Shown: positions 1 through 64,000 of the stretch, piece after piece
How positions within the stretch are numbered: position 1 is the stretch's first letter
Layout of the letters: the number at the start of each line of letters is the position of its first letter
NCBI RefSeq assembly: GCF_000442315.1
Contig: NZ_KE557320.1
Span: forward strand, 831,606 to 895,605
Length of the DNA: 64,000 bases
Direction of reading: 5' to 3'
From: Rubellimicrobium thermophilum DSM 16684
Lineage (GTDB): Bacteria; Pseudomonadota; Alphaproteobacteria; Rhodobacterales; Rhodobacteraceae
Position numbers and translations under genes: made by a program
The notes under the pieces: model-generated
Seen by the model: the letters and a program-made list of their open reading frames with translations, nothing else
Database searches by the model: none
Told to the model about the DNA's origin: nothing

Positions 1-1
1 A

Positions 2-1405
2 GCCTGTCTCGAGCTGATGGCCTCGGGCGCCGTCGTCTCGATCCAGGACATGGGTGCAGCCGGCCTGACCTGCTCGGCCGTGGAGATGGGCGACAAGGGA
101 GGGCTCGGGATCCGGCTCGATCTCGACCGCGTGCCGGTGCGCGAAACGGGCATGACCGCCTACGAGATGATGTTGTCCGAAAGCCAGGAGCGGATGCTCA
201 TGGTCCTTCATCCCGAGAAGGAGGCCGAGGCGCGCGCCATCTTCGAGAAATGGGACCTCGACTTTGCCATCATCGGCGAGACCATCCCGGAGGACCGCTT
301 CCTGATCCTGCAGGGCAACACGGTGAAGGCCGATCTGCCGCTCTCGAAGCTTGCCTCGAGCGCACCGGAATACGACCGGCCCTGGGTCGACCCCCCCGCA
401 CCGCCGCCGTTGCCGGAGGAGCTGCCGCGGATCGGCGCCATCGAGGGGCTCCGCACGCTCCTTCTGGACCCCAATCACGCCTGGAAGGGATGGATCTGGG
501 AACAGTATGACAGTCAGGTGGGCGCAGACACGATCCGCCCGCCGGGATCGGGCGCCGGCATCGTGCGCGTCCATGGCACGGCAAAGGCCGTCGCCTTCAC
601 CAGCGATGTCACCCCGCGCTATGTGAAGGCCAATCCGCGCGAGGGCGGCCGTCAGGCCGTGGCCGAAGCCTGGCGCAATCTCGTCGCGGTGGGTGCGCGG
701 CCGCTGGCCGCCACCGACAACCTGAATTTCGGCAATCCCGAAAAGCCCGAGATCATGGGCCAGTTCGTCGGCGCCATCCTCGGCATCGGCGAGGCCTGCC
801 GGGCGCTCGACTTTCCCATCGTCTCGGGCAATGTGAGCCTCTACAACGAGACGGACGGACGCGCGATCCTGCCGACCCCGACCATCGGGGGCGTGGGGTT
901 GCTGGCCTCGCTCGAGGACATCATCGCCGGGCCCGCACAGGAGGGCGATGCGCTGGTCCTGATCGGCCGGGAAGGATCGCATCTGGGCCAGTCGGCGCTG
1001 CTGGCCGCTCTCGGGATAGAGGCGGGCGAGGCGCCGCCCGTGGATCTGGAGACGGAAAGACGCCATGGCGAGTTCGTGCTGGCCAACCGTGCCCTGATCC
1101 GCGCCTGCACCGACCTGTCCGATGGAGGACTCGCGCTGGCGGCCTTCGAGATGGCGGCGGCAGCCGGCTGCGGGGCCGAGATCGGGACCGCCGGAACGGC
1201 GCCCCTCTTCGGTGAGGATCAGGCCCGCTATCTGTGCGCCACGGCAAGGCCCGATGCGCTGATCGCGGCGGCAGAGGCGGCCGGTGTGCCGGCAGGCGTC
1301 GTCGGACGGATCGGCGGAGCGGATCTCCGCCTGGGCGGCGAGAGCGCTCCGATGGATGATCTCGTGAGGCTCTGGCGGACGACCCTTGCGCGCCTCTTCG
1401 ACTGA
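2..1405 (+). CDS. purL: Phosphoribosylformylglycinamidine synthase subunit PurL (5' end outside window)
   Basis: PurL is the large catalytic subunit that makes FGAM from FGAR with ATP and glutamine-derived ammonia in purine synthesis. The frame is open from base 2, so the gene starts before the window; the last 467 residues are present out of roughly 720-740 for the small, PurS/PurQ-dependent type. Visible are the conserved first-domain stretch around [12 protein letters not shown] and the second repeat with [22 protein letters not shown] and [12 protein letters not shown], all typical of the AIRS/PurM-like fold. The stop lies about 60 bases before the likely bolA start, and the downstream genes share the strand, so co-transcription is plausible. 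Purine genes next to bolA and grxD are, as far as I recall, common in Rhodobacterales. Confidence 0.96.
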
Positions 1406-1465
1406 TCCATGCCGTTGCGGGGCGGCGCGGTGCTGCCTACATTTCCCTTCGAGGGAGACCAGACC

Positions 1466-1708
1466 ATGCCGATGCAGGCCGAGGATATCGAGCGCCTCCT
1501 GCGGGAAAGCTTCCCCAAGGCGCGCATCACCATCACCGATCTCGCGGGGGACGGAAACCATTATGCCGCCGAGGTCGTGGACGAAAGCTTTCGCGGCAAG
1601 AACCGCGTGGAGCAGCAGCGTGCGGTCTATGCCGCGCTCAAGGGCCGGATGGACGGCCCGTCGGGCGATCTGCATGCCCTGGCCCTGACCACGAAGGCAC
1701 CCGACTGA
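1466..1708 (+). CDS. BolA family protein
   Basis: An 80-residue BolA-type protein. It shows the family features: an N-terminal helix (DIERLLRESFPKARI), a beta strand ending in GDGNHYAAEVV, the FRGKNRVEQQRAVYAAL helix and a C-terminal HALAL strand carrying the ligand histidine. I choose the ATG at 1466, which follows a GAGGGAG ribosome site at 1451-1457; an ATG at 1409 would add 19 residues unlike the family. BolA proteins pair with monothiol CGFS glutaredoxins to bind or move [2Fe-2S] clusters, and such a glutaredoxin is encoded 125 bases downstream. Its stop overlaps the start of a small ORF at 1708 (TGATG). Confidence 0.92.
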   Translation: MPMQAEDIERLLRESFPKARITITDLAGDGNHYAAEVVDESFRGKNRVEQQRAVYAALKGRMDGPSGDLHALALTTKAPD

Positions 1709-1809
1709 TGCGCGCACTGATCGATTGGCTCAAGGGACTATGGCAGCCCGCCCCTGTCCCGATTCCCGTTCGCGTCGAGGACCGCTCCCGGCCCCCGCGA
1801 CGCCCCTGA
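1708..1809 (+). CDS. Small ORF between bolA and grxD, 33 residues
   Basis: This short frame begins with an ATG that overlaps the bolA stop by one base, an arrangement typical of translational coupling. It encodes a 33-residue peptide with an amphipathic or weakly hydrophobic N-terminus (LIDWLKGLW) and a proline/arginine-rich tail ending RSRPPRRP. It ends 22 bases before the grxD start. I do not recognise a family. Support is positional only: coupling, strand and tight packing between two functionally linked genes. It could be spurious. Confidence 0.4.
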
Positions 1810-1831
1810 CCCGGTTTTCCCGAAAGGATTG

Positions 1832-2203
1832 ATGATGACCGCCGCTACCGTCCAGGACCAGATCCGCGAGCTTGTCACCTCGCATGATGTCGTGCTCTTC
1901 ATGAAGGGCACCAAGCAGATGCCACAATGCGGCTTCTCTTCCCGCGTGGCAGGGGTGCTCAACTACATGGGCGTGGACTACGTCGATGTGAATGTCCTGG
2001 CCGACCCGGAAATGCGTCAGGGGATCAAGGATTTCTCTGATTGGCCCACGATCCCGCAGCTGTATGTGAAGGGCGAGTTCGTCGGCGGATGCGACATCGT
2101 CACCGAAATGACCCTGTCGGGCGAGCTGGACCAGCTCTTCGATGCGAAGGGTGTGCGTTATGACCGCGCCCGGGCCGAGGAGATCCGCAAGGCCAACGCC
2201 TGA
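1832..2203 (+). CDS. grxD: Monothiol glutaredoxin, Grx4/GrxD type
   Basis: A CGFS monothiol glutaredoxin, a cytosolic [2Fe-2S] carrier that works with glutathione and BolA proteins. The family signature [14 protein letters not shown] carries the CGFS motif near residues 33-36, followed by the cis-proline region WPTIPQLY and the glutathione-contact stretch [10 protein letters not shown]. At about 123 residues it is somewhat longer at the C-terminus than the E. coli protein (115). Starts at 1832 and 1835 are both possible; an AAAGGA ribosome site at 1823-1828 fits 1835 slightly better. A TTG at 1829 is also in frame but unneeded. The neighbouring bolA supports the Fe-S role. Confidence 0.95.
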
Positions 2204-2236
2204 GACGGCCACCACAGGAGGAAGTCCCCACCGGCG

Positions 2237-2280
2237 GCGCCAGAACACCGGCAGGTGAACACCGGCAGCTGCTCTGGCGC
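2237..2280. repeat. Inverted repeat enclosing two 12-base direct repeats
   Basis: Downstream of grxD, GCGCCAGA at 2237-2244 is complementary to TCTGGCGC at 2273-2280. Between them lies a perfect 12-base direct repeat, GAACACCGGCAG, at 2243-2254 and 2257-2268 (14-base period). The arms could form a transcription terminator for grxD, although no T run follows. The direct repeat could instead be a protein site for the gene at 2469. I see no coding potential in the rest of 2204-2468. Confidence 0.4.
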
Positions 2281-2468
2281 TTGTGCAACAGTCCCTCGGC
2301 TCCGGAACGGATCAGGGTCCCTGTCGGCTGGGCTTTCAGTCTGCCGGTATGATTGAGTGATCCGGACCGCTGCTGCCACAGCCAGGACCGGATGTCGTCC
2401 CTGCCCTTCCATGTCCCGCAAGCCCGGCGCGGCATCGTGCCTGTTCCTGCCCTGCGCGGGCCGATGTC

Positions 2469-3080
2469 ATGGCGCTGATCCTCGATATCCTGCTGGGTGC
2501 CGCCTTCGCGGCTCTGGCAAGCGGGGCGGTGCAGATCTGGCGGCGCCAGATGGAGGCCGATCGCCACGAGGCCTTGCGCGCGCTCGCTGCCCGGCGCGGC
2601 TGGGCCCTGACGGAAGGTGGAAGGGGGCTCGGGCGCAGCGGGTCGATGCGGATCACCCCGCGCGGAGGCCATCCCTGGACGCTGGAGGTGAGGCCCGAGG
2701 ACGGCCGGACCGATTTTGCCGCCGAGAGCCCGCGCTGGACAGAGGGGCATCTTGTCCTGGCCGCCGCAGCCCCCGATCGACGCGACGCGGCTGCGCTGGT
2801 GGCAGAAGTCCCGTCCATGGGCTTCCTGCGCCCCGCCGAGGCCCCGGCGGGCTTCCTGATGCTGAACGATGGGGATCCCGGCAGGCGGCTCCCGCTGGAG
2901 GATGTCGCGCAACTGTTGCGCGCCTGGCAGCCGGTCGTGCGGGGACGCAAGGGGCTGCCCCTGCTCATGCTGACACCGGAGGGAATCCGCCTCCGGCTCG
3001 GTCATCCGCTGAAGCGGGCGGATCAGGTGGAACGCTTTGCCGATCTGGCCCTGGTCATCAGCCGCATCATCGGCCCCTGA
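2469..3080 (+). CDS. Hypothetical membrane-anchored protein
   Basis: A 203-residue protein I do not recognise. The N-terminus (ALILDILLGAAFAALASGAVQIW) is one likely membrane segment of about 20 residues, followed by a soluble, mostly cytoplasmic-looking domain rich in Arg, Leu and Gly. Acidic and basic residues alternate and no catalytic motif stands out. It converges with zapA, with 46 bases between the stops. GC content and codon use match the neighbours, so it is probably a genuine lineage-specific gene. Function unknown. Confidence 0.75.
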   Translation: MALILDILLGAAFAALASGAVQIWRRQMEADRHEALRALAARRGWALTEGGRGLGRSGSMRITPRGGHPWTLEVRPEDGRTDFAAESPRWTEGHLVLAAAAPDRRDAAALVAEVPSMGFLRPAEAPAGFLMLNDGDPGRRLPLEDVAQLLRAWQPVVRGRKGLPLLMLTPEGIRLRLGHPLKRADQVERFADLALVISRIIGP

Positions 3081-3126
3081 AGGGAACGGAAGGGACAGGA
3101 CAAGCGGAGGACGGCGGGTTCAGCGG

Positions 3127-3519
3127 TCAGGCCGCCTCAGGCGCGAAATCCCCCACGGCCCGGGCAAGTGCCTCGGCCTCCTCGGCCACGGCCTCGAAGA
3201 GGGCGACGGCCTCCTCGGGGAGGACGGGAATCTCCACCGGCACCGGCACTTCCCGCGGGGCGGCCCGCGCCTCCTGCTCGAGCGCGGCGATCCGGGCCTC
3301 GGCCTCGCGCAGACGCTCCTCGAGACCGGCGGCCTTGTCGGCCAGCATCAACCCGGCCATGAGGAGCATCCGGCTCTCGGGCATGCGTCCGATCTGCGAG
3401 GACAGGGCCGTGGCTTCGGCATCGAGCATGTCCGCCGCGGAGCGCAGATAGGATTCCTCCCCCGGCTGGCAGGCGACCTCGAAATGGCGGCCGCCGATGG
3501 TGATCTCGACCTGCGGCAT
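3127..3519 (-). CDS. zapA: Cell division protein ZapA
   Basis: ZapA is a small cytoplasmic protein that bundles FtsZ filaments at the division ring. The N-terminal beta-strand region (PQVEITIGGRHFEVACQPGEE) followed by a long helix with RSAADMLDAEA and a central hydrophobic stretch (RMLLMAGLMLADKAAGLEE) matches the family; the C-terminal 45 residues are an alanine/glutamate-rich extension. At 130 residues it is slightly longer than the usual 100-110. Its ATG overlaps by one base the stop of the coiled-coil gene upstream (TGATG at 3517-3521), so the two are probably coupled. Confidence 0.9.
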   Translation of the reverse strand: MPQVEITIGGRHFEVACQPGEESYLRSAADMLDAEATALSSQIGRMPESRMLLMAGLMLADKAAGLEERLREAEARIAALEQEARAAPREVPVPVEIPVLPEEAVALFEAVAEEAEALARAVGDFAPEAA

Positions 3520-3872
3520 CAGAGAGCCTCCTCGACGATCGGGGTCAGTTCCCGCAGGACGGCATCGATCTCGGCCCGATCCCGTTCGGCGCTGGCCCGA
3601 AGGCGGGCGATCTCGGCCCGGGCCTCGGCCAGCTGCTGCTCGAGCTCGCGGATCTGCCCGTCATCGCTGTCCTGCCTGCGTTCGCGCAGGGCCCGGATCC
3701 GCTCCTGGAGCTGGGCATTGGCGATCCGCTCTTCCTCAAGCTCGGCGCGCAGACGCTCCAGCTCCGTCTGGTTGGGCGCCGCCGCCAGCCGGGAGGCCAG
3801 AGCCTCCGTCCCCGCGGCGATCGCGGACAGGGCGGCATCCACACGCTCCTTCGCAGCACGCAGACGTGCCAT
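3519..3872 (-). CDS. Coiled-coil protein upstream of zapA
   Basis: This gene encodes an almost wholly helical protein of 117 residues from the ATG at 3872. The open frame extends to 3998, but the extra 42 residues are basic and low-complexity and look like upstream sequence. Heptad-like stretches (RLRAELEEERIANAQLQERI, then RELEQQLAEARAEIARLRA) predict a long coiled coil. Position and one-base overlap with zapA match a conserved pair in alphaproteobacteria, where such proteins resemble the ZapB-like or DUF4164 group; the name of the family is my inference. A divisome role is suggested by context only. Confidence 0.75.
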   Translation of the reverse strand: MARLRAAKERVDAALSAIAAGTEALASRLAAAPNQTELERLRAELEEERIANAQLQERIRALRERRQDSDDGQIRELEQQLAEARAEIARLRASAERDRAEIDAVLRELTPIVEEAL

Positions 3873-4085
3873 CGCGTCTTCGTCACCCCCCCGGTCTGCA
3901 TCGCCCCACCTTTTTCCTTGTTGCCTTTGCCTTGCTGCGCGGGCCACACGCTGCGGGCCACTCCCGAGGACCCTAGACGGAAGCCGCGGGGCCCGCAACG
4001 CCGGTGCCGGCCCGGGACAGCCTCTTGCTTGATCCCGCCGGAAGGACTGCTAAGGGAGTGAGGACATTCAAAGGGAGAGATCGCC

Positions 4086-6094
4086 ATGGATATCGCGGCG
4101 CTGCGCGCGGCCCATCCCGAGCATTGGCGGCTGGCAGCCGCGATCCGCGTGCTGACGCTCGATGCCGTGGCGGCCGCGAATTCGGGCCATTCGGGCATGC
4201 CGATGGGCATGGCGGATGTCGCCACCGTGCTGTTCGACCGGCATCTGCGCTTTGACCCCAAGGCGCCGCACTGGCCGGACCGTGACCGCTTCGTCCTGTC
4301 GGCCGGGCACGGATCCATGCTGCTCTATGCCCTGCTCCATCTGACCGGCTATCCTGACATGCCGATCGAGGAGATCCGCAACTTCCGCCAGTGGGAATCG
4401 CGCACGCCCGGCCATCCGGAGGTGCATCACACCGCCGGGGTCGAGACCACCACGGGTCCACTCGGGCAGGGCCTGGCCAATGCCGTCGGCATGGCCATCG
4501 CCGAAGAGGCGCTGCGCGCCCGTTTCGGGGCAAAGCTGATCGACCATTACACCTATGTGATTGCCGGCGACGGCTGCCTGATGGAAGGCGTCAGCCAGGA
4601 GGCGATCAGCCTGGCCGGCATGCAGCGGCTGTCGCGGCTGATCGTGCTGTTCGACGACAACGGCATCACCATCGACGGCAAGGTGTCGCTGGCCGATGCG
4701 ACGGATCAGGGCGCGCGTTTCGCCGCCTCGGGCTGGCATGTGCAGGCGATCGACGGACACGACCCCGACGCCATCGACGCCGCCATCCGCGCGGCCAAGG
4801 CCGATCCGCGCCCCTCGCTGATCGCCTGCCGGACGCATATCGGCCTGGGGTCGAGCGCCCAGGGCACGGCCAAGGCCCATGGCGCCCTGACGGATGCCCA
4901 GCTCATCGCCGAGACCAAGGCCGTCTATGGCTGGGAGCATCCCCCCTTGTCATCCCGGCCGACATCAAGGCCCGCTGGGAGGCGATGGGCGAGCGCGGCG
5001 CCGCCGCCCGCGCCGAATGGGAGACACGCCTGGCCGCCCTGCCTGCCGCCCGTCAGGCCGAGTTCCGCCGCGTGATGGAGGGCGCCGTTCCCAGGCGCCT
5101 GGCCGGGGCGATCCGCGCCGTCAAGAAGGCCGCCATCGGCGGCAAGGCCGTGGCGACCCGCAAATCCTCGGAGATCGTGCTCGAGGCCGTTAACAAGGTC
5201 ATGCCCGAGACCATCGGGGGGTCGGCCGACCTCACGGGGTCGAACAACACCCGGACAGCGGATATGGGCGTCTTTGCCCCCGATAACCGCAAGGGGCGCT
5301 ACATCCACTGGGGCATCCGCGAACACGGGATGGCCGCTGCGATGAACGGGATGGCCCTGCATGGGGGCGTCCTGCCCTATGGCGGCACCTTCCTGTGCTT
5401 TGCCGATTATGCACGCCCTGCCATCCGCCTGTCGGCCCTGATGGGCACGAAGCTCATCTATGTCTTCACCCATGATTCGATCGGCCTTGGCGAGGATGGC
5501 CCCACCCATCAGCCCGTCGAGCATCTGGCGATGCTGCGCGCGACGCCGGGGCTGCGGGTGATCCGTCCTGCCGACACCGTGGAGACCGCCGAGGCCTGGG
5601 AGATCGCGCTGACATCGGACGGGCCGACGGCGCTGGCCCTCTCGCGCCAGAATCTCGCGCCCGTGCGGGACAGTCACACCAACCGCAACCTGTCGGCCCG
5701 CGGGGCCTATGTCCTGGCCGAGGCCGAGGGACGCCGGCAGGCGGTGCTGATCGCCACCGGATCGGAAGTCGAGATCGCGCTGAAGGCGCGCGAGATCCTT
5801 CAGGCCGAGGGGATCGGCACGCGGGTCGTGTCGATGCCGTCGATGGAGCTTTTTGCGGCACAGGACGAGGGCTATCGCCGCCGCGTCCTGGCGCCCGGCG
5901 CGCTGCGTGTCGCCATCGAGGCCGGCGTGCGCCAGCCCTGGGACCGCTGGCTTCTCGGCGATGGAGGACGCGAGGCAAAGGCCGCCTTTGTCGGCATGAC
6001 CGGTTTCGGGGCCTCGGCCCCCGAGAAGGTGCTCTACCAGAAGTTCGGGATCACCGCAGAGGCCGTCGCCGAACGGGTCCGGGCGATGCTCTGA
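4086..6094 (+). CDS. tkt: Transketolase (reading frame broken near 4945)
   Basis: A ThDP-dependent transketolase of the pentose phosphate and Calvin pathways, 669 residues once corrected. Residues 1-285 lie in one frame, with the ThDP domain motifs [21 protein letters not shown] and DDNGITIDG. The rest lies in another, from [10 protein letters not shown], with SADLTGSNN, the pyrimidine-domain [23 protein letters not shown]-type sequence and [15 protein letters not shown]. The break is in C6-TT at about 4940-4947: one missing base (ccc ccc ttt gtc expected) restores a continuous protein. All catalytic motifs survive, so I take this as an assembly indel, not a dead gene. A 47-residue gene and gap follow on the same strand. 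Confidence 0.93.
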
Positions 6095-6116
6095 GGCGGC
6101 GGCGGGAATCGGGGCG

Positions 6117-6260
6117 ATGACGAACCGCCTGGCGATCGCTATCCTGATCGTACTGGCGTTGTTCTTCGCCCTCGATCACTGGCTGTTGCATTGGGGGGCG
6201 CCGCTGTTCCTGGCACGGCAGGGGCTGCGGCTGATCGAATGGCTGGCCTTCTGGCGCTGA
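6117..6260 (+). CDS. Membrane microprotein between tkt and gap, 47 residues
   Basis: A 47-residue frame with ATG at 6117 starting 22 bases after the tkt stop and a purine-rich stretch (GGGAATCGGGG) in front. The sequence MTNRLAIAILIVLALFFALD is a single strongly hydrophobic helix, followed by HWLLHWGAPLFLARQGLRLI and ending in WLAFWR. I recall similar short proteins ending in a tryptophan-rich tail at this position in Rhodobacterales genomes; that is memory, not a search. The helix, the tight spacing and the retained frame support a real membrane microprotein. Function unknown. Confidence 0.7.
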   Translation: MTNRLAIAILIVLALFFALDHWLLHWGAPLFLARQGLRLIEWLAFWR

Positions 6261-6346
6261 AAGCCGGCGCCGGTTGACGCGCGGCGCGAAATCGCCAAGG
6301 TGCCGCGCAACGCCCCGCACAGGGGCACAGGGTTGGAGGGACGCAG

Positions 6347-7348
6347 ATGGCAGTCAAGGTCGCGATCAACGGATTCGGCCGGATCGGGCGCAACATCCTG
6401 CGCGCGATCATCGAATCGGGGCGCACGGATATCGAGGTGGTCGCGATCAACGATCTCGGCCCGGTGGAGACGAATGCGCATCTGATCCGCTTCGATTCCG
6501 TCCATGGCAGGTTCCCCGGCACGGTCACCACCGGGCCGGACTGGATCGATGTCGGCCGCGGACCGATCCGCGTCACGGCCGAGCGCAATCCGGAGGCCCT
6601 GCCCTGGGGCGATGTCGATATCGCGCTGGAATGCACGGGCATCTTCACCGCCCGCGACAAGGCCGCGATGCATCTGAAGAACGGATCCAAGCGGGTCCTG
6701 ATCTCGGCCCCCGGCGAAGGCGCCGACAAGACCGTCGTCTATGGCGTCAACCACGACACCCTCACCAAGGATGACATCGTGGTGTCGAATGCCTCCTGCA
6801 CGACGAACTGTCTGAGCCCCGTCGCCAAGGTGCTGCACGAGAAGATCGGCATCGCCCGGGGCTTCATGACGACGATCCACAGCTATACCGGCGATCAGCC
6901 GACGCTCGACACGCTGCACAAGGATCTCTACCGGGCCCGCGCCGCGGCCCTGTCGATGATCCCCACCTCCACGGGCGCGGCCAAGGCTGTCGGCCTTGTC
7001 CTGCCCGCGCTCAAGGGCAAGCTCGATGGCGTGGCGATCCGCGTGCCGACGCCGAATGTGTCGGTCGTGGACCTGACATTCGAGGCCGCGCGCGACACCA
7101 CGAAGGAAGAGATCAATGCCGCCATCCGGGAGGCGGCGGACGGCCCGCTGAAGGGGATCCTCGGCTACACCGAGCATCCCAATGTGTCGGTGGACTTCAA
7201 TCACGATCCGCATTCCTCGGTCTTCCACATGGACCAGACCAAGGTGATGGACGGGAAGTTCTGCCGCATCCTGAGCTGGTACGACAACGAATGGGGCTTC
7301 TCCAACCGCATGGCGGATGTGGCCGTGGCCATGGGCGCCCTCATCTGA
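6347..7348 (+). CDS. gap: Type I glyceraldehyde-3-phosphate dehydrogenase
   Basis: NAD(P)-dependent GAPDH of glycolysis, gluconeogenesis and, in some relatives, the Calvin cycle; 333 residues, the normal length. The Rossmann start is [13 protein letters not shown], the catalytic cysteine is C151 in [12 protein letters not shown], and HSYTGDQ, the S-loop stretch [13 protein letters not shown] and [12 protein letters not shown] are all present. The ATG at 6347 follows a GGAGGGACG ribosome site. With transketolase just upstream it forms a central carbon metabolism pair. A hairpin follows the stop. Confidence 0.97.
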
Positions 7349-7361
7349 GCGCATCAGGGGG

Positions 7362-7416
7362 CCGGCCGGGGGGGCATGACCTCTCAGGCTGACCCCCCTC
7401 CGCTTCGTCCGGCCGG
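7362..7416 (+). terminator. Nested GC-rich hairpin after gap
   Basis: CCGGCC at 7362-7367 pairs with GGCCGG at 7411-7416, and inside it G7 at 7368-7374 can pair with C6 at 7393-7398. The structure begins 13 bases after the gap stop, where a terminator would be expected. There is no T run, so it may be Rho-assisted or simply an mRNA 3'-end structure. The following 7417-7597 holds no gene I can support; a promoter for the DUF1127 gene presumably lies there. Confidence 0.4.
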
Positions 7417-7597
7417 ATGTCGCATCGGCAATCCGGCCGCAGCCCCGTTCGGGGCAGGGCCACGCCGTCAGCATGATCTCGCCGCGCGTCATGCATGAGA
7501 CGCAAGGCAGCTTGCCGCTGACGGCGCTTTTGCTGCGGCGCAGCATGACTAGATCGGGTGGCGGGGATGATCCCCAACCTTCATCAGGGAGCCACCC

Positions 7598-7756
7598 ATG
7601 ACCTTTATCAGCCGTCTTCAGAAGGCCGCGCGTCAGCGCGCCGAATACCGCCGCACCCTGTGGGAGCTGCGTGGCCTCACCCCGCGGCAGTCCGAGGATC
7701 TCGGCATCTATCCCGGCGACGAGCGCCGGATTGCCCGCGCTGCCGTCTATGGCTGA
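7598..7756 (+). CDS. DUF1127 domain mini-protein
   Basis: A 52-residue arginine-rich protein (13 Arg or Lys) with the DUF1127-type C-terminal half LWELRGLTPRQSEDLGIYPGD. DUF1127 proteins are abundant small proteins of alphaproteobacteria; in Rhodobacter sphaeroides one member (CcaF1) binds RNA and influences stress sRNAs, and others affect growth and motility. The start at 7598 has CAGGGAG ten bases upstream. Its last ten bases overlap the end of the convergent coaD. The role here is inferred from the family only. Confidence 0.85.
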   Translation: MTFISRLQKAARQRAEYRRTLWELRGLTPRQSEDLGIYPGDERRIARAAVYG

Positions 7757-8298
7757 GCCGCAGCCGGTGCAGCCGGTGCAGCCATTCCCCTGACCCGTCG
7801 CGCTGCGGCCGGACCGAGCCGGTCATGCAGCGCGGCGGCGACGGCGGGCGGAACGAAGCGCGACACGTCTCCCCCCAGCCGCGCGATCTCCTTGACAAGC
7901 CTGGAGGCGATGGCCTGATGCCGGGCCTCGGCCATGAGAAACACCGTCTCGATGCTGTCGTCGAGCATGCGGTTCATGCCGACCATCTGGAATTCGTATT
8001 CGAAATCCGCAACGGCCCGAAGCCCCCGGAAGATGGCTCCGGCCCCGACCTCGCGGGCACAGTCGATCAGCAGCCCCTCGAAGGGGTAAACGACGATCTC
8101 GCAGGCCTTTGAGGCAAGCGGCGCCACCTCGGCCTCGATCAGGGCCACCCTCTCCTCCAGGGTGAACAGGGGGCCCTTGTCGCGGTTGATGGCAACGCCC
8201 ACCACCAGCCGGTCCACCAGCCGGCAGGCGCGACGGATGATGTCCGTATGGCCGAAATGGATCGGGTCGAAGGTGCCGGGATACAGGCCGATGCGCAT
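7747..8298 (-). CDS. coaD: Phosphopantetheine adenylyltransferase
   Basis: CoaD joins ATP and 4'-phosphopantetheine to make dephospho-CoA, the fourth step of CoA synthesis. The nucleotidyltransferase motif GTFDPIHFGHTDIIRRA is at residues 8-24, followed by GVAINRDKGPLFT, IFRGLRAVADFEYEFQM and NRML. It has 183 residues against the usual 160-170 because of an alanine/proline-rich tail (GMAAPAAPAAAQP). The start overlaps the stop of the CBS gene by one base (TGATG), so the two are likely coupled. The tail overlaps the 3' end of the convergent DUF1127 gene. Confidence 0.96.
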   Translation of the reverse strand: MRIGLYPGTFDPIHFGHTDIIRRACRLVDRLVVGVAINRDKGPLFTLEERVALIEAEVAPLASKACEIVVYPFEGLLIDCAREVGAGAIFRGLRAVADFEYEFQMVGMNRMLDDSIETVFLMAEARHQAIASRLVKEIARLGGDVSRFVPPAVAAALHDRLGPAAARRVRGMAAPAAPAAAQP

Positions 8299-8732
8299 CA
8301 GCGGCCCACGATCATGCCTTCGAGGGCATCCCTTTCCATCGCCAGTTCGGAGAGGCGGGCCTTCACCACATCCCCGATGGAGATGAGGCCCACCATGCGG
8401 CCATCCTCCATGACCGGCAGATGACGGAACCGCCCCTCGGTCATCCGGGTGAGGACATCATCGGCCTGTTCGTCGCCGCTGCAGGTCTGGACGGCTTCGG
8501 TCATCATCTCGGCCACCGTCTCGGCAAAGCATTCCGGGCCGCGCCGCCCCATCTCCCGCACGATGTCGCGTTCGGAGATGACACCCTCCGGGCGCGCGCC
8601 ATCGCGGCTGACCACGAGACAGCCGATGCGCCTCTCGGAGAGGATCCGCGCCGCCTCGGCCACGGTGGCGTCGGGGGGGATCGTCAGGACCTCATCACTG
8701 CCCTTGGATTTGAGGATCTGTCGGACGAGCAT
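8298..8732 (-). CDS. CBS-pair domain protein
   Basis: A stand-alone tandem-CBS protein of 144 residues. CBS 1 covers about residues 8-65 (LTIPPDATVAEAARILSERR, then SERDIVREM) and CBS 2 about 75-130 (DDVLTRMTEGRFRHLPVMED, then GLISIGDVVKARL). Such pairs bind adenosine nucleotides and act as energy sensors; the ligand and partner cannot be read here. I choose the ATG at 8732, preceded by GAGGGAGGAGG, over an upstream start at 8771. It is the first gene of a two-gene unit with coaD. Confidence 0.88.
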   Translation of the reverse strand: MLVRQILKSKGSDEVLTIPPDATVAEAARILSERRIGCLVVSRDGARPEGVISERDIVREMGRRGPECFAETVAEMMTEAVQTCSGDEQADDVLTRMTEGRFRHLPVMEDGRMVGLISIGDVVKARLSELAMERDALEGMIVGR

Positions 8733-8760
8733 GGCCTCCTCCCTCCGTTCACGGTTCGGT

Positions 8761-9670
8761 TCAAGCGTCACAGGGGCGTGAGGCTTCTGTCAAGCGCACC
8801 TCTGCCTCAAGGCGCAGGATCTCGGCCCGCAGGCCCTGGATCAGCGCTCCGGCGAGACGGGCCATCCGTTCGCTCCGCCTGTCGGCGTCATGCCGGACCA
8901 GATAGTAGGTCCGGCGGAGCTCGACCGTCCCGGTCAGGATGCGGCCCAGTTCAGGGGCGAAAGGCAACGCGAAATCATGCACCACCCCGACACCCCCCCT
9001 GCCGCAGCAGCATGATCTGGACCGGAACCGCATTCGAGGCAAGAGCCGCCGTTTCGAGGCCGGCTTCCTCCAGCGTGTCCAGCGCCCGATCGAAGATCAT
9101 GTCGGGGATGTAACCCACGACCGGGCGGCCCTTCAGATCTGCAAGGCTGCGGACCGGCGGGGCATCGCGGCGCTGCGCGAGATGGAGATGGTAGTCGGCA
9201 ATCTTCTGGACCGTGAGACGCCCCGAATCGGGCGGTGTCACCATGATGGCCATGTCGGCCTCGCGCCGGCTGAGCGAAACCATCCGTGGCAGGGCCAGGA
9301 TCTGGATCTCCAGTCCCGGATTGGCTGACCGGATCCGGGCGGCAACCTGCGGCAGCAGGTAATTCGCACAGCCGTCGGGCGCACCGATGCGCAACTGGCC
9401 GGTCAGACCCTCGGCCGCCCCCCTGCCCTCCTCGGTGGCCAGACGCACGGCCTCTTCCGCCGCTTCCGCATGGGGAAGAAGGCGTGCACCGGCTTCGGTC
9501 AGGGCATAGCCCTGAGGCCCCTTGAGGAAGAGCGCCGTGCCCAGCCGCGCCTCCAGCCGGGCAATGCGCCGTCCCACCGTAGCCGGATCCATCCGCAGCC
9601 CCGGCGCCGCCTTCGACAACCCGCCCCCGCGCGCCACGCCCAGAAAGATGCGCCAGTCGTCCCAATCCAT
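8761..9670 (-). CDS. LysR family transcriptional regulator divergent from mmsA (frame broken near 8996)
   Basis: A 302-residue LysR-type regulator after correction. The N-terminal winged helix-turn-helix (DWRIFLGVARGGGLSKAAPGL...VGRRIARLEARLGTALF) is followed by an effector domain with LRIGAPDGCANYLLPQV. The frame changes in a G7 run (8993-8999 on the given strand): one G fewer joins VPVQIMLLRQGG to VGVVHDFALPFAPELGRIL. The ATG at 9670 lies 92 bases from the divergent mmsA start. In relatives such a regulator commonly adjoins methylmalonate-semialdehyde dehydrogenase, so control of mmsA is likely but inferred. The stop at 8761 sits just before the CBS gene. Confidence 0.88.
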
Positions 9671-9762
9671 GGTTTTGCATCCATGCAAGACAGGTAAGGA
9701 AAGATGCGCCTTCCTTTCGCGTCGATGCAAGAGTAGGGCCAGCGCAGGATCGGGAGGATGCC

Positions 9763-11262
9763 ATGAAGGAATTGACCCATTACATCGGCGGCGAACATGT
9801 GAAGGGCACATCCGGCCGTTTCGGAGATGTCTTCAATCCCGCCACGGGCGAGGTTCAGGCCAGGGTGCCCCTGGCCAGCCGCGAGGAGCTGGACCGTGCC
9901 GTCCGGATCGCCGCCGAGGCCCAGCCCCGATGGGCTGCGGTCAACCCGCAGCGGCGCGCGCGCGTCCTGATGCGCTTCGTGGATCTGCTCAACCGCGACA
10001 TGGACAAGCTGGCCGAGGCCCTGAGCCGCGAACATGGCAAGACGCTGCCCGATGCCGTGGGCGACATCCAGCGGGGGCTCGAGGTCGTCGAGTTCTGCAT
10101 CGGCGCGCCCCATCTGCTCAAGGGAGAGTTCACCGACGGCGCCGGTCCCGGCATCGACATGTATTCGATGCGCCAGCCCCTCGGTGTGACGGCGGGGATC
10201 ACGCCCTTCAACTTTCCGGCGATGATCCCGATGTGGATGTTCGCCCCCGCCATCGCCTGCGGCAATGCCTTCATCCTCAAGCCCTCCGAACGCGACCCCT
10301 CTGTCCCGCTGATGCTGGCCGAGCTGATCGAGGAGGCCGGCCTGCCCAAGGGCATCCTGCAGGTCGTCAACGGCGACAAGGAGGCGGTGGACGCGATCCT
10401 GGAGCATCCGGTCATCCAGGCCGTGGGCTTTGTTGGCTCCACGCCGATCGCAGCCTACATCTACGAACGCGGTGCCGCCCATGGCAAGCGCGTGCAGGCC
10501 TTCGGCGGCGCCAAGAATCACATGATCATCATGCCCGACGCCGACATGGATCAGGCAGCCGATGCCCTTGTGGGCGCCGGCTATGGCGCCGCGGGCGAGC
10601 GCTGCATGGCGATCTCGGTCGCGGTGCCCGTCGGCGAGGAGACCGCAGACCGCCTGATCGAAAAGCTCGTGCCCCGCATCGAAAAACTGAAGGTCGGCCC
10701 CTATACCGCGGGCAAGGATGTGGACTATGGCCCCGTCGTCACCGCCGCCGCCAAGGCGAACATCCTGCGGCTTGTGGAATCCGGCATCGAACAGGGCGCG
10801 AAGCTTGTGGTGGATGGACGGAACTTCACGCTCCAGGGCTATGAGAACGGCTTCTTCGTCGGGCCGCATCTCTTCGACCATGTGACGCGGGACATGGAGA
10901 TCTACCGCAAGGAAATCTTCGGGCCGGTCCTCTCCACCGTCCGGGCGAAATCCTACGAGGAGGCGCTGGGCCTTGCCATGGATCACGAATATGGCAACGG
11001 CACCGCCATCTTCACCCGCGACGGCGACACCGCGCGCGATTTCGCCTCTCGGGTCAATGTCGGCATGGTGGGGATCAATGTCCCGATCCCGGTGCCCCTG
11101 GCCTATCACACCTTCGGCGGATGGAAGCGTTCCGCCTTCGGCGACCTGAATCAGCACGGACCGGACAGCTTCCGCTTCTATACCCGCACGAAGACGGTGA
11201 CAGCCCGCTGGCCTTCCGGCATCAAGGAAGGAGCCGCCTTCAACTTCCGCCAGATGGAGTGA
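9763..11262 (+). CDS. mmsA: CoA-acylating methylmalonate-semialdehyde dehydrogenase
   Basis: MmsA oxidises methylmalonate or malonate semialdehyde to propionyl- or acetyl-CoA with NAD and CoA, in valine and inositol breakdown. The 499-residue protein shows the aldehyde dehydrogenase fold: GITPFNFPAMIPMWMFAPAIA, the NAD site PSERDPSVP, the GFVGSTPIAAYIY turn, FGGAKNH, the catalytic cysteine C281 in AAGERCMAIS, and KEIFGPVLS. The glutamate usual in non-acylating members is replaced by asparagine in GGAKNH, as in MmsA. The start at 9763 has GGGAGG just upstream. A LysR gene is divergent. Confidence 0.96.
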   Translation: MKELTHYIGGEHVKGTSGRFGDVFNPATGEVQARVPLASREELDRAVRIAAEAQPRWAAVNPQRRARVLMRFVDLLNRDMDKLAEALSREHGKTLPDAVGDIQRGLEVVEFCIGAPHLLKGEFTDGAGPGIDMYSMRQPLGVTAGITPFNFPAMIPMWMFAPAIACGNAFILKPSERDPSVPLMLAELIEEAGLPKGILQVVNGDKEAVDAILEHPVIQAVGFVGSTPIAAYIYERGAAHGKRVQAFGGAKNHMIIMPDADMDQAADALVGAGYGAAGERCMAISVAVPVGEETADRLIEKLVPRIEKLKVGPYTAGKDVDYGPVVTAAAKANILRLVESGIEQGAKLVVDGRNFTLQGYENGFFVGPHLFDHVTRDMEIYRKEIFGPVLSTVRAKSYEEALGLAMDHEYGNGTAIFTRDGDTARDFASRVNVGMVGINVPIPVPLAYHTFGGWKRSAFGDLNQHGPDSFRFYTRTKTVTARWPSGIKEGAAFNFRQME

Positions 11263-11263
11263 G

Positions 11264-11698
11264 ATGCCGCTCGCCTTCCGCATTCTTCCCGCCGCCAACC
11301 TGGTTCATGTGCGGTACTGGGGCTTTGCGGAGATCGAGGAGACGGAGCAGGCCATGCGGGCCTGCTTCGCCCGGCCCGATTTCCGGCCCGGCATGCGGCA
11401 TCTCGTGGACTTCACCGCAGTGGAAGGATTTTCGCGGGACTATGCAGGCTTCATGCGGCTTCAGGCCGGGGTGGCCGATCTGCTGCTCGGACAGCCTGTC
11501 GAGACGATGCTGGTGATCGTGGCCGGTTCGCCCTCTGGGCGGGCGATGGCTGGCTTGGTGATGCGAACCTGGGACGATGTCGACGGGATCGTGATCCGTG
11601 TGCAGGACAGCCTCGATGATGCGCTCGGCATCTTGGGGCTGCCGCCCGACACGTTGAATGCCGCAGTTCCCTGGTCGGACCAGATGGACCCTGCCTGA
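11264..11698 (+). CDS. Hypothetical protein, STAS/SpoIIAA-like
   Basis: A 144-residue soluble protein that starts one base after the mmsA stop, so it is probably co-translated with it. The pattern of short strands and helices (AFRILPAANLVHVRYWGFAEIEE, RHLVDFTAVEGFS, MLVIVAGSPSGRAMAGLVMR) resembles STAS or SpoIIAA-like folds with an ILVDF-type central strand. I cannot name the family with confidence. Its place suggests an accessory to, or passenger of, the mmsA transcript. Confidence 0.75.
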   Translation: MPLAFRILPAANLVHVRYWGFAEIEETEQAMRACFARPDFRPGMRHLVDFTAVEGFSRDYAGFMRLQAGVADLLLGQPVETMLVIVAGSPSGRAMAGLVMRTWDDVDGIVIRVQDSLDDALGILGLPPDTLNAAVPWSDQMDPA

Positions 11699-11719
11699 CC
11701 TCCGCGAGCCCGCCCGAGG

Positions 11720-11992
11720 CTAGCGGATGATGGCCCGAACCACGACAAGAACCACGATCGCGAACACGAGTGCCACCAGAAGCACCGCAATGACGGCGGT
11801 TCCGACCAGCGCCGTCAGGCCCAGGGCCGCCAGGACAAAGGGCGCGGCCACGGCCGCCACGACCCCGACCAGAAGATAGAGGGGCGTGTTGCGACCGCCG
11901 GCGATCCGGCTTGCGATCCAGCCCGCCAGAAGCCCGACCGCCGCCAGCAGCAGGATCATGATCCAGCCCAGCGTTCCCAGAACATTCTCCAT
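11720..11992 (-). CDS. Small membrane protein, GlsB/YeaQ-like
   Basis: A 90-residue very hydrophobic protein with three likely membrane segments: residues 8-28 (LGWIMILLLAAVGLLAG), about 38-60 and 62-88. The GWIASRIAGG turn after the first segment is like the transglycosylase-associated (GlsB/YeaQ/YmgE) family, which is often stress induced, but the rest is more repetitive than usual. The ATG at 11992 was chosen because all upstream sequence is uncharacteristic. It converges with the 11264 gene and is divergent from the 12086 gene. Confidence 0.75.
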   Translation of the reverse strand: MENVLGTLGWIMILLLAAVGLLAGWIASRIAGGRNTPLYLLVGVVAAVAAPFVLAALGLTALVGTAVIAVLLVALVFAIVVLVVVRAIIR

Positions 11993-12085
11993 TTCCTCGA
12001 TCCTCCGCCTGTCGTGACAGCCCAACCCTAGCCGGGGGACGGGCGGCCGCCTATCCTTGTCCTCCGTCAAGATCGGAGAGCCGCC

Positions 12086-12400
12086 TTGCGTCCTGCCCTT
12101 GCTACCCTTGTCCTGCTGATTCCCGCAGCGGCCTCTGCCGATGCCGAGGCCGCATGGCAAGATCACCGCCTCGCCGTCGAGATCGCCTGCCGCGAGGAGG
12201 CCGCCAGAGCCGGCTGGAACAGCGACCGCCTCACCATCGAGGTCAATCCCTTCGGCTCCGAAACCCATGGCGTCGCGCTGCTGACCATCGCGGGAGAGGG
12301 AGGCGCGGGAGAGGGAGGGTCGGACCGCCTCGTCTGCCTGGTCGAGAAGGCAACAGGCCGAACCGAGCTGACAGCGCCCTTTGCCCCCTTGCCGGAATGA
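12086..12400 (+). CDS. Secreted hypothetical protein (TTG start)
   Basis: A 104-residue protein with a clear signal peptide, RPALATLVLLIPAAASADA, cleaved probably after ASA at about residue 18. The mature part holds two cysteines (VEIACREEA and RLVCLVEK) that may form a disulfide. A nearly perfect 15-base tandem duplication around 12293-12324 encodes AGEGG twice. The start is TTG at 12086, with CGGAGAG in front. Its stop overlaps the start of the YdcF-like gene (ATGA at 12397-12400). I do not recognise a family. Confidence 0.7.
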   Translation: MRPALATLVLLIPAAASADAEAAWQDHRLAVEIACREEAARAGWNSDRLTIEVNPFGSETHGVALLTIAGEGGAGEGGSDRLVCLVEKATGRTELTAPFAPLPE

Positions 12401-12873
12401 GGGTTGCGCTGATCCTGGGCTGCGCGGTCTGGCCGGACGGTCCTTCGCCCGCCTTGCGCCGCAGGACGCTTCATGCGCTGGGCCTGTGGCGGCGCGGCGC
12501 GGTCGAGGCCCTGGTCCCCTGCGGCGGCCTCGGCCGCCATCCACCCGCCGAAGGCGAGGCGATGCGGAGCCTGCTTCTGGCAAAAGGCGTGCCCGATCAC
12601 GTGATCCATCCCGAAACCGCTTCGCGCAGCACGATCGAGAACATCGCCTTCGCCCGGCCGATCCTGGAGCGGCTGGGCGCCTCGCAGATCCTTGTGGTGA
12701 CGGATGCCACCCATGCGCCGCGGGCCCTTCTCGTGGCGCGGCGATTCGGTCTGGATGCCGTGGCCTCCTGCCCGCCGCTGCGCAGCGGACGGCTGACAGC
12801 CGCGATCCGCCAGACCCTGCGCGAGGTGCCGGCCACCGCCCTGACGCTCTGGCGGCTGCGCAGGATGCGCTGA
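12397..12873 (+). CDS. YdcF/SanA-like (DUF218) protein
   Basis: A 158-residue DUF218-type protein without a membrane anchor. The family pattern is visible: an opening strand with a glycine turn (ALILGCAVWPDG), VPCGGLG, EGEAMRSLL, the SRSTIENIAFAR motif and a strand ILVVTDATHAPRA. DUF218 proteins are linked to envelope or vancomycin-sensitivity functions (SanA, ElyC), but the reaction is unknown. Translation is probably coupled to the secreted protein upstream by the ATGA overlap. Confidence 0.8.
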   Translation: MRVALILGCAVWPDGPSPALRRRTLHALGLWRRGAVEALVPCGGLGRHPPAEGEAMRSLLLAKGVPDHVIHPETASRSTIENIAFARPILERLGASQILVVTDATHAPRALLVARRFGLDAVASCPPLRSGRLTAAIRQTLREVPATALTLWRLRRMR

Positions 12874-12959
12874 CATCGGAATGCCGCAGCCGGCCCGATG
12901 CCGATCCGTCCTGGCCTGGCCCCTTGCCCTTCATCCGGCAGGGCGGCAGGGTTGATGCG

Positions 12960-13451
12960 ATGGCCGAGACCCGCCCCGACCCCATCCGCCCGACCGACGC
13001 AGAAGCCCGCAACCTTGCCCGGCGGCTCCTGAACGATTCGCGACATGGTGCACTGGGCGTTCTCGACCCCGAGAGCGGCGGGCCCTTCGTCTCTCGCGTG
13101 GCGACAGCGTGGGAGGGCCGCGCCGCGCTGATTCTTGTCTCGGCGCTTTCGCATCACAGCCGCGCGCTCATGGCCGATCCGCGTTGCTCTCTCCTTGTGG
13201 GAGAGCCCGGGCCGAAAGGCGATCCGCTGACCCATCCGCGGCTGACGATTCTCGGGCGGGCGGAACCGGCGGACAAGGCCGGATGGCGCGACTTCTGGCT
13301 TTCGCGCCACCCCAAGGCCGCGCTCTATTTCGACTTCGCGGATTTCGCGATGCTCCGGCTTCTCCCCGTTGCGGCCCATCTCAACGGGGGCTTCGGCCGG
13401 GCCTACCGCCTGATGCCGGCGGACCTCACGGAAGGCGGCGGGGCCGCTTGA
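12960..13451 (+). CDS. Pyridoxamine 5'-phosphate oxidase-fold protein, HugZ-like
   Basis: A 163-residue split-barrel flavin/heme-binding-fold protein. The segments [71 protein letters not shown] and the end [26 protein letters not shown] match the HugZ/PNPOx-like proteins used in heme breakdown or of unknown role in alphaproteobacteria. The ATG at 12960 follows GGCAGGG. No heme-uptake genes are seen nearby, so heme use is not supported by context. Confidence 0.85.
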
Positions 13452-13485
13452 CAGAGGCGGCAACTGGGTCCAGATAGCCGCGCGT

Positions 13486-13561
<76 letters not shown>

Positions 13562-13684
13562 TCCCCACCCTGCCGATGCGGTCGGTGCAACGGAAAGGGC
13601 CTTTGCTGCGCCGCCCTCGCGGCTTGCCTCCGCCCGCAGGGGCGGATGCCCCTGCAATGAAGCCGGTCCGTTCCCGGGTGCATC

Positions 13685-14368
13685 ATGGAACTTTTCACCG
13701 CCGAAGGTCTTGCCGCGCTCCTGCAGGTTATCGGGATCGATCTCGTCCTTGCCGGCGACAACGCCATCGTCATCGGCCTTGCCGCGGCGGGCCTGCCTGC
13801 CATCCAGCGCCACCGCGTGATCGCTGTCGGCATCGCCGCAGCGACCGTGCTGCGCATCCTCTTCGCCCTGGTCACGAGCTGGCTTCTGGGCTTCGGCGGC
13901 GCGCTTCTGGTTGCCGGCGGCCTGCTGCTGCTCTGGGTCTGCTGGAAGATGTGGCGCGAACTGCGGACGGGCCATGAGGCGGAACAGATCGCCGCGGAGG
14001 AAGCCCTGTCGGACCGGGATCTGGATGGCGATGGCGCCGTCGCCGCCCGGCTGCCCGCCAAGACCTTCGGTCAGGCCGCTGTCCAGATCATCGTGGCGGA
14101 TGTGTCGATGAGTCTTGACAACGTGCTCGCAGTCGCCGGCGCGGCGCATGACCATCCCGCCATCCTGGCGGCAGGCCTCATCCTCTCCATCGCGCTCATG
14201 GGCCTGGCCTCGACCGTGATCGCGCGGATCATCGCCCGCCATCGCTGGCTGGCCTATCTGGGCGTGGCCCTGATCCTCTATGTCGCGCTCGCGATGCTGC
14301 AGGAGGGGTATGAGCAGGTGACCCATCCCGAACCCGAAACGGCCGTCGCCCTGGCCGATCCGGCCTGA
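13685..14368 (+). CDS. TerC/YjbE family membrane protein (putative metal transporter)
   Basis: A 227-residue integral membrane protein of the TerC superfamily, YjbE subgroup. Two repeats carry the family acidic motifs: [21 protein letters not shown] near the N-terminus and [20 protein letters not shown] in the middle, with about seven membrane helices and a charged cytoplasmic loop ([20 protein letters not shown]) between them. TerC proteins are linked to metal export, for example Mn loaded exoenzymes. Two other stress-type genes, terB at 21 kb and the CHAD gene, are not adjacent, so a tellurite operon is not implied. Confidence 0.9.
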
Positions 14369-14392
14369 GGCCGGCCCGGCGCGGAGACCCCT

Positions 14393-14785
14393 TCAGGCCC
14401 GGAAGCGGTCGTCGATCTCTACCCCGAGGGCCGTCGCAAGGGCGTTGGTGCGGCAGGCCAGCGCCACCACCGCCAGCAATTCGGCATGCATGGCCGGGGT
14501 CATGCCCTTCGCCCGCGCCGCCGCCGTGTGCGAATGGACGCAATAGCTGCAGCCATTGGCGGCCGATACGGCGACATAGATCATCTCCTTCACCAGAGGA
14601 TCGAGCGCACCCGGCGCCATCACCCGGCCGATGGTTTCCCACAGATCGCGCATCTGCGCCGGATCATGGGCCAGTGCACGCCAGAAATTGTTGGGCTCTG
14701 TCCCCCGCGAGATGCGGATGGCCTCGAGAACGGCCCGCGCCTCGGGCGAGGCCTCCTCGTCAGTCAGCAGCGGAACGGTTCCCAT
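14393..14785 (-). CDS. Carboxymuconolactone decarboxylase/AhpD-like protein
   Basis: A 130-residue AhpD-like all-helical protein. The redox motif NGCSYCVHSHTAAAR contains the CxxC pair and following histidine of the alkylhydroperoxidase family; LVKEMIYVAVSAAN precedes it. It probably acts as a peroxidase or disulfide reductase, with partner unknown. The ATG at 14785 follows GGGAGGG, so I prefer it over the upstream ATG at 14803. A possible small ORF and the LprI-like gene lie upstream on the same strand. Confidence 0.85.
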   Translation of the reverse strand: MGTVPLLTDEEASPEARAVLEAIRISRGTEPNNFWRALAHDPAQMRDLWETIGRVMAPGALDPLVKEMIYVAVSAANGCSYCVHSHTAAARAKGMTPAMHAELLAVVALACRTNALATALGVEIDDRFRA

Positions 14786-14910
14786 GATGCCCTCCCGATC
14801 CATGCAGCGGCCAGGCCGACGGCCCGCGCCTCTCTGGACAGCTCCTCATGCCACATCCACCCCCCGGGCAGGGCCGGGCCGGCGATCTTGCATCCTTTCG
14901 TCTCCGTCAT
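14764..14910 (-). CDS. Possible small ORF, 48 residues (weak)
   Basis: An ATG at 14910 sits one base after the stop of the LprI-like gene and has a strong GAGGAG ribosome site. It opens a 48-residue frame (MTETKGCKIAGPALPGG...) that overlaps the AhpD-like start by 22 bases in another frame. The peptide has no clear domain or signal. Support is the ribosome site and spacing only. It could be a coupling leader or chance. Confidence 0.25.
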   Translation of the reverse strand: MTETKGCKIAGPALPGGWMWHEELSREARAVGLAAAWIGRASWEPFRC

Positions 14911-14911
14911 C

Positions 14912-15319
14912 TCACTTCTCCTCATCCCCATAGGCCAGAAGATCCCTCGTCCGTTCGACGGTCAGCCTTTCGAGACAGGTGGCGCGGATCAGCGGTTCGA
15001 TGGAACCGCCGGCATAAAGGGCCGCTTCGGCCTCGCAGGCGGCATCGCGGAAGACGATCCAGGCGCGCTGAGCCTCGCGCAGAAGGGCTTCGAGGCCTCG
15101 GCTGCCGTCCGGATCCAGCGCCTCGATCGCCGAGACAGCCCGGGCATAGGCGGCGTTGAGAGCATCATCCGCAGCCAGCCAGGCCTCCATCGCGCAGAGG
15201 TTCATGGTGGCCTGCGTCGTCGGCGCCGTGCAATCCCCGGTCTGGGCTGCCCCCCGGCCGGGGGGCAAGGCGAGAAGAAGGCAGCTCAGCAGGACCCAGG
15301 CAGGGACAGCGCGGCGCAT
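14912..15319 (-). CDS. LprI/DUF1311-like secreted protein
   Basis: A 135-residue exported protein. The signal peptide RRAVPAWVLLSCLLLALPPGRGAAQ ends near residue 27. The mature part has the lysozyme-inhibitor LprI pattern: a cysteine near the start, TMNLCAMEAWLAADDALNAAYARA, REAQRAWIVFRDAACEAEAALY and TCLERLTVERT. Four conserved cysteines fit two disulfides. LprI in mycobacteria inhibits lysozyme; most bacterial members are untested. It is downstream of, and on the same strand as, the large beta-helix gene. Confidence 0.82.
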   Translation of the reverse strand: MRRAVPAWVLLSCLLLALPPGRGAAQTGDCTAPTTQATMNLCAMEAWLAADDALNAAYARAVSAIEALDPDGSRGLEALLREAQRAWIVFRDAACEAEAALYAGGSIEPLIRATCLERLTVERTRDLLAYGDEEK

Positions 15320-15398
15320 GGGAAGAATCTTCGGTTTGGTCGGCTCCCCCGCCAGTCTGGGGGGGAGCGGAAGGACACACAAGGCAGGCCGTGCCGGA

Positions 15399-17695
15399 TC
15401 ACTGGGGATTGTCGATGCGCATCTGGACGCGCACCGTTCCCCGCACCGCCGTGCCCCAGTTGATGCGGATCTGCCGGCGATCGGGTCCGTATTCCGCTTC
15501 GGTCCAGGGCATCTCGTGCACCGTCTGACCGGCCGCATCCTGGATGCGGCCCACCGGAACGACCGATTCGACCACCCGAGCCCGTGCCCCGAAGGGCAGC
15601 CATGTGCCGGGATCACAGACCCAGTTGCGGCTGGCCGTGGCCTGCGTGTGCGTCATCGAGAGGGGATTGCGCACCTCCTGATTGACCCCGGAGAAGGTGT
15701 TGCCCGCAAAGGTGATGTTGCGGAAGCGCGAATAGTCGAGATCGGCATGGGTGGTATCCACGCGCTCGATGCGGTCGATGTTGCCGTTGATCGGCCGGAA
15801 GACATTGTTCGTCACCGTCAGGCCATGGATGTAGTGGCCGGGCCCGAAGGGCTTGATCACCAGCCAGTTGAACCAGGGCGCGACATTGATGACGGTGAAG
15901 ATGTTCCCCGTCACCGTCAGCCCGCCAAAGCTGAACTGGCTGTTGAAGGCGGGCGTCGCGTCATGTTCGTTGGTCCACTCGATGAAGTTGTTGTCGATGT
16001 AGTTGCCGACGATCAGCGCCATCGGGTTCGGCGTGGTCAGGATCAGCCCTCCCTTGCGGATGCCGTTGGTCGTGTCATCGCCATGGAACCAGTGATTGCC
16101 CGAAATGACGCTGCCCGTGCCGCCGATCACCGCGAAATGCATGAAGCGGACGATGCGGTTGTCGCGCACTTTCACGTCATTGGCATTCGAGTTGAAGACC
16201 AGCGTCTTGCGTTCGCTGACCGGCAGGGACTGTTCGTTGGACAGGAACTGGCAGCGGTCGATCAGCATCCCCTGGCAGCCCCGCCCGATGGAGGTGATCG
16301 CGCGGTCCTTCGGTCTGGTGAAGAAGCAGTCGCGGACCTGGAAGATCAGCCCCTGCCGGGCAAGCATGATCGCGCTGGCCTGGCCGTTGCACTGGAACTC
16401 CACATCCGCGATGGTCATCGCCTGGAGATCGTCATAGCCCGAGAAATCCAGAAGATACTTGAAGCGGCGGAAGGTGTAGGTCTGGGTGCCGGCCGCGCCG
16501 TAGAGCTCGGCCGAGAGGGTCAGGCTGCCCTGCGCGACATTGACATCGCGCACATAGACCTCGCGCCCCACGCCATTGCCCGTCACCAGACTGCCCACGG
16601 GAATGTTCGCCACATTCACCACATTGGTGAGCTGAAGCGGATTGGCGGGCGAATAGCTGGCCTGGCTTGTCACCACCGTGTCGGCAAAGGCGGCCGCTGA
16701 TCCTTCGGCCGGATGGAACTGGCCGTTGCGGATCACACGGCGCTGGGCAAAGACGGTGCGACCGGGATCGCAGGCCTGCATGTCCACCGGACCGGACAGG
16801 GCAATGCGCCGCCCGCACAGATCCAGCCCCTCATGGTCGGAGAAGTTCAGCAGCGCCTGATAGGCCTTGCGGAAGGCCGTCTCCTCGTTGCCGAAGGCGT
16901 CGATATAGCTGTTCAGATCGAAATTCCGCTGAAGGAGGAAGCGGCGGGCGGGCGGCTGGATGACGGTGCCCTCGAAGCGGACGGGATTGCGGAAGGTCAC
17001 GTCGCCATCGAGGAATAGGTGCCCGCGGGAACCAGCACCTCGCGCCCCTGGGCGGCATTGTCGGCGGCGTTGAAGGCGGGGGCGTCATTCGTCGTGCCGT
17101 CCCCCCTTGCCCCGTAGTCCCGCACATCCACGCGCGCGAGCATGTCGCGCAGGAAGACATGCGTCACATCCTCGATGGCGATGTCGTCGATGCGCAGCAC
17201 CGCGCCGTTCGGCCCCGTCACATCGAGCCCCAGATGCGCCGAGGCGACGGCCGGCGACCAGACGAGATCGACCCCGTTGCGGTTCGAGACGGCAATGATG
17301 GCCGAGATCTCGACCACCTGGCCATAGCCGGGGATGGCCCTGGCCGGGCCGGTCACGGGCAGGCCGGCGATCGCGCTGCCCGAGGCGCTGAGGGGATGGC
17401 CCGCGATGCGCACCGAAGGCAGGGGACCGGCCACGCATTTGACGCGTGCCGTCACGCGCAGGAACAGGCCCGGCATGAAGGGTGTCGCGATCATGCAGCG
17501 CAGTTTCTGCGTGCCGGTCGTCTTGACGATCTCGAGACAGCCCCCGAAGTCCTGATCGGCCGGAACGAAGACGCCGCCCCCTGCGCCGGCATAGGTATCG
17601 GACCCCGGCGTGCCGTCGCCGCTCGACCAGTTCGAGAGGCCCGCCGCAAAGGGCGGCGGCATGAGTGCCAGTCCGTCGGTAATGGCCCTGTTCAT
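15399..17695 (-). CDS. Pectate-lyase/GH28-related right-handed beta-helix protein (frame broken near 17014)
   Basis: A 765-residue protein after restoring one T at about 17014-17015, where GTY should read on into a DGDVTFRNPV-like sequence. The N-terminal 200 residues form a carbohydrate-module-like beta domain (MNRAITDGLALMPPPFAAGL, then ATPFMPGLFLRVTARV). Then comes the pectate-lyase superfamily entry motif VRDYGARGDGTTNDAPAF near residue 206. The rest is rich in parallel beta-helix rungs with N-G-N turns (SGNHWFHGDDTTNGI, VGNYIDNNFIEW, TGNIFTVIN, AGNTFSGVN). No signal peptide is seen. I recall this architecture as widespread in Rhodobacterales. A spike or polysaccharide-binding role is possible; enzyme activity is not demonstrated. 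Confidence 0.85.
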
Positions 17696-17793
17696 CGGTG
17701 ATCCCCCGGAATGCGTTTCGGCCCGCCGAGGGATAGGAGGAAGAGGTTAACGCTTTCCTACAGCACCGCGCGCTCCACCGGCCCTTTGTGCAA

Positions 17794-17810
17794 CACCCCT
17801 GCGAGGGGTG
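17794..17810 (-). terminator. Short perfect hairpin after the DUF4864 gene
   Basis: CACCCCT (17794-17800) and AGGGGTG (17804-17810) form a 7-bp stem with a 3-base loop. It lies about 25 bases beyond the stop of the leftward DUF4864 gene and ahead of the leftward beta-helix gene. There is no T run, so termination strength is uncertain. Confidence 0.4.
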
Positions 17811-17834
17811 CGAATCAGGGATGGCATGGCGGGA

Positions 17835-18245
17835 TCAGACCATTCCCTCCATGGGCGGAAGGATCCAGACCCCGTTGATCTTCCATCCATCTTCCTGTTC
17901 GATCATCTCATAGTCGAGAACCCAGTCCCGCCCGTCCGGGCCCGTGACGGCCACGCGCTGGCGCAGGCGCCCCCCCTCCTCGCGCAGATCGAGGAAACGG
18001 GCGTTGCGGTTGTCCCAGACCATCGGATAACCGCCCTGCACCATCGCCCCGAAGCGTTCGGGCGTCCCGAAGATGCCGCGGATGGCACGGCTGGCATGAT
18101 CCCATGCGCCAGCGATGTCGCGGGCCGTGAAATCCGCAAGCTGATCGGCAATGACCGCCTCGATGGCTGCGCGATCCCCGGCCTCCTGGGCGGACAGGAC
18201 CGGAGCGAAGGACAGAAGACAGGCCGTGACAAGAAGGCTTCGCAT
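17835..18245 (-). CDS. DUF4864 exported protein
   Basis: A 136-residue protein with signal peptide MRSLLVTACLLSFAPVLSAQ and a mature domain of the SnoaL/NTF2-like DUF4864 type: RAAIEAVIADQLADFTARDIAGAWDHAS, YPMVWDNRNARFLDL, and the end DWVLDYEMIEQEDGWKINGVWILP. Such domains bind small ligands or are structural; function unknown. The ATG at 18245 starts the signal peptide. The gene is divergent from the CHAD gene at 18350. Confidence 0.82.
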   Translation of the reverse strand: MRSLLVTACLLSFAPVLSAQEAGDRAAIEAVIADQLADFTARDIAGAWDHASRAIRGIFGTPERFGAMVQGGYPMVWDNRNARFLDLREEGGRLRQRVAVTGPDGRDWVLDYEMIEQEDGWKINGVWILPPMEGMV

Positions 18246-18349
18246 GGCGGATCTCCGGGGATGGGGATCGGGGAATTGGGATCGGGACACTTGAAGGATA
18301 CGAGGCACGACCAAGATCAGTTTCGGCTGCAATCCGGAAAGTTCCCGCC

Positions 18350-19216
18350 ATGCCCTATGCGATCCTGTCGAGCGATGCGTCGGTGAACGACGCCTTTCAC
18401 CGCATCCTGCGCGAGCAGATCGAAGAGGCGGTCGCCGCCGCACGGGGCGAGGGAGAGCTGGCCCCCCGCGTCCATGCCATGCGCAAGGCGGTGAAGAAGA
18501 TGCGCGGATTGATGCGGCTCGTCCGGCCCGTGCTGCCCGAGGCCGCAAGCGGCAATGCCCTGCTGCGCGAGGCCGGACGCCGCCTGTCGGAGCTGCGCGA
18601 TTCGGCCGTCATGCTGGCCGCTGTCGAACGGATCGCCGAAGGCATGGACCCCGCGCGTCGCGCCGCGCTCGAGGCGCCCTTCCGCGCCCATGCCGCCAAT
18701 CATGCCGAGAGCGCCGCAGCCATCCTGCCCGCCTTTGCCGAGGCCCTGGAGAGCATCCTCCACGAGGCCGGGGGATGGCGGCTGCGCAAGGATGGCTGGG
18801 CGGCCCTGGAGCCGGGCCTTGCCGCGACATGGACGGCCACCCGCCGGGCGATGCGCGCCGCCCGGGCCGAGCCGGGGGTCGAGGCGATCCATGACTGGCG
18901 CAAGCGGGTCAAGGACCACTGGTATCAGGCGCGGCTGCTGATGCCGATCTGGCCCGAGATGATGAAGCCGCATGTCGCCGCGGCCGACGCCCTGGGCGAA
19001 TGGCTGGGCGAGGCGAATGACCTGGCGGTGCTGACCGAGCGGCTGGGACAGACGGATCTTGCGCCCGATCTGGTCGAGGAGGCGGGACAGCGGGCCGAGG
19101 AGCGGCGGCGGGAAATCCTGGCCACCGCCTTTCCCCTGGGCCGCCGCCTCTTTGCCGCCGACCCGGACCATCTTCTGGCCCGCTGGCGGGTCTGGTGGAA
19201 GCTGCGGGAGGCGTGA
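18350..19216 (+). CDS. CHAD domain protein
   Basis: A 288-residue all-helical CHAD protein. Two helical bundles contain the conserved histidine/basic signatures VHAMRKAVKKMRGLMRLVRPVL near residue 42 and IHDWRKRVKDHWYQARLL near residue 182, plus LGEWLGEANDLAVLTE. CHAD domains bind polyphosphate through their basic surface and often associate with CYTH phosphatases or polyphosphate granules. No CYTH or ppk gene is in the window. It converges with lysS, about 40 bases apart, with a CCCCCGGGGG palindrome between. Confidence 0.9.
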   Translation: MPYAILSSDASVNDAFHRILREQIEEAVAAARGEGELAPRVHAMRKAVKKMRGLMRLVRPVLPEAASGNALLREAGRRLSELRDSAVMLAAVERIAEGMDPARRAALEAPFRAHAANHAESAAAILPAFAEALESILHEAGGWRLRKDGWAALEPGLAATWTATRRAMRAARAEPGVEAIHDWRKRVKDHWYQARLLMPIWPEMMKPHVAAADALGEWLGEANDLAVLTERLGQTDLAPDLVEEAGQRAEERRREILATAFPLGRRLFAADPDHLLARWRVWWKLREA

Positions 19217-19256
19217 AGCCGGGCCGGCCCGGGCCGCCGGATCCCCCGGGGGGCGC

Positions 19257-20870
19257 TCAGTCCGGGCGGACGCCGCCCTCGCCGCTCGCCTCCGGGCGGT
19301 CCTGCGCCAGAGCCAGCGCCCCTTCGATGAGCCGCACCGTCTCTTCCACGCCATAGAGCGCGGCAAAGCCGCCGAAGCGTGGCCCCTCCGAGGCGCCGAG
19401 CAGCACCTCGTAGAGAGCGCGGAACCAGTCGCGCAGCGGCTCGAAGCCATGCTCCTTGCCGACGGCATAGACAATGGCCTGGAGTTCCTCGGGGTCCTGG
19501 CTGCCTGTGTGATCCCTGAGCCGCGCGGCCAGATCGGCCATGGCGGCGGCCTCGTGCGCGGTGGGGGCACGATAGCGGCGGTTCGGCTTCACATGGGTCT
19601 GGAAGTAGCGCACCGCCTGTCCCGCGGCGGCGTCGAGGCCGGGATGCGTCTCGGGCGAGGCCTCGGGCGCGTAGCGGCGCAGATAGCGCCACAGGACGGC
19701 CTTGTCCTCGGCCCCGGCGACCGCGGCCAGATTGAGCAGCATCGCATAGGGCACCACCATGTCCGAGGCGGGCGGATGCCCCTCATGGATGTGCCAGACA
19801 GGGTTCTGGAGCTGCGCATCCGCATCCTGTCCGGGGAAGGCACGCAGCGACTGGTGGTATTCGTCCACCATCTTCGGGATCACGTCCCAGTGCAGCCGCT
19901 TGGCCGTGCGCGGCTTCTGATACATGAAATAGGACAGGGATTCGGTCGAGGCGACCTCGAGCCATTCGTCGATGGTCAGCCCGTTCCCCTTGGACTTGGA
20001 GATCTTCTGCCCGTTCTCGTCGAGGAACAGCTCGTAGATCATGTGATTGGGGGGCCGGCCGCCCAGCACCCGGCAGATGCCGTCATAGATCGGCGTGTTG
20101 GAGGCATGGTCCTTGCCATACATCTCGAAATCCACGCCCAGCGCTGCCCAGCGGGCGCCGAAATCCGGCTTCCACTGCAGCTTGGCATGGCCGCCGGTGA
20201 CAGGAACCGTGAATTCGCGCCCCGTGCCATCGTCGAAGGTGATCGTCCCCTCCCTGGCATTCACCTCGCGCAGGGGAACATAGAGGACGCGGCCCGTCTC
20301 CGGATGGATCGGCAGGAAGCAGGAATAGGTCTGCTGACGCTCCTCCCGCAGGGAGGGGAGCATGATCTCCATGATCGCGTCATAGCGTTCGGCCGCACGC
20401 AGCAGCGTCTCGTCGAAGCGGCCGGAGCGGTAGAACTCCGTCGCCGAGACGAATTCGTAATCGAAGCCGAAGGTATCAAGAAACCGCCGCAGCATCGCAT
20501 TGTTGTGATGGCCGAAGCTCTCATGCTCGCCGAAGGGGTCGGGCACGGCGGTCAGGGGCTTCTGGAGATGCTGGCGCAGCATCTCGGGATTCGGGACGTT
20601 CTCGGGCACCTTGCGCATGCCGTCGAGATCGTCCGAAAAGACGATCAGCCGCGTCGGCATGCCGCTGATCGCCTCGAAGGCCCGGCGGATCATGGTGGTG
20701 CGCAACACCTCGCCGAAGGTGCCGATATGCGGCAGACCGGAGGGGCCATAGCCCGTCTCGAACAGCACATGATCCTTTGGGGGCCCGGATTCGACCCGTT
20801 TCAGGAGAGCGCGCGCCTCCTCGAAGGGCCAGGCGCGGCTTCGCATCGCCGCCTCGCGCGCAATCGTCAT
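19257..20870 (-). CDS. lysS: Lysyl-tRNA synthetase, class I
   Basis: A class I LysRS, the archaeal-type enzyme that charges tRNA-Lys in many alphaproteobacteria in place of the usual class II enzyme. Class I signatures are clear: the HIGH-type PSGLPHIGTFGEV near residue 44 and the KMSKS-type KISKSKGNGL. The core motifs SDDLDGMRKVPEN and MYGKDHASNTPIYDGICRVLGGRPP are also intact. It has 537 residues from the ATG at 20870. An in-frame ATG at 20846 is an alternative. No second, class II, lysS is seen in the window. Confidence 0.95.
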   Translation of the reverse strand: MTIAREAAMRSRAWPFEEARALLKRVESGPPKDHVLFETGYGPSGLPHIGTFGEVLRTTMIRRAFEAISGMPTRLIVFSDDLDGMRKVPENVPNPEMLRQHLQKPLTAVPDPFGEHESFGHHNNAMLRRFLDTFGFDYEFVSATEFYRSGRFDETLLRAAERYDAIMEIMLPSLREERQQTYSCFLPIHPETGRVLYVPLREVNAREGTITFDDGTGREFTVPVTGGHAKLQWKPDFGARWAALGVDFEMYGKDHASNTPIYDGICRVLGGRPPNHMIYELFLDENGQKISKSKGNGLTIDEWLEVASTESLSYFMYQKPRTAKRLHWDVIPKMVDEYHQSLRAFPGQDADAQLQNPVWHIHEGHPPASDMVVPYAMLLNLAAVAGAEDKAVLWRYLRRYAPEASPETHPGLDAAAGQAVRYFQTHVKPNRRYRAPTAHEAAAMADLAARLRDHTGSQDPEELQAIVYAVGKEHGFEPLRDWFRALYEVLLGASEGPRFGGFAALYGVEETVRLIEGALALAQDRPEASGEGGVRPD

Positions 20871-20967
20871 GGGTCCCACTCCCGTTCTCTGTGGCCCGGA
20901 CCCCCTATTGCCGCCGCTGCGTCCCGTCAATAAATCTGGCCTGCCGGTTGCGCAGGAAGGCTCTGTC

Positions 20968-21409
20968 ATGCAGGATCCGACGCCCCTCCCGGGGAATGCC
21001 GGGGAACTTTCGCCGCAGGATGCGCTGGTGGCGGTGATGATCGCGACATCGGTGTCGGACGAGGCGGTGCGCACCGCGGAACTGGTGCTGATCCAGAACA
21101 TCGTGGACAACCTGCCCGTCTTCGGCACCTATGATGCCGAACGCATGGCCTGCGTGGGGGAGGATGGTCATGACCCTCATGCAGGAGGAAGACGGGCTCG
21201 ACCGCCTGTTCGACAGCGTGCGTCGTGCCCTGCCCGAACGCCTGTGGGAGACGGCCTATGCGCTGGCCTGCGATGTGGCAGCCGCGGATGGGCGGATCAG
21301 CAGCGCCGAGGCCCGAATGCTCGAGGAGATCCGCCACGAACTGCAGGTGGACCGCCTCCATGCGGCCGCCATCGAGCGCGGGGCGCGGGCGCGCTATCAG
21401 CGCGCCTGA
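20968..21409 (+). CDS. Tellurite-resistance TerB family protein (frame broken near 21158)
   Basis: A 146-residue TerB-like helical protein after correction. The first half (LSPQDALVAVMIATSVSDEAVRTAELVLIQNIVDNLPVFG) and second half (RRALPERLWETAYALACDVAAADGRISSAEARMLEEIRHEL) are in different frames. One G too many in the G5 run at 21156-21160 accounts for the switch (…CVGRMVMTLM…). The second half has the acidic DxxxxxxE metal-site pattern of TerB. It is divergent from lysS. No ter operon neighbours are present, so this is a stand-alone TerB of unknown role. Confidence 0.8.
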
Positions 21410-21520
21410 CATGACAGGGCGCGGCACCCGGGGATGCCGCGCCTGCGATGACGTTCCATCATCCGCTGGAATCCGTTGGATCGCCCCGAGGCGATCCGGT
21501 CGTCCTCAGCCGACGCGGAC

Positions 21521-21727
21521 TCAGGCGACGCGGATGTTTTCCGCCGATTCGCGGCCGTCGCGGCCCGCGACGACGTCGAAGGACACCTTCTGATTGTCCT
21601 GCAGGCCGGTGAGGCCCGCGCGCTCCACGGCAGAGATATGGACGAACACGTCCTTCTTGCCGCCGTCGGGGGCGATGAAGCCGTAACCCTTGGTGGTGTT
21701 GAACCATTTCACGGTGCCAGTGGCCAT
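21521..21727 (-). CDS. Cold-shock protein, CspA family
   Basis: A 68-residue single cold-shock domain with RNP1 KGYGFIAP and RNP2 VFVHISAV, an RNA chaperone that melts mRNA structure. The ATG at 21727 follows a GAGACATCACG leader; the upstream ATG at 21745 gives an atypical extension. About 260 bases of untranslated sequence separate it from the divergent sulfotransferase gene, fitting the long leaders of csp mRNAs. Ninety-one of 92 bases are shared, inverted, with the csp gene at 31593. Confidence 0.93.
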
Positions 21728-22009
21728 CGTGATGTCTCCTGTCATATGCCGCCCGCGGAATGCGGCGGCCCGGCTTGGTCAGCGTCGCATCGAGAACTGA
21801 CGCCGGGGTTCGGAGACAGCAGGTCGAGGGTCTAACGGTCGCAGGGGCCATATGGGCCAGGCGCGTGCCGATGGCAAGGGCCGATCGCCCATCCGCAGGG
21901 AATTTGCCGCAAGGTCAGGACGGCCCGCCCCCTGCCAAGACCGGCGCCGTTGCAGCATGCCCGGGTCTCTGGCAGGGTGTGCGGAGCACAGGTGAAAGGT
22001 GACATCCCA

Positions 22010-23160
22010 TTGAGCACTCCCATTCTGCCGTCAGCGTCGGACCGGAAAGCGATCGAAGCGCTCTTTGCCGAAGCGGATTTCCGCAAGTTCGCAACGAAGC
22101 AGGGCCCGCTCAACTTCTTCGTTGAGGCCGGCAACGGCGGGATTGTCTCGCGGGTCGCGGCCGGTTTCGATCTGTCCGAGACGATCCGCCCTGTCGAGGT
22201 GCCCGAGACGGGCGCGCCACAACCCTTCACCGCAGACGGGCCGCTGGACTCGCACCAGCCGGGATGGGTGTTCAGCCCCCGCAGGGAGGAAGAGCTGCTC
22301 GAACGGCTCAGAGATCAGGGCTTCCAGAACGTGCGGGGGATCTAGCGGATGTCTATGCGCAGGCCAGCGCCGGGATAGCCCAGACCGATGAGCCTGCCGA
22401 TCCGTCCCAGCTTGACGGATTCGCCATATTCTGTACCGCCCGCTCAGGAAGCACCTATCTGTGCGAGCTGTTGAGTCTCAATGGCTGCGGAGCCCCGAAG
22501 GAGCATCTCCGCCCCCCCATCATCGACATGCTCGCGAACGCACCCAGCGAGCAGCGGCAGCGTCGGTTCACGAACGATCTCATCCGGTTTGCCCAGCGGC
22601 GGGGTTTCATCGGGACAAAAATCATCGCGCACTTCATGGAGGATGCCCTGCCCTTCGTCGATGTGCCCCTCCTGCGCCGTCAGATCGAGAAGCTTCGGTC
22701 GTTCAGGATCATCTATCTCGTCCGTCGCGACAAGGTGCTGCAGGCGATCTCGACCGAGCGGGCGATCCAGACGAACATCTATCATGTCCGCACGCCCGAC
22801 ATGGCCGCAGCAAGCCAGGCCGCGTCCTTCTCATACGACTTCGACCGGCTCAAGCACCGCGTGGACCAGCTGAATCAGCGCGAGGAGGCCCTGCAAGCGT
22901 TGATTGCCTCGCTTCCCTATCGATCGCTGGTCGTCGAATACGAGCAACTCTCCGTCGATCCGGCCATTCACCTGCCTTCCATCCTGGCATTTCTCGGGAG
23001 ACAGACAGACGATCTCAAGCTCACGACGCGGATAACCCGCATCAGAGACCAAAGCGCCGACGCCCTCGCCGAGCAGTTCTGCAAGGAACATCGATCCCGG
23101 CTGGGCGTAGCGGCACGGCGATTCTGCCAGATTCCCGTTCCGGCAGCATGGTCAGCCTAG
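22010..23160 (+). CDS. Stf0-type sulfotransferase (frame broken near 22337)
   Basis: A sulfotransferase of about 383 residues after adding one G to the G5 run at 22335-22339. The PAPS 5'-phosphosulfate loop is FAIFCTARSGSTYLCELL and the 3'-phosphate site is IIYLVRRDKVLQAIS, as in the Stf0 family that sulfates trehalose in mycobacteria; the acceptor here is unknown. An extra N-terminal domain of about 110 residues precedes it. The start is uncertain: TTG at 22010 with AAAGGTG upstream, or GTG at 21992. Codon use is less GC-biased than in the neighbours, so acquisition by transfer is possible. Confidence 0.78.
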
Positions 23161-23693
23161 CAGCCCATCGTCCCGGAGCGCCGTGACGATCTGCTTGGCG
23201 GCGTGCTCGTGCATCTCGGGGCCGGACAATCGTCGTTCTCGTAAGGGGCTGGGGTGGAGGGCGTTCTCATCCTGCAGAGTCCCCGGCTGGGGTTTGGTGA
23301 TTGCATCCTCCGGCGGTCCCTGACAGGCCGAACCGGAACACCTTCCATCCAGAAGGACGAGATTTGGGCGCGTTCTGTCTGTGGACGTAAGCCTCGGACG
23401 GCATGAACAGGATCCCATGGAATCCGATGGCGTCGGCGCCATGCGGGCAAGAGGGAGAGCGCCCCTTCCGGACCTTCGCCCCCCTGACAAGGCACAGGGC
23501 CGCCGGTCGCGCATCCATCCTGCCGGCACGGCACTCGGGGATCCCGCCATGATCAGCGCGAGGCCCGGAAGAGCCAAGGCCAGGCCGCCCGCCCCGCCCG
23601 GAGATCCCGCCATCCCCTGCCGATGAGGCAGCCTGTGATGGCGGGCTTCTGGGGAATCCGGTGGCGGGGCCGGCCTGCGGCGGAGGCCGCCGC
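23161..23693. other. 533-base gap with traces of a broken reverse-strand gene
   Basis: No intact gene is supported here. On the minus strand, protein-like pieces occur in different frames: GFHGILFMPSEAYVHRQ near 23380-23450, then ALHPSPLRERRLSGPEM and HEHAAKQIVTALRDDGLLG ending at 23152, which overlaps the sulfotransferase stop. The last piece resembles the C-terminal end of SGNH or WcbI-like polysaccharide proteins, but that is weak. The rest is GC-rich and has no clear hairpin or promoter. Confidence 0.3.
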
Positions 23694-25349
23694 CTAGCGC
23701 GTGAACTTCTTGAACTTCACCCGCTTCGGTTCCACCGCATCCGGCCCGAGGCGGCGCTTCTTGTCCTCCTCATAGGCGCTGAAATCCCCCTGGAACCATT
23801 CCACATGCGCCTCGCCCTCGAAGGCGAGGATATGGGTGCAGATGCGGTCGAGGAAGAAGCGGTCGTGCGAGATGACCACGGCGCAGCCGGCAAAGTCCAT
23901 CAGCGCGTCCTCGAGTGCGCGGAGCGTCTCCACATCGAGGTCGTTGGTCGGCTCGTCGAGCAGCAGCACATTGCCGCCCGATTTCAGCAGCTTGGCCATA
24001 TGCACGCGGTTGCGTTCGCCGCCCGACAGCAGGCCGACCTTCTTCTGCTGATCGGCACCGCGGAAGTTGAAGGCGCTGCAATAGGCCCGGCTGTTCATCG
24101 TTGCATCGCCCAGCTCGATCAGCTCTGCCCCGCCCGAGATCTCCTCCCAGACGGTGGCATCGGGGTTCAGGGCATCGCGCGACTGGTCCACATAGGCCAG
24201 CTTGACCGTGTCCCCATAGGTGATCGTGCCGGCATCGGGCTGTTCCTGCCCGGTGAGCATGCGGAACAGCGTCGTCTTGCCGGCGCCATTCGGGCCGATC
24301 ACGCCTACGATGCCCCCCCGGCGGCAGGGAGAAGGACAGATCCTCGATCAGCAGCTTGTCGCCCTTGGCCTTGCGCAGACCTTCGACCTCGATCACCTTG
24401 GATCCGAGGCGGGGGCCGTTGGGAATGACGATCTGCGCCGTCGTGATCCGCTCCCGCTCCGAGGTCTGGGCGAGTTCGTTGTAGCGCTCGATCCGGGCCT
24501 TCTGCTTGGCCTGCCGGGCGCGCGCGCCCTGGCGGATCCATTCCAGCTCCCGGGCAAGGGTCTTCTGACGGGCCTTGTCCTCACGCGCTTCCTGCTCGAG
24601 GCGTTTCGCCTTCTGTTCGAGCCAGGCGGAATAGTTCCCTTCCCACGGGATGCCGCGGCCGCGATCGAGCTCGAGGATCCAGCCGGTGATGTTGTCGAGG
24701 AAATAGCGGTCATGGGTGACGATCAGGATCGTCCCCTTGTAGGCGATCAGATGGTTCTGGAGCCAGGCGATCGTCTCGGCATCGAGGTGGTTCGTCGGCT
24801 CGTCGAGCAGCAGCATGTCCGGCGCCTCGAGCAGAAGCCGGCAGAGGGCGACGCGCCGCCGCTCTCCCCCCGAGAGAGTCGTCACATCGGCATCTCGGGG
24901 GGGCAGCGCAGTGCCTCCATCGCCACATCCACCTGCGCGTCGAGATCCCACAGGTTCTGCGCGTCGATCTGATCCTGGAGGCGGGCCATCTCCTCGGCCG
25001 TCTCCTCGGAATAGTCCATCGCCAGTTCGTTGTAGCGGTCGAGGATGGCCTGCTTGGCCTTCACCCCCTCCATGACATTGCCGCGCACGGTGAGACTCTC
25101 GTCCAGCACCGGTTCCTGCGGCAGGTAGCCGACGCGGACGCCCTCGGCCGCCCAGGCCTCGCCGGTGAAGTCCTTGTCGATGCCGGCCATGATGCGCAGC
25201 AGCGAGGACTTGCCCGCCCCGTTGACGCCGACGACGCCGATCTTCACGCCGGGCAGGAAGTTGAGGCGGATATTCTCGAACACCTTCTTGCCGCCGGGAT
25301 AGGTCTTGGAGACCTGATCCATGTGATAGACGAACTGATAACTGGCCAT
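23694..25349 (-). CDS. ettA: Energy-dependent translational throttle protein EttA (two frame breaks)
   Basis: An ABC-F protein that gates the ribosomal 70S initiation complex in response to ATP/ADP. Corrected length is 551 residues, as in E. coli (555). Domain 1 has Walker [41 protein letters not shown], then the linker arm and a second set with [19 protein letters not shown] and LDEPTNDLD. Break 1: a C7 run (minus strand) at 24897-24903 lacks one C between EALRCPP and RDADVTT. Break 2: a G7 run at 24313-24319 has one G too many between SLPPGG and IVGVIGPNG. Both catalytic halves are intact, so this is probably an assembly artefact. Confidence 0.93.
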
Positions 25350-25494
25350 GAGGGGCGCCTCGGGATCTGGATGGTCCGGTTCCGGCCCTCTTAGCGGGGG
25401 GGACCAGGAACAACCGGGCAACAGAACCGGCCGCACGGGGCCATGGAACCGGATCGCCGATCGCGCGTTCAGCCGCGGTGGAGCCCCACCCGAC

Positions 25495-26913
25495 ATGCCG
25501 GAGCCTGCCCCCATGGCCGATGCCGATCCCCGCGACGATGCCGCGGTCACCCCGCCGGTGACGCCGGGCATCGACATCGAGCATGTCATCGAACTGCGAC
25601 GGATCCGGCGGCTGCTCTTCGGCATCCTGCTGCTCGTGGTGTTCACGGCGGTCTATTTCGCCCGCATCGTCCTGCTGCCCATCATGATCGCGATCATGCT
25701 GACGCTGACGCTCCTGCCCGTGGTCAGGGCGGCCGCACGGATCGGCATTCCCAACGGGGTCACTGCCATCGTCCTGATGCTGACCCTGTCCACCGGTCTG
25801 GTGGCCGGGGGATACACCCTGTCGGGGCCGGTCCAGTCCATGATCGCCGATGCCCCGCGCATCGCCGAGGCGGTGCAGCAACGCGTCGGCGGCCTGATCG
25901 GGCAGATCCGTGACATCGCACAACGGGCCGAACGGATGGCGGAATCCGTCACCGAGGAGGCCTCCGGCGCGGCCGCTGCCGGCGGCGACAAAGCCGGAGC
26001 GGGCGGATCGCCCGACGACGGATCGCCCGACGGTGACACCGCGATCGTCGCCGTCGTTCAGGACGATGGCTCGGGGCTGGCCGGATCCGGCATGGCGACA
26101 ACGGTCCTGAGCGGCGCGGCCTCGACGGGTAGCACGCTGTTCGCGGCGCTGCTGCTCACGGGGTTCCTGCTGGCCGCGGGAGACTTCTACCACCGGCGGA
26201 TCGTCGAGGCCGCGCCGCGCCTGCGCGACAAGAAGAAGGCCCTGACCATCGTCCGCGACGTGGAGCGGCAGATCTCGCGCTATCTGGCCGCGATCACGGT
26301 CATCAACATCGCGCTGGGCATCGCGGTGGGCACGATCATGTGGTTCTGGGCCATGCCGGCACCGATCCTGTGGGGAGTCGTCGCAGCGCTGCTGAACTTC
26401 ATCCCCTTCATCGGCTGCATTATCGGCGTCATCCTGGCCGGTGCGGTTGCGATCATCACCTATGACACGCTCTGGCTCGCGATGGGCCCACCGCTGAGCT
26501 ATCTGCTCCTCAACACGATCGAGGGCAATGTCATCACCCCCATGCTGGTCGGCCGGCGGCTGGAGATCAACACCGTCGCGATGCTGATCGCCGTCGCCTT
26601 CTGGATGTGGATCTGGGGCATTCCCGGCGCGATCCTGGCGGTGCCCTTCCTCGTGGTGGTCAAGGCGATCGCCGACAATGTGGACAGCCTCCAGATCCTC
26701 TCCAGCTTCCTGTCGGCCGAGCCGGGAGAGCGCGAGGGCGAGACGCCCCGCAAGGCGACGACAGGACCCGCTCTTGACACCGCGCCCTTCCGCGCCCAGG
26801 CCGTCGCCCGCGAGGAAAGCCCCCCCACCCGTGCACCGGGCGAAGGCGCGCCGGGCGACGACCCCGCTGCACCGGACGGCTCCCTGCGCCCCGGTCCTGC
26901 CGCCGTTGCCTGA
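25495..26913 (+). CDS. AI-2E family transporter
   Basis: A 472-residue membrane protein of the PerM/AI-2E transporter family, about seven or eight helices. Segments include [30 protein letters not shown], a central hydrophobic block and the family end [33 protein letters not shown] cytoplasmic or periplasmic loop near residues 155-190 is rich in Gly/Ala/Asp ([18 protein letters not shown]), and the C-terminal 65 residues are a proline-rich tail. Substrates vary, and autoinducer-2 export is not established for most. Starts at 25495 or 25513 are possible. It is divergent from ettA. Confidence 0.88.
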
Positions 26914-26972
26914 CCCCGCTGGACAAGCGGCCGCTCCCGTGCCTCTCTCCCCCCGCAACGAGGGAGGGAAGC

Positions 26973-28007
26973 ATGAACTGGACCCCGCGCGAGGACCGCT
27001 ACGAGCGCATGATCTATCGCCGCTGCGGCGCCTCGGGGCTGATGCTGCCGGCGATCTCGCTGGGTCTGTGGCACAATTTCGGGCATGACACCCCGCATGA
27101 GACCAAGCGGGCCATCTGCCGGACCGCCTTCGATCACGGGATCATCCATTTCGACCTGGCCAACAATTACGGCCCCCCGCCCGGCAGCGCCGAGGAAGCC
27201 TTCGGCGAGATCCTGCGGACCGATTTCGCGGGGCTGCGCGACGAACTGATCATCAGCTCCAAGGCCGGCTACCGCATGTGGCCCGGCCCCCATGGCGAAT
27301 GGGGCAGCCGCAAATACCTGATCGCGTCCTGCGATGCCTCTCTGAAGCGGATGGGGCTCGACTATGTGGACATCTTCTATTCCCATCGCTTCGATCCCGA
27401 CACCCCGCTGGAAGAGACGATGGGCGCGCTCGACCATATCGTGCGGTCCGGCCGGGCGCTCTATGTCGGGATCAGCAGCTACAACAGCGAGCGTACGCGG
27501 CAGGCAGCCGCGATCCTGAAGGATCTGGGCACCCCCTGCGTGATCCATCAGCCCAGCTACAACCTTCTCAACCGCTGGGTGGAGCGCGATGGCCTGAAGG
27601 AGACGCTGCGCGAGCTCGGCATCGGTTCCATCGCCTTCACGCCGCTGGCGCAGGGCATGCTGACGGACAAGTATCTCCGTGGCATTCCGCAGGACAGCCG
27701 CGCCGCCCAGGGCAAGAGCCTCGATCCGGCGATGCTGTCGGACGAGACGCTGGAGCGGATCCGCGCGCTCGATGCCATCGCCCGGCGGCGCGGTCAGACG
27801 CTCGCCCAGATGGCCATCGCCTGGGTCCTGCGCGAGGGTGGCATCACCAGCGCGCTGATCGGCGCCTCGCGCCCCTCGCAGGTGGAGGACTGCGCCGGCG
27901 CCATCCGCAATCTCGACTTCACCGCAGAGGAACTGGCCGAGATCGACCGTCACGCGGACGAGGCCCCGATCAACCTGTGGACGCAGTCGGCCGAGATCGA
28001 GGGCTGA
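26973..28007 (+). CDS. Aldo/keto reductase, YghZ/MgrA-like
   Basis: A 344-residue NADPH-dependent aldo/keto reductase, close in pattern to E. coli YghZ (L-glyceraldehyde-3-phosphate reductase). The first strand and catalytic Asp and Tyr lie in [20 protein letters not shown]; the catalytic Lys is in [23 protein letters not shown], and the histidine in [19 protein letters not shown]. The NADPH loop is [15 protein letters not shown]. The start at 26973 has GAGGGAGGG in front. The next gene follows after 78 bases on the same strand and may share the message. Confidence 0.92.
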
Positions 28008-28085
28008 GGCCGGCCCCCCTGCCCCGCCGGCGCGCTCCCCCCCCTCGCGCTGGCGGGGGTTCCCTCCCAGCAAGGATCATCCCCC

Positions 28086-28907
28086 ATGATCTCCGAACTG
28101 TGCATTCACAGCCTTGCCGAAGGCGAAACGCGGGTTGTCCTGCGTCATGCCGGCCATATCGAGGCGCCGAACTGGCATCCGGAGGATTATCTGATCGTCA
28201 ATGGCGAAGGGCGGCTCTACCGCGTTCCCCTGGATGCGCCGGCGCTGGAGAACATCCCCACCGGCTCTGTCTCCGGCCTGAACAACGATCACGGCCTGTC
28301 GCCCGATGCCAGCACGCTCGCCATCAGTGCAAAGTCGCAGGACGGCGCCTCCTGCATCTATCTGATGCCGGTGGAGGGGGGAGAGCCCCGCCGCGTCACG
28401 CCCCGCACACCCTCATGGTGGCATGGCTGGTCGCCGGACGGGGCGCGCCTGGCCTATGCCGCGGCGCGCGACGGGGGGCCCGTCATCGTGATGACCTGCG
28501 CGACGGACGGATCGGACGAACGGCCCCTGGCGGATGGCTTCGACCACATGGACGGCCCGGATTACACGCCCGACGGGGCCTGGATCTGGTTCAACGGCGA
28601 AAAGGACGGCCGGGTGGATCTGTGGCGCGTGCGCCCCGACGGATCGGATCTGATGCGGATGACCGGGGGCGAGACGGTGGACTGGTTCCCCCATCCCTCG
28701 CCGGACGGGCGGCATGTGCTCTATCTGGCCTATCCACCGGGCACGAAGGGACATCCCGGCGGGCTTGACGTGGCGCTGCGCCTGATGCCCCAGCACGGCG
28801 GCGAGGGGCACGAGATCCTGCGCCTTCACGGTGGGCAGGGCACGATCAATGTCCCCTGCTGGTCCCCGGACGGCAGGGCCTTCGCCTTCGTCCGCTACGA
28901 ACCATGA
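28086..28907 (+). CDS. TolB-like WD40/PD40 beta-propeller protein
   Basis: A 273-residue protein built of about five propeller blades. PD40-type repeats recur: [51 protein letters not shown] and [12 protein letters not shown]. There is no signal peptide, so it is likely cytoplasmic, unlike TolB. It resembles the sugar-utilisation 'translocation' or biopolymer-sensing relatives. Its stop overlaps nadD by ATGA (28904-28907). The role is not known. Confidence 0.8.
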
Positions 28908-29503
28908 GACGGCTGCCGCCGATCGGCCGCCGGCAGGCGGTGGGGCTGCTCGGCGGCTCCTTCGATCCGCCCCATGCCGGCCATGTGCAGGTCACGCAGA
29001 CCGCCCTGCGCCGTCTCGGGCTCGACCGCGTCTGGTGGCTGGTCAGCCCGGGCAATCCGCTCAAGACCCGCGGCCCGGCCCCCCTGCCCCAACGCATGGC
29101 TGCTGCCCGGGCGATCCTGCGGGGCCATCCGCGCGTGCAAGTCACGGATATCGAGGTCCGCCTTGGCACGCGCTACACGGCCGAGACGCTGACGCGGCTG
29201 CGCCGGCTGGCCCCCGGCCTGCGCCTGGTGTGGATCATGGGATCCGACAACCTCCTGCAGTTCCACCGCTGGCACGACTGGCAGCGGATCATGAGGATGG
29301 TCCCCGTCTGCGTCGTCGCCCGCCCCGGCGCCCGCCTTGCGGCCCGTTTCGCCCCGGCCGCCCGTGCCTTCCGGCATGCGCAGCTCAACGAAAGCGAGGC
29401 GCGCGCCCTTGCCCGCCGCAAACCCCCGGCCTGGGTCGTGCTGAACATGCCTCTCAACCCCCTGTCCTCGACCGCTTTGCGGCATGCGCTCTCGGCGGAG
29501 TGA
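28904..29503 (+). CDS. nadD: Nicotinate-nucleotide adenylyltransferase
   Basis: NadD makes nicotinic acid adenine dinucleotide from NaMN and ATP in NAD synthesis. The T/HxGH-type motif is [16 protein letters not shown] near residue 14; [33 protein letters not shown] and the end [12 protein letters not shown] (an ISSTxLR-like motif) are present. The 199-residue length is normal. It is coupled to the propeller gene upstream through ATGA. In many genomes nadD is next to rsfS; no rsfS is seen downstream here. Confidence 0.95.
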
Positions 29504-29585
29504 GGGAGACAGGGTTGTGTGGGACCAGGCTCGGGCTAGGCTGCGCAGGACAGGCGGCCGGGGAGTCCATGGGGAGAGTCAGGGC

Positions 29586-31114
29586 ATGACAGCAGGGCAG
29601 ATCACGCGGCGGGGCCTGCTGGCAGGGGGGCTGACGATGCTGGCCGGGGCGGCATGGGCCGAAGCGCCCGGCACCGCCTTGCGTCCCCGTGCCCGCGCCG
29701 GCCTGTCCGCCGGATCAGGCGGCCCGCCCCGCCCTGGCGTCAGCCCTTCGCCAAGGGCGGACATCGCCGCAATGGTGCGCGAGGCCGGCCTCGAGGGGCG
29801 GGTCTCCGTTGCCCTCGTGGATCTGCGGACAGGCACGATCCTCGATGCGCTGGATCCCACCCGCCCGGTTCCTCCCGCCTCGGTCGCCAAGGCCGCGACC
29901 GCCCTCTACGCCATCGAGACACTGGGCCCCGACCATCGTTTCCGCACCCGTGTGCTGGCCACGGGGCCCGTGCAGGACGGGCTTGTGGAGGGCGATCTGA
30001 TCCTTGCCGGCGGGGGCGATCCGGTGCTGACGACAGACCGCCTCGCCGATCTGGCCCGCCCTGCTGCGACGAACGGCCGGCATCACCGGCCGGCCCGGGG
30101 TCTTTCGCGTCGGTGGGGGGGCCGCCCTCGCCCCATGTCGAGGAGATCGCGCCCGAGCAGCTCGACCATCTTGCCTACAATCCTTCGCTCTCGGGGCTCA
30201 ATCTCAACTTCAACCGGGTGTTCTTTGCCTGGCAGCGCGAGGGCAGCGGCTGGCGTCTCAGCCTCGATGCCCGGGGGGACCGCTACCGCCCCGAGGTGCA
30301 GATCGCCCGCATCACGGCCGAACCGCGGAGCCTGCCCGTCTACACCTATCGGCGCGAGGCCGGGATCGATGTCTGGACGGTGGCCGATCGGCAACTGGGC
30401 GAATCCGGTTCGCGATGGCTGCCGGTGCGGGACCCGGCGCTCTATGCCGGACAGGGCCTTCCGCGGAGTGGCGAAGGAGATGGGCACGATCCTGCCCCCG
30501 CTGCGCCGATCGCGGCGCTGCCCGAAGGGGCCGTGGAGCTGGCCGCCCTCGAGAGCGACCGGCTCGAGGCGATCCTCATCGACATGCTGCGCTATTCGAC
30601 CAATCTCACGGCCGAGGCGGTCGGTCTCGCGGCCTCGCAGGGGCGGGGGCTGACCCCCCTCTCGCCTGCCGAGTCCGCCTCCGCGATGACCCGCTGGATC
30701 CGCAGGCGGACGGGCGCCCGGATGCATCTGGTGGACCATTCCGGCCTGGGCGGGGAGAGCCGGATGACCGCGCAGGAGATGGCAATCATGCTGGCCGCCC
30801 CGGGGGTGATGGAAACCCTCCGGCCGCTGCTGCGCGACATCCCCCTGACCGATGCGGCCGGCACACCCCTGCCCCTGCCCCCGGCCATCGTCCGGGCCAA
30901 GACCGGGACGCTCAACTTCGTCTCGACCCTGGCCGGCTATGCCCGCACGACGCCGGGCGCTGATCTGGCCTTTGCCATCTTCGCCGCCGACCCCGAACGG
31001 CGTGCCGCCGCCTCAACCTCGGAAGAGGAGATCCCGCCCGGCAGCCGCGACTGGATCGCCCGGGCGCGGCGGCTCCAGCAGCGGCTGCTGCAGCGCTGGG
31101 GAACGATCGGATGA
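29586..31114 (+). CDS. dacB: D-alanyl-D-alanine carboxypeptidase/endopeptidase, PBP4/DacB type (four frame breaks)
   Basis: A 508-residue S13-type periplasmic penicillin-binding peptidase after corrections. A Tat-like signal is present (TRRGLLAGGLTMLAGAAWA). The catalytic SxxK is PASVAKAATA, the SxN is YSTNLTAEAVG, and the KTG is AKTGTLNFVSTLAGYA. Breaks: one extra C at about 30059-30061; one extra G in G7 at 30115-30121; one extra G near 30448-30450; and one missing base near 30495-30500 before ALPEGAVELAALES. The two frames interleave so exactly that I take them for sequence errors, although decay cannot be excluded. It cleaves D-Ala-D-Ala or meso-DAP crosslinks in peptidoglycan. Confidence 0.85.
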
Positions 31115-31120
31115 TCCCGG

Positions 31121-31151
31121 CCTGCCGCCCGCCTGCCGCCCGCCTGCCGCC
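31121..31151. repeat. Eleven-base tandem repeat, about three copies
   Basis: CCTGCCGCCCG repeats at 31121-31131 and 31132-31142 and in part at 31143-31151. It lies just after dacB and before the next small gene. The unit is not a multiple of three and no gene needs it. It probably arose by slippage. Confidence 0.5.
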
Positions 31152-31242
31152 GATCGGCAGAATCCTGCAGACGCCGCCATTCGGCCTTGTTCCTGACACA
31201 GTCCTGCATCTGGCTGATCCCGAGAACGGAGGGGGGCGTGGC

Positions 31243-31446
31243 ATGGCATTGGTGGCGATCGGCGGCATTCTCGGGTTCTTCGCTGGGCTGGGCGGGCTTG
31301 TGCTGCTCGATCTCTCCTGGCTCGAGGCGGTCGCCCTCTGGGCGGGGGGCGGACCGGCCGGGGCGGTGGCCTCTGTGCTGCGATGCGTCGCGCGGCCCGG
31401 CAGCCCGGGCGGTGATGATCGACCGGCGCTCGCCCGGATTGCATGA
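31243..31446 (+). CDS. Small membrane protein, hypothetical
   Basis: A 67-residue protein. I choose the ATG at 31243, after GGAGGGGGGCG, over the longer frame from 31111, whose first 44 residues are basic and proline-rich and overlap dacB. Two hydrophobic segments are seen: ALVAIGGILGFFAGLGGLVLL and WLEAVALWAGGGPAGAVASVL, followed by a short polar tail. I do not recognise a family; it may be a Rhodobacterales-specific inner-membrane protein. Confidence 0.6.
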   Translation: MALVAIGGILGFFAGLGGLVLLDLSWLEAVALWAGGGPAGAVASVLRCVARPGSPGGDDRPALARIA

Positions 31447-31592
31447 CGGGGCTGGACAGGGGGCCATCAGGTCGGGCATGATCCCCCTGCGACGTCTCTA
31501 TCGACCACGGTCCCTCACGGCCCAGGGCATCGATCAGCCTGACGAGCCGGTCCGCTGCAATCCCGCGAGCGGAAAAGACGAGGAGATCCGGG

Positions 31593-31799
31593 ATGCCCAG
31601 CGGCACCGTGAAATGGTTCAACACCACCAAGGGTTATGGCTTCATCGCCCCCGACGGCGGCAAGAAGGACGTGTTCGTCCATATCTCTGCCGTCGAGCGG
31701 TCCGGGCTGAAGGGGCTGCGCGACAATCAGAAGGTCACCTTCGACATCGAGACCGGCCGCGACGGACGCGAATCGGCCGTCAACCTGCATCTCGCCTGA
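31593..31799 (+). CDS. Cold-shock protein, CspA family
   Basis: A 68-residue cold-shock protein, almost the same as the one at 21521: RNP1 KGYGFIAP and RNP2 VFVHISAV. It differs mainly in the last third (SGLKGLRDNQ and the tail SAVNLHLA). The ATG at 31593 follows AGGAGATCCGGG. About 146 bases of untranslated sequence precede it, long enough for a csp-type leader. The DUF4329 lipoprotein starts 64 bases after its stop. Confidence 0.93.
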   Translation: MPSGTVKWFNTTKGYGFIAPDGGKKDVFVHISAVERSGLKGLRDNQKVTFDIETGRDGRESAVNLHLA

Positions 31800-31863
31800 A
31801 CCGGGTGCGAAGCCGCATCCGTTCGGCCGATCGCGCGATGAACCGCCAACGGATGGCCTGCCG

Positions 31864-32529
31864 ATGATCCGGCAGGCCTTTCCTTTCGCGGTGGCGGCAA
31901 TGCTCGGCGCCTGCGCCGCCCCGCTTCCCCTGCCGTCCGTCCCGTCCGGACAAGGTCATGCGGTGCCGAACTCCGCGGCGCCCAGGGACACCGCCTCGCC
32001 GCCTGGCGTCCTCCATGCCGCACCGCGATCCGCCCGCCGCGGCTTTCCCACCGCCGAAGCCACCGCCTCGGGCACGGAACTGGCCTTCGTCCGCGATCTG
32101 ATGGCCAGCCTGCAGCCCCTGTCCTTTGCCGGAAACCGCGAATATTGCGGCTATATCGGCCATGATCCGGCCGGCCGGCTGATGCATACCCCCCCTGTCG
32201 CCGGGGCGGAGGCCTCCTGCCCCCTGCCCCCGATTCCCCAGGGGATGACCGTCATCGCCTCCTACCACACCCATGGCACCTATTCGCCATGGTATGCCTC
32301 GGAATGGCCGACCACGCAGGACGTGAACACCGATGCCGCCGACGGCATCGACGGTTACATCGCTACACCGGGCGGGCGGCTGTGGCATGTCGATACCGAT
32401 ACCATGACAGTGCGCCAGATCTGCGGCCGGGGCTGTCTGCCGCAGGATCCGAACTACCGCCCGGAGGACGACGGGCCGCTGCGCCCGGTCATGACCTATG
32501 ACCAGCTCCTCGCCTGGGAGCGGAGCTGA
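31864..32529 (+). CDS. DUF4329 lipoprotein
   Basis: A 221-residue predicted lipoprotein: the signal RQAFPFAVAAMLGACAAP has a lipobox LGAC with Cys at about residue 18. A proline/alanine-rich linker is followed by a C-terminal domain of about 140 residues with REYCGYIG, SYHTHGTYSPWYASEWPTTQD and YIATPGGRLWHVD. These are features of DUF4329, found in secreted or toxin-associated proteins. Histidines in HTH with a downstream TxxD look like a JAMM metal site; this is my inference. It follows the csp gene and converges with the esterase gene. Confidence 0.78.
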   Translation: MIRQAFPFAVAAMLGACAAPLPLPSVPSGQGHAVPNSAAPRDTASPPGVLHAAPRSARRGFPTAEATASGTELAFVRDLMASLQPLSFAGNREYCGYIGHDPAGRLMHTPPVAGAEASCPLPPIPQGMTVIASYHTHGTYSPWYASEWPTTQDVNTDAADGIDGYIATPGGRLWHVDTDTMTVRQICGRGCLPQDPNYRPEDDGPLRPVMTYDQLLAWERS

Positions 32530-32536
32530 GAGCCGT

Positions 32537-33160
32537 TCAGCGACGCGCCTCTTCGGCCAGGGCCAGTGCCGCAGGGCCGAGCGATCCGGCCACGATCCGG
32601 CGGACCCCTGCCGCATTCGGATGGATCCCGTCCGGCTGCATCCAGTCCCGCAACGCGGCATCGAGGGTCCCCCCCTCCCGCAGGGGCGCAAAGAAATCCG
32701 GGATCAGGGCGGCGCCGAATTCGGCCGCCAGATCGGGATACATGCCGTCGAAGGCGGCCTCGTAATCCGGTCCATACTGGCCCGAGGCGTCGATCCCGAC
32801 CAGCAGCACCGGCAGATCGCGCGCGGCAATCCCTTCGAGGATGCCGCGCAGGTTCTCCCGGCTTGCGGCCGGGTCGATTCCGCGCAGGAAGTCATTCCCC
32901 CCGAGCTGGACGATCACCGCATCCACCTCATCCGTCAGCGCCCAGTCCAGACGCGACAGCCCCCCAGCCGTCGTGTCGCCCGAAACGCCCGCATTCACGA
33001 TCTCCACGGACGCCCCTGCCTCATCCAGCCAGGCCTGGAGCTGCGGCGCCAGCCCCTCGCCCGCCGCCAGGCCGTAACCGGCCGACAGGCTGTCCCCCAG
33101 AAGCAGGATGGTGACCGGATCGTCCTGAGCCGGGGCGGCCACCGGCAGAAGGACAGCCAT
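32537..33160 (-). CDS. Arylesterase/lysophospholipase, GDSL (TesA-like)
   Basis: An SGNH hydrolase of about 207 residues with a short signal MAVLLPVAAPAQ. The catalytic serine is in block I LLLGDSLSAGYGL; block III is VQLGGNDFLRG; block V, QPDGIHPNAAG, supplies Asp and His. It is close in pattern to E. coli TesA (thioesterase I) and the arylesterases of alphaproteobacteria, which hydrolyse acyl and aryl esters in the periplasm. The start is uncertain; an upstream ATG at 33241 would give a longer N-terminus that overlaps the divergent ABC gene. Divergent tesA with ybbA/ybbP is a known arrangement. Confidence 0.87.
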   Translation of the reverse strand: MAVLLPVAAPAQDDPVTILLLGDSLSAGYGLAAGEGLAPQLQAWLDEAGASVEIVNAGVSGDTTAGGLSRLDWALTDEVDAVIVQLGGNDFLRGIDPAASRENLRGILEGIAARDLPVLLVGIDASGQYGPDYEAAFDGMYPDLAAEFGAALIPDFFAPLREGGTLDAALRDWMQPDGIHPNAAGVRRIVAGSLGPAALALAEEARR

Positions 33161-33239
33161 GATCCAGGCGGCCGAGAGGTTGCGTAACCGGGGCGTGTGC
33201 CTAGATCGCGGAGGGTGCCCCGCCGTCGGAGACTCCGTC

Positions 33240-33956
33240 ATGTTCCCCATGCCCGAACCCGTCCTGTCCCTGCGCCATGCAGGTCTCACTCTGCCCGCGG
33301 ATGCCGGGCCGGTCGAGATCCTCCGGGACATCACGCTCGACATCGCGCCGGGCGAGACGGTGGGGCTTGTCGGTCCGTCGGGATCAGGCAAGTCGTCGCT
33401 CCTCATGCTGATGGGTGGGCTCGAACGCGCCACGGCCGGGACGGTGCGGGCCCTGGGGCATGACCTCTCCGGGATGGACGAGGATGCCCTTGCACGGTTC
33501 CGCCTCGGCAATCTAGGTGTCGTCTTCCAGTCCTTCCACCTCATCCCGACGATGACCGCGCTCGAGAATGTGGCAACCCCGCTCGAGCTGGCCGGGATCC
33601 GCGATGCCTTCGCCCGTGCCGCGTCCGAACTGGACGCCGTGGGCCTGTCCTATCGTGCAGGTCACTATCCGTCTCAGATGTCGGGAGGCGAGCAGCAGCG
33701 CGTCGCCCTCGCCCGTGCCTCGGTCATGAGACCCCGGATCCTGCTGGCCGACGAACCGACCGGGAATCTCGACGAGCGGACCGGTGCGGCCATCATCGAC
33801 CTTCTCTTCGGTCTGCCCGAACGGTTCGGGGCGACGCTGGTCCTTGTCACCCATGACGAAAGGCTCGCGCGGCGCTGTCACCGGATCGTGCGGTTGCGCG
33901 ATGGACGCATCGACAGCCAGACCGAGGGAACCCGTCAGGCCGAGGCGGCGGAATGA
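33240..33956 (+). CDS. ABC transporter ATP-binding protein, YbbA-like
   Basis: A 238-residue LolD/MacB-type ATPase. Walker A is GPSGSGKSS, the Q-loop VFQSFHLIPTMTA, the signature LSGGEQ-like MSGGEQQRVALARA, and Walker B LLADEPTGNLD, with the H-switch VTHDERLA. It pairs with the permease that follows and overlaps it by ATGA at 33953-33956. The divergent esterase completes a tesA-ybbA-ybbP type cluster. The substrate is unknown; a lipid or lysophospholipid role is inferred. The start at 33240 has GGAG upstream; 33249 is an alternative. Confidence 0.92.
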   Translation: MFPMPEPVLSLRHAGLTLPADAGPVEILRDITLDIAPGETVGLVGPSGSGKSSLLMLMGGLERATAGTVRALGHDLSGMDEDALARFRLGNLGVVFQSFHLIPTMTALENVATPLELAGIRDAFARAASELDAVGLSYRAGHYPSQMSGGEQQRVALARASVMRPRILLADEPTGNLDERTGAAIIDLLFGLPERFGATLVLVTHDERLARRCHRIVRLRDGRIDSQTEGTRQAEAAE

Positions 33957-36488
33957 GCGCCGCCCTGCGGCTTGCCGCGCGGGAACTGCGCGCCGGCCTG
34001 AGGGGCGGATTGCGGGGATTCCGCATCTTCCTTCTCTGCCTGATCTTTGGGGTCGCAGCCATCGCCGCGGTCGGTTCGGTGCGCGCGGCGATCCAGACCG
34101 GGCTGGAGCGCGAAGGCGCGCGCCTTCTGGGCGGGGATGCCGAGGCGGAACTGACCTACCGCTTCGCCAGCCCCGAGGAACGCGACTGGATGGAGCGCAT
34201 CGCCCTGCGCATCTCGGAAGTCGTGGATTTCCGATCCCTGCTCGTTGCCGATCCGGAAGGCCGGGCCGAGCGGGCCCTGACGCAGGTCCTGGCCGTGGAC
34301 GATCTCTATCCGCTGATCGGGACGGTCGAGCTTGATCCGCCGATGCCCCTTGCCGCGGCCCTTGCCGGCGACGGAGAACACCCGGGCCTTGTGGCCGAGA
34401 GGGCGCTGACCGATCGGCTGGGCCTGTCGCCGGGCGATCGGGTCCGGATCGGCAGCGCGGATTTCGTCCTCTCGGCGGTCCTTGTCCGCTATCCCGACAA
34501 TGCCAGCGCAGGTTTCGGGCTGGGGCCGCGCAGCCTGCTGCGCCGGGCGGATCTGGACGGCTCCGGCCTGCTGGCCGAAGGCACGCTGTTCGAGACGCTC
34601 TACCGGCTCGACCTGCCCGAGACGGCCAACCTCGACGCGCTGGCCGCGGAGGCCGATGCCCTCTGGCGTGACCGGGGGATGCGCTGGCGCGATGCACGAT
34701 CGGGCGCAGGCGGCACCGGACGGGCCGTCGAAAGACTGGGCGCCTTCCTGGTCCTCGTGGGGCTGTCGGGCCTGGCTGTGGGGGGCGTGGGCGTGTCAGC
34801 CGCGGTCTCGGCCCGTATCCGCGCCCGGACCGAGACAATCGCCACGCTGCGGACGCTCGGCGCCTCGCGCCGGGTGATCTTCACGAGCTGCTTCCTGGAG
34901 ATCGGAACGCTGGCTCTTCTGGGGGTCGTCCTGGGATTGCTGCTGGGAAGTCTGGTGCCCCTTGCCGCATCCCCGTGGATCGCCGCGGCCCTGCCGCTGC
35001 CGGCGGTCTTTCGGCTTCATCCCGGCCCGCTGGCCGAAGCCGCGCTCTATGGCATGCTGGCCGCGCTGCTGTTCACGCTCTGGCCGCTGGCACGGGCGAC
35101 GGATATCCGCGCGGCCGCCCTGTTCCGCGAGGCGCTGGCAGGCGGACGACGCTTGCCGCGCTGGCCCTATCTGTTCGCCAGTGCCGCGATCCTCGCCACG
35201 CTTCTGGCGGCGGCGGCCTGGTTCTCGGGGGCAGTGGGACTCACGCTGTGGACGGCGGGAGGAATCGCAGCGGCACTGACGCTGCTGGCGCTGGCGGCGG
35301 CTATCATCCGTCAGGCGGCGCGCCGGGCGCGGATGATCGCGCGGGGACGGCCGGCCCTGCGGCTGGCGCTCGGGGCGGTGGGCGCGCGGGGGGGCGAGAC
35401 AGGGCCGGTGGTGCTGGCGCTGGGCCTCGGGCTGTCGGTGCTGGCCGCCGTGGGGCAGATCGACGGCAATCTGCGCCGCGCCATCACGCAAGAGCTGCCC
35501 GCTGTCGCGCCCTCCTACTTCATCCTGGACATCCAGCCCGACCAGATCGCCCCCCTGCGTGAAAGACTGGCGGCCAATCCGGCCGTCTCCGCCGTGGACG
35601 CCGCCCCGATGCTACGCGGAATCCTGACCGCCGTGAACGGCATCCCGGCCGAAGAGGCGACCGGCGGCCACTGGATCAGCCGGGGCGACAGGGGTGTGAC
35701 CTATTCCGAAACCCCGCCCGAGGGCTCCCGGATCACCGCCGGCACCTGGTGGCCCGAGGGCTATGACGGCCCCCCCCTGGTCAGCGTGTCGGCCACCGAA
35801 GCCGAGGAAGCGGGGCTGCGTCTGGGCGACCGGCTGACGGTCAACATCCTCGGCCGCAACATCGAGGCCGAAATCGCCAGCTTTCGCGAGGTGGATTTCC
35901 GCAGCGCCGGAATCGGCTTCGTCCTCGTCATGAATCCCGCGGCGCTGGCCGGTGCGCCGCATAGCTGGATCGCGACCATCCATGCCGAGGAGGAGGCCGA
36001 AGCCGCCATCCTGCGTGACCTTGCCGAAACCTGGCCGAACCTGACCGCCATCCGCATCCGCGATGCCGTGGCCGAAGCGCAGCGTCTGGTCGAAGGGGTG
36101 GCGGCGGCCATCCGCACGGCGGCACTGGCCAGCCTGGCGACGGGGTTCCTCGTGCTGATCGGCGCCGCCGCAGCAGGCGAACAGGCGCGGGCCTGGGAAG
36201 CGGCGGTGCTCAGGACGCTGGGCGCCACTCCGCGCCTGATCCTGCGCAGCTTTGCGATGCGCGCGGCCCTGATGGGGGCGGCGGCCGGCCTTGTCGCGCT
36301 GGTCGCCGGGTCGGCAGGGGCCTGGGGCGTGATGCGCTTCGTCATGGATGCCGAGTTCCGCCCCATCTGGAGCAATGCCCTCGCCATCTGGGGGGCGGGC
36401 ACGCTTGCAGCGCTGGGGGCGGGGGCTGCTTTTCGCGCTGCGTCCCCTGGCCATCCGCCCGGCCCGGATCCTGCGGGAAAGGGAATGA
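33953..36488 (+). CDS. ABC transporter permease, YbbP/FtsX-like (frame broken near 36423)
   Basis: An 844-residue permease with FtsX-type domains. It has an N-terminal segment FRIFLLCLIFGVAAIAAVGSV, a large periplasmic domain and several helices in two FtsX units (VVLALGLGLSVLAAVG region in the middle; LASLATGFLVLIGAAA at the end). One G too many in G5 at 36421-36425 shifts the last 21 residues: the expected end LLFALRPLAIRPARILRERE reads to a stop at 36486-36488. Uncorrected, the frame runs on to 36853 through clpX antisense. It forms a transporter with the ATPase upstream. Confidence 0.88.
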
Positions 36489-36520
36489 AAGGGCAGCGGA
36501 CGGGCCGAGCTCTGCAAGAA

Positions 36521-36538
36521 GCCCGGAGGAGACCGGGC
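36521..36538. terminator. Bidirectional hairpin between ybbP-like gene and clpX
   Basis: GCCCGG (36521-36526) and CCGGGC (36533-36538) form a 6-bp stem with a 6-base loop. It lies between the convergent ends of the permease gene and clpX, where a terminator serving both directions would be expected. No T run is seen on either strand. Confidence 0.4.
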
Positions 36539-36582
36539 AACCCGCACAAGCCGGCCCGTCGCGCAGCCCTTTCGGCCTGCGA

Positions 36583-37854
36583 TCAGCTTGCCGTGGCCAC
36601 GCCCTTCTTGGCAGGCGTTTCGGTGTGGATCATCAGGGGCTTGCCGCCCGGCTGGACGGCCTCCTCATTGACGACCACCTCACGCACAGAGGTCAGGCTC
36701 GGCAGCTCGAACATGGTATCGAGCAGGATCTCCTCCATGATCGAACGCAGGCCGCGGGCGCCGGTCTTTCTCTCGATGGCGCGCCTGGCGATCGCCTTGA
36801 GCGCATCCTCGGTGAAGGTGAGTTTGGTATCCTCCATCTCGAAGAGGCGCTGATACTGCTTGACCAGAGCGTTCTTGGGCTCGGTCAGGATCCGGATCAG
36901 GGCTGCCTCGTCGAGATCCGTGAGCGTGGCGATGACCGGCAGGCGGCCGACGAATTCCGGGATCAGGCCGAACTTCAGAAGATCCTCGGGCTCGAGATCC
37001 TTGAAGATCTCGCCGACGGAGCGTTCGTCGGGCGCCATGACCTTGGCGCCGAAGCCCATGCCGGTGCCCTTGGAACGCTGGGCAATGATCTTTTCCAGCC
37101 CGGCAAAGGCACCGCCGCAGATGAACAGGATGTTGGTCGTGTCCACCTGCAGGAATTCCTGCTGGGGATGCTTGCGCCCGCCTTGCGGCGGCACGGAGGC
37201 GATGGTGCCCTCCATGATCTTCAGCAGGGCCTGCTGGACGCCCTCGCCGCTGACATCGCGGGTGATGGAAGGGTTGTCCGACTTGCGGGTGATCTTGTCC
37301 ACCTCGTCGATGTAGACGATCCCCCGCTGGGCCCGTTCGACATTGTATTCCGAAGCCTGGAGCAGCTTGAGGATGATGTTCTCCACATCCTCGCCGACAT
37401 AGCCCGCCTCGGTCAGCGTGGTGGCATCGGCCATGGTGAAGGGCACATCGAGGATGCGCGCCAGCGTCTGGGCCAGAAGCGTCTTGCCGCAGCCGGTCGG
37501 GCCGATCAGCAGGATGTTGGACTTGGCCAGTTCGATGTCGCTCGCCTTCTGGGCGTGGTTCAGCCGCTTGTAGTGGTTGTGCACGGCCACCGACAGGACA
37601 CGCTTGGCATGCTCCTGCCCGATCACATAGTCGTCGAGGACGTCGCAGATCTCTCGCGGGGTGGGCACGCCATCGCCGGACTTGAGCCCGGAGGACTTCG
37701 TCTCCTCGCGGATGATATCCATGCAGAGCTCGACGCATTCATCGCAGATGAACACGGTCGGCCCGGCAATGAGCTTGCGCACCTCATGCTGGCTCTTGCC
37801 GCAGAAGGAGCAGTAGAGGGTGTTCTTGCCGTCGCTGCCGGATGCGTTCGCCAT
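36583..37854 (-). CDS. clpX: ATP-dependent Clp protease ATP-binding subunit ClpX
   Basis: A 423-residue AAA+ unfoldase that feeds ssrA-tagged and other substrates to ClpP. The N-terminal C4 zinc domain has YCSFCGKSQ and [10 protein letters not shown]; Walker A is [15 protein letters not shown], Walker B is [11 protein letters not shown], the pore loop is GYVGEDVE, and the IGF loop is [13 protein letters not shown]. The length is typical. It is followed at 157 bases by clpP in the same direction, with clpP transcribed first, so they probably share a promoter and clpX may have its own. Confidence 0.97.
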
Positions 37855-38011
37855 GTGACTCCTCTGGCCCGCACGGGCGTCTTAGTCGATTGCCCCTCCG
37901 GGCACGTCGGGGCCGGGGCATTCCACGGCCCATCACAAAGGTTAGGTCAGCCGGTCGGGCTCCACAATGCCAAAATCCCGTGTCGGGGCACCCGAACAGT
38001 GACCTGTTGCC

Positions 38012-38653
38012 TCATGCCGCCGCCGATTCGGACCCGGCCTTCCCGCCTTCGCGGGTGGTCAGGATGTCGTCGATGAGACCCCATGCCTTGGCCTCTTCCG
38101 GATCCATGAAGCGGTCCCGCTCCAGCGCGGCCTCCACCGCCTCCATCGACTGGCCGGTATGCTTGACATAGATCTCGTTCAGGCGCTTGCGCAGCGCCTC
38201 GGTCCGGCGGGCGTGGATGAGGATGTCGGTCGCCTGGCCCTGGAAGCCGCCCGAAGGCTGGTGGACCATGATCTCGGAATTGGGAAGCGAGAAGCGCATC
38301 CCCTTCTCCCCCGCCGTCAGCAGGAGCGAACCCATCGAGGCCGCCTGACCGATGACAAGGGTCGAGACCTTGGGGCGGATGTACTGCATCGTGTCGTAGA
38401 TCGACAGCCCGGAGGTGACGACGCCACCGGGGCTGTTGATGTACATGGAGATTTCCTTCTTGGGATTCTCCGCCTCCAGATGCAGGAGCTGGGCCACGAC
38501 GAGCTGGGCCATCACATCGTGGATGGGGCCGGAGACGAAGATCACCCGCTCCTTCAGAAGGCGGGAGAAGATGTCATAGGCCCGCTCGCCCCGGCTGGTC
38601 TGCTCGACCACCATGGGGACGAGATTCATGTAGTGATCGACGGGATCTTTCAT
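38012..38653 (-). CDS. clpP: ATP-dependent Clp protease proteolytic subunit ClpP
   Basis: A 213-residue serine protease. The catalytic Ser106 is in [11 protein letters not shown], His131 in [14 protein letters not shown], and the aspartate is in the [23 protein letters not shown] segment. It assembles as a tetradecamer with ClpX. The start at 38653 follows a GAAAGGTCC-type ribosome site. The normal order clpP-clpX is kept. A histidine kinase gene of the stress module lies downstream but on the other side. Confidence 0.97.
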
Positions 38654-38738
38654 GGGCGGACCTTTCGCGAGACAGGCCCTAGATACGGTCGCAGGACAGG
38701 GGCCGCAAGGGCGCTGCGGATGCGCAGATGTGCAAAGC

Positions 38739-40406
38739 CTAGCGCGCGCCCCCTTCGCCGGGCCGAATCGGGAAGACGACCGTCAGGCGGTGCATCTCGT
38801 CGTCCTCCGCCGTCTCGATGGGACCGCCGATCTGGGCCGCAAAGGCCTGGATGAGCTGGCGCCCCAGCCCCGGGCCGGGCTGCCGCTTCGGCCGCCCTTC
38901 GGCGCTGTTGGCGATGGTCAGGCGTGCATGGTCCTCGCCCCTTTCGAGACGGACCGAGACCGTGGGCAGGCCGGATCGCGCCCGGGCATGGAGGGCGGCA
39001 TTCGACAGCGCCTCGGCGACGAGAAAGGCCAGCGGCACGGCCTGATCGGGATCGAGAACGAGGCTGTCGATGGACATCTCCGTGCGCAACAGGGCAGCCC
39101 GGACAGCCAGTTCCTGCTCGGCGATGGCGCGGATGAGGGGGGCCACGTCGATCGCGGCCATGTCGGCGCTGGTATAGAGGGTGCGGTAGATTGCCGCGAG
39201 GGTCAGCACCCGGTCCTGCAGGCGCCGCAGGGCCGCCCGCGGCTCTGCCCCCGACAGCCGGCGGATCTGCATGGAGATGATCGAGGAGATGAGCTGGAGA
39301 TTGTTCTTCACGCGGTGATGGATCTCGCGCAGCAGGACGCCCCGCTCGCGATAGGCCCGGGCCATTCGGGCCTCGTCCTCGAGGATGGATCGGGCCATCT
39401 CGCGGAAGGCCAGTTCGATCTCGCGCAGCTCCCGCGCGGCATCCGGCGGCGGCGCATCCGGCAGGGTGCGGTCATGGCCAAAGCGGCGCATCATGGCCCC
39501 CAGCGCCGCCACGCGCGAGAGCACCAGCCTGTCCAGCGTCCAGAGTGCCACGCCGAGGCTGGCCAGCCACATCAGGACGGCGAGCGTCAGCGGCCGGCCC
39601 CACAGCCCCGAGGGGCGCCCAGCCTGTTCCGGGCTCCAGACGGCGAGCGCATAGGCCACCTCGGGAACGACCGGCACCACGGTATAGACGCGCTCGGCCC
39701 CATCGGGATCGCGGGCCGCAAAGACCCGCGGTCCGGAGGGCGTCTCGGCGGACAGGGGGCGGCGCGGGGCCAGAAGGCCGGGCGGCACGACAGGGCCGTC
39801 CGGGCCGGTCGATGTCAGAACCTCGCCCGAGGCATTGAAGGTGACAAGCTGGAGAGGCTGGTTTTCCGACGGCAGGGCCGGTCCGGCCAGCGCCTCGATC
39901 GGCAGCAGAAGCGCCAGCGATCCGATCGACCGTCCCCCCGCCGCAAGCGGAACTGCCATCAGCAGGCTGCCCGGCAGGCCGCCCCGGATCTCGGTCCGGT
40001 CGGAGGCGGCATCGACAGACAGCGGCAGGCTGTCGAATTCCGGCCCCGAGGCGCAGGGGCGGCCGCCGACGGCCGGGTAGAACACGGCAAGGCTGTAGGA
40101 AGACCAGGCCTCCACGAAGCTGCGCAATGTCCCTTCGCAGGACACGGGGTCTGCCAGGACGGAGGGCAGCGCCGCCAGCGCCCCCGCAGCGCCCTGAGCG
40201 CGGACGATCTCACGTTCGAGACCGGACGCGGCCTGGGCCGTGACAGCCAGAAGCGACAGCCGGGCACGCTGTTCGCTTTCCTGCTGGAAGGACCGCGCCT
40301 GTCCGAGAGCCAGCAGCCCGAGCGGCAGCAGCGCCAGCGACAGAAGTGCCGTCACCCGGACCGCGAGCCCGTCGCGGTGCAGCCGCCCGAGGATCCGTCC
40401 GGCCAT
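38739..40406 (-). CDS. Sensor histidine kinase of the general stress response, HisKA_2 type
   Basis: A 555-residue membrane kinase. An N-terminal membrane helix ([19 protein letters not shown]) and a second ([20 protein letters not shown]) flank a periplasmic sensor of about 200 residues. The H-box is [21 protein letters not shown], as in HisKA_2/HWE kinases that phosphorylate PhyR; the N-box [11 protein letters not shown] and GLGRQL follow. It starts one base after the ecfG stop in the same transcript. A general stress sensor for PhyR is the likely role; the signal is unknown. Confidence 0.88.
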
Positions 40407-40407
40407 G

Positions 40408-41019
40408 TCACAGATGCGGGCCGCCCTGGGCGGCGATCACGGCCATGGTGGCCCCGTCGGTAAGCTCGAGCCGCTCCGTCTCCGACAGGTCGAGAAGCTG
40501 GGCCAGACGCGCGCGGGCGCGGTTGGCACGGCTCTTGACGGTTCCCACGGCCACACCGATGATCGCCGCCGCTTCCTCGTAGGAATGGCCCTGCACTCCG
40601 ACAAGCTGGAGCGCCTCGCGCTGTTCGTCCGGCAGACGAAGAAAGGCGCGATAGAGATCGGCGATATGCAGGCGGCCGTCATGGGCCGGCTTCTCCGCCA
40701 GCGCCCCGACAAGGATGCCGTCGCTGTCGGCGACCTCGCGCACGCTGCGGCGGCGATTGGAATAGAAGGTGTTGCGCAGGATGGTGAACAGCCAGGCGCG
40801 CAGATTCGTCCCCTCGGCAAAGCGGTCGAAACTGGACCAGGCCTTCACCACCGTGTCCTGCACGAGATCGTCCGCCGCGGCGGCATTGCGCGTCAGCGAC
40901 AGCGCAAAGGCGCGCATCGCCGGCAGATGCGCCAGCATCTCCTCGCGCGGGTCGCTCCCCTCGGCCGGGGTGACTCCGTCGGGGGGGCGCGGCGACCTTG
41001 CGGTGTCTCTCACACTCAT
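40408..41019 (-). CDS. ecfG: RNA polymerase sigma factor EcfG (general stress)
   Basis: A 203-residue ECF sigma factor. Region 2 is LVQDTVVKAWSSFDRFAEGTNLRAWLFTILRN and region 4 LPDEQREALQLVGVQGHSYEEAAAIIGVAVGTVKSRANRARARL. In alphaproteobacteria such a gene beside nepR and phyR is EcfG: it is held by NepR and freed when phosphorylated PhyR binds NepR. Its start overlaps the nepR stop (ATGA at 41016-41019), which keeps sigma and anti-sigma in ratio. The first 25 residues are disordered and may not be needed; an ATG further in is possible. Confidence 0.93.
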   Translation of the reverse strand: MSVRDTARSPRPPDGVTPAEGSDPREEMLAHLPAMRAFALSLTRNAAAADDLVQDTVVKAWSSFDRFAEGTNLRAWLFTILRNTFYSNRRRSVREVADSDGILVGALAEKPAHDGRLHIADLYRAFLRLPDEQREALQLVGVQGHSYEEAAAIIGVAVGTVKSRANRARARLAQLLDLSETERLELTDGATMAVIAAQGGPHL

Positions 41020-41288
41020 GCGACCATCCGCGCCAGGCGATTGTCACGGAGCGCGCCGCGTCCTGCCCCTTTGCCCCTGTCCCCCGCCTCCTCCGATGCG
41101 GGGGATTGCGGCGATGCAAAGGCCAGGGCGTCATGGGCGGCGCCTGCACCCCCCGGCCTGCCCTCCAGACGCGCCAGAATCCGGGCGAAGGCGGGAGGAA
41201 GGCCGCCCCGGACGGGTCCGCCATAGGCGCGCCGCAGATTGGCGGCAGTCGCGGCATTCCGCTTCTCCTGCGACGACATCTCGTTCAT
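41016..41288 (-). CDS. nepR: Anti-sigma factor NepR
   Basis: A 90-residue NepR-like protein. The family helix is recognisable as NLRRAYGGPVRGGLPPAFARILARLEG, which matches the consensus pattern of an LRxxY..V helix followed by PxxFxxLLxxL; the rest is disordered and glycine/alanine-rich. NepR binds EcfG and, when stressed, phospho-PhyR. It is transcribed divergently from phyR, with overlapping promoters between them. The position between phyR and ecfG makes the call secure despite the short length. Confidence 0.85.
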   Translation of the reverse strand: MNEMSSQEKRNAATAANLRRAYGGPVRGGLPPAFARILARLEGRPGGAGAAHDALAFASPQSPASEEAGDRGKGAGRGALRDNRLARMVA

Positions 41289-41322
41289 GGCGGTTACTCG
41301 CTGCCTCGTGGGTCATGCTTTC

Positions 41323-41348
41323 GGAACTGAAAGCCGCGGGCTATCGTT
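41323..41348 (+). promoter_or_regulatory. Putative EcfG promoter for phyR
   Basis: GGAAC at 41323-41327 and CGTT at 41345-41348 are separated by 17 bases, which matches the published alphaproteobacterial EcfG consensus (GGAAC, 16-17 bases, CGTT). The phyR ATG at 41382 lies 33 bases beyond the -10 element. It fits positive autoregulation. Confidence 0.7.
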
Positions 41349-41355
41349 TGGTTCC
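41330..41355 (-). promoter_or_regulatory. Putative EcfG promoter for nepR-ecfG, overlapping the phyR promoter
   Basis: On the minus strand GGAAC at 41355-41351 is followed after 17 bases by CTTT at 41333-41330, one base away from CGTT. The -35 of one promoter overlaps the spacer region of the other. The match is imperfect, so confidence is lower than for the plus-strand site. Confidence 0.45.
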
Positions 41356-41381
41356 AGATCGAAGAAGGGATCCCGTTTCAC

Positions 41382-42191
41382 ATGAGCACGACCGACGCCC
41401 CCGACCTCTCCGCGCAGATCGCGGCAGAGCTTCCCTATCTGCGCCGGTATGCGCGCGCCCTCACGGGAAGCCAGTCGAGCGGCGATGCCTATGCGCTGGC
41501 CACCCTCGAGGCGATCCTCGATGAACCGGCCCTGTTCGAGACGGGAACGACGCCACGTGTCGCGTTGTTCACGGTCTTTCACACGATCTGGAACAGCTCC
41601 GGGTCCCCCGTCTCGGACGGAGAGACGGGACTGGCCAGGGCCGCCCAGAGGCATCTGGCGCGGCTGACCCCCAACACGCGCGAGGCGCTTCTGCTGTCCA
41701 CCATCGAGGATTTCACCCCCGAGGAGGTCGCCACGATCATGCGCAGCGACGTGGACGAGGTGCGCCACCTCATCAACCGGGCCCGCAGCGAGATGGAGGA
41801 TTCCGTCTCTGGCCGCGTCATGATCATCGAGGACGAGGCCATCATCGCCCTCGACCTGCAGACCATCGTCGCCGACATGGGCCATGCCATCACGGGCGTT
41901 GCCCGCACGCGCGATGCGGCGGTGGCGCTCGCCGGGATCGAGAAGCCGGACCTCATCCTCGCCGATATCCAGCTGGCCGACAGATCCTCGGGGATCGACG
42001 CGGTCAACGAGATCCTCAGGGCCCGCGGTGACATCCCCGTCATCTTCATCACCGCCTTCCCCGAACGGCTGCTGACCGGAGAGCGGCCCGAGCCGGCCTT
42101 CCTCATCTCCAAGCCCTACCGGGAAGATCAGGTGCGATCCGCCATCAGCCAGGCGATGTTCTTCGCCTCGACCGAGCCGCTCAAGGCCTGA
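41382..42191 (+). CDS. phyR: General stress response regulator PhyR
   Basis: A 269-residue protein with an N-terminal sigma-factor-like domain (residues 1-140; sigma4-like TPNTREALLLSTIEDFTPEEVATIM) and a C-terminal receiver (about 145-265) with the phospho-acceptor Asp195 in LILADIQLADRSSG, acidic pocket IEDEAII, and TAFPERL/KPYRE. Phosphorylation exposes the sigma-like domain, which binds NepR and frees EcfG. It is divergent from nepR-ecfG-kinase. The ATG at 41382 follows a GAAGAAGGGAT site. Confidence 0.96.
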   Translation: MSTTDAPDLSAQIAAELPYLRRYARALTGSQSSGDAYALATLEAILDEPALFETGTTPRVALFTVFHTIWNSSGSPVSDGETGLARAAQRHLARLTPNTREALLLSTIEDFTPEEVATIMRSDVDEVRHLINRARSEMEDSVSGRVMIIEDEAIIALDLQTIVADMGHAITGVARTRDAAVALAGIEKPDLILADIQLADRSSGIDAVNEILRARGDIPVIFITAFPERLLTGERPEPAFLISKPYREDQVRSAISQAMFFASTEPLKA

Positions 42192-42220
42192 CAGGGGCGC
42201 GGCTTCTGCCGCAAACCCCT

Positions 42221-42810
42221 TCAGCCACCATAGACGACCAGTTCCGGCAGGCTCGCAGCGGCAGGCCCAGCAGACGCATCGCCGCGATGCTGATCTGACT
42301 GCCCGATCCCGGCTCTCCGCCGGAGGGGCGCAGCTCCACGCCGATGCTCTGGCCCGTGGCGGGATGCTCGATCCGGCCGCGCATCACCGCCGTCACGAGG
42401 GGCGTGCGGAGCCAGACCCCCGGTTCGGACGGCGGCCCGAGCGAAGCCACCGTCGTCCCCAGACGCGCACCGGCCCCGGCCGGAGCTGCCCCGGCAGCGG
42501 ACGGGGCGGCGGCAGCAGCGTCCATGCCTACCCCATCGGAGCCGGCCCCCAGGCCGTCGTCTGCGGCGGGCGGCGGAGGCGGCGGAAGCCCGGCATCGGC
42601 GGCCCCGGCCAAAGCCGGACCGGGCGGAGCCAGGATCGCCGGAGCACCGGCGGCGGTCGTGGCGCGATCGGCCGGCCGTGCCTCTGGCAGCGGAGCCTCG
42701 GCCGGGGCCTGCGTGCCGGACGGACGCATGGGCCCCGGGCGGCCATCCGGCGCCGCACATGCGCCCAGGGCGCAGAGGGCGATCAGCGAAAGACGAATGC
42801 GCAGGGTCAT
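42221..42810 (-). CDS. Lipoprotein with Pro/Ala-rich linker (frame broken near 42262)
   Basis: A 196-residue protein after correction. The signal [20 protein letters not shown] holds a lipobox LGAC with Cys near residue 18. A long proline/alanine linker follows, then a C-terminal domain: [42 protein letters not shown] and [15 protein letters not shown]. One missing base near 42262 restores the end [10 protein letters not shown]. Relatives in Rhodobacterales are sometimes named D-galactarate dehydratase, which looks like a misannotation; function unknown. It is divergent from moaA. Confidence 0.75.
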
Positions 42811-42914
42811 GGCGGAAGCCTAAGGCGCCCGGGTCGCCGGGCGCAACGGTCAGGACCGGCGGCATCGGCAAGGCTCCGCTTGCGGGCAGACCGGCAGACA
42901 CCTACCTTGGTCGC

Positions 42915-43919
42915 ATGGACGCGCCCATGCAGGACCCCTTCGGCCGCTTCATCCGATACCTGCGGGTTTCGGTCACGGACCGTTGCGATTTCCGCTGCGT
43001 CTACTGCATGTCCGAACACATGACCTTCCTGCCCAAGAGCGAGATCCTCTCGCTCGAGGAGCTCGACCGTCTCTGTTCGGCCTTCATCCGTCTGGGGGTG
43101 GAGAAGCTCCGCATCACGGGGGGAGAGCCGCTGGTGCGGCGCGACATCCTCACCTTCTTCCGCGCGATGCGCCGCCATCTCGATTCGGGCGCGCTGCGCG
43201 AGCTGACGCTGACCACCAATGGCAGCCAGCTGGCCCGCCATGCCGCGGCGCTGCGGGATGCCGGGGTGCGGCGGGTCAATGTCTCGCTCGACACGCTGGA
43301 TCCGGAGCGCTTCCGCCGGCTGACGCGGATCGGCCGCATCGATCAGGTTCTGGACGGGATCCGCGCCGCCCGCGAGGCCGGCCTGCGCGTCAAGATCAAC
43401 GCCGTCGCGCTCAAGGGCGAGACCGAGGACGAGCTGTGGGACATGATCGCCTGGTGCGCGGAACAGGGCCATGACCTGACCTTCATCGAGGTCATGCCCA
43501 TGGGCGACATCGGCAACGAGATGCGGCTGGACCAGTTCTGGTCCCTGCGCGATCTGCGCCGGCGGATCGAAAGCCGCTTTACCCTGACCGATCTGGCCGA
43601 GCGCACGGGTGGCCCTGCGCGTTATGCCCGGATCGAGGAGACGGGACAGAAGATCGGCTTCATCACCCCGCTGTCCCACAATTTCTGCGAAAGCTGCAAC
43701 CGCGTGCGGCTGACCTGCACGGGTCAGCTTCATACCTGTCTCGGACAGGAAGGGGCATCGGACCTGCGCGCAGCGCTGCGTGCCTCTGCGGATGACCGCG
43801 ATCTCGAGGCGGCGATCCGGGCGGCGATCCGGCTCAAGCCGCGCGGGCATGACTTCGACTATTCGCGCGGAACCGTCGCCGGGCGGATCTCGCGCCACAT
43901 GAGCCATACGGGCGGCTGA
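42915..43919 (+). CDS. moaA: GTP 3',8-cyclase MoaA
   Basis: Radical SAM enzyme that starts molybdopterin synthesis with MoaC. Residues C24, C28 and C31 ([11 protein letters not shown]) bind the SAM [4Fe-4S] cluster, and a second cluster is held by [19 protein letters not shown] near the C-terminus. GGEPLVRRD is the SAM-binding GGE motif, and the C-terminal SHTGG keeps the essential double glycine. The 334-residue length is normal. The start at 42915 was chosen over an upstream frame. waaA follows four bases after the stop. Confidence 0.97.
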
Positions 43920-43922
43920 CTC

Positions 43923-45200
43923 GTGTCGGCGCATCCCCTGTCCTGGCCGGCGCCGCTGCGCCTGTATGGCGCCGCTGCCGATCTGCTGCTGGGGCCCGCC
44001 TTCCGCCGTGCGGCGGCCCGGCTCGGGGCACAGGGCATCGGCCCCGAACGCCAGCGCGAACGCCTGGGCGAGGCGACCAGACCCCGGCCCGAAGGGCGTC
44101 TGATCTGGTTCCATGCCGCGAGCATGGGAGAAAGCCTGTCCGTCCTGCCCCTTGTGCGGATCCTTGCCGAAAGGGCCACGGTCCTGGTGACCACCGGCAC
44201 GGCCAGTTCGGCGGCGGTCCTGGCCTCGCGCCTGCCGGCCGGGGCGCTGCACCAGTTCGCCCCTCTGGATGCCTCGGGACCGGTGACGCGGTTCCTCGAT
44301 CACTGGCGCCCGGATCTGGCCGTCATGGTGGAAAGCGAGATCTGGCCCCAGATGCTTCGCGCGGCCCATGCCCGTGGCGTGCCGCTCGTGCTGATGAATG
44401 CGCGGATGTCGGTCCGCAGCCTCAGGGCATGGGCCCGCATGCCGCAGAGCGCGCGGGTCCTGCTCGGTCTCTTCGACCGGATCGTCGCCCAGACGGCGGA
44501 CATGCGGGATGCCCTCGTCGCGCTGGGGGCCGATCCGGTCCGGATCGCCGTGGGCGGCAACATGAAGGCCGCCGCCCCCCCGCCCCCCGCCGATCCGGCC
44601 GAGCTGGAGCGCCTGCGCCGCGTGCGGGGCGACGCGCCGCTCTGGGCCGCCATCTCGACCCATCCGGGAGAGGAGGAGGCGGCGCTGACGGCGCATCGGG
44701 CTGTCCTGGCACAGCATCGGGAGGCACGCCTGATCCTTGTCCCGCGCCATCCGGAGCGGGCGGACAGCATCCTGCATCTTGCCTCGCGCCGGGGATTTGC
44801 GGCCACGCGGCGCAGCACGGGCGGCCTGCCGGATGGTGCGCTGCATCTGGCCGACACGCTGGGCGAGACGGGCCTGTGGTTCCGTCTGGCCCCGGTGGTG
44901 TTCCTGGGCGGCTCACTGGTGCCCGTGGGGGGGCACAATCCGTGGGAGCCGGCCCAATGCGGCGCGGCGCTGCTGACGGGCCCCCTGCGCGAGGCCGTCG
45001 CGGCCGACATGACCGCCCTGGAAGAGGCCGGCGCCGCGATGACAGTGCGCGATGCCGATGACCTGGGCCGGGCCGTGGCCGCACTGCTGGCCGATCCGGC
45101 CCGCGCCGCCGCGATGGGCGAGGCCGGGCGCAGCCTTGCTGCGCGGCAGGGCAACCGGGTCGAGGAGATCGCCCGCGAGCTGATGGACATCCTGTCATGA
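43923..45200 (+). CDS. waaA: 3-deoxy-D-manno-octulosonic acid (Kdo) transferase
   Basis: WaaA/KdtA adds Kdo to lipid IVA at the inner membrane, the start of LPS core. Recognisable are RLIWFHAASMGESLSVLPLV, the catalytic glutamate region RPDLAVMVESEIWPQML, VPLVLMNARMSVRS, and the C-terminal UDP/CMP-sugar-like domain ISTHPGEEEAALTAHR and GGHNPWEPAQCGAALLTGP. It has 425 residues, a GTG start at 43923, and a two-residue overlap by ATGA with the next glycosyltransferase. The N-terminal membrane anchor is short. Confidence 0.95.
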   Translation: MSAHPLSWPAPLRLYGAAADLLLGPAFRRAAARLGAQGIGPERQRERLGEATRPRPEGRLIWFHAASMGESLSVLPLVRILAERATVLVTTGTASSAAVLASRLPAGALHQFAPLDASGPVTRFLDHWRPDLAVMVESEIWPQMLRAAHARGVPLVLMNARMSVRSLRAWARMPQSARVLLGLFDRIVAQTADMRDALVALGADPVRIAVGGNMKAAAPPPPADPAELERLRRVRGDAPLWAAISTHPGEEEAALTAHRAVLAQHREARLILVPRHPERADSILHLASRRGFAATRRSTGGLPDGALHLADTLGETGLWFRLAPVVFLGGSLVPVGGHNPWEPAQCGAALLTGPLREAVAADMTALEEAGAAMTVRDADDLGRAVAALLADPARAAAMGEAGRSLAARQGNRVEEIARELMDILS

Positions 45201-46267
45201 GAGACTTCGTGGATCCGGCCGGAATCGAGGTGATCGCCCCGAACTTCAAGCGCCGCCATTCGGGGGTGACATCCACCGTGCTGCGCCTGCTGCCGATCCA
45301 GGCGCGGACGATCCGCATCGCCGCCGCCGGTCCCCGGCTTCCGGCGGACATCCCGCGCATCCGGCTGCGCGACCTGCTGACCATGTCCCGCTCCGGCCCC
45401 GGCGGCAGCGGAACCCCCCGCATCTGGCATGCCCGGCGCAACACGGAGATGCTGGGCGGTCTTCTGCTGCGAACCCTGCTGCGCAAGAGGCTGCGGCTGC
45501 TGTTCACCTCGGCGGCCCAGCGGCGGCACAGCCGCTATACGCGCTGGCTGATCCGGCAGATGGATGCGGTGGTGGCCACCTCCTCGCGCAGTGGGGCCTT
45601 TCTCGAGGTGCCCCACCGCGTGATCCTGCATGGGGTGGACACGGATCTGTTCTCGCCCGCGCCGGACCGGGCCGCCCTGCGGCGCGAGATGGGACTGGAT
45701 CCGGGGGCGTTCCTGATCGGCTGTTTCGGACGGCTCCGGCCGCAGAAGGGCACCGATCTGCTGACAGAGGCGCTGATCGCCGTCCTGCCCGCGCGCCCGG
45801 ATGTACAGGCCCTGTTCATGGGCGGCGTGACGCCGGATCAGGCCGCCTTCGTCGAGGGGCTGAAGGCGCGGGTGCGCGCAGCCGGGCTGAAGGACCGCAT
45901 CCGCTTCCTGCCCGAGGACAGGGGCTGGGACATCGCGCGGTGGTATCGCGTGCTTGATCTCTATGTGACGGCGCCGCGAGTGGAGGGGTTCGGGCTCACC
46001 CCTCTGGAGGCGATGGCCTGCGGGGTGCCGGTGATTGCCTCGCGGGCGGGCGCCTTCGAGGACATCATCGCGGACGGCCGAACGGGCCGCCTGATCCCCG
46101 CAGGGGACGGGCCGGCGCTGGCAGAGGCGCTGGCAGAGGCGCTCGATGATCGGGACATGCTGGCCCGCTGGGCGGCTGCGGCCCGCCCCCATGTCCTTGC
46201 GCATCACCGCATCGAGGCCGAGGCGGAAGCTCTGAACGCGCTCTACAGGGATCTCATCGGCCGCTGA
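45197..46267 (+). CDS. LPS core glycosyltransferase, GT4 family (LpsB/LpcC-like)
   Basis: A 356-residue GT-B glycosyltransferase. The nucleotide-sugar domain has CFGRLRPQKGTDLLTEALI, the donor-site APRVEGFGLTPLEAMACGVPVIAS with the EGFGLxxLE pattern, and AGAFEDIIADGRTGRLI. Its order right after waaA (ATGA overlap at 45197-45200) fits the core mannosyl/galactosyl enzymes LpsB or LpcC. The acceptor is inferred to be Kdo-lipid A core; the exact sugar is unknown. The end overlaps the convergent M20 hydrolase by 14 bases. Confidence 0.9.
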   Translation: MRDFVDPAGIEVIAPNFKRRHSGVTSTVLRLLPIQARTIRIAAAGPRLPADIPRIRLRDLLTMSRSGPGGSGTPRIWHARRNTEMLGGLLLRTLLRKRLRLLFTSAAQRRHSRYTRWLIRQMDAVVATSSRSGAFLEVPHRVILHGVDTDLFSPAPDRAALRREMGLDPGAFLIGCFGRLRPQKGTDLLTEALIAVLPARPDVQALFMGGVTPDQAAFVEGLKARVRAAGLKDRIRFLPEDRGWDIARWYRVLDLYVTAPRVEGFGLTPLEAMACGVPVIASRAGAFEDIIADGRTGRLIPAGDGPALAEALAEALDDRDMLARWAAAARPHVLAHHRIEAEAEALNALYRDLIGR

Positions 46268-47424
46268 GGGGCATCCGCGCCTCGGCCATGCCCGCCAGCC
46301 AGGAACAGCCGGCGGGGATCGCCTCGTCGTTGAAGTCGTATTCGGGGTGATGGACCGGCGCCGAGTCGCCATTGCCGAGCAGGATATAGGCCCCCGGCCG
46401 TTCCTCCAGCATGTAGGCGAAGTCCTCGCCGCCCATCACGAGGGGGGCTTCCTCGCAGCCGCCCGAGACCGCCCGGGCCACCTCGCGCGCGAAGTCCGTC
46501 TGCTCGGGATGGTTGACCATGACGGGGTAACCCGCGCGCCAGTCCAGATGGGCCTGTGCGCCATGGGCCATGGCGGTGGCCTCGCAGATTGTCCGGAGCC
46601 GCCTTTCGGCCATTGCCCTCATCTCGCGCGAGAGGGTGCGGACGGTCCCGCGAAGCGTGACACGTGACGGGATCACATTGAAAGCCTCGGACGAGGTGCG
46701 GAACGAGGTGACCGAGACCACGATCTGCCCGACCGGGTCGGCATTCCGGCTGACGATGGTCTGAAGCGCCAGGACGATGGCCGAGGCTGCCACGGTGGGG
46801 TCCACCACCTCCTGCGGCTTGGCGGCATCGTCCCCCCTTTCCTTCCACGACGATCTCGAACTGATCGGTGGCGGCGAAGAACTGCCCGGCGCGGATGGCA
46901 AAGCTGCCGACGGGGCGGCCGGGCCAGTTGTGCAGGCCATAGACCTCCTGGATGCCCCAGCGGTCCATCAGCCCGTCGGCGCACATCTCGCGGCCGCCGC
47001 CGCCACCCTCCTCGGCCGGCTGGAAGATGACCACGACGGTGCCGTCGAAGGCGCGCGTCTCGCACAGGTATTTCGCGGCGCCCAGCAGCATGGCGGTATG
47101 TCCGTCATGGCCGCAGGCATGCATGGCGCCCTTCACCTTCGAGGCATGAGGCAGGCCGGTCGCCTCCTCGATGGGCAGCGCGTCCATGTCCGCACGCAAG
47201 CCGATGACCCGGCCCGAGGCCGTCGAACGCCCCCGGATGACACCCACCACGCCGGTGCGGCCGATGCCGGTGGTAACCTCATCGCAACCGAAGGCGCGCA
47301 GGCGTTCGGCCACCAGGGCAGCGGTTCGGTGGGTGTCGAACAGGATCTCCGGATGTTCGTGCAGATCGCGGCGCCAGGCGCGGATCTCGGGCAGCATCTC
47401 GGCAAAGCGGTTGCGGGGGGGCAT
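46254..47424 (-). CDS. M20 family amidohydrolase, hippurate hydrolase-like (frame broken near 46829)
   Basis: A 389-residue M20D metal-dependent amidohydrolase after correction. Zinc ligands and catalytic residues are seen in MHACGHDGHTAMLLGAA, the catalytic glutamate in FQPAEEGGGGGREM, and MGGEDFAYMLEERPGAY and HHPEYDFNDEAIP at the C-terminus. One extra base at 46829 turns the expected EGKGGHAAKPQ (lid histidine) into a shifted frame. Members hydrolyse N-acyl amino acids such as hippurate. It is divergent from the peptide transporter, so use of imported peptides or conjugates is plausible. Confidence 0.88.
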
Positions 47425-47602
47425 GGTTCTCTCCTTGCTGGACGCACTGTTCCCGAGCGGCGAGAGGGGAGCAAGGGCATGGGCGGCCCTGACCACCGTG
47501 ACGCCACGCAAGGGGTTGTGCGATGCGGCATTGCTGCTAGCGTCCCCCTCAACGTGCCCGGACCAACAGCGGCACGAAACCGGAATGACAGGGAGGTCCT
47601 GC

Positions 47603-48628
47603 ATGACCGACGGGGCGGCACCCGTCCTTGATGTCCGCGACCTGCGGACGGTCTTCCGGACACGTGGGGGGGCCGTCCATGCCGTGAACGGGGTCTCCTT
47701 CTCGCTGAAGGCCGGCGAGCTTCTGGGCGTCGTCGGGGAATCCGGTTCGGGCAAGTCGGTCACGATGATGTCGCTGCTGCGGCTTGTGCCATCGCCTCCG
47801 GCCGAGGTGACGGGCGGTGCCGTGCTGTTCGAGGGGCGCGACCTTCTTCGCCTGCCGGAGGCCGAGCTGCGCCGGCTGCGCGGGGGGCGGATCGGCTTCG
47901 TGTTCCAGGATCCGATGACCTCGCTCAACCCCGTCTTCACCGTCGGCTACCAGATCATGGAACCTCTGCGTGTCCATCTGGGCCTGTCGCGGCGGGCGGC
48001 GCGGGACCGGGCGGCCGAGCTGCTGTCGCTGGTCGGGATTCCGGATGCGCGATCGCGCCTGTCGGATTACCCGCACCAGTTTTCCGGGGGCATGCGCCAG
48101 CGGGTGATGATCGCCATCGCGCTGGCCTGCAATCCCAAGGTGCTGATCGCGGACGAACCCACGACCGCGCTCGATGTGACGATCCAGGCACAGATCCTCG
48201 ATCTCATGGCCTCGCTGAGGGAGAAGCTGGGCATGGCCGTGATCTGGATCACGCATGACCTTGGGGTGATTGCGGGGATCGCCGACCGGGTGATGGTCAT
48301 GTATGGCGGCCAGATCGTGGAGCACGGCCCGGTGGAGGCGATCTTCGGCAATCCCTCGCATCCCTATACCCGTGCGCTGCTGACCACGGTGCCCAGGGTG
48401 CGCGGCGAACGGCCGCGGCGTCTGACCGTGATCGAGGGACAGCCGCCTCTCCTGACGGCACCCCCCGATTTCTGCACCTTCCGCGACCGCTGTTCTCAGG
48501 CCTACGAGATCTGCGACCGGCTGAACCCGCAGCGCTATCCGGTGGGAGAGGGGCATGACGCGGCCTGCTTCCTCTGCGATCCCGGGCTTGCCCCGCAGTC
48601 CGCTGCCCCGAGGGTCGCCCATGTCTGA
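47603..48628 (+). CDS. Peptide/oligopeptide ABC transporter ATP-binding protein, DppD-like
   Basis: A 341-residue ATPase of the peptide/nickel group. Walker A is [17 protein letters not shown], the signature [15 protein letters not shown], Walker [16 protein letters not shown]-switch WITHDLGV. The oligopeptide/dipeptide C-terminal module is present: [15 protein letters not shown] and the cysteine-rich [15 protein letters not shown] that in DppD-type proteins binds an Fe-S cluster. The start at 47603 follows GGGAGG. The second ATPase starts eight bases before its stop. Confidence 0.94.
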
Positions 48629-49730
48629 GACCTCTGCCCGCCCCTCGCCGGAGCCCGTGATCGCCGTCCGCGATCTGTGCATGCATTTCCCGATCCATCG
48701 CGGCCTTCTGCGCCGGCAGGTGGGGGCGGTGAAGGCGGTGGACGGGGTGAGCTTCGACGTGATGCCCGGCGAGACGCTGGGCCTGGTGGGCGAATCGGGC
48801 TGCGGCAAGAGCACGACAGGGCGCGCCGTGCTGCGCCTTTACGACATCACATCGGGGAGCATCCGCCTCGAGGGGGTGGAGATCGGACAGATGCCGCAGT
48901 CGCAGCTGCGGCGGCTGCGCCCCCGGATGCAGATGGTATTCCAGGATCCGCAGGCCAGCCTCGATCCGCGCATGACCGTCGAGGGCATCATCCGCGAGCC
49001 GCTGGACGAACACACCCGCCTGTCCTCGCGTCAGAAGCGCGAACGGGTGCATGAGCTTCTCGATGCCGTGGGGCTGTCGCGCCGCTTTGCCGGGCGCTAT
49101 CCGCATGCCTTCTCCGGCGGACAGCGCCAGCGCATCGGGATCGCGCGGGCGCTGGCGCTCAACCCCCGCTTCGTGGTCTGCGACGAGCCGATCGCCGCGC
49201 TCGATGTCTCGATCCAGGCGCAGGTGGTGAACCTGCTGGAGGACCTGCAGGAGCGCTTCGGGCTCACCTACCTGTTCATCAGCCACGATCTGTCGATGGT
49301 CCGCCACATCGCGAACCGGGTGGCGGTGATGTATCTGGGCCGGATCGTCGAGATGGCAGGGCGCGAGGCGCTCTATGCCGATCCGCTCCACCCCTATACG
49401 CGCGCCCTGCTGTCTGCCGTCAACGAACCGGACCCCGGCGCCGCGCGAAGCCGCCGGCGCATCCTGCTGACGGGGGATGTGCCCTCGCCCGCCGATCCGC
49501 CGCGCGGGTGCAATTTCTGCACCCGCTGCCCGGAGGTGATGCCGATCTGCCGCGAGATGGACCCCGCCCTGCGCGAGGTGGCGCCGGGCCGGCATGTGGC
49601 CTGTCATCTTCACGATCCCGCCATCACCACGCCCCGGGAGCCAACCCGGGCAGCCCCGACCGCTGTTGAGGCCGCGAGCACGAGGGGGGACCAGCCCCCC
49701 TCCATCCTGTCAACAAGGAGTGTCCCATGA
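48621..49730 (+). CDS. Peptide/oligopeptide ABC transporter ATP-binding protein, DppF-like
   Basis: A 369-residue ATPase. Walker A is [17 protein letters not shown], the signature [19 protein letters not shown], Walker [14 protein letters not shown], and the H-switch [11 protein letters not shown]; the C-terminal module has [11 protein letters not shown] and [12 protein letters not shown]. It overlaps the DppD-like gene by eight bases at 48621. The last 45 residues are an unusual tail, running to the start of the binding-protein gene. Together with the neighbouring ATPase it powers a peptide importer. Confidence 0.94.
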
Positions 49731-51445
49731 GACTGATTCCCGCCCTGTTGGGCGCCACGGCCGCGCTCGCCCTCGCGAGCGGTGTGTCCGCGCAGGAGAC
49801 GCGCGGCGACTCCGGCCATCTGAACATCCTCTACTGGCAGGCGGTCTCGATCCTGAACCCTTATCTCTCCGGAGGCACCAAGGATGTCGAGGCATCCTCG
49901 CTCGTGCTCGAACCGCTGGCGCGCTATGATCAGGACGCCAACCTCGTCCCCTGGCTCGCCGCGGAGATCCCGAGCGTCGAGAACGGCGGCGTGGCCGAGG
50001 ACTACACCTCCATCACCTGGAAGCTGCGCGATGACATCGTCTGGTCCGACGGCACGCCCCTGACCGCCAAGGACGTGGTCTTCACCTGGGAATACTGCAC
50101 CGCCGACGGCACCGGCTGCGCGCAGGAAGGCAAGTTCGAGGGGATCACCGCCGTCGAGGCGCTGGACGAACACACCGTGCGCATCACCTTTGCCCAGCCG
50201 ACCTATTTCCCCTGGGTGGCCTTCGTGGGCGCGCAATCGCCGATCCTCCAGAAGGCCCAGTTCCAGAACTGCGTCGGTGCCGCGGCCGCGACCTGCACCG
50301 AGGCCAACACGCGGCCCATCGGCACCGGCCCCTTCGTCGTGACCGAGTTCCTGGCCAACGACGTCGTCTCCTTCGCCGCCAACGAGAATTACCGCGACCC
50401 GAACAAGCCCCATTTCGCCACCGTCACCTTCAAGGGCGGCGGGGATGCGGCCGCAGCGGCCCGCGCCGTGCTCGAGACCGGCGAGTTCGACTATGCCTGG
50501 AACCTCCAGCTCGCGCCCGATGTGCTCCAGTCCATGCAGGCGGCCGGACAGGGGCAGGTCGTCTCGGCCTTCGGGACGCTGGTCGAACGGATCGAGGTCA
50601 ACCTGACCGATCCCTCCCCCTCGCTCCCCGAGGGCGAGCGCAGCACCCTGGCCCATCCCCATCCCTTCCTGACCATCCCCGAGGTGCGCGAGGCCATGTC
50701 GCTCGCCATCGACCGGCAGACGCTCGTGGATGTGGGCTATGGCGAGGCCGGGCGGCCGACCTGCAACCTTGTCCCGGCGCCTGAATATTATGCCTCGGAC
50801 GACAGCGAATGCGCGACGACCTTCGATCTGGAACGGGCCAAGGCCCTGCTCGAGCAGGCGGGCTTCACCGACACCGATGGTGACGGCGTGCGCGAGAATG
50901 CCGATGGCGTGCGGCTGTCGGTGCTCTTCCAGACCTCGACCAATGCCGTGCGTCAGGACTTCCAGGCGCTGATCAAGTCGTGGTGGGAGGAGATCGGCTT
51001 CGAGGTGGAGCTGCGCAATATCGACGCGGCGGTGTATTTCGGCGGCGATGCCGGCAGCCCCGACACGATCGAGAAGTTCTACGCCGACGTGGAGATGTAC
51101 GCGAACAACTTCGAGGGGACCGACCCGACGAGCTACCTCGCGGCCTATACCTGCGACAAGATCCCCTCGCCCGAGACGCAGTGGCAGGGTCAGAACATCA
51201 ACCGCGTCTGCGACCCCGCCTATGAGGAGATGCTGGCCCAGTTCCAGGCCACGGGCGATCAGGAGGAGCGCTCGCGCCTGGCCCGCGCGATGAACGAGTA
51301 TCTCACGCTCGACAATCATATCGTGATCGCGCTTGTCGATCGGGGCCGGGTCTCGGGGCATGCCAACTCGCTGGGCGGGGTGGTGCTGAACACCTGGGAC
51401 AGCGAGCTGTGGAACATCGCCGACTGGTATCGCATCGCCCAGTGA
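49727..51445 (+). CDS. Peptide ABC transporter substrate-binding protein (DppA/OppA family)
   Basis: A 572-residue periplasmic binding protein. The signal peptide is [22 protein letters not shown]. The family 5 signature is seen in the [31 protein letters not shown] region and [28 protein letters not shown]. Helix-rich [34 protein letters not shown] follows. It overlaps the ATPase gene by ATGA (49727-49730). Its position in third place, after two ATPases, is unusual for the family. A strong hairpin follows the stop. Confidence 0.94.
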
Positions 51446-51460
51446 GGGCCTGACACCCCT

Positions 51461-51491
51461 GCCCGCCGGTGCGAATCGCGCGCCGGCGGGC
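51461..51491 (+). promoter_or_regulatory. Strong hairpin between binding-protein and permease genes
   Basis: GCCCGCCGG (51461-51469) and CCGGCGGGC (51483-51491) form a perfect 9-bp stem with a 13-base loop, 16 bases after the binding-protein stop and 107 bases before the permease start. It may stop or stabilise the upstream mRNA so that the binding protein is made in excess, a common pattern in ABC operons. No T run follows. Confidence 0.5.
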
Positions 51492-51597
51492 GCTCCGGAC
51501 AAAAGGTTAAGATCCGGTTCACGCAACGCGCGGTGCCGCAAGGATTCGTCAATCCTTTCCCGCGAGGATGGCCGCCAGACGATTCGGATTCCTGCCC

Positions 51598-52605
51598 ATG
51601 CTGACCTTTGCCATCCGCCGCCTGATTCTCGCCGTGCCCACGCTGCTGTTCATCGGGCTGGTCATCTTCCTGCTGCTCGAACTCGCCCCCGGCGACCCGA
51701 TGGCGGATCAGCCCCTGACCATCCCGCCCGAGGTGCGCGAGCAGATGCGCCAGGCGCTCGGGCTCGATCAGCCCTGGTGGGTGCGCTTCTCGCTCTGGCT
51801 CTATCAGATCGCGGTTGTCGAACCGCAGGTCCTCATCGACCATCTGTTCGGCACATCCTTCGCCGAGGGCAAGGCGCGCATCATCTCCTGGCAGACCAAG
51901 TTCCCGGTCATGGACATCATCGTGCAGCGCCTGCCCCAGACGCTGTGGGTGGTCGGGATGGCCTATCTCGTGGGGGTGCTGATCGCGATCCCCATCGGCA
52001 TCATCAGCGCCGTACGGCAGTATTCGGCCTTCGACCAGATCGGCACCTTCGTGTCGATGGTGGGGTTCTCGGTGCCTACCTTCTTCACGGGCGTGCTGAT
52101 GATCGTCATCTTCTCGGTCAATCTCGGCTGGTTCCCGTCGATCTACAACACGCAGCTGCGCGTGACGGACTGGGACAGCTTCCTCCAGCAGCTCCGGCAG
52201 ATGGCGATGCCGGTCTTCGTTCTGGCGCTCTACAACGCCAGCCAGATCAGCCGCTACATGCGCGCCTCGATGCTCGACAATCTCCAGCAGGATTATGTGC
52301 GCACCGCCCGCGCCAAGGGGATGACCGAACGGACGGTGGTGCTGCGCCATGTGCTGCGCAATTCGATGATCCCGGTCGTCACGGTGATCGCGCTCGGCAT
52401 TCCGTCGATCTTCGGCGGGGCGATCATCACCGAACAGGTGTTCAAGGTGAACGGCCTGGGCCAGCTCCTCATCATCGCGATCAATGCCAACGACCTGCCG
52501 ATGGTGCAGACGCTGACCTTCATGTTCGCGGTGCTGATCGTGCTCTTCAACCTGATCGCCGACATCCTCTACGGCATCCTTGATCCGAGGATCCGCTATG
52601 ACTGA
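51598..52605 (+). CDS. Peptide ABC transporter permease, DppB-like
   Basis: A 335-residue permease with six helices, from LTFAIRRLILAVPTLLFIGLVIF onward. The binding-protein-dependent motif is YVRTARAKGMTERTVVLRHVLRNSMIPV, an EAA-type loop. I use the ATG at 51598, typical of family starts (ML.FAIRRL); an ATG at 51568 adds ten residues. The next permease starts eight bases before its stop, at 52598. It forms the membrane channel with the DppC-like protein. Confidence 0.94.
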   Translation: MLTFAIRRLILAVPTLLFIGLVIFLLLELAPGDPMADQPLTIPPEVREQMRQALGLDQPWWVRFSLWLYQIAVVEPQVLIDHLFGTSFAEGKARIISWQTKFPVMDIIVQRLPQTLWVVGMAYLVGVLIAIPIGIISAVRQYSAFDQIGTFVSMVGFSVPTFFTGVLMIVIFSVNLGWFPSIYNTQLRVTDWDSFLQQLRQMAMPVFVLALYNASQISRYMRASMLDNLQQDYVRTARAKGMTERTVVLRHVLRNSMIPVVTVIALGIPSIFGGAIITEQVFKVNGLGQLLIIAINANDLPMVQTLTFMFAVLIVLFNLIADILYGILDPRIRYD

Positions 52606-53599
52606 CGCCGCCAGCGAACCCACCCGCCCCGGTCCCGGCGGCACCGCCCGCCCCCTCCGGCCAGAGCCGCCTGCCGTCCGCGATGCGGCGACCAATCCCT
52701 GGGGGGATGTCTGGCGCCAGTTCCGCACGCACAAGGGCGCGCTTCTGGGCCTCGGCTTTCTCGTCTTCGTGACGCTGTTCTGTCTGCTCGGTCCCTGGCT
52801 CTGGCCTGTCAGCCCCGGCGCGCTGGATGTCCGCAACAAGGATCTGCGCCCGGTCTATCACCTGCTCTGGGACGGCTCGGCGCGCGTGTCCTGGTCCCAT
52901 CCGCTCGGCTCGGATCAGCTCGGGCGCGATCTCCTGGCCCAGCTCATCGCGGGGGGGCGGGTGAGCCTCGCCGTCGGCTGGACGGCCATGCTGATCGCGA
53001 TGCTGATCGGGACGCTGGTGGGGGTTCTGGCGGGCTATTTCCGCTGGCTCGACGGGATCCTGATGCGGTTCACCGATCTCGTTCTGGCGCTGCCGATCCT
53101 GCCGCTGCTGCTGGTGATGATGCTGTTGTTCCGCGATCCGCTGCGCGCGACCTTCGGTCCGGCCACGGGCATCTTCATCCTGATCGTGACGGTGATCGGC
53201 GCGACATCCTGGATGCAGACGGCGCGCATCGTGCGCGGCGACGTGCTGGCGCTCAAGGAACGGGAATTCGTCCTGGCCGCGCGCAGCATCGGCACGCCCG
53301 CGCGACGGATGATCCCGCGGCATATCCTGCCCAATGTCCTGTCGCCGATCATGGTTTCCGCCACGCTCGGCCTCGCCTCGGCGATCATCACCGAATCGGC
53401 GCTGAGCTTCCTCGGCCTCGGCTTTCCGTCGGATTTTCCGACCTGGGGCAAGCTCCTGTTCGATTCGACCGATCGGATGGCCGATTTCCCCGAGCGGGTC
53501 CTCTGGCCGGGGCTGGCCATCTCGCTCACGGTGCTGAGCGTGAACTATATCGGCGACGGGCTGCGCGATGCGCTCGATCCGCGGATCCGCGGGCGATGA
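52598..53599 (+). CDS. Peptide ABC transporter permease, DppC-like
   Basis: A 333-residue permease. After a disordered N-terminus of about 30 residues come six helices, the N-terminal OppC segment (DVWRQFRTHKGALLGLGFLVFVTLF), the HPLGSDQLGRDLLAQLIAGGRVSLAVG block, and the EAA loop EFVLAARSIGTPARRMIPRHILPNVLSPIMV. It completes a transporter in the order ATPase, ATPase, binding protein, permease, permease. It converges with DUF3422 with eight bases between. Confidence 0.94.
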   Translation: MTDAASEPTRPGPGGTARPLRPEPPAVRDAATNPWGDVWRQFRTHKGALLGLGFLVFVTLFCLLGPWLWPVSPGALDVRNKDLRPVYHLLWDGSARVSWSHPLGSDQLGRDLLAQLIAGGRVSLAVGWTAMLIAMLIGTLVGVLAGYFRWLDGILMRFTDLVLALPILPLLLVMMLLFRDPLRATFGPATGIFILIVTVIGATSWMQTARIVRGDVLALKEREFVLAARSIGTPARRMIPRHILPNVLSPIMVSATLGLASAIITESALSFLGLGFPSDFPTWGKLLFDSTDRMADFPERVLWPGLAISLTVLSVNYIGDGLRDALDPRIRGR

Positions 53600-53607
53600 G
53601 GCCCGTG

Positions 53608-54879
53608 TCAGCCATGCAGACGGCGGCGGATGCGGCGCAGACCGATCCAGGTGACAAGGACGACGAGCGGCGTCACGGCCGCACCCAGCCAGGCCTTGTC
53701 GATCGAATGGGTCAGCGGGGCCAGCAGATACAGAAGGAGGCCGACGCCGTAATAGCTCACCGCGACGACCGAGAGCCCCTCGACCGTGTGCTGGAGCCGC
53801 AGCGCCATGTCCGCGCGCCTGTCCATGCTGGCCAGCAGCTTCTGGCTCTGGGCGCTGCGATCGACATCCACGCGGGTGCGCAAGAGGTCGCCGGCCCGGA
53901 TGGCCCGGGCGGCCATTGCCTCGAGCCTCGCGCGGGAGGACGCAACGGTGCGCATGGCCGGATCGAAGCGGCGGGCCATGAATTCGGCCAGGGTCTGGCG
54001 CCCCTCGAAGCGTTCCTCGCGCAGGGCCTCGATGCGCTGGGCAACGATCGCCTCATAGGCGCTGGTGGCGCCGAAGCGATAGCTGGCCGTGGCGGCCATC
54101 CCCTCGATGGCGGCCGAGATGGCCAGAAGGGAATCGAGCGCTTCCTCCGGCCTGTCGGCAGCCGCCATCCCGGCGACAAGCGCCGACAGGCGGGCCTCGA
54201 TCCGCCCCATCTCGGGCGAAAGGGCGCGGGCACGGGCAAAGCCCAGCATGGCCATGGCCTTGTAGGTCTCGATCTCGCACAGGCGCTGAACGACACGGCC
54301 GATGCGTCGTTCGCCCACGCCGGGCCGGACCCAGATGGCGAAACGCAGATGCCCCGCCGGATCGATGCGGAAATCCGAGGCGATCACCAACTCGTTGTCG
54401 AGCACGCGCGAGACGGCCAGCGATTCGGGCACGAACCAGGCGTCAGCCTCGGGTGCGATTCGCTCGTCCCCTTCGGCGAGCTCGATGCGGAACAGCGCAG
54501 AGGTGAGCCGCAGCCCCGGGGCCCGGGCCAGCCAGTCCGGCGGAAACTGGGCGAAGAGTGCCGGATCGAAAGGCGGGCCTGGCTCGCCTTCACCGATCAG
54601 GGTGTAGGTCACGAATTCCGTATGGCTCTCCCATTTGAGCCAGTGCCGGCCCAGTCGCCCATACCAGTGGGTTGCGTCGGGCTGGGGATGCGGAGCGCCG
54701 AAACGGTCCAGCAGCTCGAGCAGATGCGCCCGTTCCAGGGCCCGGTCGCGCGCCGCAGCCTCCTCGGCCTGCTTGATCGCAAGGAATGCGGCCCATCCCG
54801 GCGCGCGAGCCACGGGAAAGGGGCGCGCATGCAGTTCGTTGGCTGTCACATAGCGCAACGGATGATCGTCGAGCGGCAT
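53608..54879 (-). CDS. DUF3422 family membrane protein
   Basis: A 423-residue protein of the DUF3422 family, which is common in alpha- and betaproteobacteria. The family start LDDHPLRYVTANELHARPFPV is present; the middle is helical (AMRTVASSRARLEAMAARAIRAGDLLRTRVDVDRSAQSQKLLA), and two membrane segments close the protein (VAVSYYGVGLLLYLLAPL and WLGAAVTPLVVLVTWIGL). This layout resembles CorA-like or Mg-channel shape, but no function is known. It is downstream of the decarboxylase on the same strand, separated by a terminator and direct repeats. Confidence 0.9.
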   Translation of the reverse strand: MPLDDHPLRYVTANELHARPFPVARAPGWAAFLAIKQAEEAAARDRALERAHLLELLDRFGAPHPQPDATHWYGRLGRHWLKWESHTEFVTYTLIGEGEPGPPFDPALFAQFPPDWLARAPGLRLTSALFRIELAEGDERIAPEADAWFVPESLAVSRVLDNELVIASDFRIDPAGHLRFAIWVRPGVGERRIGRVVQRLCEIETYKAMAMLGFARARALSPEMGRIEARLSALVAGMAAADRPEEALDSLLAISAAIEGMAATASYRFGATSAYEAIVAQRIEALREERFEGRQTLAEFMARRFDPAMRTVASSRARLEAMAARAIRAGDLLRTRVDVDRSAQSQKLLASMDRRADMALRLQHTVEGLSVVAVSYYGVGLLLYLLAPLTHSIDKAWLGAAVTPLVVLVTWIGLRRIRRRLHG

Positions 54880-54971
54880 CCCGCACCTCCGCCAGATGGG
54901 GGCAGACTAGCGCATGACGTGCCGTCGTAAAGAGATTCGCAAGCCAGAATAATGGCTTAACTGCACACCAT

Positions 54972-55000
54972 GGCATACCGGATCAGGCTTCGGCATACCG
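54972..55000. repeat. Nine-base direct repeats 20 bases apart
   Basis: GGCATACCG occurs at 54972-54980 and 54992-55000, a period of 20 bases, which places both copies on the same helix face. The repeats lie upstream of the DUF3422 gene (leftward start 54879) and just beyond the decarboxylase. Between them and the gene, AAGCC (54941-54945) and GGCTT (54954-54958) form a short inverted repeat. An activator site is possible. Confidence 0.45.
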
Positions 55001-55004
55001 AACC

Positions 55005-55032
55005 GGACTGCGGAGCGGATGCCCCGCAGTCC
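55005..55032 (-). terminator. Terminator hairpin after the decarboxylase gene
   Basis: GGACTGCGG (55005-55013) and CCGCAGTCC (55024-55032) make a perfect 9-bp stem with a 10-base loop, beginning 16 bases beyond the decarboxylase stop. This is the strongest terminator-like stem of the window, although a clear T tract is missing on the minus strand. Confidence 0.6.
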
Positions 55033-55047
55033 ACCGGATCAGACGGA

Positions 55048-56223
55048 TCAGATGGCCACCACGTCGAGCGGGGGGAAGCCGTTGAAGCACACGGAGGAAT
55101 AGGTGCTGGTATAGGCCCCGGTGTTGCGGATCAGCACGCGATCCCCCGCCCGCAGCGTCAGGGGAAGCTGCACCGGGCGCTTCTCGTAGAGGACATCGGC
55201 CGAATCGCAGGACGGCCCGGCGACGATGCAGGGGCCGGTCGGATCGCCATCGCGGTCGGTAAGGAACTGATAACGGATCGCCTCGCCTTCGGTCTCGGCC
55301 AGGCCCGAGAAGCGCCCGACGGAGAGATAGACCCAGCGGTGCAGATCGCGCTCCGACTTGCGGGAGGTCAGGACCACCTCGGCCACGATCATCCCGGCCT
55401 CGGCCACAAGGCCGCGGCCTGGCTCGGCCATGATGCGGGGCACATGACCGAACCGCTCGTGGACCATGGCCATGACACCGGCCGCATAATCCGTCGGCGC
55501 CTCGATCGGCTCGCCATAGAAGGCGGGGAAGCCGCCGCCGATATTGAGCAGCGTCAGCGCATGACCCGCCTCCCGGGCACGGGTCCAGAGCGCCGCCACC
55601 GCATCGAGCGTTGGGGCCCACATCGCGGACTGGCGGGTCTGCGATCCGACATGGAAGGACAGGCCCAGGGGTTCGAGCCCCAGGCCCTTCGCTGCATCGA
55701 GCAGGTGCAGCGCGGTCCCGGCGTCGCAGCCGAACTTGCGCGTCAAAGGCCAGTCCGCCATCGACTGTTCGACAATAACACGGACATAGACCTGTGCGCC
55801 GGGGGCATGGGCCGCGATCTTTTCCAGCTCTTCCTCGGCATCGGCCGCAAAGAGGGTGATGCCCCGCTCATGCGCCCAGGCGATGTCACGCGCGCGCTTG
55901 ATCGTGTTGCCGAAGGAGATGCGGTCGGGCGTGGCGCCGGCCTCGAGACATTGCGCGATCTCGCCGGTGGAGGCGGCATCGAAATTGGCTCCGAGCTGCA
56001 CGAGGCGGCGCAGCAGGGCGGGATGGGGATTGGCCTTGACGGCATAGTGGATGTCGGCGCGGCCAAGGCCCGTCTTGAGCGCATGATACTGCGCCTCCAT
56101 CCGGTCCACATCGAGAACCAGCGTCGGCCGGTCGAAGGCCGCCGTGCGGCAGAAGGTCTCGAGACGGGAGGGGACAGCGAAATCAGGCGTCGGGGCCACG
56201 GCCCCCGCGTTCAGGACGGTCAT
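55048..56223 (-). CDS. Ornithine/lysine decarboxylase, alanine racemase fold (type III)
   Basis: A 391-residue PLP enzyme making putrescine (or cadaverine). K63 in HYAVKANPHP is the PLP lysine. The phosphate and substrate sites are in GLSFHVGSQTRQ, LNIGGGFPAFY and EPGRGLVAEAGM, and the other-subunit cysteine is C339 in GPSCDSADVLYE. Sequence features favour ornithine, but lysine/ornithine specificity cannot be told by eye. A small leader ORF overlaps its start codon by ATGA, and the 323-base region upstream may hold a regulatory RNA. The terminator follows the stop. Confidence 0.93.
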   Translation of the reverse strand: MTVLNAGAVAPTPDFAVPSRLETFCRTAAFDRPTLVLDVDRMEAQYHALKTGLGRADIHYAVKANPHPALLRRLVQLGANFDAASTGEIAQCLEAGATPDRISFGNTIKRARDIAWAHERGITLFAADAEEELEKIAAHAPGAQVYVRVIVEQSMADWPLTRKFGCDAGTALHLLDAAKGLGLEPLGLSFHVGSQTRQSAMWAPTLDAVAALWTRAREAGHALTLLNIGGGFPAFYGEPIEAPTDYAAGVMAMVHERFGHVPRIMAEPGRGLVAEAGMIVAEVVLTSRKSERDLHRWVYLSVGRFSGLAETEGEAIRYQFLTDRDGDPTGPCIVAGPSCDSADVLYEKRPVQLPLTLRAGDRVLIRNTGAYTSTYSSVCFNGFPPLDVVAI

Positions 56224-56264
56224 CGGTCATCTCCGACAGACGAAGGGCCCCGGGCCCGGTTCAT
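56220..56264 (-). CDS. Possible 14-codon leader ORF overlapping the decarboxylase start (weak)
   Basis: ATG at 56264 opens MNRARGPSSVGDDR and its TGA at 56222-56220 overlaps the decarboxylase ATG (56223-56221) as ATGA. The same frame is open further upstream to 56579, so a longer leader is possible. Alphaproteobacterial ornithine decarboxylase genes are known to carry a conserved leader (the speF RNA motif), and enteric speF is controlled by a leader peptide. Whether this ORF is used is unproven. The rest of the 56224-56546 gap has no other gene. Confidence 0.3.
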   Translation of the reverse strand: MNRARGPSSVGDDR

Positions 56265-56546
56265 TCCAAGGGAGACGTTACCGTCGCTGCGTAAACACGT
56301 CGGGCGCGAGGCTGACCGGCCAGAGGCGCGTGCGTTGGCGTCTGTGGCGCCCAGATGGGGCCAAACGGGATTCGGATCAAGACCCTTCTTTGTGACCGGC
56401 AAAGATTCTGCCGATCGCGGGCAGAAGCGCACGCCCCCCCTTGCGCCGCTGCCCGATTCCGTCCGCCCCCCGGGGGGCCCATCCATGTCATCCATGAGGC
56501 CCGGCAAGGACTTGGCCATGGTCTGCCGACGTGAAAGGTTCGGCTC

Positions 56547-57150
56547 ATGACCCGGCTGATCCTCTTCAACAAGCCTCATGGCGTCCTGACGCAGTTCACG
56601 GACCGTTCAAGCCCATCCCCCCGGCCGACGCTGTCGGGATTCGGTCTTCCACAGGGGGTCTATCCTGCCGGACGGCTCGACCGGGACAGCGAAGGGCTGC
56701 TGCTGCTCACCGACGACGGCATGCTTCAGGCACGGATCGCCGATCCCCGGCACAAGATGGAGAAGACCTATCTGGTGCAGGTGGAGGGGGCACCGGATGA
56801 CGAGGCCCTCGCCCCGCTGCGCCGGGGGGGTCGTTCTCAATGACGGCATGACCCGCCCGGCACGAGTGCAGCTCATCCCGCCGCCATCCCTCTGGCCACG
56901 CAACCCGCCGGTGCGCCACCGTCAGAGCGTGCCGGACCGCTGGATCAAGATCGTCATCACCGAAGGCCGCAACAGGCAGGTGCGGCGCATGACCGCCGCG
57001 ATCGGCTTTCCGACGCTCCGTCTCGTGCGGTGGCGGATAGGGCCGTGGAGCCTTGGGGATCTCTCCCCCGGAGAATGGCGGGAGGTCAATCCTGGCGCGG
57101 CAGGGCCCGAGCGGCTGTCAGCACCTCCTCGGCGTGGCCGGGAACGCTGA
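56547..57150 (+). CDS. rluE: 23S rRNA pseudouridine synthase, RluE-like (frame broken near 56827)
   Basis: A 200-residue RsuA/RluE-family enzyme without the S4 domain. The opening [15 protein letters not shown] and catalytic [16 protein letters not shown] with the Asp are in frame one; [10 protein letters not shown] follows. In the second frame come [31 protein letters not shown]. One extra G in G7 at 56824-56830 explains the switch ([15 protein letters not shown]). E. coli RluE modifies U2457 of 23S rRNA. The 3' end overlaps the convergent bcp gene by 65 bases, so the true stop may differ. Confidence 0.87.
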
Positions 57151-57565
57151 CCTTGGGCCAGAGGCGGGCCACCCGGCCATCGGCGCCGACCAGAAAGGTG
57201 GTTCGCTCTGCACCCATGTATTTGCGGCCATACATGCTCTTCTCGACCCAGAGCCCCAGGGTCTCGAGCAGCGATCGCTCCTCATCCGAGACGAGCGTCA
57301 CGCCGAGGCCGTGCTTGGCCTTGAACCGGTCCAGGGCCTTCACCGGATCGGGTGACAGACCGATGACGGGAATGCCGAGAGCCGCGAAATCCGGGGCCAG
57401 GCGGGTGAAGTCGTTCGCCTCGGCCGTGCAGCCCGATGTATCGGCCTTGGGATAGACGTAAAGGACGAAGGGTTTCCCCCCGAGCATGGCGCGCGAGACC
57501 CGCCCGCCGCCGTCGGTGGGCAGGTCGAAATCGGGGAAGAGATCTCCTTCGGCGATGGCAGGCAT
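57086..57565 (-). CDS. bcp: Peroxiredoxin, Bcp/AhpC-TSA type
   Basis: A 159-residue thiol peroxidase. The peroxidatic cysteine lies in [19 protein letters not shown]. The usual nearby resolving cysteine (CTxxAC) is replaced by Asn/Asp, so this is a one-Cys type or uses another resolving thiol. [35 protein letters not shown] and the [12 protein letters not shown] strand are typical. It reduces peroxides with thioredoxin or glutathione. It ends on top of the 3' end of the rluE-like gene. Confidence 0.93.
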
Positions 57566-57669
57566 GGTCGTTCCCTTGCGATATCCTCAAGCCGATGCTG
57601 GCCATGCCGGCCTCGCGCCGCAAGGGCCCCTGCCCTGCGCCGATGCACAGGGCCGTGTGCCTCTCTGCA

Positions 57670-59136
57670 TCACGCGGGGATCCGGGTCAGCAGCTCGTCG
57701 AGCGACTTCTTGGCATCGCCATAGAACATCCGCGTGTTCTCGCGGTAGAACAGCGGATTCTCGATGCCCGAATAGCCCGTTCCCTGACCCCGCTTGGAGA
57801 CGATCACCGTCCGTGCCTTCCAGACTTCGAGCACCGGCATCCCGGCGATGGGGCTGTTCGGGTCCTCCTGCGCCGCCGGATTCACGATGTCGTTCGAGCC
57901 GATGACGATGGCCACATCGGTTTCCGGGAAATCCTCGTTGATCTCGTCCATCTCGAGCACGATGTCGTAAGGAACCTTCGCCTCGGCCAGAAGGACGTTC
58001 ATGTGGCCGGGCAGGCGCCCTGCGACCGGGTGGATGGCAAAACGGACGGTCTTGCCCCGGGCGCGCAGGCGGCGGGTCAGTTCCGAGACGGATCCCTGGG
58101 CCTGCGCCACCGCCATGCCATAACCGGGAACAATGATGATGGACTGCGCATCCTCAAGCAGGGCCGCAACGCCATCCGCATCGATGGCGACCTGTTCTCC
58201 CTCGATGGCTGCAGCCGGGCCGGTCGTGTTGCCAAACCCCCCGAGGATGACCGAGATGAAGCTGCGGTTCATCGCGCGGCACATGATGTAGCTCAGGATC
58301 GCCCCCGAGGCACCGACCAGCGCCCCCGTGACGATCAGCAGGTCATTGCCCAGCGTGAAGCCGATCGCTGCCGCAGCCCAGCCCGAATAGCTGTTCAGCA
58401 TCGACACGACCACGGGCATGTCGGCCCCGCCGATTCCCATGATCAGGTGGTAGCCGATGAAGAAGGCCGCCAGCGCCAGAAGGAACAGCCACAGGAACCA
58501 GCCCGTCGCGACATAGAGCACGAGAAGCAGGAGCGACAGCAGCCCCATGCCGAGATTCAGCCAGTGGCCGCCGGGAAGCTGCACGGCCTTCGATCCGATC
58601 CGTCCGGCAAGCTTGCCGAAGGCGACGACCGATCCGGTGAAGGTCACCGCGCCGATGAAGACGCCCAGGCCCACCTCGACAAGAAGGATGTTGATTTCGG
58701 CCGCCGTCTTGTGAGCGAGAACGGCGGCAAAGCCGCCAAGCTGGGCAAGCCTCTCGGCCGCTCCTTCGACACCGGCCAGGGCCTGCGCCTGAAGCCGCTC
58801 GACGCGGGCCAGCTCGATATCGGCGTTCCAGCCGATGAAGACAGCGGCAAGGCCGACGAAGCTGTGCAGCGCCGCGACGAGCTGGGGCATCTCGGTCATC
58901 TGGACGCGGCCGGCGACATGGATGCCGACCACGGCACCGATCAGGACCATGCCCGCCACGACCCAGAGATTCCCGACCCCCGGCCCGAACACCGTGGCGC
59001 CCACGGCCAGCGCCATGCCGACGATCCCGTACCAGACGGCACGCTTGGCGCTTTCCTGGTTGGAGAGGCCGCCAAGAGAAAGGATGAACAGGATGGCGGC
59101 CGCGACATAGGCAGCTCCGACAAGTCCCACGCTCAT
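57670..59136 (-). CDS. pntB: NAD(P) transhydrogenase subunit beta
   Basis: PntB, 488 residues, provides the proton channel and the NADP(H)-binding domain III of the membrane transhydrogenase that makes NADPH from NADH. About nine helices run from [22 protein letters not shown]. Domain III has [39 protein letters not shown], and [31 protein letters not shown]. It starts one base after the pntA stop. Pairing with pntA in one unit is standard. Confidence 0.96.
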
Positions 59137-59137
59137 C

Positions 59138-60712
59138 TCACGACCTCTGGAACATGGCGAGCATCCGCCGGGTGACGAGGAAACCGCCGACGATATTGAT
59201 CGAGGCGATCAGGATCGCGACGGCAGAGAAAATCACGACGAGCCAATTCCCCGATCCGACCTGCAGCAGCGCGCCGAGGATGATGATGCCCGAGATGGCA
59301 TTGGTGACCGCCATGAGCGGCGTATGCAACGCATGCGAGACGTTCCAGATGACCTGGAACCCCACGAAGCAGGCGAGCGCAAAGACGATGACATGGGCCA
59401 TGAAGCTCGCCGGAGCATAGAGGCCCACCAGACCGAGGATGATCGCCCCGGCCGAGATCAGTCCCACCTGTCGCCGGGTTTCGGCCCGGAAGCGCGCCAT
59501 CTCCTGCGCGCGACGTTCCTCGGGCGAGAGCTCCTTCGGCTTCGGCGGCTGGGGTCGGGCGGCGATGGCCGGCACCTTCGGGGGCGGCGGGGGGATAGGT
59601 GATCGCCCGGCCATGGACCACCGTGGCACCCCGGATGACGTCATCCTCCATGTTGTGCACGAGGACGCCGTCCTTGCCCGGCGTCAGATCCGCCAGCATG
59701 TGGCGGATGTTCGTCGCATAGAGCGAGGAGGCCTGCGCCGCCATGCGCGAGGGGAAGTCCGTATAGCCGATGATCGTCACGCCGTTCTCGGTCACGAACT
59801 TTTCGCCGGGAACGGTCAGCTCGCAGTTGCCGCCGCGCTCGGCCGCAAGGTCCACGATGACCGAGCCGGGTTTCATCGCCTCTACCATGTCGCGCGTCCA
59901 GAGCTTCGGCGCCGGACGCCCGGGGATCAGGGCGGTCGTGATGACGATGTCCATCTGCGGCGCCAGCTCGCGGAACTTCTCGAGCTGCTTGGCCAGGAAT
60001 TCGGGGCTGGAGGGCGCGGCATAGCCCCCCGTGGCGGCCCCGTCCTGCTGATTGTCCGAGAAGTCGAGGAAGACGAAGTTCGCCCCCATCGATTCGATCT
60101 GCTCGGCCACCTCGGGGCGGACATCGAAGGCATGGACAACGGCGCCGAGGCTGACAGCCGTGCCGATCGCCGCAAGACCCGCGACCCCGGCCCCCACCAC
60201 CAGGACCTGCGCCGGCGGCACCTTGCCCGCGGCCGTGACCTGCCCGGTGAAGAACCGGCCGAAATTGGCCCCTGCCTCGATCACCGCGCGATAGCCTGCG
60301 ATATTGGCCATCGAGGACAGCGCATCCATCTTCTGCGCGCGGCTGATGCGGGGCACCATGTCCATCGCGATCACGGTTGCGCCGCGGTCCTTCGCCTCTT
60401 CCAGCAGGGCCGCATTCTGGGCCGGGTAGAAGAAGGAAATGAGGGTCTGCCCTTCGCGCAGCCGGGCAACCTCGTCGGGCTCGGGCGGGCGGACCTTCAC
60501 GATCACATCCGCCTGCGCGATCAGGGCCGCCGCATCCGGAACGACCGTCACGCCCTCGGCCTCATAGGCGGCATCGGAGAAACCGGATGCTTCGCCAGCG
60601 CCGGATTCGATAAGGCATTCATGCCCGAGCTTGCGGATGTCCCGGGCCGATGCGGGTGTCATCGCCACCCGTGCTCCCCGGGCGCGCGTTCGCGCAGCGC
60701 GCCGATCCTCAT
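59138..60712 (-). CDS. pntA: NAD(P) transhydrogenase subunit alpha (two frame breaks)
   Basis: PntA, 524 residues after correction, carries the NAD(H) domain I and four helices. ATG at 60712 begins [13 protein letters not shown]. One base is missing near 60673, just before [26 protein letters not shown]. The Rossmann core [15 protein letters not shown] and [17 protein letters not shown] follow, then [17 protein letters not shown]. One extra base in the 6-base run at 59589-59594 separates GRAITYPP from [10 protein letters not shown]. The C-terminal helices include [14 protein letters not shown] and [17 protein letters not shown]. The protein is single-chain, not split as in some relatives. Confidence 0.93.
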
Positions 60713-60857
60713 GGCCTGTCCCCCGCCGATAGTTTCCTGCGCCGCGAATGCATAGCCGCCTCCCGGACGCCTCACAACCCTGCGAACGCCAACGGATCCG
60801 CAGGCCGGGACGGCTGTCACGAGTCCTCAGGGGGGGCAGGGCCGGCGGGGTGCCGCC

Positions 60858-60884
60858 GTCAGGGGGCTGCCGGACAGCCCTGAC
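60858..60884. repeat. Imperfect hairpin in the kynU leader
   Basis: GTCAGGG (60858-60864) pairs with CCCTGAC (60878-60884) with an inner 3-bp extension. It lies 54 bases before the kynU start and well clear of pntA. It could be a regulator site or leader hairpin; no regulator gene for kynurenine use is in the window. Confidence 0.35.
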
Positions 60885-60937
60885 CCCTGTTGCTGCCCTC
60901 CGGCAGGCCTTATCAGGGACGACAGGAAGGAACGACC

Positions 60938-62131
60938 ATGCCAACCGATTTCGCCGCCACCCGTGCGCTGTTCGATCTGCCTGCGGGACTCTGCTACCTC
61001 GATGGCAACTCGCTGGGCCCCCTGCCCCGCACCGCGCGCGAGCGGATGGCCCGGGCCATGGACGAATGGGGCCGGCTGCTGATCGGCGGGTGGAACCAGG
61101 CCGGCTGGATGGCACAGCCCGGCCTCCTTGGCGACCGGATCGGTCGGCTGATCGGCGCCGAACCGGGACACACGGTCGTGGGCGATACGCTGTCGATCAA
61201 GGTCTATCAGGCGCTGGCGGCCGCCCTTGCCCTTGTTCCGGGGCGCCGGATCGTGCTGTCCGACACGGGCAACTTCCCCTCCGATCTCTACATGGCCGAA
61301 GGGCTCCTGCGGATGCTCGGGGACGGTCATGCCCTGCGCCTTGTCGAGCCGGAAGCGGTCGGGGATGCGATCACCGAGGAGGTCGCCGTCCTGCTGCTCA
61401 CCGAGGTGGACTATCGCACGGGGCGCCGCCATGACATGCCGGCCCTGACGCGGAAGGCGCATGAGGCGGGGGCTCTGGCGATCTGGGATCTGGCCCATTC
61501 GGCCGGCGCCTTTCCGGTGGACGTGACGGCGGGCGGCGCCGATTTTGCCGTGGGCTGCACCTACAAGTATCTCAACGGCGGCCCTGGAGCCCCCGCCTTC
61601 ATCGCCGTCGCCCCTCGCCATGCGGAAGCGGCACCCGCAGCCCTCTCGGGCTGGCTCGGCCATCGTGCGCCCTTTGCCTTCGATCTGTCCTATGTGCCCG
61701 GCCGGGGGGTCGAGCGGTTCCGGGTAGGCACCCCACCGGTCCTGGCGATGGCGGCGCTCGATGCGGCGCTCGACATCTGGGACGCGATCGACATGGAGGA
61801 CCTGCGGCAACGGTCGCTTGCCCTGGCGGACCGGTTCATCAAGGGGGTCCTCGACGCCGTGCCGGAGCTCGAGCTGGTCACCCCGCGCGAGGCGGAACGG
61901 CGCGGATCCCAGGTCAGCTTCCGGCACCCGGAAGGCTATGCCGCCATGCAGGCCCTGATCGCCCGCGGGGTGGTGGGCGACTTCCGCGCGCCCGACATCA
62001 TGCGCTTCGGCATCGCCCCTCTCTACATCGGAGAGGCCGAGATCGACCGCGCGGTGGATGTTCTGGCCGAGGTCATGGAGCGGCGGCTGTGGGACAACCC
62101 GGCCTACCGCATCCGCGCGCCCGTCACCTGA
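60938..62131 (+). CDS. kynU: Kynureninase
   Basis: A 397-residue PLP enzyme that cleaves kynurenine to anthranilate and alanine in tryptophan breakdown. The PLP lysine is K210 in GCTYKYLNGGPGAPAF; GNSLGPLP, IVLSDTGNFPSDLYMAEGL, DLAHSAGAFPVDV and RVGTPPVLAMAALDAALD are family segments. The start at 60938 follows GGAAGG. No kynA or kynB is adjacent, so the pathway must be completed elsewhere if present. It is divergent from pntA with 225 bases between. Confidence 0.94.
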   Translation: MPTDFAATRALFDLPAGLCYLDGNSLGPLPRTARERMARAMDEWGRLLIGGWNQAGWMAQPGLLGDRIGRLIGAEPGHTVVGDTLSIKVYQALAAALALVPGRRIVLSDTGNFPSDLYMAEGLLRMLGDGHALRLVEPEAVGDAITEEVAVLLLTEVDYRTGRRHDMPALTRKAHEAGALAIWDLAHSAGAFPVDVTAGGADFAVGCTYKYLNGGPGAPAFIAVAPRHAEAAPAALSGWLGHRAPFAFDLSYVPGRGVERFRVGTPPVLAMAALDAALDIWDAIDMEDLRQRSLALADRFIKGVLDAVPELELVTPREAERRGSQVSFRHPEGYAAMQALIARGVVGDFRAPDIMRFGIAPLYIGEAEIDRAVDVLAEVMERRLWDNPAYRIRAPVT

Positions 62132-62144
62132 GGACGCGCCGACG

Positions 62145-62918
62145 TCAAAGCGCGCGGTCGAGGTGGGTGTAGCCGCCATCGGGAAAGATCCACTGACCGG
62201 TCACGTGGCTGGCGCGGTCCGACAGAAGCCAGAGCACGGCATCGGCAATCTCGCGCGGGGTGGTCATCCGATGACCGAGCGGGATGCGCGCGACGATGCG
62301 GGCCTCCTCCGCCGCCGGATCGGGCAGCGCATCGAGAAGACGGCGGTAGAGGGGCGTCATCACCTCGGCGGGCACGACAGCGTTGACGCGGACACCCGCG
62401 GCCGCCAGTTCCGCCGCCCATTCCCGTGTCAGCCCCAGCTGCGCCGCCTTGGCCGCGACATAGGCCGAGGTGCCCCCCTGCCCCGTCACGGCCGTCTTGG
62501 AGCTGACATTGACCACGGCACCGCGCGCTGCCTTCAGATCGGGCAGGAACAGATGCATCAGCGTGTAGTAATGGACGAGATTGGCATCGAGAGAGGCCCG
62601 GAATGCCTCTGGCCCGGCATCGAGTCCGACACGGTCATTGGCGCCGGCATTGTTTACGAGGGCATGGATGGGACCCCAGCCCCGGCGCACGGCCTCGGCC
62701 GCGGCCCGGCAATCGGCATCGCGCGACAGGTCGGCCAGCACGAAACCTGCCCGCGGGGCCGCCCGACGCAGCCGGGAGAGAAGATCCGCATCCGGTTCCC
62801 GCCGGGCGAGGATGACCGGCGTCGCCCCCTCCTCGGCCAGGCCTTCGGCCACCGCCGCGCCGATCCCCGAACCGCCGCCGGTGACAACCACCACCTTGTC
62901 CCGCAATCCCAGATCCAT
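62145..62918 (-). CDS. SDR family oxidoreductase
   Basis: A 257-residue short-chain dehydrogenase. The NAD(P) motif is TGGGSGIGAAVAEGLA; the NNAG motif is ALVNNAGANDRVGL; the catalytic Ser and Tyr-x3-Lys are in VVNVSSKTAVTGQGGTSAYVAAKAAQLGL. The tail HVTGQWIFPDGGYTHLDRAL is close to sugar or L-fucose-type dehydrogenases. The substrate is not known. The start at 62918 follows GGGGAGGAG. It converges with kynU with 13 bases between. Confidence 0.9.
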   Translation of the reverse strand: MDLGLRDKVVVVTGGGSGIGAAVAEGLAEEGATPVILARREPDADLLSRLRRAAPRAGFVLADLSRDADCRAAAEAVRRGWGPIHALVNNAGANDRVGLDAGPEAFRASLDANLVHYYTLMHLFLPDLKAARGAVVNVSSKTAVTGQGGTSAYVAAKAAQLGLTREWAAELAAAGVRVNAVVPAEVMTPLYRRLLDALPDPAAEEARIVARIPLGHRMTTPREIADAVLWLLSDRASHVTGQWIFPDGGYTHLDRAL

Positions 62919-63090
62919 CCGTTCTCCTCCCCATGATCCGCAAGGCCGGGCGTCGCGCCATGACAACAGAACACGGGTCGCATGGGCAGGGAACCGGCCA
63001 CCCCCTTCCCCATCGCCTACCGGACGTGCCACCCTGATCCCCAGGACCCGAGGGCGCAAGAACCCGGCGGGCGATGAGGGGCATCAGGCA

Positions 63091-63720
63091 ATGGGCGATC
63101 GGCGGGGGGCACTCGTGGCGCTGATCCTGGCAGCGGGACTGGCCCCTTGGCCGAGCGAAGCGCAACTTCGCCCTCAGGCCCGACCGGCCGACCTCTCTGC
63201 GCCGCCCCTCAGTGCCGAACAGGCCGTCGCCATGCTGGCCGCCGCGCCCGAGGCCAGACCGGCCGAGACCGGCGCAACCCCTGACGAACCCACCCTGGGC
63301 CGCGTCACCGGTCTGCCGATCCCGCGTTTCGTGTCGCTCAAGGCCTCCGAGGCCAATGCCCGTCGCGGCCCGAGCCTCAGCTATCGCATCGATTGGGTCT
63401 TCGTCCGTGAGGACATGCCGCTGCGCATCACGGCCGAATACGAGAACTGGCGCCGCGTCGAGGACCGGGACGGCCAGGGTGGCTGGATCCATTATTCCCT
63501 TCTCTCCGGCACGCGGACCGTCATCGTGGAGCAGGACCGTCTGCCGCTGCGTGCCCGTCCCGACGAGCGCTCGCCCGAGACCGCCCTGCTCGAGGCCGGG
63601 GTGATCGCCCGGGTCGAATCCTGCGATCCGGACTGGTGCCGGATCAGTGCCGGCGGATACCGCGGCTGGGTGCGCAAGGAGGCCGTCTGGGGCGTGGATC
63701 CAGAGGAGATCATCGAATAG
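63091..63720 (+). CDS. Exported SH3-domain protein
   Basis: A 209-residue protein with an N-terminal signal (GALVALILAAGLAPWPSEA) and a linker. It has two bacterial SH3-type domains: SLKASEANARRGPSLSYRIDWVFVREDMPLRITAEYENWRRVED...WIHYSLLSG, then RPDERSPETALLEAGVIARVESCDPDWCRISAGGYRGWVRKEAVWG. The two cysteines in the last domain may form a disulfide. This layout is SH3_4-like; such proteins bind peptidoglycan or envelope partners. The start at 63091 precedes the signal. Confidence 0.85.
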   Translation: MGDRRGALVALILAAGLAPWPSEAQLRPQARPADLSAPPLSAEQAVAMLAAAPEARPAETGATPDEPTLGRVTGLPIPRFVSLKASEANARRGPSLSYRIDWVFVREDMPLRITAEYENWRRVEDRDGQGGWIHYSLLSGTRTVIVEQDRLPLRARPDERSPETALLEAGVIARVESCDPDWCRISAGGYRGWVRKEAVWGVDPEEIIE

Positions 63721-63728
63721 ACCGGCCA

Positions 63729-64000
63729 TCACACGGCCCCGATCCGATGCCGCAGAACCTCGAGCGCGGCGAGCCGCTCGGCGTCCCAGGGCGCAACCAG
63801 CGAACGGAACAGCGTGGCCTCGCTCTGCAGGATGAGCCCATCCGACAGGATGCGCAGACCATTGGCGCGCAGGGTCTCGCCCGTGGAGGTGATGTCGGCA
63901 ACCGCCTCGGCGGCCTCGGCCTTCACGGTGCCTTCGGTCGCGCCCTGGCTGTCCACCAGGACATAGTCCGCAACGCCATGGCGGCGCAGGAAATCCCGCG
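63729..64000 (-). CDS. hisG: ATP phosphoribosyltransferase, HisG (5' end outside window)
   Basis: The last 90 residues of HisG, the first enzyme of histidine synthesis. Visible are VLVDSQGATEGTVKAEAAEAVADITSTGETLRANGLRILSDG, which matches the catalytic-domain end including the STGETL phosphate-binding loop, then ILQSEATLFRSL. The tail ends soon after, with no C-terminal regulatory domain, so this is the short form that needs HisZ. The reading frame is open to base 64000 (partial). Confidence 0.95.
   Translation of the reverse strand, partial: RDFLRRHGVADYVLVDSQGATEGTVKAEAAEAVADITSTGETLRANGLRILSDGLILQSEATLFRSLVAPWDAERLAALEVLRHRIGAV

Follow-up and report, generated by a model that had tools for sequence, protein, structure and literature searches.

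A locus of Rubellimicrobium thermophilum that very probably encodes the gene transfer agent tailspike TspA and carries a single frame break

Introduction

TspA (Rcc02623, gene rcc02623) was described in a preprint of 20 July 2026 as the tailspike of the Rhodobacter capsulatus gene transfer agent (GTA), a protein of 763 aa (PMC13420450). It consists of an N-terminal beta-sandwich (residues 1-180), a capped right-handed beta-helix, an insertion domain and a C-terminal domain, and it is a trimeric biofilm depolymerase that is detachable and loosely held on the baseplate, with the catalytic residues D505, H533 and D566 at an inter-subunit cleft (PMC13420450). Its N-terminal domain resembles the GH87 alpha-1,3-glucanase of Streptomyces thermodiastaticus and is no phage-type virion anchor (PMC13420450). 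In R. capsulatus, tspA adjoins lysS and GafA is bound 50-100 bp upstream of it; the gene is found in almost all megatron-bearing Rhodobacterales and is absent from other Alphaproteobacteria (PMC13420450). The GTA head spikes are built differently: in the part of PMC7296036 available to us, Rcc01079/Rcc01080 (GhsA/GhsB) are described as a pentameric jelly-roll base and a flexible 325-residue fibre.

Here we analysed a 64,000-nt stretch of the R. thermophilum DSM 16684 genome, referred to throughout as the window. A preliminary description had proposed that one locus in it encodes a large beta-helix protein related to the GTA head spikes. The TspA kind is already known from the July 2026 preprint, and what is new here is that its active-site residues and length were checked across about a hundred relatives, together with a promoter-like element in one genome. 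We are highly confident that this locus holds the tspA gene of a Rhodobacterales GTA, and we regard the break in its reading frame as most likely an assembly indel. The finding extends the newly described detachable tailspike, which cuts biofilm, to another lineage.

Results

The region from 15399 to 17695 on the minus strand of the window contains two overlapping frames, ORF A and ORF B, rather than one ORF (Table 1). The beta-helix gene of the preliminary description was thus found on this strand, but not as the one continuous protein that had been assumed, and a single intact reading frame is absent from the window copy in this assembly. The two ORFs overlap by the sequence GTGA, and ORF A hits a stop after the frame break. 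The length of the stretch with the break was counted between the two conserved codons that flank it, and the difference from the relatives is a single nucleotide. A codon-usage scan trained on rpoB, rpoC and alaS of the R. thermophilum genome left one frame at 17015 and entered the other at 17033. No obvious ribosome-binding sequence was seen by eye before the GTG of ORF B. As a side observation, the profile match of alaS itself reaches only as far as position 747 of 847.

Table 1. Features of the tspA locus in the window
Feature	Coordinates	Strand	Description
lysS, lysine--tRNA ligase	19257..21128	-	E 3.5e-260
DUF4864 gene	17835..18548	-	upstream of tspA; in 43/63 listed loci
Promoter-like element GGAGCGCGCGGTGCTGTAGGAAAGCGTTAACCTC	17743..17776	-	-81 to -48 from the tspA ATG
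tspA, first part (ORF A)	16997..17695	-	232 aa from ATG; N-terminal domain plus first portion of the cap, including the pectate-lyase entry motif
Stretch with the frame break	17001..17014	-	14 nt here, 15 nt in 23/23 relatives compared
tspA, second part (ORF B)	15399..17000	-	533 aa from GTG; remaining cap, right-handed beta-helix, insertion domain, C-terminal domain; catalytic positions B275, B303, B336 (= TspA D505, H533, D566)

We examined 105 relative loci, 80 of which were the best 80 of at least 413 confirmed relatives in a scan of named genomes. Two of the 105 were contig-end fragments without the first part, and in all 103 listed relatives that had both parts these lay within one ORF. 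The ORF was 757-766 aa long in 99 of the 103, with a mode of 763 aa (39/103), and the remaining four were shorter pieces. Summed over the two frames, the parts in the window reach this family length, and we read them as one protein of about 763 aa. The split frame is a defect of this copy or of the assembly rather than a family trait. A programmed frameshift was also considered and is not supported, with none of the 103 listed relatives split at that point.

The residue numbers published for TspA were transferred through L117, the 763-aa relative from Sinirhodobacter populi that has 14 of the 19 named residues at the literal position, and not from a direct alignment to R. capsulatus TspA. On this numbering, the window has D505, H533 and D566, for which the alignment shows conservation in 98, 99 and 98 of its 99 rows. 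It keeps 12 of the 19 named positions (E271, D287, R297, E377, D505, H533, D566, E571, E575, N635, D645 and E708) and differs at D299, D542, D602, M672, M678, Y697 and N763, several of which are also variable across the TspA family. Calcium site 1 (E271, D287, R297 and D299) retains its first three ligands, with D299 changed to Ala, and calcium site 2 (D542, D602 and N635) retains N635, with both D542 and D602 changed to Asn; D299, D542, D602 and N635 vary among family members. The pectate-lyase entry motif noted earlier was recovered as PF12708 at residues 189-228 of ORF A (E 8.2e-7). Neither Pfam nor NCBIfam gave a match to ORF B above the curated cut-off, and PHROGs gave none at all. The N terminus, MNRAITDGLALMPPPFAAGLSNWSSGDGTPG, judged by eye, has no signal-peptide layout, in agreement with the preliminary description.

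A model of ORF B, the C-terminal part of the protein, made with 27 relatives had a mean pLDDT of 91.9 and showed a predicted beta-helix. The best VIA-align match was RbmB, a biofilm polysaccharide lyase of Vibrio cholerae (Z 25.6, rmsd 3.0, 295 aligned), and several further polysaccharide enzymes tied with it within 1. RbmB is thus the closest structural match of the window beta-helix, but its solved chain has 368 residues and the identity is 16%; RbmB is not known to be a particle component. With the same model, Foldseek placed phage depolymerases on top at low TM-scores (0.2-0.4). Evidence for the N-terminal fold comes from the intact homologue L038 (762 aa, 65% identical to ORF B, model pLDDT 89.7) and not from ORF A itself. 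A beta-rich N-terminal domain was visible in the L038 model, in line with the beta-sandwich proposed for this part. Foldseek with the L038 model returned GH87 alpha-1,3-glucanases (PDB 5zru and 7c7d) in alignments over 754 and 725 columns; these are free enzymes, with 11% identity and TM-scores of 0.15-0.30. The phage tailspike depolymerases of Sf6, HK620 and Klebsiella phage K64-1 (S2-4) share the beta-helix fold, and the Sf6 active site is inter-subunit, as cited in the part of PMC13420450 available to us, but a search of 50,697 phage records gave no sequence relative of ORF B. A common fold does not establish function, and these single-chain models say nothing about a trimer.

A CHAD-domain gene and the DUF4864 gene lie between lysS and tspA in the window, so that lysS is two genes away. 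The listed lysS ORF begins at an upstream GTG, and the homology spans residues 90-606. Among the 63 listed loci with full flanks, lysS was found within 6 kb of tspA in 50, a TerB-like gene in 50 and the CHAD gene in 7. The 13 loci without lysS inside 6 kb include L038, the closest named relative among the matches listed.

With ORF B as the query, matches were found in 24 of 61 genomes, all of them of the window's family: its own genome, one of the seven others of the genus and 22 of the 29 others of the family. There was no match in the 24 genomes of other families. Megatron matches were found in 37 of the 61 genomes, 35 of them above the cut-off, and some belong to prophage-like clusters. Both genes were present in 23 of the family's 37 genomes, tspA only in one (G035, 86% complete), the megatron only in nine and neither in four (Fisher p 0.042), an association that by itself is weak. 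Nine of 32 megatron-positive family genomes therefore have no tspA match, and the 'almost all' of the preprint (PMC13420450) would suggest fewer. The species of the same genus with a megatron match and without a tspA match are G001, G002, G004, G006 and G007.

An RcGTA-type head-tail cluster lies in the same genome at C3:378041-391722. It has genes for an HK97 portal (1.5e-63), a prohead protease, a major capsid protein (2e-153 to Rcc01687, PDB 6tb9) and a head-tail connector, together with an Rcc01695-family distal tail protein, a baseplate hub, an NlpC peptidase and the megatron; the large terminase was placed by gene order and by a match that is weak (E 3.8e-4) and falls short of its cut-off. 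The locus is thus encoded away from the main GTA cluster, as had been supposed, and the GTA head genes that had been expected elsewhere in the genome are there as portal, protease and capsid, with which tspA shares a promoter-like element.

This element, upstream of tspA, is 27 bp with 15 fixed positions, and it recurs at GTA operons and at four other places. A 34-bp matrix was built from the upstream regions of relatives and the window and was scanned over 94 kb of stretches from the same genome and the 64-kb window. The tspA site of the window scored 22.5 bits. Just two others exceeded 20 bits, one at C3:377608 ahead of the opening ORF of the GTA cluster and one at C3:379435 ahead of the portal, and a further two reached 14.0 and 11.8 bits. 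Above 8 bits were 85 of 99 tspA upstream regions (the window's included) and 0 of 99 shuffles, with a matrix trained on the same sequences that it scored and a shuffle that preserves base composition only.

Genome-wide, CGGTGC-N12-TTAAC occurred at nine sites, and its reversed control at none. Five of the nine are GTA-related, namely the cluster start, the portal side, tspA, a lysis operon with a GH108 endolysin and a GTA_holin_3TM protein, and a DUF2793 gene. The latter is likely a tail fibre, the RcGTA tail fibre being one that presumably carries DUF2793. Of the other four sites, three precede, respectively, an aminotransferase-domain ORF, a FixG-like gene and a gene for an aldehyde dehydrogenase, and the fourth is in the stretch that follows a recX-like gene. 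The longer form GCGCGGTGCTGTAGGA-N5-TTAACC was found at four places: the portal side, tspA, the endolysin/GTA-holin operon and the DUF2793 gene. Only this exact long core is restricted to GTA genes, and it is so in one genome. When two mismatches were allowed, the same genome had 52 sites against 8 for the control. In genome G005 a looser form had 28 sites against 0 for the control, and one of these lies 8.4 kb ahead of the start of a megatron gene, of which G005 has three; the portal-side site of R. thermophilum has the same spacing. Genomes G010, G016, G020 and G025 had 0, 2, 0 and 0 sites, against 3, 4, 1 and 0 for the control. Because looser forms are common in R. thermophilum and in G005, the element is probably the GTA version of a general promoter type. 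In this genome it provides a sequence handle for finding scattered GTA operons.

A 13-bp palindrome, CACCGTSACGGTG, was also considered as a GTA box and was rejected. It precedes TTAAC 5' of tspA in many relatives (L002-L117). Across 18 genomes it occurred at 27 sites in 12, two of them at tspA, and in the 6-kb stretches around its sites (one of 3.5 kb) there was no match to the other GTA proteins tested. Since only two of 27 sites are at tspA and none has other tested GTA proteins nearby, the palindrome alone is no mark of a GTA.

Discussion

The assignment of the locus to the TspA family rests on length, residues, synteny, predicted fold, the RcGTA-type cluster and the shared promoter-like element. 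With R. capsulatus TspA it has in common the length of about 763 aa, the order of domains, the triad D505/H533/D566 and the place beside lysS, and its promoter-like element has a position corresponding to that of GafA binding in R. capsulatus. It differs in that the frame is broken once in this assembly and in some of the calcium ligands (D299A, D542N and D602N). The active-site residues and the length of TspA are conserved over about a hundred relatives.

The preliminary description had seen a relative of the GTA head spikes in this protein. A spike of the GTA with a predicted beta-helix and with no signal-peptide layout by eye was retained, but the head was not, as the protein matches the tailspike TspA (Rcc02623). 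A head spike of the GhsA/GhsB type would likewise be a polysaccharide-directed surface part of the GTA encoded away from the main cluster. According to the part of PMC7296036 available to us, however, GhsA forms a pentamer of jelly-roll fold and GhsB a fibre of 325 aa, both located on the capsid, whereas the window protein is a predicted beta-helix with the length, residues and neighbourhood of TspA. On fold, length and residues the kinship with GhsA/GhsB was therefore rejected, and we give it hardly any credence. No RcGTA chains were found among the PDB sequence matches of ORF A, ORF B and the family profile, from a library that may not contain them. It is also highly improbable that the locus encodes an ordinary polysaccharide lyase or hydrolase, cytosolic or secreted, with no relation to a GTA. 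The nearest solved folds do include free enzymes (RbmB, polygalacturonases and GH87 glucanases), but the promoter-like element is common to GTA operons, the residues and length are those of TspA, lysS is in the neighbourhood and no signal-peptide layout was seen by eye. The preliminary description had named a clear catalytic site as a ground for refuting its proposal, and this applies by half: the published TspA catalytic residues are present, so that we read the protein as both a virion part and an enzyme.

The beta-helix fold is shared by many phage depolymerases, and relatives were found on two viral contigs, which could point to the spike of an integrated phage. One of these contigs, L173, however shares 7280 bp at 100% identity with the chromosomal L117 locus of Sinirhodobacter populi, ORF B is unmatched in the phage records, and the neighbourhood in the window is chromosomal and widely shared; this origin is scarcely believable. 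The other contig, L174, was 77% identical to L117 over 3.6 kb in a comparison at the DNA level only. A phage or plasmid gene was rejected with ORF B, which alone was used as the query and had no match in the 50,697 phage and 72,556 plasmid records. One could also take the split as natural: the frames overlapping by GTGA would then yield the carbohydrate-binding beta-sandwich module and the catalytic beta-helix as separate proteins of a two-part, separable tailspike, and GCGCGGTGCTGTAGGA-N5-TTAACC would be a GTA-specific, GafA-dependent promoter that marks the scattered GTA operons. We consider this combination very unlikely.

If the locus is tspA, the break in it is most likely an assembly indel, because nearby housekeeping genes and GTA genes are broken in the same way. 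The gene for EttA, an ABC-F translation factor (window 23697-25646, minus strand), lies in three frames (profile 3-157, 168-347 and 355-556), and that for a peptidase S13, a D-Ala-D-Ala carboxypeptidase (window 29484-30650 and 29654-31111, plus strand), in two (profile 3-111 and 221-425). The TerB-like gene has one frame change at about 21162 (plus strand). PntA is in two frames (window 59136-61115 and 59141-59644, minus strand; profile 11-386 and 366-509), although its pieces could also be the natural two-gene form, in which PntA is split in some alphaproteobacteria. In the GTA cluster, the distal-tail gene has one frame change and the megatron two. The break may instead be real, with tspA a fresh pseudogene in this strain that is heading for the loss seen in other members of the genus. 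Within the genus, a megatron match without a tspA match is seen in five of the seven other genomes, and tspA has been lost in some GTA-encoding species (PMC13420450). In addition, rpoB and rpoC are unbroken across 8.1 kb, so that indels are not everywhere in the assembly. Against a real break, the remainder of tspA is open and under purifying selection, and the adjacent conserved genes (ettA, peptidase S13 and perhaps pntA) and the GTA distal-tail and megatron genes are likewise broken. In a comparison with the same-genus copy, dN/dS was 0.24 and 0.32 for the two halves of tspA and 0.19 for lysS; the purifying selection that this shows for both halves fits an artefact and a recent lesion alike. 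Taken together, we regard a genuine lesion as unlikely and prefer the assembly indel. Many frame breaks are found in GTA and housekeeping genes of this assembly, which is therefore no basis for calling the GTA degraded.

By homology to R. capsulatus TspA, the protein of about 763 aa would have an N-terminal carbohydrate-binding beta-sandwich, a capped right-handed beta-helix, an inserted barrel and a C-terminal trimerisation domain, and it would be made together with the GTA particle. An export signal would be unneeded because the producing cell lyses. Trimers would dock loosely on the baseplate, made up of tail tube, distal tail protein and megatron, and biofilm polysaccharide would be cut at the inter-subunit cleft, so that particles could reach recipients embedded in slime. 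We infer the trimer, the enzymatic activity, the docking on the baseplate and the control by GafA from the R. capsulatus system, and that GafA may read the promoter-like element is suggested by published binding positions (PMC13420450 and the part of PMC6363796 available to us).

Some further observations concern the surroundings of related genes. In L117 and L173, integrase-like and portal-like ORFs, recognised by eye, lie immediately downstream of tspA; 109 bp separate the tspA stop from the end of the integrase-like ORF, and the region is included in a viral collection. In the R. thermophilum genome, tandem megatron copies are present at G000:C7:322832-333770, the first fused in frame inside a baseplate-hub-like gene (a 1486-aa ORF) and the second split by a frame change, which represents a duplication or an assembly chimera. 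Two more clusters, at C3:8000-22300 and C7:306000-334000, contain megatron genes of the RcGTA type with a long DUF2793-like gene after them, as judged by eye, and are perhaps prophages.
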